Assembly: GCA_903821905.1 (NCBI GenBank)
Contig: CAIJMQ010000003.1
Coordinates: 1-11,345 of the forward strand
Length of the DNA stretch: 11,345 nt
Source: an uncultured bacterium
GTDB lineage: Bacteria; CAIJMQ01
Direction: 5' to 3'
The translations under genes were made by a program, and so were the position numbers. This document shows, in pieces, positions 1-11,345 of the stretch (within the stretch, counting starts at the first letter, position 1; each line of letters begins with the position of its first letter). The notes below the pieces were generated by a model, which did not search any database, was not told the DNA's origin, and saw nothing but the letters and a program-made list of their open reading frames with translations.

Positions 1-996
1 AAAGAATTGCTCCCATCTTTTAGTTCTTATGAAAAAATTGCTCAAAAATATTTAGCTCTAATTCGTGGTATACAACATCTAAAGGAAGTTATTGCTAAAG
101 CTAAGACTATCCCGCCATCTTTGGGTATTGATATATTACATCTTTTGCCTTCAGAGTTTATATTAGATGGTGTGGAGGGAATTAAAAATCCTCAAGGGCT
201 TTTCGGCAAGGAGCTGAAAGTTAAATTAACATCTGTAATGGGGCTGACAACAGCAATACAAAATGTTATAAGATGTATCAACTTAATAGGATTAGAAGTA
301 GAGCAAGTCATTGTGAATACAGTTGCAACAGGTGACGTAATTCTTTATCCCGAAGAAAAGGATTTAGGCGTAGGGTTGATAGATATAGGTGCGCATTTGG
401 CGAACATAGCTGTTTATAAGGGTGAATGTCCCGTATATTCCTCGACACTTCCTTATGGAGGAGAGAATTTATCCAGAGACATAGCAACTCACTTTCATAT
501 TACATTGAAAGAAGCGGAAAAAATTAAGAAAAGCCACGGGATTTCTTTAAGGTACCTATTAGATGGTAATAAAGAAATATATATAGAAAGGGACGGCAAG
601 GCAGGTTCCAGAAAGATAAGTAGATTGGAGTTAGCTGAAGTAATAGAAGAAAAATGTGAGATGGTTGTTTCTAATATACTTAAAAGGATAGAAAATTTTA
701 TCCCGTTTATGGGTTCAGGCATAGTGCTTATTGGCGGGACTTCAAACCTTCTGGGGCTTAAAGAGATGATAGAAGAGAAGACTGGTTTACCAGTAAGAAT
801 TGGTAAAATAAGAGCAGGATTAATTTCCAACCTGCCGGAAATTGAAACGGATTTATCTACATATGCAACTTCTATAGGGCTTGTTGCTTATGGTCAACGT
901 TTAATAGATAAAGAAGAGAATTTTCCTTGGGAAAGACAGAATATTTACGATAAAACTGTAGGTAAGGTTATTAACTGGATAAAAAATTTCTTTTAA
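1..996 (+). CDS. ftsA: Cell division protein FtsA, 3' part (5' end outside the window)
   Basis: FtsA is the actin-like protein that tethers FtsZ filaments to the inner face of the membrane and recruits the division machinery. The frame is already open at base 1, so roughly the first 80-100 residues of a usual ~400-420 aa protein are missing, including the phosphate-1 motif. Visible family marks are the 1C-type stretch around LLPSEFILDG and GIKNPQGLFG (about bases 145-207), the later core with LPYGGENLSRDIA (about 451-486), the adenosine-side motif LIGGTSNLLGL (about 727-759), YATSIGLVAYG (about 862-894), and a C-terminal amphipathic helix ending VINWIKNFF that fits the membrane-targeting helix. 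The phosphate-2 motif, usually DIGGGTTD, reads DIGAHLAN (382-405), so ATP handling may be altered. It lies directly upstream of ftsZ, the classic order. The identity is sure; the biochemical activity is not. Confidence 0.93.
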   Translation, partial: KELLPSFSSYEKIAQKYLALIRGIQHLKEVIAKAKTIPPSLGIDILHLLPSEFILDGVEGIKNPQGLFGKELKVKLTSVMGLTTAIQNVIRCINLIGLEVEQVIVNTVATGDVILYPEEKDLGVGLIDIGAHLANIAVYKGECPVYSSTLPYGGENLSRDIATHFHITLKEAEKIKKSHGISLRYLLDGNKEIYIERDGKAGSRKISRLELAEVIEEKCEMVVSNILKRIENFIPFMGSGIVLIGGTSNLLGLKEMIEEKTGLPVRIGKIRAGLISNLPEIETDLSTYATSIGLVAYGQRLIDKEENFPWERQNIYDKTVGKVINWIKNFF

Positions 997-1080
997 TCGA
1001 AACAAAGTTTCGATTACCCCGCAGAGTATCGGGAAAATATCCCTTCTGGAAATTTTTCCGATGTTTCACGTTGCGGGGTA
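994..1080. repeat. Nested inverted-repeat (hairpin) element between ftsA and ftsZ
   Basis: Three complementary arms are seen directly. Arm pair A is a perfect 10-bp repeat, 994-1003 with 1007-1016, with a 3-base loop, and it starts on the ftsA stop codon. Arm pair B is a perfect 9-bp repeat, 1015-1023 (TACCCCGCA) with 1072-1080 (TGCGGGGTA). Inside B, arm pair C is 11 bp with one G-U pair, 1028-1038 with 1052-1062. Competing smaller hairpins exist at 1031-1043, at 1048-1059, and between 1074-1077 and 1086-1089. No T-run follows, so this is not a simple intrinsic terminator. It could be a dispersed palindromic repeat (MITE- or REP-like), an mRNA processing or stability element separating ftsA from ftsZ, or a regulatory leader. 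Confidence 0.7.
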
Positions 1081-1102
1081 GAGGTCCCGTGCTAAAGTAT
1101 GG

Positions 1103-1163
1103 AGAGATTACATTAACTATAGATTACACAGATTATTTATTGTTGATATAATCTCTGTAATCA
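1103..1163. promoter_or_regulatory. Cluster of AGATTACA direct and inverted half-sites around the ftsZ promoter
   Basis: AGATTACA occurs at 1105-1112 and 1121-1128, and a shorter AGATTA at 1130-1135. The reverse complement TGTAATC lies at 1156-1162, and AGAGATTA at 1103-1110 pairs with TAATCTCT at 1149-1156. The second copy covers the proposed -35 box and the inverted copy overlaps the -10 box. This is the layout of an operator for a dimeric regulator. In AT-rich spacer DNA, chance or a decayed repeat is also possible. No regulator is identified. Confidence 0.4.
1123..1152 (+). promoter_or_regulatory. Candidate sigma-70-type promoter for ftsZ
   Basis: A perfect -10 box TATAAT lies at 1147-1152. 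An 18-base spacer separates it from ATTACA at 1123-1128, which matches TTGACA at four of six positions. Transcription would begin near 1159, giving a leader of about 19 bases before the ftsZ ATG. That leader is almost pure A/T and contains no Shine-Dalgarno sequence. The -10 is strong and the -35 is weak. Confidence 0.5.
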
Positions 1164-1177
1164 TTATTAATTAATAA

Positions 1178-2218
1178 ATGTTTAAACTAGATAATAAATC
1201 AAATAATAAATCCGCTTTGAACGTTAAAGTTATTGGCGTTGGCGGTGCAGGAGGTAATATTGTCAATTTGGCTGTGAAAGATAATTTCTTGGGTGTTGAA
1301 TTCATTAATATCAATACGGATTCTCAAGCACTGAAGGTTTCTCCTGCCCCCGTAAAAGTAGAATTAGGTATATATACTACTAAAGGCGAGGGTGCCGGCG
1401 GCGATTTAGATACAGCAAGAAGAGCTTGTGAAGAACAAAGGGAAGAAATTGTTCAAGTATTAAAAGGCGCTCACCTCGTATTCATTACAGCAGGCATGGG
1501 TGGTGGTACAGGTACTGGAGCAGCACCTGTTATTGCAGAAATTGCGCACAGTTTGGGAATAATGACAATAGCAGTTGTTGTGCTTCCTTTTTCTTTTGAA
1601 GGGAAGAGGAAAAGGATTAAAGCCCTAAGAGGCAAAGAAGAATTGAAAATGAGTGTCGATACTCTTATTGCAATAGAGAACGATAAATTATTTGCGAATT
1701 TAGTTGGAAATACTCCCCTTACGGAAAGTTTCGAAAAAGCGAACTATATTTTGGTAGAACTTATAGAAAGCCTTTCGTCTTTATTAATAAATCCGGGTAT
1801 TGTAAATATGGATATGGCCGCATTCAGAAAAGTTATAGAAGGAGGCAGAGAAGTTATTTTGGGTATTGGTGAAGGTGAAGGCGAAAATAGAGTTATATCT
1901 GCTGTTGACGGAGCGGTCAATTCGCAATGGCTTGAGAAAAACAGTTTCAAAAAACTTAAAAGAGTATTAATCAGTGTTATGGGTGGAGAAGATTTAAACT
2001 TTAAAGAAGCCAGCCAAATTGTAGAAATGATTTATCATAGGGTTCATCCCGAAGCATACATTACATTTGGGGCTTTTTCTTTACCAAGATATAATAACAA
2101 ACTCAAAGTAATTGTTATAGGTGATACGGCTGCGGTTGAATCTATGGAAGACTTTAAAGATACAACCATTTCACCAACAAAGAAAAGTGAAGGAGGCCCT
2201 TTCCTATGGAAAGAATGA
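1178..2218 (+). CDS. ftsZ: Cell division protein FtsZ, divergent in the T7 synergy loop
   Basis: FtsZ is the tubulin-like GTPase that polymerises into the cytoplasmic Z-ring. The 346-residue protein has the N-terminal [11 protein letters not shown] (20-30), NTDSQAL (46-52), the tubulin signature [10 protein letters not shown] (106-115), a switch region around FEGKRKR (140-146), [13 protein letters not shown] (160-172), GENR (235-238) and a terminal GPFLWKE resembling the conserved C-terminal peptide that binds FtsA. Two departures stand out. The T7 loop, normally NxDFAD, reads NMDMAA (210-215), so the residue matching E. coli D212 is alanine. The T3 loop reads [11 protein letters not shown], without the usual proline. 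The linker before the terminal peptide is only about 20 residues, so the protein is short. The ATG at 1178 is the only start that keeps the GTPase fold intact, but it has no Shine-Dalgarno sequence. GTP binding looks intact; fast hydrolysis is doubtful. Confidence 0.96.
2191..2196 (+). promoter_or_regulatory. Ribosome binding site of glyA, inside ftsZ
   Basis: A perfect AGGAGG sits 9 bases before the ATG at 2206 and favours that start over the in-frame ATG at 2215. The same bases encode the glycines of the FtsZ C-terminal peptide, so one stretch serves both protein function and glyA translation initiation. Confidence 0.8.
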
Positions 2219-3453
2219 ATTACAAAGACATAAAAAAAGTTGACCCCGAGGTTTGGAAATGGATTAAAGAAGAAACAAAGCGGGAAAGAGAAACTATAAA
2301 CTTAATAGCATCGGAAAATTTTGCTCCTTTTTCCGTGCTTTCCGCGCAAGGTTCTGTTCTTACAAATAAATATGCTGAAGGATATTCTTTTGCTCGGTAT
2401 TATGGTGGTTGCCAGTTTATCGACCAGATAGAAAAGTTAGCTATCGAAAGGACAAAGGCGTTATTTAACTGCGAACACGCCAATGTTCAACCTCATTCAG
2501 GTTCCCAAGCCAATATGGCGGTTTATTATTCCTCTCTTAAACTAGGAGACGCAATTTTATTTATGGATTTACGTGCCGGCGGTCATCTTACCCATGGCAG
2601 TAGTGTAAATTTTTCCGGGAAATTCTTTAAACCCTATTTTTATGGAGTAGATAAAAAAACAGAAACAATTGATTTTAATGTAGTCGAAGACTTGGCAAAG
2701 AAACATAAACCCAAATTGATTGTGTGTGGTTATACCGCATATCCCAGGAAAGTAGATTTTAAAACTTTTTCTGAAATTGCATCAAGGACAGGAGCATATC
2801 TTATGGCTGATATTGCGCATATAGCAGGATTGGTTGCTGCGGGACTTCATCCTTCACCGCATCCCTTTACCGATTTTACTACAACAACAACCCATAAAAC
2901 ATTAAGGGGCCCCCGCGGAGGAATAGTAATGTGTAAGGATGAATTTGCCAAACAGATAGATTCTACTGTTTTCCCCGGGATTCAAGGCGGACCTCTTATG
3001 CACGTTATTGCCGCAAAAGCGATTGCTCTTCATTTAGCTTCTACAAACGAGTTCAAAGAATATCAGAAAAAAGTTCTTGCCAATGCCAAAATATTGGCTA
3101 ACTCACTTAAAAAATTAGGTTACAGGTTAGTATCCGGAGGGACAGATACACATCTCGTATTGGTAGATTTAAAACCCCAGGGCATAACCGGTAAAGAAGC
3201 TGTAGAAATATTAAAAAGAGCTAATATATGCGTGAATAAGAATACTATTCCTTTTGATCCACTATCTGCGAGGTTAACCTCAGGAATAAGATTGGGAACT
3301 CCTTCTGTTACTACTCAAGGTATGGGCGGGAAAGAAATTGAACTTATTGTTTCCTTCATTCATCGTGCATTAACAAACAGAAATGACGACAAGAAACTCA
3401 AGCTAATCCGAGAAGAAGTAAAAACTCTATGCAAGAAGTTCCCACCATATTAA
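2206..3453 (+). CDS. glyA: Serine hydroxymethyltransferase
   Basis: GlyA is the PLP enzyme of the cytoplasm that converts serine and tetrahydrofolate to glycine and 5,10-methylene-THF, the main source of one-carbon units. At 415 residues it has the usual length. Visible marks are NLIASENF (32-39), NKYAEGY (54-60), RYYGG (64-68), HSGSQAN (97-103) for cofactor phosphate, GGHLTHG (125-131) with the PLP-stacking histidine, the DIAHIAG stretch (202-208), and [14 protein letters not shown] (226-239), where K231 is the Schiff-base lysine. The loop between EGY and RYYGG is SFA instead of the common PG(K/R), and the residue before GGH is alanine instead of histidine; the core catalytic residues remain. 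The gene overlaps ftsZ by 13 bp and is probably translationally coupled to it. Its product supplies methylene-THF, a cofactor of the MnmE reaction encoded later in the window. Confidence 0.97.
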
Positions 3454-3472
3454 AGATAAACCATAGACAAAA

Positions 3473-3503
3473 AACTATCGGGCCCAATAGTTAATCTTTT
3501 CTT
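3473..3503 (+). terminator. Candidate intrinsic terminator after glyA
   Basis: The arms AACTAT (3473-3478) and ATAGTT (3487-3492) are exact inverse complements around CGGGCCCA, and a pyrimidine-rich stretch AATCTTTTCTT follows at 3493-3503. The stem is short and AT-rich and the T-run is interrupted, so the terminator would be weak. Its place, 20 bases after glyA and before a new transcription unit, supports it. Confidence 0.4.
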
Positions 3504-3533
3504 GAGTTCTTTCATTGGATAAAATCAAGAGGA

Positions 3534-3566
3534 TTGAACTAAATCACATCTTTCTGCGTCTATACT
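3534..3566 (+). promoter_or_regulatory. Candidate ECF-type promoter for the sigma factor gene
   Basis: GAACT at 3536-3540 is followed by a 16-base spacer and CGTC at 3557-3560, then TATACT (3561-3566). AAC plus CGTC at this distance is the general form of promoters read by ECF sigma factors, which commonly activate their own operon. A start near 3568 would give a leader of about 25 bases holding the ribosome binding site. As a sigma-70 site (TTGAAC at 3534, TATACT at 3561) the 21-base spacer would be too long. The assignment rests on pattern and position only. The rest of the 3454-3592 spacer shows nothing else clear. Confidence 0.42.
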
Positions 3567-3577
3567 AATGAAACATT

Positions 3578-3583
3578 AAGGAG
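3578..3583 (+). promoter_or_regulatory. Ribosome binding site deciding a TTG start
   Basis: AAGGAG lies 9 bases before the TTG at 3593. No in-frame ATG is placed to replace it without losing the N-terminal helix of region 2, so the TTG start is favoured. Confidence 0.7.
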
Positions 3584-3592
3584 AATTGATAG

Positions 3593-4150
3593 TTGATAAC
3601 TAACAAAGAGTCTATTTACTACGAACTTCTAATCTTACGCTGTCGGCGCGGAGAAAAAAACGCACTGGAAGAATTGATCCATAACTGGGAAAGACGTCTT
3701 TTCTATTATGTGCGTAGACTTGTAGATAATGAGCAAGATGCCTGGGATATTCTTCAAGAGATGTGGTTAAAAGTCATTCAAGGTATAAAATTATTGCGTA
3801 AACCTCATAGTTTGCCAGCATGGTTATATAGAATTGCTCGAAATACAGCTATAAGTCACTTGAGATCTCAACATTCAAAACTCGTTTTGATTAACGAGAA
3901 TGAAAACACTTCCTATGTTGAGGAGAACGACGAAAATTTTCGTTTTGAAGATGCGGAGCAGGTTCACTACGGACTAAGCCGGATATCCTTACCCCATAGG
4001 GAAGTTTTAACACTCTACTTTCTACAAGATCTTTCTTTGGAAGAAATTGCAGATGTTTTAGATGTTCCTTTGGGAACAATAAAATCACGACTCCATTATG
4101 CTAAAAGTGCTCTTCGAGCTGTATTAGAGAAGGAGGAACGAAATGAATAA
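3593..4150 (+). CDS. ECF-family RNA polymerase sigma factor
   Basis: The 185-residue protein has only the two sigma regions that define the extracytoplasmic-function group. Region 2 (about 20-92) includes EQDAWDILQEMWLKV (47-61) and LPAWLYRIARNTAISHLR (74-91), which bind core polymerase and the -10 element. Region 4 (about 126-178) includes LSLEEIADVLDVPLGTIKSR (147-166), the helix-turn-helix that reads the -35. The two are joined by an acidic linker rich in E, D and N (about 100-122). No region 1 or 3 is present. The start is TTG with a good Shine-Dalgarno sequence. The last 8 bases overlap the next gene, the usual arrangement of a sigma factor and its regulator, and an ECF-like promoter in front suggests autoregulation. 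The signal and regulon cannot be read from this window. I do not assign it to a named ECF group. Confidence 0.93.
   Translation: MITNKESIYYELLILRCRRGEKNALEELIHNWERRLFYYVRRLVDNEQDAWDILQEMWLKVIQGIKLLRKPHSLPAWLYRIARNTAISHLRSQHSKLVLINENENTSYVEENDENFRFEDAEQVHYGLSRISLPHREVLTLYFLQDLSLEEIADVLDVPLGTIKSRLHYAKSALRAVLEKEERNE
4131..4136 (+). promoter_or_regulatory. Ribosome binding site of the membrane partner gene
   Basis: AGGAGG within the 3' end of the sigma gene is 6 bases before the ATG at 4143. A strong site combined with an 8-bp gene overlap implies coupled translation of sigma factor and partner. Confidence 0.75.
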
Positions 4151-4724
4151 TAAATCTAACCAATCTTTCTGTGACCAACTGTTAGAAAAAGAACAATTAA
4201 ATCCATCTTATAAAGAAAAATATGAAAAGGAGGTAAAAGCAATGATTGAACATAAACTTACAGGTATAAAAAAATTGTCACATATAATAGCACTAATTAT
4301 GAGTTTGGGATTCGTTATTCTTTTTGGTACTTTAGCTGTGGTTGTACCCAAAGAGCTCCCAATATTAGCTCGTTTGGGTTTCGTGGTTGGTGCTATATTC
4401 GGTTTAATTTGGGTTGTAATCTTAATACGTATTCTTAAGAAAGGTGTCCTCAACTTAAAAACTGATTCTAAGTTTATGGCAGGTATAACTTGGGTTTTCG
4501 TTGTAATCATGATGACATTGTTCTTACTCATTGGAGGAAAAAATCCTAATTCTGTTGCGTCAGTTTTCATGGTTGTTTATGGAATTGTATTCCTGATTGG
4601 AGCAGCAGCAGGTTTAATAAACACCGTTATACAACAGTCCGAACTTAACACCCGTGAAAAACTTCTTGAAATTGAATACCATCTTGCTGAAATTTCTGAG
4701 CAACTAAAAAAGAAACAAGTTTAA
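4143..4724 (+). CDS. Four-helix membrane protein, putative regulator (anti-sigma) of the ECF sigma factor
   Basis: This is a 193-residue protein of unnamed function. A charged cytoplasmic-looking N-terminus (1-45, with FCDQLLEKEQLNPSYKEKY) is followed by four hydrophobic segments at about 47-68, 77-97, 113-131 and 138-160. A charged helix follows (about 166-191, EKLLEIEYHLAEISEQLKKK) that could form a coiled coil. Both ends would lie on the same side of the membrane. Its overlap with the sigma gene and the strong ribosome binding site make an anti-sigma role likely, because such partners are usually co-translated. It does not show the HxxxCxxC zinc anti-sigma motif; only one cysteine is present in the N-terminal part. 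Similar membrane proteins next to ECF genes are known to me from Planctomycetes-like genomes, but that is memory, not a search. It could instead be a sensor or an effector controlled by the sigma factor. Confidence 0.72.
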   Translation: MNNKSNQSFCDQLLEKEQLNPSYKEKYEKEVKAMIEHKLTGIKKLSHIIALIMSLGFVILFGTLAVVVPKELPILARLGFVVGAIFGLIWVVILIRILKKGVLNLKTDSKFMAGITWVFVVIMMTLFLLIGGKNPNSVASVFMVVYGIVFLIGAAAGLINTVIQQSELNTREKLLEIEYHLAEISEQLKKKQV

Positions 4725-4755
4725 ATTAACTACCAACATATTCCAGGATTGTTTC

Positions 4756-4784
4756 TTGTATCCCTTCTTTTACTCGTTTATAAT
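4756..4784 (+). promoter_or_regulatory. Candidate promoter of the tgt-yajC-secDF operon
   Basis: A perfect TATAAT (4779-4784) is preceded, after exactly 17 bases, by TTGTAT (4756-4761), which keeps the TTG of the -35 consensus. Transcription would start near 4791, leaving only about 8 bases before the tgt ATG, with no Shine-Dalgarno sequence. This fits a nearly leaderless mRNA. Confidence 0.5.
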
Positions 4785-4786
4785 GA

Positions 4787-5929
<1,143 letters not shown>

Positions 5930-5930
5930 A

Positions 5931-6248
5931 ATGGATATGGCATATGCAATGGCTTCAAATGGTGGTGCTACAGGCAGTACGGGAGCATGGGGCAGTATAG
6001 GCGCATTCCTCCCCTTTATACTTATCTTTGTAGTATTTTATTTTCTTATTATTATGCCTCAGCGTAAACAAACCCAAGAGCACAAAAAGATGTTGGACGC
6101 GCTCAAAAGAGGAGATAAAATAATCACAAATGGCGGTATATACGGCAGGGTAGTTGATATTAAAGAAAACAAATTAATTATTGAAATTTCAAAGGGAGTA
6201 GAAATAGATATCTTAAAAGGTGCTGTTGCCAATAAAGTTAAAGAATAA
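5931..6248 (+). CDS. yajC: Sec translocon accessory protein YajC
   Basis: YajC is a small single-pass inner-membrane protein that joins SecD and SecF in the accessory complex of SecYEG. The 105 residues begin with a short Gly/Ser/Ala-rich outer segment, then one membrane span (about 28-45, FLPFILIFVVFYFLII), the signature MPQRKQTQEHKKM, and a cytoplasmic domain with LKRGDKIITNGGIYGRVVDI and a final KGAVANKVKE. I chose the ATG at 5931, which has AAGGGGG 8 bases upstream (5916-5922). A TTG at 5913 in the same frame would add six residues overlapping tgt and has no comparable ribosome binding site. It sits between tgt and secD, its standard place. Confidence 0.96.
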   Translation: MDMAYAMASNGGATGSTGAWGSIGAFLPFILIFVVFYFLIIMPQRKQTQEHKKMLDALKRGDKIITNGGIYGRVVDIKENKLIIEISKGVEIDILKGAVANKVKE

Positions 6249-6260
6249 AAGTAAAAAGAA

Positions 6261-7730
6261 ATGAATACAAGAAGTCTAACCTATCGGCTTATATTAGTAA
6301 TTATTGTTTCCGGTCTTGCTTTGTGGGCTTTATATCCATCTCTAAAACAGATAAAAAGTGGGAAACCCGCAATCAACAGAGGGCTAGACCTGCAGGGCGG
6401 AATGCTTATAACCTTGGGGGCGGAGCTAGATAAAATTCCTCTAATGAATATGACGGAAGATGGATTGAAAGCAAATACACCGGAAGAATTACAGGCTATA
6501 TGCGAGCAACTGCAGTTAGATTATAAGAATAAAAGCAAAGAAAAAATAATCCAAGATATTCTTCAATTGCAGGGAAATAGAAGAAAAGAATCCGTTGACC
6601 GAGTTTTAGAGATTATAAAGAACAGAATAGATGAATTCGGAGTTACAGAACCGCAGATACAAAGACAAGGGGCAGACCAAATTGTTGTTCAGCTTCCGGG
6701 AGTTGTGGATACCGAAAAAGCTCTGGAAGTTGTCAGTAAGGTTGCACATTTAGAGTTTAAGCTGGTTGAATCTGATCCCAATAAGATAGCCAGAGCAGAG
6801 AAAGGACAAATTCCGCCGGGTTATGAACTTAAATATCTGACGAATGAGAGTAACGGAAAGGAAAAAACAGAACCTCTTTTACTTCATAAAGAAGCATCTC
6901 TTACGGGTGAACATCTTAAAAACGCATATGTTGGTTATGGTCAATTAGGTAGTCCAGAAGTGCATTTGCAATTCGACGATTTCGGAGCAAGATTATTTTC
7001 ACGATTGACAGGTGAACATGTAAATGAAAGATTGGCTATTGTTCTTGATGGTAATGTTCATTCTGCTCCTAATATAAGGGAGAGAATTCCAACTGGTAGC
7101 GCAAGTATTAGTGGTAGTTTCACTATAGAAGAAGCAAGCACTTTATCTTCAATCTTACGAGCAGGTGCATTGCCTGTCCCTGTAACGGTTCTATCAATAA
7201 TGAAAGTAGGTCCAACACTCGGTGAAGATTCCATTAGGCAGGGGTTAAGAGCAGCTTTAGTAGGTAGTATATTGGTAGTTATATTTATGGCTGCCTATTA
7301 TGCTTTTTCTGGAATGATTGCCAATTTTGCTATTGCTCTTTGTATGCTTTTAGTAATGGGAGCTTTAGCAGCTTTCCATGCAACGTTAACTTTACCGGGA
7401 ATTGGAGGATTGGCTCTGACTGTCGGTATGGGTGTTGATGCCAATGTACTTATTTTTGAAAGAATCAGGGAAGAATTGGCTAAGAATAAGACACTGAGGG
7501 CAGCAGTAGAAGCCGGTTATCATCGTGCTTTTCCGTCTATTGCTGATTCCAACATTACAACTCTTATTGCAGCTGTAATCCTGTTTTATTTTGGAACTGG
7601 ACCCATTAAAGGTTTCGCAGTTGTTCTATCTATCGGAATATTGGCAAGTATGTTTACCGGTTTAATAGTTACCAAATTGATTTTTGATTATTTAATATAT
7701 GTGAGGAAAATTGAAAGATTGAGTATATAA
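6261..7730 (+). CDS. secD: Protein translocase subunit SecD
   Basis: SecD, with SecF, uses the proton gradient to pull exported proteins forward and release them on the outer side of the membrane. The 489-residue protein has a first span (about 8-26), the entry to the periplasmic P1 domain NRGLDLQGGM (39-48), then NRIDEFGVTEPQIQRQG (121-137), LAIVLDGNVHSAP (258-270) and VGPTLGEDSI (316-325). Five more spans fill about 329-478. TM4 holds VGMGVDANVLIFERIREE (388-405), with D393 at the position of the aspartate needed for proton movement (E. coli D519). Between GLDLQGG and the NRIDEFG core there are about 30 more residues than I expect in short SecD proteins. They include ELQAICEQLQL and EKIIQDILQL (about 76-103), which resemble a small Rho_N/SAP-type helical unit. 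The ATG at 6261 is 12 bases after yajC with only a weak purine-rich site. Confidence 0.97.
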   Translation: MNTRSLTYRLILVIIVSGLALWALYPSLKQIKSGKPAINRGLDLQGGMLITLGAELDKIPLMNMTEDGLKANTPEELQAICEQLQLDYKNKSKEKIIQDILQLQGNRRKESVDRVLEIIKNRIDEFGVTEPQIQRQGADQIVVQLPGVVDTEKALEVVSKVAHLEFKLVESDPNKIARAEKGQIPPGYELKYLTNESNGKEKTEPLLLHKEASLTGEHLKNAYVGYGQLGSPEVHLQFDDFGARLFSRLTGEHVNERLAIVLDGNVHSAPNIRERIPTGSASISGSFTIEEASTLSSILRAGALPVPVTVLSIMKVGPTLGEDSIRQGLRAALVGSILVVIFMAAYYAFSGMIANFAIALCMLLVMGALAAFHATLTLPGIGGLALTVGMGVDANVLIFERIREELAKNKTLRAAVEAGYHRAFPSIADSNITTLIAAVILFYFGTGPIKGFAVVLSIGILASMFTGLIVTKLIFDYLIYVRKIERLSI

Positions 7731-7747
7731 GAAAAGAGTAAAAAATT

Positions 7748-8641
7748 ATGCAATTATTTAAAGAGACACATATAGATTTCATGAAGTATAGGAAAGTAAT
7801 GTATCTGCTTTCCTCAAGTGTGGCTGTAATCGGTATGATTATTTTTTTCATGAGGGGTTCGGCAAATTTCGGTATTGATTTTAGAGGCGGAACACTTGTT
7901 AGCTACAAATTTCCCCAGGTAATAAATGTGGGTGATGTCCGAAATGCTTTGAGGGAATCCGGTCTAAGCGAAAGTATAATTCAGTCTTCTAATGAAGGTA
8001 AAGGCATAATAATAAGAACATCAGGAGATCAACGAAAAGAAATTGAAGAGATTATAAATAAAAAATTCGCATCCTCCAATCCCATAATTGAACAAGAGAT
8101 AACCATAGGACCAGTAGCTGGCAAATTACTTCAAAAACAAGCACTTCTTGCAGTAACTTTTGCTCTTATAGGTATTCTTGTATATACAGCTTTTAGATTT
8201 AAATTTATATGGGGATTTTCTGCTGTTTTAATGCTTTTCCACGATACATTGTTTATGGTAGGAATGTTTGCAATTACGAAGAGAGAAATTTCGCTTTCTG
8301 TTATTGCGGCAATTTTAACAGTTTTAGGTTACTCTATTAATGATACGATTGTGGTTTTTGACAGAATAAGGGAAAACCTAAAGGGTTCAGCGTCACGGGG
8401 TAAACCTCTTGCTGAAGTAATCAATTCTTCTATAAATCAAATGCTGTCACGAACAATCCTTACCTCTTTTACCACAATCATCACAGTATTTGCATTGCTC
8501 ATTTGGGGAGGTCCTGTATTGAAAGATTTCGCATTTGCTCTGGCACTAGGAATAATAGAGGGAACCTATTCTTCTATCTATATAGCAGCACCGCTTATTA
8601 TAGAACTAAGCAAGGGATTTAAAATCAAGCCAACTTTCTAA
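7748..8641 (+). CDS. secF: Protein translocase subunit SecF
   Basis: SecF is the partner of SecD in the proton-driven Sec accessory complex. The 297 residues show a first span (about 17-35), the SecF signature FGIDFRGGTLVSYKF (41-55), and a short periplasmic domain to about 125 ending TIGPVAGKLL. Five more spans follow at about 131-149, 155-174, 182-204, 238-254 and 258-285. TM4 carries GYSINDTIVVFDRIREN (194-210), whose D199, D205 and R206 match the conserved charged positions of the family. It follows secD by 17 bases with a weak AAGAG-like site, so SecD and SecF are separate chains here, not fused. Its last 17 bases overlap the 3' end of the opposite-strand plsC gene, and no clear terminator is visible at the convergence. 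Confidence 0.97.
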   Translation: MQLFKETHIDFMKYRKVMYLLSSSVAVIGMIIFFMRGSANFGIDFRGGTLVSYKFPQVINVGDVRNALRESGLSESIIQSSNEGKGIIIRTSGDQRKEIEEIINKKFASSNPIIEQEITIGPVAGKLLQKQALLAVTFALIGILVYTAFRFKFIWGFSAVLMLFHDTLFMVGMFAITKREISLSVIAAILTVLGYSINDTIVVFDRIRENLKGSASRGKPLAEVINSSINQMLSRTILTSFTTIITVFALLIWGGPVLKDFAFALALGIIEGTYSSIYIAAPLIIELSKGFKIKPTF

Positions 8642-9230
8642 TTTCTTCCATTACTCTATCTGAAAATTCCTGATAAGCATCTTTCTTATTCTTACTTTCC
8701 AAATTTTCCATATATAACGGCTTGCCAAATGTAACCCAAACCTTATGGGTCGTAATCCATTTGCTATCTCTGGGCAATGCTTTCCCGCTCCCCTTTATAA
8801 AAACAGGTATCACAGGAACATTTGTTTTGGCAGCGATAAGCCCAACTCCTCTTTTACCTTCAGCTATTGTTCCTTCAGGACTTCTCGTGCCTTCAGGGAA
8901 AAGTAACAAAACTCCGCCTTTTCTTAAAATTCCCAATGATTGTTTGGCAATGCTAATCTGCATTCTTTCTCTTGAAATCGGCAGAGCGTTTAAGTTTTTT
9001 ATAATCCATGAGAAAAAGCCGAGTTGAAACAATTCTTCCCTTGCCAGGAAATAAACCTGTCTCGGCGAGGCAATAGATGCTACCACCGGGTCAAGAAAAC
9101 TTTCGTGGTTTGCAGCCAAAATTACCCCACCTCTTTTTGGGATATTATTTCTGCCTTTTACCTCCATCCTGAAAAGAACTTTTAAAACAACTCTCATTGT
9201 ACCGTGCACGAAAACGTAAAAGATATTCAT
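8625..9230 (-). CDS. plsC: 1-acyl-sn-glycerol-3-phosphate acyltransferase (PlsC family)
   Basis: The predicted role is transfer of an acyl chain to lysophosphatidic acid to give phosphatidic acid at the cytoplasmic face of the membrane, the branch point of phospholipid synthesis. The 201 residues contain the four acyltransferase blocks in order: NHESFLD (41-47, the catalytic H-x4-D pair H42 and D47), a block II-like stretch LPISRER (83-89), FPEGTRS (111-117) and VPVIPVFIKG (138-147). The N-terminus is hydrophobic and basic (VFVHGTMRVVLKVLFRM), fitting membrane association. The ATG at 9230 follows AGGAAAG at a 7-base distance and starts 4 bases after the mnmE stop, so it is the last gene of cmk-mnmE-plsC. 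Related acyltransferases with other acceptors share these motifs, so the substrate is inferred from family and context. Confidence 0.9.
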   Translation of the reverse strand: MNIFYVFVHGTMRVVLKVLFRMEVKGRNNIPKRGGVILAANHESFLDPVVASIASPRQVYFLAREELFQLGFFSWIIKNLNALPISRERMQISIAKQSLGILRKGGVLLLFPEGTRSPEGTIAEGKRGVGLIAAKTNVPVIPVFIKGSGKALPRDSKWITTHKVWVTFGKPLYMENLESKNKKDAYQEFSDRVMEEIRKLA

Positions 9231-9234
9231 ATTT

Positions 9235-10617
9235 TTACTTTCCTATGCAGAATTTTTCAAAAATCCTGTCCAATATATCTTCTTCGACTGTTTCGCCTAA
9301 AATCTTTTTAAACGAATTCAAAGTTTCTTTCAAATCAACAGCGATAAACTCTTCGCTTAACCCTTTGTTCACAGCTTCCAAACTGTTCAGAAGTCCGTTA
9401 TGCGCATCTTTCAAAGATTCTCTGCTCCTCGCATTCACCATAATAGTGCTTTCGCCGGTCAACACTTCACCTTCAAGCACGCTGTCCCGTATAAACTTCT
9501 TAATCGCGTCAATTCCTTTTCCTTTCAGCGCAGATATCTCAAGAATCTTTTTCTTGCCGATTAAACTTCTCAGCTTATTTTTAGATATTTTTTCGAGCAG
9601 GTCAACTTTATTGATGAGACAAAGTGTCTTCTTATCTTTTATCATATCAGCAATTAGCTTGTCTTCTGCCGTCAAACCCGAAGTCCCGTCAACCATAAAC
9701 AGAACAAGGTCTGCATCTGCCAGATATTCTTCAACTTTCTTCCGCGCTTCTTTATCAATTATATTCTCTATTTTCTTAAACCCCGCAGTATCCACGAGTT
9801 TTACAGGTATCCCGCTGACATTAATCCATTCCTCAATCAAATCGCGCGTAGTGCCTGGGATATCCGTAACAATCGCCCGTTCTTTTCCGACTATGCGGTT
9901 AAGTAAAGTGGATTTCCCGACGTTGGCTTTACCTATTAAAAGCACCAACACACCGTCCCGCAAAATCTCACCTTCCCTGCTTTGTTTTATTAATCTTTCC
10001 GTTTCAGATGCTATTCTTTTTATTTTACTTATGAATTTCCCTTTTTTTGTAGCGTCAATTTTCTCTTCAGGAAAATCCAGTTCCGCTTCAATCAAAGTTA
10101 ATAGTTCTAAAGTTTCTTCTTTTAGTTCTTTCACCTTGTCGGAAAACGCCCCTTTTAGTTGCGACATTGCCGACTTAAGCGCAAGTTCCGTCTTTGCTTC
10201 AACAATATTTATAACCGCTTCGGCTTGAGTTAAATCGAGCCGTCCGTTCAAGAACGCTCTCTTTGTAAATTCCCCGGGTTCAGCCAACCTCGCCCCGCAT
10301 TCAAGCACCGCCTCAAGCGTTCTTCTCAAGGGCAGTATTCCCCCGTGACAATTTATTTCCACAACATCCTCTCTCGTATAACTCTTCGGCTTCCTCATAA
10401 TAGACAGAATCACCTCATCCAGAATTTCTTTGTTTCGGATAATATGACCGTAATGAATAGTATATGTAGAAAGTTTTGATGGTGGGGTTCCGTTTCTACC
10501 CTTAAACAACTTATCCGCAATCTTCAGCGCCTTATCACCTGACAAGCGAACGATACCGATTCCGCCTTCACCGAGTGGGGTAGAGATAGCTGCGATGGTC
10601 TCGTTCTTATGTAGCAT
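9235..10617 (-). CDS. mnmE: tRNA modification GTPase MnmE (TrmE)
   Basis: MnmE, with MnmG, installs the (carboxymethyl)aminomethyl group on uridine-34 of certain tRNAs, using methylene-THF, FAD and GTP. In the 460-residue form the N-terminal folate-binding domain begins ETIAAISTPLGEGGIGIVRL (6-25) and includes EINCHGG (87-93). A helical domain follows and is interrupted by the Ras-like G domain: GKANVGKS (229-236) with the potassium-coordinating Asn232, TTRD (256-259), DTAG (276-279) and NKVD (336-339). The chain ends in FCIGK with the conserved cysteine C457. I chose the ATG at 10617 because it places the family N-terminus at residue 1. A TTG at 10647 would add ten residues without family support. 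The gene overlaps cmk by 11 bp and has no obvious Shine-Dalgarno sequence, so coupling to cmk translation is likely. MnmG is not in this window. Confidence 0.96.
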   Translation of the reverse strand: MLHKNETIAAISTPLGEGGIGIVRLSGDKALKIADKLFKGRNGTPPSKLSTYTIHYGHIIRNKEILDEVILSIMRKPKSYTREDVVEINCHGGILPLRRTLEAVLECGARLAEPGEFTKRAFLNGRLDLTQAEAVINIVEAKTELALKSAMSQLKGAFSDKVKELKEETLELLTLIEAELDFPEEKIDATKKGKFISKIKRIASETERLIKQSREGEILRDGVLVLLIGKANVGKSTLLNRIVGKERAIVTDIPGTTRDLIEEWINVSGIPVKLVDTAGFKKIENIIDKEARKKVEEYLADADLVLFMVDGTSGLTAEDKLIADMIKDKKTLCLINKVDLLEKISKNKLRSLIGKKKILEISALKGKGIDAIKKFIRDSVLEGEVLTGESTIMVNARSRESLKDAHNGLLNSLEAVNKGLSEEFIAVDLKETLNSFKKILGETVEEDILDRIFEKFCIGK

Positions 10618-11287
10618 TTTGGTTAACAATTGATATAACTTTTTCAATTACTTGCTCTATCGTCAAACCTGTCGTATCAACGTTTATGGCGTCTTCGGCT
10701 TTTTTAAGCGGCGCAATCTCCCTCTCCATATCACTCTTGTCCCGTTTTTCAATATCCTGCTTCAGCTTTTCAATATCACTGCTTTCAATTCCTTTATTCG
10801 TCTGCTCAAGCCATCTCCGTTTTGCCCGTTCATCAATCGAAGCATCCAAATAAAACTTATAAGGCGCATCGGGAAATACAACCGTGCCGATATCCCTGCC
10901 TTCAACAACAATTCCGCCGTTTGAACCAACTTGACGCTGCATATTCTTCATCTTCTCCCGCACATCTTTCACCTTGCATACCCACCAAATATTATTAGTC
11001 ACCTCTTCGGTGCGTATCTCGTCGGTAACTTCTTTCCCGTCCAGCCATATCCTCATTCCCTTTTGCTCATCTTTCATCACCGATAAATTCGTTTCATTCG
11101 ACACATCAATCAGCTTCTTTTCATCTTCAACCCTTATCTTTTCATTAAGCGCCTTCAAAGTCATAGCCCGATACATTGCCCCCGTATCAAGATATAAAAG
11201 CCCCAAGCGTTTGGCAACCTCTTTCGCAACTGTCGTCTTCCCCGCCCCGGCAGGTCCGTCAATCGTGATAATAACATTCTTTTTCAT
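10607..11287 (-). CDS. cmk: Cytidylate kinase
   Basis: Cmk phosphorylates CMP and dCMP with ATP in the cytoplasm, recycling pyrimidine nucleotides for RNA, DNA and CDP-lipid synthesis. The 226 residues, a normal bacterial length, show the P-loop DGPAGAGKTT (10-19), LYLDTGAMYRAMT (31-43), and the CMP-binding region with EEVTNN (94-99). VVEGRDIGTVVFPDA (127-141) and the lid segment ERAKRR (153-158) follow, then RDKSDMEREIAPLKKAEDAI (182-201) and NVDTTGLTIEQV (202-213), the usual closing motif. The ATG at 11287 has AAGGAG 4 bases upstream (11292-11297). It is the first gene of the leftward operon and its stop overlaps the mnmE start. The spacing of the ribosome binding site is slightly short. 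Confidence 0.97.
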   Translation of the reverse strand: MKKNVIITIDGPAGAGKTTVAKEVAKRLGLLYLDTGAMYRAMTLKALNEKIRVEDEKKLIDVSNETNLSVMKDEQKGMRIWLDGKEVTDEIRTEEVTNNIWWVCKVKDVREKMKNMQRQVGSNGGIVVEGRDIGTVVFPDAPYKFYLDASIDERAKRRWLEQTNKGIESSDIEKLKQDIEKRDKSDMEREIAPLKKAEDAINVDTTGLTIEQVIEKVISIVNQNAT

Positions 11288-11320
11288 AGCGCTCCTTGGT
11301 TGATTATTACTGATTAAGAG

Positions 11321-11331
11321 ATTATATTATA
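11321..11331 (-). promoter_or_regulatory. Candidate -10 region of the cmk operon promoter
   Basis: Read leftward, two overlapping TATAAT boxes occupy 11331-11326 and 11326-11321. A start near 11314 would give a leader of about 27 bases with the AAGGAG site. The -35 region would fall at or beyond the right window edge and cannot be judged. Confidence 0.45.
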
Positions 11332-11345
11332 CATAAAAAGGGAGG

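Follow-up and report, generated by a model that had tools for sequence, protein, structure and literature searches.

A single FtsZ with alanine in place of the second synergy-loop acid in a family of a candidate bacterial phylum

The T7 loop of beta-tubulin is devoid of a catalytic acid, and the GTP of the partner subunit is left unhydrolysed. The residue found there is Lys, where the FtsZ described in this work has Ala; tubulin differs further as a heterodimer whose second loop is catalytic. For FtsZ itself, Mukherjee and co-workers (2001) reportedly described a strain of E. coli sustained by the D212G variant. The E. coli D212A protein retains 7% of the wild-type GTPase activity, and A. thaliana FtsZ1 D275A retains about 15% (PMC8142252). 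Rings of the D212G protein assemble but are static (PMC7320174), and in E. coli the D212G allele complements only when a suppressor is present (PMC5405962). In the solved S. aureus filament, R143 and D213 are bridged by one water molecule, and it is D210, not D213, that swings to place water; the D213N change abolished assembly, and R143K protein assembled with an approximately 6-fold lower GTPase activity and stabilised polymers (PMC8936486). Among natural proteins, the FtsZ of Ca. Thiosymbion oneisti also has a low GTPase activity, but its catalytic residues are conserved and the low rate has another cause (PMC8953583). A divergent FtsZ was described in V. spinosum of the Verrucomicrobiota (PMC1845146), where ftsZ is essential by TraDIS (PMC12283558).

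Here, we analysed an 11,345-nucleotide stretch of DNA from an uncultured bacterium (the window), which corresponds to contig C3 in a genome of 1.30 Mb (121 contigs, 84% complete). The closest named records of its FtsZ, both from metagenome assemblies, are those of Ca. Ratteibacteria STD1_7 (81% identity) and of an Omnitrophota-labelled entry (80%). The comparison set, a candidate phylum whose nearest named record is Ca. Ratteibacteria, consisted of seven genomes of one class, four from the family of the window (f1) and three from a sister family (f2). The ftsZ gene lies beside ftsA, and the features of the locus are collected in Table 1. The segment between these two genes (997-1110) holds a strongly folding palindromic element (z-score -6.2) with seven further matches in the genome (81-90% identity, some partial), and it is a dispersed MITE- or REP-like repeat. 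Further downstream (3593-4724), a gene for an ECF-type sigma factor is followed by an overlapping gene for a 193-aa probable membrane protein with no Pfam match, which is possibly the regulator of the sigma factor.

Table 1. Coordinates of the ftsZ locus in the window and of the f2 counterparts.
Feature	Position	Strand	Basis
ftsA, 5' end cut by contig start	1..996	+	NCBIfam ftsA 204 bits, above cut-off
ftsZ, sole copy in the genome, 346 aa, 3' end overlaps glyA start by 13 bases	1178..2218	+	
T3 loop, proline replaced by Leu	1385..1420	+	alignment
E71 (= E. coli L68), candidate substitute acid	1388..1390	+	alignment
T4 tubulin signature GGGTGTG, intact	1499..1519	+	
K145, equivalent of S. aureus R143	1610..1612	+	alignment; role from PMC8936486
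T7 synergy loop NMDMAA	1805..1822	+	sequence and alignment
D212 (window FtsZ) = E. coli D209 / S. aureus D210, kept	1811..1813	+	alignment
A215, replaces E. coli D212 / S. aureus D213	1820..1822	+	alignment
C-terminal peptide GGPFLWKE after a very short linker	2192..2215	+	identical in 4/4 f1 species
glyA, fixed neighbour of ftsZ in both f1 and f2	2206..3453	+	Pfam SHMT; equal order in f2 loci L034 and L036
f2 FtsZ without canonical T2, T3, T4 and T7, synteny with ftsA and glyA intact	L034:2226-3191, L035:2539-3513, L036:2848-3798		

The window protein scored 298.6 bits against TIGR00065, the NCBIfam FtsZ equivalog, which is above the cut-off of 295.2; the other FtsZs of the phylum scored below it. 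It carries both Pfam domains (PF00091 and PF12327) and can be aligned with solved FtsZs over its whole length. The best PDB matches of its AF2 model (pLDDT 89) were all FtsZ, many of them at 1.5-1.8 Å across approximately 305 columns. The tubulin signature GGGTG[T/S]G is present in the window protein and absent from f2. The synergy loop deviates from NxDxx[D/E] in that the first acid is kept and the second is lost. The protein is FtsZ by orthology, and the part that fails is the canonical catalytic loop.

The loop is encoded by aat atg gat atg gcc gca, which reads N210, M211, D212, M213, A214 and A215. Equivalent residues in E. coli numbering were assigned by a MAFFT alignment anchored on motifs. 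It placed A215 opposite E. coli D212, as the preliminary description of this DNA had claimed, and its two other statements, an intact T4 signature and a T3 loop without proline, were borne out as well. That description had left to comparison whether the alanine is common to the FtsZ of the nearest genomes. All four f1 species read NMDMAAF, so A215 is not a sequencing error, and a non-acidic residue occupies the D212 position in all seven FtsZs of the phylum. The position of S. aureus R143 is Lys throughout f1 (4/4) and Arg in 119 of 134 other FtsZs. Compared with the S. aureus filament, f1 keeps the equivalents of N44, D46, Q48, G72, N208 and D210 (PMC8936486), and the pocket residues of T1, T2 (N, D and Q), T4, T5, T6 and H7 are retained. 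Loss of the guanine-binding residue of H7 was considered and ruled out, as N189 matches E. coli N186 in the alignment and other FtsZs have Asn there too. With the pocket residues kept and the equivalents of D213 and R143 changed, the pocket appears competent for GTP binding and the catalytic half-site weakened at two linked residues.

The f1 proteins share with canonical FtsZ (E. coli and S. aureus) the fold, the gene order with ftsA, the residues of T1, T2, T4, T5 and T6, and the equivalents of N207 and D209. They differ from it in the lack of D212 and of the T3 proline, in Lys for S. aureus R143, in a very short linker, and in further changes, which are Glu for E. coli L68, His for D96 and Leu for D299. 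We infer that the GGPFLWKE peptide is likely the FtsA-binding tail.

Each of the seven phylum genomes, three of which are at least 92% complete, contains one FtsZ. Apart from sub-threshold fragments, a search of these genomes revealed no second ftsZ even at E 10, which contradicts the earlier suggestion that the cell may have two FtsZ types, this protein being one of them. Pairwise omega of ftsZ was 0.08-0.11 within f1 and 0.036 between two close f2 species. FtsA was above the cut-off in all seven genomes, and an FtsW/RodA-type protein was present in six, scoring as FtsW in the one tested member of each family. A lack of FtsW in the phylum was ruled out in this way, since the single SEDS protein scores as FtsW. 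The order ftsA-ftsZ-glyA is kept in both families. In a tree of 67 FtsZs, f1 and f2 formed one group (98/90), but the long branches call for caution. MreB was found in six of the seven genomes (G000-G006). Apart from G003, where none was found, the genomes each yielded a single SEDS protein, FtsW-type where tested.

From the sequence, its conservation, the single copy, the selection, the synteny and the predicted fold, we infer GTP binding, slow hydrolysis and a stable ring. With a probability of about 0.6, the f1 protein is the sole, working division FtsZ of these cells, which would bind GTP, hydrolyse it slowly and build a stable, FtsA-anchored ring. GTP would be bound in a nearly normal pocket, and ordinary protofilaments would form. 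The composite active site would contain one acid (D212, equivalent to E. coli D209) instead of two, and Lys would replace the arginine partner of the lost acid; these two features together would make hydrolysis slow, as it would proceed through the D209-equivalent acid alone. The Z ring, anchored by FtsA, would then persist for long and carry the FtsW septal machinery as a scaffold instead of treadmilling fast. Polymerisation with slow turnover had been offered in the preliminary description, and by analogy with the D212A, D212G and D213N mutants it is the best-supported reading. The laboratory mutants of the synergy loop (D212A/D212G, FtsZ1 D275A and D213N) are changed at the equal position, D212A to the equal residue. 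Unlike in these mutants, the residue in the window protein is naturally fixed, in the sole FtsZ of the cell, and is accompanied by further changes. Speaking against this reading, D213N fails to assemble and D212G fails to complement without a suppressor, so that the f1 change must be compensated by putative interface changes.

Another acid, a possibility raised in the preliminary description, might instead compensate and keep hydrolysis near normal; the best candidate is E71 in T3. This residue presumably sits close to the gamma-phosphate side of the interface, in the subunit that holds the nucleotide, and faces the T7 loop of the next subunit. Glu is found there in all four f1 proteins and in both f2 FtsZs that keep the residue; outside the phylum the position is mostly Leu and is acidic in only about 1% of FtsZs. 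The f2 proteins, however, keep the Glu though the rest of T3 is deleted, so E71 need not be catalytic, and hardly any other lineage that lacks D212 has a Glu there. We therefore consider rescue by E71 unlikely, and slow hydrolysis through a single acid is preferred.

To gauge how far D212 loss extends, bacterial genomes with a completeness of 90% or more were sampled, leaving out the genome of the window, and 371 of 389 gave an FtsZ match. The T7 loop was read in 186 FtsZs from this sample and from smaller searches, a set that is not random because low scorers and one class were deliberately over-sampled. Both acids were present in 146 of them, the D209 acid only in 31 and the D212 acid only in nine. 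None lacked both, which is close to chance, as about 1.5 of 186 would be expected if the two losses were independent. The 31 proteins without the D212 acid, all with the D209 acid, come from this phylum (7), from family f36 (2, with Ser) and from one class (22), in which about half of the sampled FtsZs lack D212. Outside the phylum and this aberrant class, Asp occupies the position in 129 of 131 scorable FtsZs; the remaining two belong to a single family and carry Ser. D212 was thus lost several times in cells with one FtsZ, and the possibility that the loss is unique to this phylum was ruled out by sampling the order and class of genome G132.

That class is probably Verrucomicrobiia; its signature GGGTGSG is shared with V. 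spinosum (PMC1845146). Within the order that includes G132 (L183-L201 and L118), 19 of 20 FtsZs have no acid at D212. Like the phylum studied here, the order as a whole lacks D212 and has a single FtsZ in each genome. Unlike in this phylum, T2 and T4 are mostly intact, the replacing residue is Thr, Ser, His or Ala, and the loss is independent. One member, L201 (G401), reads ALGGGFSGG in T4 and AFDLSTL in T7. Other orders of the class (L212, L221-L225 and L228) show the converse loss, with D212 kept and D209 replaced by G, A, H, Q or T. In family f255 (L124; G367, G432, G441 and G449), nearly complete genomes of 2.3-2.5 Mb yielded a single FtsZ match to TIGR00065 at E 1e-17 to 1e-20, and by this score the f255 FtsZ is extremely diverged. 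The structural literature calls these catalytic residues conserved across species (PMC8936486). By the survey, several lineages can do without D212, and every one of the 186 scorable FtsZs retains one or both of the acids. No earlier description of such natural variation was found in openly licensed papers, which is weak evidence of novelty.

The recurrence of the loss in unrelated lineages with one FtsZ is also what would be expected if D212 (E. coli D209) alone gave a normal rate, the second acid being dispensable and the ring treadmilling as usual. The observation that S. aureus D210 is the residue moving in catalysis agrees with this (PMC8936486). We regard a normal rate as improbable, given that the reported D212/D213 mutants all lose most of their GTPase activity or assembly (PMC8142252, PMC7320174, PMC8936486) and that the partner arginine is changed too. 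A slow, stable ring is again the preferred reading.

The sister family f2 has Thr at the D212 position, and its phosphate loops are rewritten. NTD of T2 is DSS or otherwise altered, T3 is mostly deleted, and GGGTGTG of T4 is replaced by GGETSAL (two species) or GGDISQK (one species). The base-side residues, which are PFxFEG of T5, N of T6 and N of H7, are kept. The f2 protein still models as FtsZ (pLDDT 89, solved FtsZs matched at 2.1-3.4 Å), and its gene stands in the order ftsQ-ftsA-ftsZ-glyA (ftsQ by position and length). The f1 FtsZ is approximately 40% identical to typical bacterial FtsZ versus approximately 30% to that of f2, and GlyA is 61-63% identical between the two families, which indicates fast FtsZ evolution in f2. 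Within the sample, as read from the motifs, the loss of T2, T3 and T4 beyond that of D212 is peculiar to f2 of this phylum. The f2 family carries the f1 trend on to the loss of the phosphate-binding loops. We tentatively propose, as a possibility that is less probable than its opposite, that the phylum represents a natural series leading stepwise to a division ring uncoupled from GTP turnover. In f1, the second acid of the synergy loop would be lost along with the arginine that partners it, and then, in f2, the T2, T3 and T4 phosphate and Mg loops; the f2 polymer would be nucleotide-insensitive and still an FtsA-bound division scaffold.

The missing T2, T3 and T4 loops of f2 could also mean that FtsZ is no longer the division-driving polymer in this phylum, being kept for another role while something else places the septum. 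The retained ftsQ-ftsA-ftsZ order, FtsA and FtsW, together with strong purifying selection, make this very unlikely. An artefact of assembly or binning, or a gene in decay, can practically be dismissed: the seven genomes are probably, and the two with public names in fact, metagenome assemblies, but four f1 and three f2 species agree, the frames are open and omega is well below 1.

On the preferred reading of a slowly hydrolysing sole FtsZ, the FtsZ ring with which bacteria of this phylum divide is probably slow or static. It is a standing question whether GTP consumption and treadmilling by FtsZ are required for division, and it has so far been approached mainly through weakened mutants in model species. 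A natural test of it would be provided by a lineage whose only FtsZ is fixed for the classic catalytic mutation, together with a sister family that lacks the phosphate site as well.
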